Shown here one piece after another: positions 1 through 5,297 of a stretch of 5,297 nucleotides of DNA. Position 1 is the first letter of the stretch. Every line of letters starts with the position of its first letter. Source of the DNA: Armatimonadota bacterium (GTDB lineage Bacteria; Armatimonadota; Armatimonadia; Armatimonadales; Armatimonadaceae); contig JACMIS010000392.1 of the NCBI GenBank assembly GCA_014381035.1, positions 1 to 5,297 of the forward strand, written 5' to 3'. A program made the translations under genes and the position numbers. The notes under the pieces were generated by a model, which saw nothing but the letters and a program-made list of their open reading frames with translations, ran no database searches and was not told the origin of the DNA.

Positions 1-1568
1 CAGCGGCTTTCCAGGTGCCGGACGAGTGAGGTGAGCGGGAGAGTCATCACGAGATACAAAACGGCGACCGCGAGATAGATTGTGGTCGGGGCACCCGCCG
101 TGGTCGCGATTTCCTTGCCGACGCGCATCAACTCGGAAAGCGCGACCACGGAAACCAGCGACGAGTCCTTGAGCAGTGCAACCGCTTCGTTCGTGAGCGG
201 GGGCAGGACCCGGCGGATGGTCTGTGGCAGAATGATATGTCGCATCGTTTGTGCGCCGGTCATGCCGAGTGCCTGACCCGCTTCGCGTTGTCCCGAATCT
301 ATGCTCTCGATACCCGCCCGAAATATCTCCGCGACATACGCCGCCGAGTTGAACGACAGTGCGGCAAGCCCCGCCGCGAACGGGGGCAGCGACAGACCCA
401 GCGCGGGAAATACGAAATAGATCACGTAGATCTGCATCAGGAGCGGCGTTCCGCGCACCAACTCCACATACACGGTGGCGAGGGCGCGTAGAGGCGGAAT
501 CCCCGACAGCCGCGCCAGTGCGATGCACAGCCCGGCGGGTGTCCCGACCAGGAGTGTGCACACGGTCAAAATCAGTGTCAGTCCCGCGCCTTTAAGCAGG
601 AGTGGGAGTGCGTCGCGCAACACATCGAAGCGGATGGTAAACGCCGAACCGCTGACCGCTTTTTCCGATTTCGCATCGTTGGACGTGCCGGGTTTTTGCG
701 TTACTGTCGCCGCCGTCTGTATCGCTTCGGGAATCACGGTCCCGTCTGATTTGACCGTTTCCAGTTTCGCCAGCGACGTCAGTGTCATCGGCTCCTTCAT
801 CCACTTCTCGTAGATGCGGGCATAGCGACCGTCCGCCATGATGCGCTCCAGTGCCGCGTTGATAGCGAAGACGAGATCACGACTGTCGCGCCGCGCCACG
901 ATGCCGAGGTTCTCCTCGACGAACGGCTTGCCGGGAACGACCTCCATCTCCGGGTAGCCTTTCGCGATCATGTCAATCAAAACGGGAAGGTCGCCGACCG
1001 CCGCCTCGGAGTTGCCGTTGCGAGTGTCCAGAAGCGCGTCCTGCAATGTATCGAAGCGGTGCTGGCGGTCTTTCGGCATCCCGCGCTTCTCCATCGCGAA
1101 CTGCCCGGTGGTTTCCTGTTGGACCGCGACAATGCGATTTTCTTGCAGAAGGTCCTCCGGACGGGAAATCTTCGTATTTCCCTTGCGACGGGCGAGTACC
1201 TGACCGGACAGGAAATAGGGACGGGTAAACGCGTTCCCTTTTTTGCGCGGCTCGGTGATCGTCACGCCCGCCATGATGATGTCGCACTGACCGGTTTCCA
1301 GCGAAGCGAAGACGCCGGACCATTCCATGGAAACATACTCGACCGGGATTCCGAGTTCGCGCCCGATCTCGTCGCCGATTTCCTTATCAAACCCGACAAT
1401 CTTCCCGCCCTGCATATATTCGAACGGGGGATAGGTGGCATCGGTGGCGACACGCAAAACACCGCGCGTCCGCATCCGTTGCAAGCCCTCGTCCGCAGAG
1501 GCGGAAGCGTGAAGCGTCCAAAATAATGAGACAATCAACCAGAAGAAAGAGCGAGCATACCGCGACAT
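1..1568 (-). CDS. Amino-acid ABC transporter, fused substrate-binding protein and permease (3' end at or past the window edge)
   Basis: One uninterrupted frame of 522 codons runs to the left edge, where the last two bases read TG, so a TGA stop may lie there. Residues 1-25 form a signal peptide (basic start, hydrophobic core, ASASA). Residues about 30-257 are a HisJ/GlnH-type binding domain: the first strand with D43 and Y46-P-P-F49, the ligand-carboxylate arginine R108 in GVTITEPRKK, D193 in the AAVGD motif, and the closing IYEKW near 252-256. A linker of about 55 residues rich in Thr, Ser, Ala and Lys follows. Residues about 314-522 are a HisM/GlnP-type permease with the R372-G-T-P motif and a textbook EAA loop (E429-A-G, G435, I445, L447-P448). 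It should import a polar amino acid using a separate GlnQ-type ATPase, which is not in the window. The start at 1568 is the only ATG, GTG or TTG after the in-frame stop at 1595-1593; no clear Shine-Dalgarno is seen. Confidence 0.93.
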   Translation of the reverse strand, partial: MSRYARSFFWLIVSLFWTLHASASADEGLQRMRTRGVLRVATDATYPPFEYMQGGKIVGFDKEIGDEIGRELGIPVEYVSMEWSGVFASLETGQCDIIMAGVTITEPRKKGNAFTRPYFLSGQVLARRKGNTKISRPEDLLQENRIVAVQQETTGQFAMEKRGMPKDRQHRFDTLQDALLDTRNGNSEAAVGDLPVLIDMIAKGYPEMEVVPGKPFVEENLGIVARRDSRDLVFAINAALERIMADGRYARIYEKWMKEPMTLTSLAKLETVKSDGTVIPEAIQTAATVTQKPGTSNDAKSEKAVSGSAFTIRFDVLRDALPLLLKGAGLTLILTVCTLLVGTPAGLCIALARLSGIPPLRALATVYVELVRGTPLLMQIYVIYFVFPALGLSLPPFAAGLAALSFNSAAYVAEIFRAGIESIDSGQREAGQALGMTGAQTMRHIILPQTIRRVLPPLTNEAVALLKDSSLVSVVALSELMRVGKEIATTAGAPTTIYLAVAVLYLVMTLPLTSLVRHLESR

Positions 1569-1607
1569 AGCCGTTAGTTCATTGTCCGACGTTCATTTTC
1601 CTTGACC

Positions 1608-1618
1608 GGAACGGTTCC
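1608..1618. promoter_or_regulatory. Dyad GGAAC-G-GTTCC in the divergent intergenic region
   Basis: A perfect inverted repeat with 5-base arms around one central base. It sits between the divergent transporter and dehydrogenase genes. It overlaps the place where a -35 element would fall for the extended -10 at 1632-1640, which is a natural position for a repressor or activator. The half-site is short, so chance is a real alternative. Confidence 0.3.
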
Positions 1619-1631
1619 TGTCCAAGAATCG

Positions 1632-1640
1632 TGCTACAAT
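1632..1640 (+). promoter_or_regulatory. Extended -10 promoter candidate for the dehydrogenase gene
   Basis: TGCTACAAT matches an extended -10 (TGn followed by TACAAT, five of six to TATAAT). No good -35 lies 16-18 bases upstream, which is tolerated for extended -10 promoters. TTGACC at 1602-1607 is too far away, with a 27-base gap. Transcription would begin near 1647, leaving a leader of about 60 bases before the ATG at 1706. Confidence 0.4.
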
Positions 1641-1669
1641 CTCGCGGTTAGAAGGTCGTTATTGCTCGG

Positions 1670-1682
1670 GGGGGTCACCCCC
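1670..1682. promoter_or_regulatory. Dyad GGGGGT-C-ACCCCC upstream of the dehydrogenase start
   Basis: A perfect inverted repeat with 6-base arms and a single central base, ending 23 bases before the ATG at 1706. The one-base centre cannot form an RNA loop without losing inner pairs, so if functional it is more likely a protein-binding DNA site in the transcribed leader than an RNA hairpin. Confidence 0.3.
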
Positions 1683-1705
1683 GTCATTAAAGAAGAACCA
1701 AACAA

Positions 1706-2695
1706 ATGATGAAATCGGTACTATTGGGTGATCCTAACTTTCTAAACAAGATATACACCGCGGCACATCGTGAGCGGATCGCGACACAAACCGAACTGTT
1801 GCCGGAGATTATTGCTCCTTCCTCACTCGCAACATCTTTATCCCCTATTGCCGATGCCGACATGCTATTTTCCACGTGGGGAATGCCGCTGTGGACGAGC
1901 GAGCAGTTAGAGGAGCTCCCCCGATTGAAGGTCGTTTTTTACGCGGCGGGGTCCGTGCAGGGTTTCGCGCGTCCGCTTCTGGATCGCGGAGTCCGTGTCG
2001 TCAGCGGCTGGCGGGCGAACGCTATCCCGGTTGCGGAGTTCGTTCTGAGCCAGATATTACTCGCGAATAAAGGCTACTTCCGCAACATTCGGGAACATCG
2101 GGGGGGCGCGACGTTTCAAACGGCATACAGGGGGGCAGGCAACTATGATGCGACCGTGGCGTTGCTCGGCGCGGGAGCGATTACCCGGATGTTGATCGGT
2201 CTGCTCAAGCCGTTCCGATTGCGAGTACTTGTTTACGATCCCTATATTAGCGCGGAGGACGCAGCATGGTTAGGCGTCGAGTGTGTCTCGCTGGAAACGG
2301 CGTTCGCGCGTGCCGACGTTGTTTCCAATCACTTACCCGACAAGGATGAGACAGCAGGGTTACTGCGCGCGGATCTGTTCAACCGCCTCCGTTTGGGCGC
2401 GACGTTTATCAACACCGGGCGCGGGCGGACGGTGAACGAAGCCGAGTTAGAAGGAACGATGCGTAGCCGCGCCGACCTGACCGCCCTTCTGGACGTGACG
2501 CATCCCGAGCCGACCTCCGAGGATGCCCCCTTATTAAAACTCGGGAATGTCCTTGTCAGCACGCATATCGCCGGTTCCATCGGCAACGAGATACAGCGAC
2601 TGGCGGATTATTGCGTCGAGGAGATGGAACGTTATGTCCGCAGCGAGCGTTTCCAGCACGAAGTGACCATGGAGATGCTCGATCACCTTGCTTAG
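1706..2695 (+). CDS. D-isomer-specific 2-hydroxyacid dehydrogenase (NAD-dependent)
   Basis: This 329-residue cytoplasmic protein has the full length and layout of the family that includes phosphoglycerate, D-lactate and glyoxylate dehydrogenases. It would interconvert a 2-oxoacid and a D-2-hydroxyacid with NAD(H). The catalytic domain spans about residues 1-115 and 295-329; the NAD domain lies between. The nucleotide loop is G155-A-G157-A-I-T160, with Thr in place of the usual third glycine. D178 after the next strand favours NAD over NADP. The catalytic triad is visible as R239 (NTGRG), E268 (HPEP) and H287 (STHIAGS). The substrate cannot be read from sequence; the whole-protein pattern most resembles uncharacterised hydroxyacid dehydrogenases rather than SerA, as there is no C-terminal ACT domain. 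Start is ATGATG at 1706 or 1709, with only a weak AAGAAG-like ribosome site. It is convergent with the DAHP synthase, 30 bases apart. Confidence 0.93.
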   Translation: MMKSVLLGDPNFLNKIYTAAHRERIATQTELLPEIIAPSSLATSLSPIADADMLFSTWGMPLWTSEQLEELPRLKVVFYAAGSVQGFARPLLDRGVRVVSGWRANAIPVAEFVLSQILLANKGYFRNIREHRGGATFQTAYRGAGNYDATVALLGAGAITRMLIGLLKPFRLRVLVYDPYISAEDAAWLGVECVSLETAFARADVVSNHLPDKDETAGLLRADLFNRLRLGATFINTGRGRTVNEAELEGTMRSRADLTALLDVTHPEPTSEDAPLLKLGNVLVSTHIAGSIGNEIQRLADYCVEEMERYVRSERFQHEVTMEMLDHLA

Positions 2696-2703
2696 ATCGT
2701 AGC

Positions 2704-2733
2704 CCTGAACATGTACAGGACTGTTTTATCCTG
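2704..2733. terminator. Possible weak bidirectional terminator between convergent genes
   Basis: The gap between the two convergent stop codons and the last codons of the minus-strand gene contains CCTG (2704-2707), CAGG(A) (2716-2720) and TCCTG (2729-2733), which can pair in two alternative short hairpins. TTTT at 2724-2727 follows the first. Stems are only 4-5 pairs plus a mismatch, so this is tentative. Confidence 0.25.
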
Positions 2734-3835
2734 CCAATCGTCGCAGTAAGGCTTCCGTGTCGCTCCAGTTCAGACACGCGTCCGTGACGGAAACGCCCCG
2801 GCGCAGTAACGATAACTCCTCGGGGTTGTCGGGGAGCTTCTGCTTTCCTGCTTCCAGATAGGACTCCAGCATCACGCCGACGATCCGTCCCGCGCCAGTG
2901 ACATGCGCCTCGCGGTTTTCTGCGCGCTGACGGGCGACCGATTCGCAGACCACTAACTGGTTTTGCGGTTCGTACCCGGAGTTGGCGTGCGAACAGTCCA
3001 CCACCATGGCGGTCGGTAGTCCGGAATCGGAGAGCTCGCGTCCCGCCGCCGACACCGACGCGAAATCGTAGTTGCCCGCATAGCGTCCTTTGGGTCCGGA
3101 TTGCGCGTCCACGACTTTGCCGCCGCGCAGGATCAGAACCGTGTCCGGGTTGCCTTCGGTGCGCTTCAGGCAGCAATGTCCGGCGTCGTCTACCGAGAAG
3201 AACGAATGTCGCCCGCGTGCCGAAAGCATCGCCTCGACCGCGACCTGGATACTCCCGCCCGTTCCGTTCTTGAATCCGACCGGATACGGCATCCCCGACG
3301 CCATCGCCCGGTGAGGCTGGGATTCCGTGGTGCGCGCACCGATCCCGGCGAACGCAACCAGATCGCCTAGAAAAGCCGGGGCGAGTGGGTCCAGCGGTTC
3401 GGTAGCGACCGGCAAACCCCATTCGGAGACCGTGGTAAATAAGTGCCGCACGACCCGCAAGCCTTCTGCCATATCGAACGAACCATCCATGCGCGGATCA
3501 TTGAGTAAGCCGCGCCACCCGACGGTGGTACGCGGCTTTTCGACATACACTCGCATCAAAATCGCGAGCCGGTCGGACAACTCCCGGTTCAATGCGGCTA
3601 ACTTTTCGGCGTATTCCAGACCTTCGTCCGGTGCGTGGATCGAGCAGGGACCGACGATGACTAAAAGCCGCTCGTCCTCGCCGCGCAAAATCCGCCGGAT
3701 GTCGCTCCGCCCGCGTTCGACCGTTTTAAGTGCGGCATCGGTCGGCGGGTACATCGCGAGCAGTTCGCGGGGCGTCGGGAGCGGCAGGGCACCGGAAAGA
3801 GTCGCGTCATCGTCAATAGTGTTCAGTTCCGGCAT
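2726..3835 (-). CDS. aroG: Class I 3-deoxy-7-phosphoheptulonate (DAHP) synthase, AroF/G/H type
   Basis: This enzyme condenses phosphoenolpyruvate with erythrose 4-phosphate to DAHP, the first step of the shikimate pathway to Phe, Tyr and Trp. The 369-residue protein is slightly longer than the E. coli isozymes (about 350-356). Active-site motifs are intact: metal-binding C64 in GPCSIH, R95, K100-P-R-T (KPRTTVGW), R168-T in GARTTESQ, K189 in GFKNGT, R237 in LRGGK, and metal ligands H283 (SHAN), E324 and D352. Compared with E. coli AroG, the stretch between LRGGK and SHAN is about 12 residues longer, and the one before E324 about 7 longer. The ATG at 3835 is preferred because it gives an N-terminus matching the family length and has GGA seven bases upstream. 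GTG at 3892 (AGGA 14 bases upstream) and GTG at 3913 are in-frame alternatives. Which isozyme (symbol aroF, aroG or aroH) cannot be told. Expression is probably controlled by the leader at 3836-4216. Confidence 0.96.
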   Translation of the reverse strand: MPELNTIDDDATLSGALPLPTPRELLAMYPPTDAALKTVERGRSDIRRILRGEDERLLVIVGPCSIHAPDEGLEYAEKLAALNRELSDRLAILMRVYVEKPRTTVGWRGLLNDPRMDGSFDMAEGLRVVRHLFTTVSEWGLPVATEPLDPLAPAFLGDLVAFAGIGARTTESQPHRAMASGMPYPVGFKNGTGGSIQVAVEAMLSARGRHSFFSVDDAGHCCLKRTEGNPDTVLILRGGKVVDAQSGPKGRYAGNYDFASVSAAGRELSDSGLPTAMVVDCSHANSGYEPQNQLVVCESVARQRAENREAHVTGAGRIVGVMLESYLEAGKQKLPDNPEELSLLRRGVSVTDACLNWSDTEALLRRLAG

Positions 3836-3847
3836 AGGTTGTTCCGC

Positions 3848-3865
3848 GACAAAACAAGTTTTGTC
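3848..3865. repeat. Perfect inverted repeat just upstream of the DAHP synthase start
   Basis: GACAAAAC-AA-GTTTTGTC: 8-base arms around a two-base centre, ending 12 bases before the ATG at 3835. It could be an operator or a small mRNA hairpin next to the ribosome-binding site. If translation starts at the upstream GTG (3892) it would instead be coding. It does not match the E. coli TyrR or TrpR consensus as I know them. Confidence 0.55.
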
Positions 3866-3939
3866 GGAGGCGATAGGTTGTGTTCGGCTCACGGTCGGTG
3901 TTCGTTTCCTCACAGGATAGTGCGTTCGATTTTTCGCAT

Positions 3940-3974
3940 AAAAAAACCTGCCCGTTTTGTGTCCGGGCAGGTTT
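3940..3974 (-). terminator. Intrinsic terminator in the DAHP synthase leader
   Basis: On the minus strand AAACCTGCCCG (3974-3964) pairs perfectly with CGGGCAGGTTT (3954-3944), giving an 11-bp stem with a 9-base loop. A run of seven T residues (3946-3940) begins at the end of the stem. It lies about 105 bases before the DAHP synthase ATG and downstream of a good promoter, so it would stop transcripts before they reach the gene. It could alternatively serve as the terminator of the surface-protein gene ending at 4232. On the plus strand the tail is only TTTCTC, so plus-strand termination would be weak. Confidence 0.85.
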
Positions 3975-4014
3975 CTCGCGGTTTTTCGATTCGCGGTTGG
4001 TTCAGCGTCTTTGC

Positions 4015-4176
4015 TCAAACTGTTTGTTCTGCGCCCGTTTTTTTTGTTTGCCCTGGATAAAAGTAATATCCAAAGGCATACCACTCCCGCCAGAACAAAC
4101 CGGCACCGAACGTCGCCGACACAAAAGGCGTGGCGGATTCGATGATGCTATTGGCGTTGGCGCGTGTTTCGGGCAT
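4015..4176 (-). CDS. Putative aromatic-rich leader peptide of the DAHP synthase gene
   Basis: A 53-codon frame from ATG at 4176 to TGA at 4017-4015. Codons 4095-4057 read FWREWYAFGYYFY, nine aromatic residues of thirteen (two Trp, four Tyr, three Phe), followed by PGQTKKTGAEQTV and the stop. No conserved protein domain is recognised. The cluster lies between a good promoter and an intrinsic terminator ahead of an aromatic-pathway gene, which suggests a regulatory leader whose translation is sensed. The start is uncertain: ATG 4176 lies only a few bases after the predicted transcription start and lacks a ribosome site, and GTG 4122 would give 35 residues, also without a clear site. A competing 25-codon frame (ATG 4079 to stop 4004-4002) has GGGAG four bases before its ATG but is not aromatic-rich; it weakens the case somewhat. 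Confidence 0.45.
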   Translation of the reverse strand: MPETRANANSIIESATPFVSATFGAGLFWREWYAFGYYFYPGQTKKTGAEQTV

Positions 4177-4188
4177 TGCTTGGAAAAC

Positions 4189-4216
4189 ACTATACCACAA
4201 TAAGGACATCTGGCAA
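4189..4216 (-). promoter_or_regulatory. Sigma70-like promoter for the DAHP synthase leader
   Basis: On the minus strand TTGCCA (4216-4211, five of six to TTGACA), a 16-base spacer, and TATAGT (4194-4189, five of six to TATAAT). Transcription would start near 4182-4181, giving a leader of about 346 bases before the ATG at 3835. It begins only 16 bases after the stop codon of the upstream surface-protein gene. No comparable promoter is seen between the terminator and the DAHP synthase start. Confidence 0.65.
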
Positions 4217-4231
4217 CAGAGCAAACACCGT

Positions 4232-5005
4232 CTATTGCCGTTTGCGTAGCGCGACACCGATCATCAGCGCACCGGAAAGTAGTGCGTAGCCGCCGGTGGG
4301 CAACTCCGGAACGACGACCGGGGGTGTCAGGCTGTAGAACACATCATCCACTACGAACAGTTCGTCACTCGGCGGACTGAATGTGAAGGTGGCAGTGGTG
4401 AATGTCTGCCCCTGCTCGGCGATCAGCCCGAAAAACTGGACGCCGCCAGTGCGGTCACTCGGGTTGAGCACAAACGAAGAAGCGTTCGCTTCGTTGAAAC
4501 CCAGGGCAATATTTCCTTGCGACGGGCTGGTCCCCAGACCGCTGATGTAGGCACCGAAAAATCTTTGCGGAACGTCGAATGTGAAAGTGATCACGACCGG
4601 TTGCGCGGTATCGTTGCCTGGATTGCTACGCAGGCGTTTCGCGCCTCCGGTTGTTGTGTTGAAGCCGCCGGTCGCGTTGCCTAAGCCGCCCGTATTATCT
4701 AGGATGTTCGGCTGGGTCAGAAGGACGTTGGCACCGAAATCTATGTCGTAACCGTTCCCCGCGAAGGTTGTATAGGCTCCGGGCGTCGCGCTCTCAAAAT
4801 CTTCTATCGTCGGGGCGACTCCGATAGCCGCGACAAAAAGGTTGCGGGCGGCGTCACTGTTCGGCACGTTGGCGCGGTTGACCCCGAGATTAGGCGCACC
4901 CGCATCCCGCGCGGTGTAGGTGGTCGCCTGCGCGAAGGCAGGAGACATACCACAAAAAGTGACGGCAGCGAGAACACAGGCGCGGACAAGGTTTATAGAC
5001 GGCAT
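4232..5005 (-). CDS. Secreted protein with PEP-CTERM-like C-terminal sorting signal
   Basis: This 257-residue protein has a signal peptide (residues 1-25, basic R8, hydrophobic core, cleavage after AFA before Q26). A Gly/Asn/Thr-rich beta-type body holds DFESATPG (69-76), FFGAYISGLG (149-158) and a terminal beta block, FFGLI (191-195) to VVDDVFYS (218-225), typical in style of PEP-CTERM surface proteins. The tail is P233-E-L-P-T-G, then a hydrophobic segment of about 15 residues, then R254-K-R-Q. In PEP-CTERM families this tripartite tail directs exosortase processing at the cell envelope; here PEL replaces PEP. LPTGG resembles but does not match the sortase LPXTG motif. The start at 5005 is fixed by the strong ribosome site at 5018-5013 and the signal peptide; a longer frame back to 5140 lacks such support. 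Specific function is unknown. No terminator is visible directly after its stop. Confidence 0.85.
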   Translation of the reverse strand: MPSINLVRACVLAAVTFCGMSPAFAQATTYTARDAGAPNLGVNRANVPNSDAARNLFVAAIGVAPTIEDFESATPGAYTTFAGNGYDIDFGANVLLTQPNILDNTGGLGNATGGFNTTTGGAKRLRSNPGNDTAQPVVITFTFDVPQRFFGAYISGLGTSPSQGNIALGFNEANASSFVLNPSDRTGGVQFFGLIAEQGQTFTTATFTFSPPSDELFVVDDVFYSLTPPVVVPELPTGGYALLSGALMIGVALRKRQ

Positions 5006-5012
5006 ATTTTTT

Positions 5013-5018
5013 CCTCTC
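5013..5018 (-). promoter_or_regulatory. Shine-Dalgarno GAGAGG that fixes the start of the surface-protein gene
   Basis: GAGAGG lies seven bases (AAAAAAT) before the ATG at 5005. It decides this start over the in-frame ATG at 5140, which would put 45 charged, non-secretory residues in front of the signal peptide. Confidence 0.8.
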
Positions 5019-5177
5019 AACGATAGGGCGGCTACATCAAGGTAGTCAAGGATTTGACCGAGGACCGAATGGTCGTTTCCCAGCGAACACCTTTCGGGAA
5101 CCGGGCGGGTGAATCCTTCACGTCTGAGGCGCAGCGGCATAATGTCACCTTTTTTCTTTTCCGTGGGGCTTATTCAT

Positions 5178-5297
5178 ATGAAGGACATCCAAACTCTGAT
5201 CGGGCAGGCGGCGGGCGGCGACGCGAACGCTTTCGACGAAATCGTGCGCCGGTACCAGAACCCCGCCGTGGCGTATGCGTATTCGCTGCTCGGCTCG
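5178..5297 (+). CDS. ECF-type RNA polymerase sigma factor, N-terminal fragment (cut by right edge)
   Basis: Only the first 40 codons are present. The pattern LIGQAAGGDANAFDEIVRRY (residues 7-26) followed by VAYAYSLLGS is the start of sigma70 region 2 as found in ECF sigma factors (usual form: L-x-x-A-x-x-G-D-x-x-A-F-x-x-L-V-x-x-Y). It would direct core RNA polymerase to a small regulon, often held by a cognate anti-sigma factor encoded next to it; none can be seen here. ATG 5178 is favoured, with GGGG ending nine bases upstream; GTG 5163 is in frame and possible but lacks a ribosome site. It is divergent from the surface-protein gene with 172 bases between. Subgroup and target cannot be judged from this fragment. 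Confidence 0.82.
   Translation, partial: MKDIQTLIGQAAGGDANAFDEIVRRYQNPAVAYAYSLLGS

Follow-up and report, generated by a model that had tools for sequence, protein, structure and literature searches.

A putative transcription attenuator with tryptophan, tyrosine and phenylalanine control codons ahead of a DAHP synthase gene in Armatimonadota

DAHP synthase feeds three end products, and in the 5,297-nt stretch of Armatimonadota DNA analyzed here (the window), the gene for this enzyme lies behind a short open reading frame (ORF) in which codons for tryptophan, tyrosine and phenylalanine are crowded together. Does this ORF serve as a leader whose translation governs transcription into the gene, and if so, which of the three products does it read? 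We favor an answer in which the ORF belongs to a ribosome-mediated transcription attenuator that has Trp, Tyr and Phe as its control amino acids, a reading to which we assign a probability of roughly 0.87.

Layout of the locus

On the minus strand of the window, a sigma-70-type promoter is followed by an ATG, a 53-codon ORF, an intrinsic terminator and the DAHP synthase gene. The promoter-like site (4216..4189, minus strand) consists of the -35-like hexamer TTGCCA (4211..4216), a spacing of 16 nt and the -10 hexamer TATAGT (4189..4194), which is preceded by TG and ends 12 nt 5' of the leader ATG. It was the only such site that a promoter scan recovered on either strand of positions 3500 to 4800, where shuffled sequences gave an expectation of 0.5. 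The placement of the frame between a promoter and a terminator, as given in the preliminary description of this DNA, was upheld.

The leader ORF (P0001; 4015..4176, minus strand) comprises 53 codons plus a TGA stop codon, as established by translation and by close homologues (P0002, P0003 and P0124). Its codons 28 to 40 (4057..4095, minus strand) read FWREWYAFGYYFY, in which 9 of the 13 codons specify aromatic residues (2 Trp, 4 Tyr and 3 Phe); translation, shuffles and dN/dS all bear on this control-codon cluster. The aromatic frame noted earlier is thus real, but the interval first assigned to it (4015 to 4125), while lying inside the ORF, covers only its 3' two-thirds. Between the cluster and the stop codon lies the predicted 5' strand of an antiterminator (region 2), whose core, ACGGGCGC (4029..4038, minus strand), is located 14 to 21 nt before the stop codon and is complementary to the 5' arm of the terminator by predicted pairing.

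The terminator itself (AAACCTGCCCG and CGGGCAGGTTT, followed by a T run; 3941..3977, minus strand) was detected by both a pattern scan and folding, with a folding energy of -22.7 kcal/mol. Its 5' arm begins 40 nt after the leader stop codon, exactly the distance originally proposed. The gene beyond it (2726..3835, minus strand) encodes a 369-amino-acid DAHP synthase of the AroG/aroFGH (type I alpha) class, with a match to PF00793 and one above the cut-off to TIGR00034, in agreement with its first identification. The gene starts at an ATG at position 3835, and an in-frame GTG at position 3892 provides an alternative start.

Several other elements were observed in the window. A perfect 18-bp palindrome, GACAAAACTTGTTTTGTC, occupies positions 3848 to 3865, just 5' of the DAHP synthase ATG; three exact copies occur in a related genome, G010 (L136 to L138), where the beginning of trpE also has a near copy (L130:1364). 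No exact copies were found in the related genomes G001, G009, G012 and G002, and a reversed control pattern likewise gave none. This palindrome may be a dispersed palindromic repeat. At positions 4235 to 5140 of the minus strand, inspection by eye revealed a possible exported protein with a PEP-CTERM-like C terminus, for which there was no Pfam or NCBIfam match. The ORF is flanked by the leader promoter on one side and, on the other, by a divergent start at position 5178 that looks sigma-factor-like by eye; the 40 residues of the latter inside the window gave no Pfam match. In the corresponding locus of G001 (L001), the 4235-to-5140 ORF is absent and the sigma-factor-like start is directly divergent. 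Lastly, a single ORF at positions 3 to 1568 of the minus strand combines a family 3 solute-binding protein with an ABC permease domain (PF00497 and PF00528).

Leaders in related genomes

The nearest relative that we found is the metagenome-assembled genome ES-bin-63 (G001; locus L001, JACMMA010000258.1), whose DAHP synthase is 98% identical to that of the window. A search with the leader peptide returned the full-length close homologues P0002, P0003 and P0124, and P0002, which is encoded at L001, is embedded in the identical order of promoter, ORF, terminator and DAHP synthase. One record labels the protein of this contig Akkermansiaceae, and the genome title reads Armatimonadota; the former label is probably wrong. 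A further protein, P0128, carries RYYFYFFFFWFYY and is known here from the protein alone. A pattern search for TGGTGGTGG gave no information, and a viral scan with the DAHP synthase of the window found no relative.

AroG-type DAHP synthase occurs in 10 of the 12 genomes of G001's family and in 79 of 291 genomes of the phylum (92 places). We read the upstream regions of 85 of these places, from 76 of the 79 genomes, which together with the window gave 86 regions; upstream sequence was short at two of the 85 (219 nt at L045 and 49 nt at L063). The seven places omitted were matches without a gene start (G220:C8, G151, two in G122, G219, G087:C197 and G007:C116), which places the genomes G151, G122 and G219 outside this survey. 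A short ORF with at least 8 aromatic residues in 15 codons was present in 7 of the 86 regions (the window, G001, G010, G012, G009, G002 and G003), whereas the best ORF in each of the other 79 regions reached 6 or fewer. All six relatives belong to G001's family, in which the layout is therefore found in 6 of the 10 genomes with AroG-type DAHP synthase; the DAHP synthase loci L004 and L005 are among those with leaders. The expectation that related genomes would carry the frame was thus borne out in six cases, but the remaining four family genomes with the enzyme (G005, G006, G007 and G008) lack an aromatic leader. At the 75 DAHP synthase places elsewhere in the phylum, the layout was not found (0 of 75), and no leader with at least 7 aromatic residues was seen within 450 nt upstream. 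Since five of the six relatives' leaders were located by looking upstream of DAHP synthase genes, and only that of G001 via its peptide, the adjacency of leader and DAHP synthase gene in the seven cases is partly by construction.

A candidate with 6 aromatic residues at L007 was rejected: an inverted repeat resembling a terminator makes up much of its frame, and most of the aromatic residues are missing from the related loci L008, L009 and L011. Separately, these four loci, which represent the four family genomes lacking an aromatic leader, share a short ORF (e.g., MVNFGSIVKHRYGTNATVGAMPYRHQDWLSVL, as read by eye) in the last ~100 nt before the DAHP synthase gene, with a stop/start overlap of ATGA that suggests translational coupling.

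The seven leaders share a common plan, namely, a near-leaderless ORF of 24 to 56 codons with 8 to 10 aromatic residues in 15 codons, Trp, Tyr and Phe all present, followed by a terminator and the DAHP synthase gene. Counted over the whole peptide, the Trp, Tyr and Phe residues number 2, 4 and 5 in the window (53 codons); 2, 3 and 5 in G001 (53 codons); 1, 5 and 4 in G010 (56 codons); 2, 3 and 4 in G012 (34 codons); 2, 5 and 5 in G009 (53 codons); 1, 3 and 4 in G002 (24 codons); and 1, 2 and 5 in G003 (24 codons). Because the ATG falls 10 to 17 nt past a TATAGT, TATATT, TATACT or TACAGT box in the six relatives (by eye), and 12 nt past it in the window, all seven ORFs are probably leaderless or nearly so. 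The distance from stop codon to terminator ranges from 20 to 40 nt, and an intrinsic terminator separates the ORF from the DAHP synthase gene in all seven (five by folding; G002 and G003 by pattern scan). The G012 terminator has a long loop that the pattern scan missed, and it folds at -21.1 kcal/mol. When the upstream regions were aligned, the aromatic codons and a stop before the terminator were kept while the rest of the peptide drifted, the outcome that had been anticipated for a true leader. The retention of aromatic residues, stop and terminator in six related genomes also supports the original proposal of mixed Trp/Tyr/Phe control of DAHP synthase.

Could the ORF, together with the terminator behind it, instead be the gene for a small protein that is functional in itself, next to which the DAHP synthase gene merely happens to lie with a promoter of its own? 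Within the closest group, the whole 53-amino-acid peptide, N terminus included, is 66 to 70% identical to that of the window (P0002, P0003 and P0124), as might be expected of such a protein. Between genera, however, its length varies from 24 to 56 residues, and the peptides scarcely align outside the aromatic run, with little but aromatic richness in common. The leader peptide has no Pfam match, and no promoter-like site was found between the terminator and the DAHP synthase gene in the scan of both strands of positions 3500 to 4800. A small protein would also leave the antiterminator pairing described below unexplained. We consider this explanation unlikely.

The order of residues within the cluster is relevant to a second alternative. 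The leader peptide TnaC stalls the ribosome as a nascent chain, and a leader of this type would sense a free aromatic amino acid rather than a shortage of charged tRNA; a hydrophobic aromatic stretch could conceivably contact the exit tunnel. Nascent-chain sensors nevertheless generally require fixed residues, and here the order is not fixed: Phe and Tyr interchange, Trp comes first in the cluster of the window and last in that of G010, and Tyr33 of the window is Leu in G001 and His in P0124. Stalling of the TnaC type thus appears very improbable compared with stalling at control codons.

We asked how the cluster compares with chance and with the rest of the ORF. None of 2,000 dinucleotide shuffles reached the observed number of aromatic residues in 15 codons for any of the five leaders analyzed (window, G001, G010, G012 and G009). 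Chance composition as the origin of the cluster is excluded by these shuffles together with the maximum of 6 aromatic residues in the other upstream regions. Between the window and G001, the leader shows 7 synonymous and 16 nonsynonymous codon differences, yet 8 of the 9 aromatic positions in the cluster keep their residue (the exception being Tyr33 to Leu), and three cluster codons have changed synonymously. The corresponding dN/dS values were 0.07 for the cluster, 0.57 for the rest of the leader ORF and 0.02 for the DAHP synthase gene. Since the cluster offers only ~6 synonymous sites, its dN/dS value is no more than suggestive of constraint at the protein level. The parts of the leader, their order, their conservation and the constraint on the aromatic codons can all be read from the DNA itself.

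Predicted competition between antiterminator and terminator

For the attenuator that we favor, we infer that transcription begins just 5' of the leader ATG and that the leader is translated by a ribosome trailing RNA polymerase. A scarcity of charged tRNA for any one of Trp, Tyr and Phe would stall the ribosome at the cluster. The segment that separates cluster and stop codon would then pair with the terminator's 5' arm, and RNA polymerase would read on into the DAHP synthase gene. If Trp, Tyr and Phe were all plentiful, the ribosome would reach the stop codon and mask this segment, and the terminator would form.

Computation supports the idea that the two pairings exclude each other and that the choice between them depends on where the ribosome stands. 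A segment between cluster and stop codon is complementary to the 5' arm of the terminator in the window (ACGGGCGC) and in G010 (CCGGGAGCAG), as computed, and a segment of the same type was identified by eye in G009 (CCGGGCGCAGG) and G002 (CCGGGACGG). For every codon at which a ribosome could stand, we calculated the probability that the terminator 5' arm pairs with upstream sequence of the nascent RNA while the 3' arm has yet to be transcribed. At codons of the cluster, this probability was mostly 0.6 to 0.9, with lower values at a few codons (down to 0.44 in G010). The position of the drop ranged from the last aromatic codon (G003) to ~10 codons downstream of it (G001). At an offset of +12, the values for the last aromatic codon and the stop codon, respectively, were 0.73 and 0.07 in the window, 0.62 and 0.02 in G001, 0.87 and 0.02 in G010, 0.68 and 0.02 in G012, 0.87 and 0.41 in G009, 0.58 and 0.00 in G002, and 0.36 and 0.43 in G003. 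For a ribosome at the last aromatic codon, the antiterminator is thus predicted to be free in six of the seven leaders (0.58 to 0.87), and for one at the stop codon it is predicted to be masked in five (0.00 to 0.07; 0.41 to 0.43 in the other two). By this folding prediction, G003 fails to switch at its last aromatic codon, and its upstream pairing stands at 0.85 one codon earlier.

We compared the stalled-minus-stop difference with that obtained after shuffling the intervening segment. The combined P values, which count related leaders as independent, were 1.2e-5 (+12), 2e-6 (+9) and 0.0023 (+15) for the seven leaders. With one leader per close pair (five leaders, G002 included), they were 1.3e-5 (+12), 5e-6 (+9) and 0.0037 (+15), and when G003 was used instead of its sister G002, they were 2e-4 (+12), 5e-5 (+9) and 0.025 (+15). 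Stalled pairing taken alone was not unusual relative to shuffles in the window and G001 (28 and 48 of 200 shuffles as high, respectively); it was unusual in G010 and G012 (1 and 2 of 200) and less so in G009 (11 of 200). The antiterminator duplex had z scores of -3.4 to +0.3 in these five leaders (-1.3 in the window). An anti-antiterminator (1:2) pairing was present in all five, no better than in shuffles (z of -0.25 to -1.6), and it appears in the full fold of the window leader region. Competition between antiterminator and terminator that depends on ribosome position is accordingly predicted for the seven leaders as a set, and clearly so for five.

The region from the leader to the DAHP synthase start folds better than shuffles (z of -3.5), and together with a terminator ahead of the gene this would also be compatible with an RNA element bound by a protein or a ligand (TRAP-like, T-box or riboswitch) that uses the terminator while the ORF is incidental. 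Part of this z score comes from the terminator, however. Searches for a T-box, a trp leader or any other Rfam family gave no match at the gathering score in the window. Moreover, only the aromatic codons and the complementary arms are common to the different genera, with no other shared block seen, and the dN/dS pattern points to coding. We attach very little weight to this possibility relative to an attenuator read by the ribosome.

The same calculation was applied to leaders ahead of trpE. Of five trpE loci in the family, those of G002, G003, G009 and G012 (L126 to L129) have an ORF with Trp-Trp-Trp and a terminator upstream of the gene. Such an ORF is missing at the G010 trpE gene, and no trpE gene was found in G001. 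The expected high-then-low pattern was clear only in the G012 trpE leader. In that of G002, the probability fell from 0.87 to 0.12 just past the Trp codons and returned to 0.60 at the stop codon, and no fall was seen in G003 and G009. Since only one of the four fits clearly, the stall calculation is an imperfect guide. Because Trp-Trp-Trp leaders with terminators precede trpE, this mode of control nevertheless seems to exist in the family with codons matched to the product. The terminator region at L126 carries a tandem duplication of its 5' part. No leader was seen at six loci whose match length suggests a second DAHP synthase, of type I beta (five plus L111), or at five pheA loci, where the matches begin inside the gene and only part of the scanned 600 nt is truly upstream.

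Relation to known leaders and implications

The leader most probably belongs to a known mechanism class, within which its three control amino acids and its conserved, near-leaderless organization would set it apart as a variant. The trpL and pheL leaders likewise combine a leader ORF, control codons and alternative antiterminator and terminator structures, but each has one control amino acid and a ribosome-binding site, whereas the Armatimonadota ORF starts at or near the predicted 5' end of the transcript. Multi-amino-acid leaders are exemplified by thrL (Thr and Ile) and ilvL (Ile, Val and Leu), in which, as proposed here, one leader reads several end products of a branched pathway, although the pathway differs. 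The trpE leaders of the family similarly comprise a short ORF, a terminator and a biosynthetic gene, with a control run of Trp-Trp-Trp only. A leader named aroR, upstream of aroF in Corynebacterium glutamicum, was reportedly described by Neshat et al. in 2014.

The preliminary description knew of no mixed-aromatic leader in front of a DAHP synthase gene, and aroR provides such a precedent: the passages devoted to it give Phe-Tyr-Phe as its control residues (PMC4046766, PMC11802643). According to one of them, aroR responds under Phe limitation, and Tyr availability is without effect (PMC11802643, which also names the Escherichia coli trpL and pheL attenuators). Both systems place a leader peptide with aromatic control codons ahead of DAHP synthase, and attenuation, predicted for the Armatimonadota leaders, is likewise the mode of control of aroR. 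The likeness to aroR is one of kind only. Trp is not named in those passages, whereas the Armatimonadota leaders carry 8 to 10 aromatic residues in 15 codons with Trp in seven of seven. In Acholeplasma, sequence comparison yielded the motif uORFC-13-1 upstream of aroF, with a U run encoding at least one Phe, in a report whose relevant section also cites an older hypothesis of attenuation at E. coli aroF (PMC8632094). This candidate resembles ours in pairing an upstream ORF with a terminator ahead of DAHP synthase, and it differs in its U run for at least one Phe and in its phylum. The C. glutamicum aroR leader and the Acholeplasma candidate are, on the portions of these sources that concern them, the nearest precedents. 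A comparative study of Actinobacteria, in the part that treats phenylalanine and tyrosine operons, reports no conserved RNA structures upstream of them (PMC1262725). In the open-licence PubMed Central literature, which most subscription papers lie outside, we found no description of a leader with all three aromatic amino acids as control codons, and Armatimonadetes, attenuation and leader peptide had no match together.

We lean toward the view that the leader acts as a three-input OR gate, in which too little charged tRNA for any single one of Trp, Tyr and Phe would be enough to raise transcription of one DAHP synthase gene, with the last aromatic codon lying near the last position at which the antiterminator is free. 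If so, then as far as we have searched, no earlier description exists of a leader that reads Trp, Tyr and Phe together. In this family, the AroG-type transcript seems to read Trp, Tyr and Phe together and that of trpE, in four of the genomes, only Trp, so that nature supplies a way to set codon content against position in the pathway. The leader might also serve as a reporter for three tRNA charging states. For a little-studied phylum, it would add an example of ribosome-mediated attenuation, one with near-leaderless leader ORFs.
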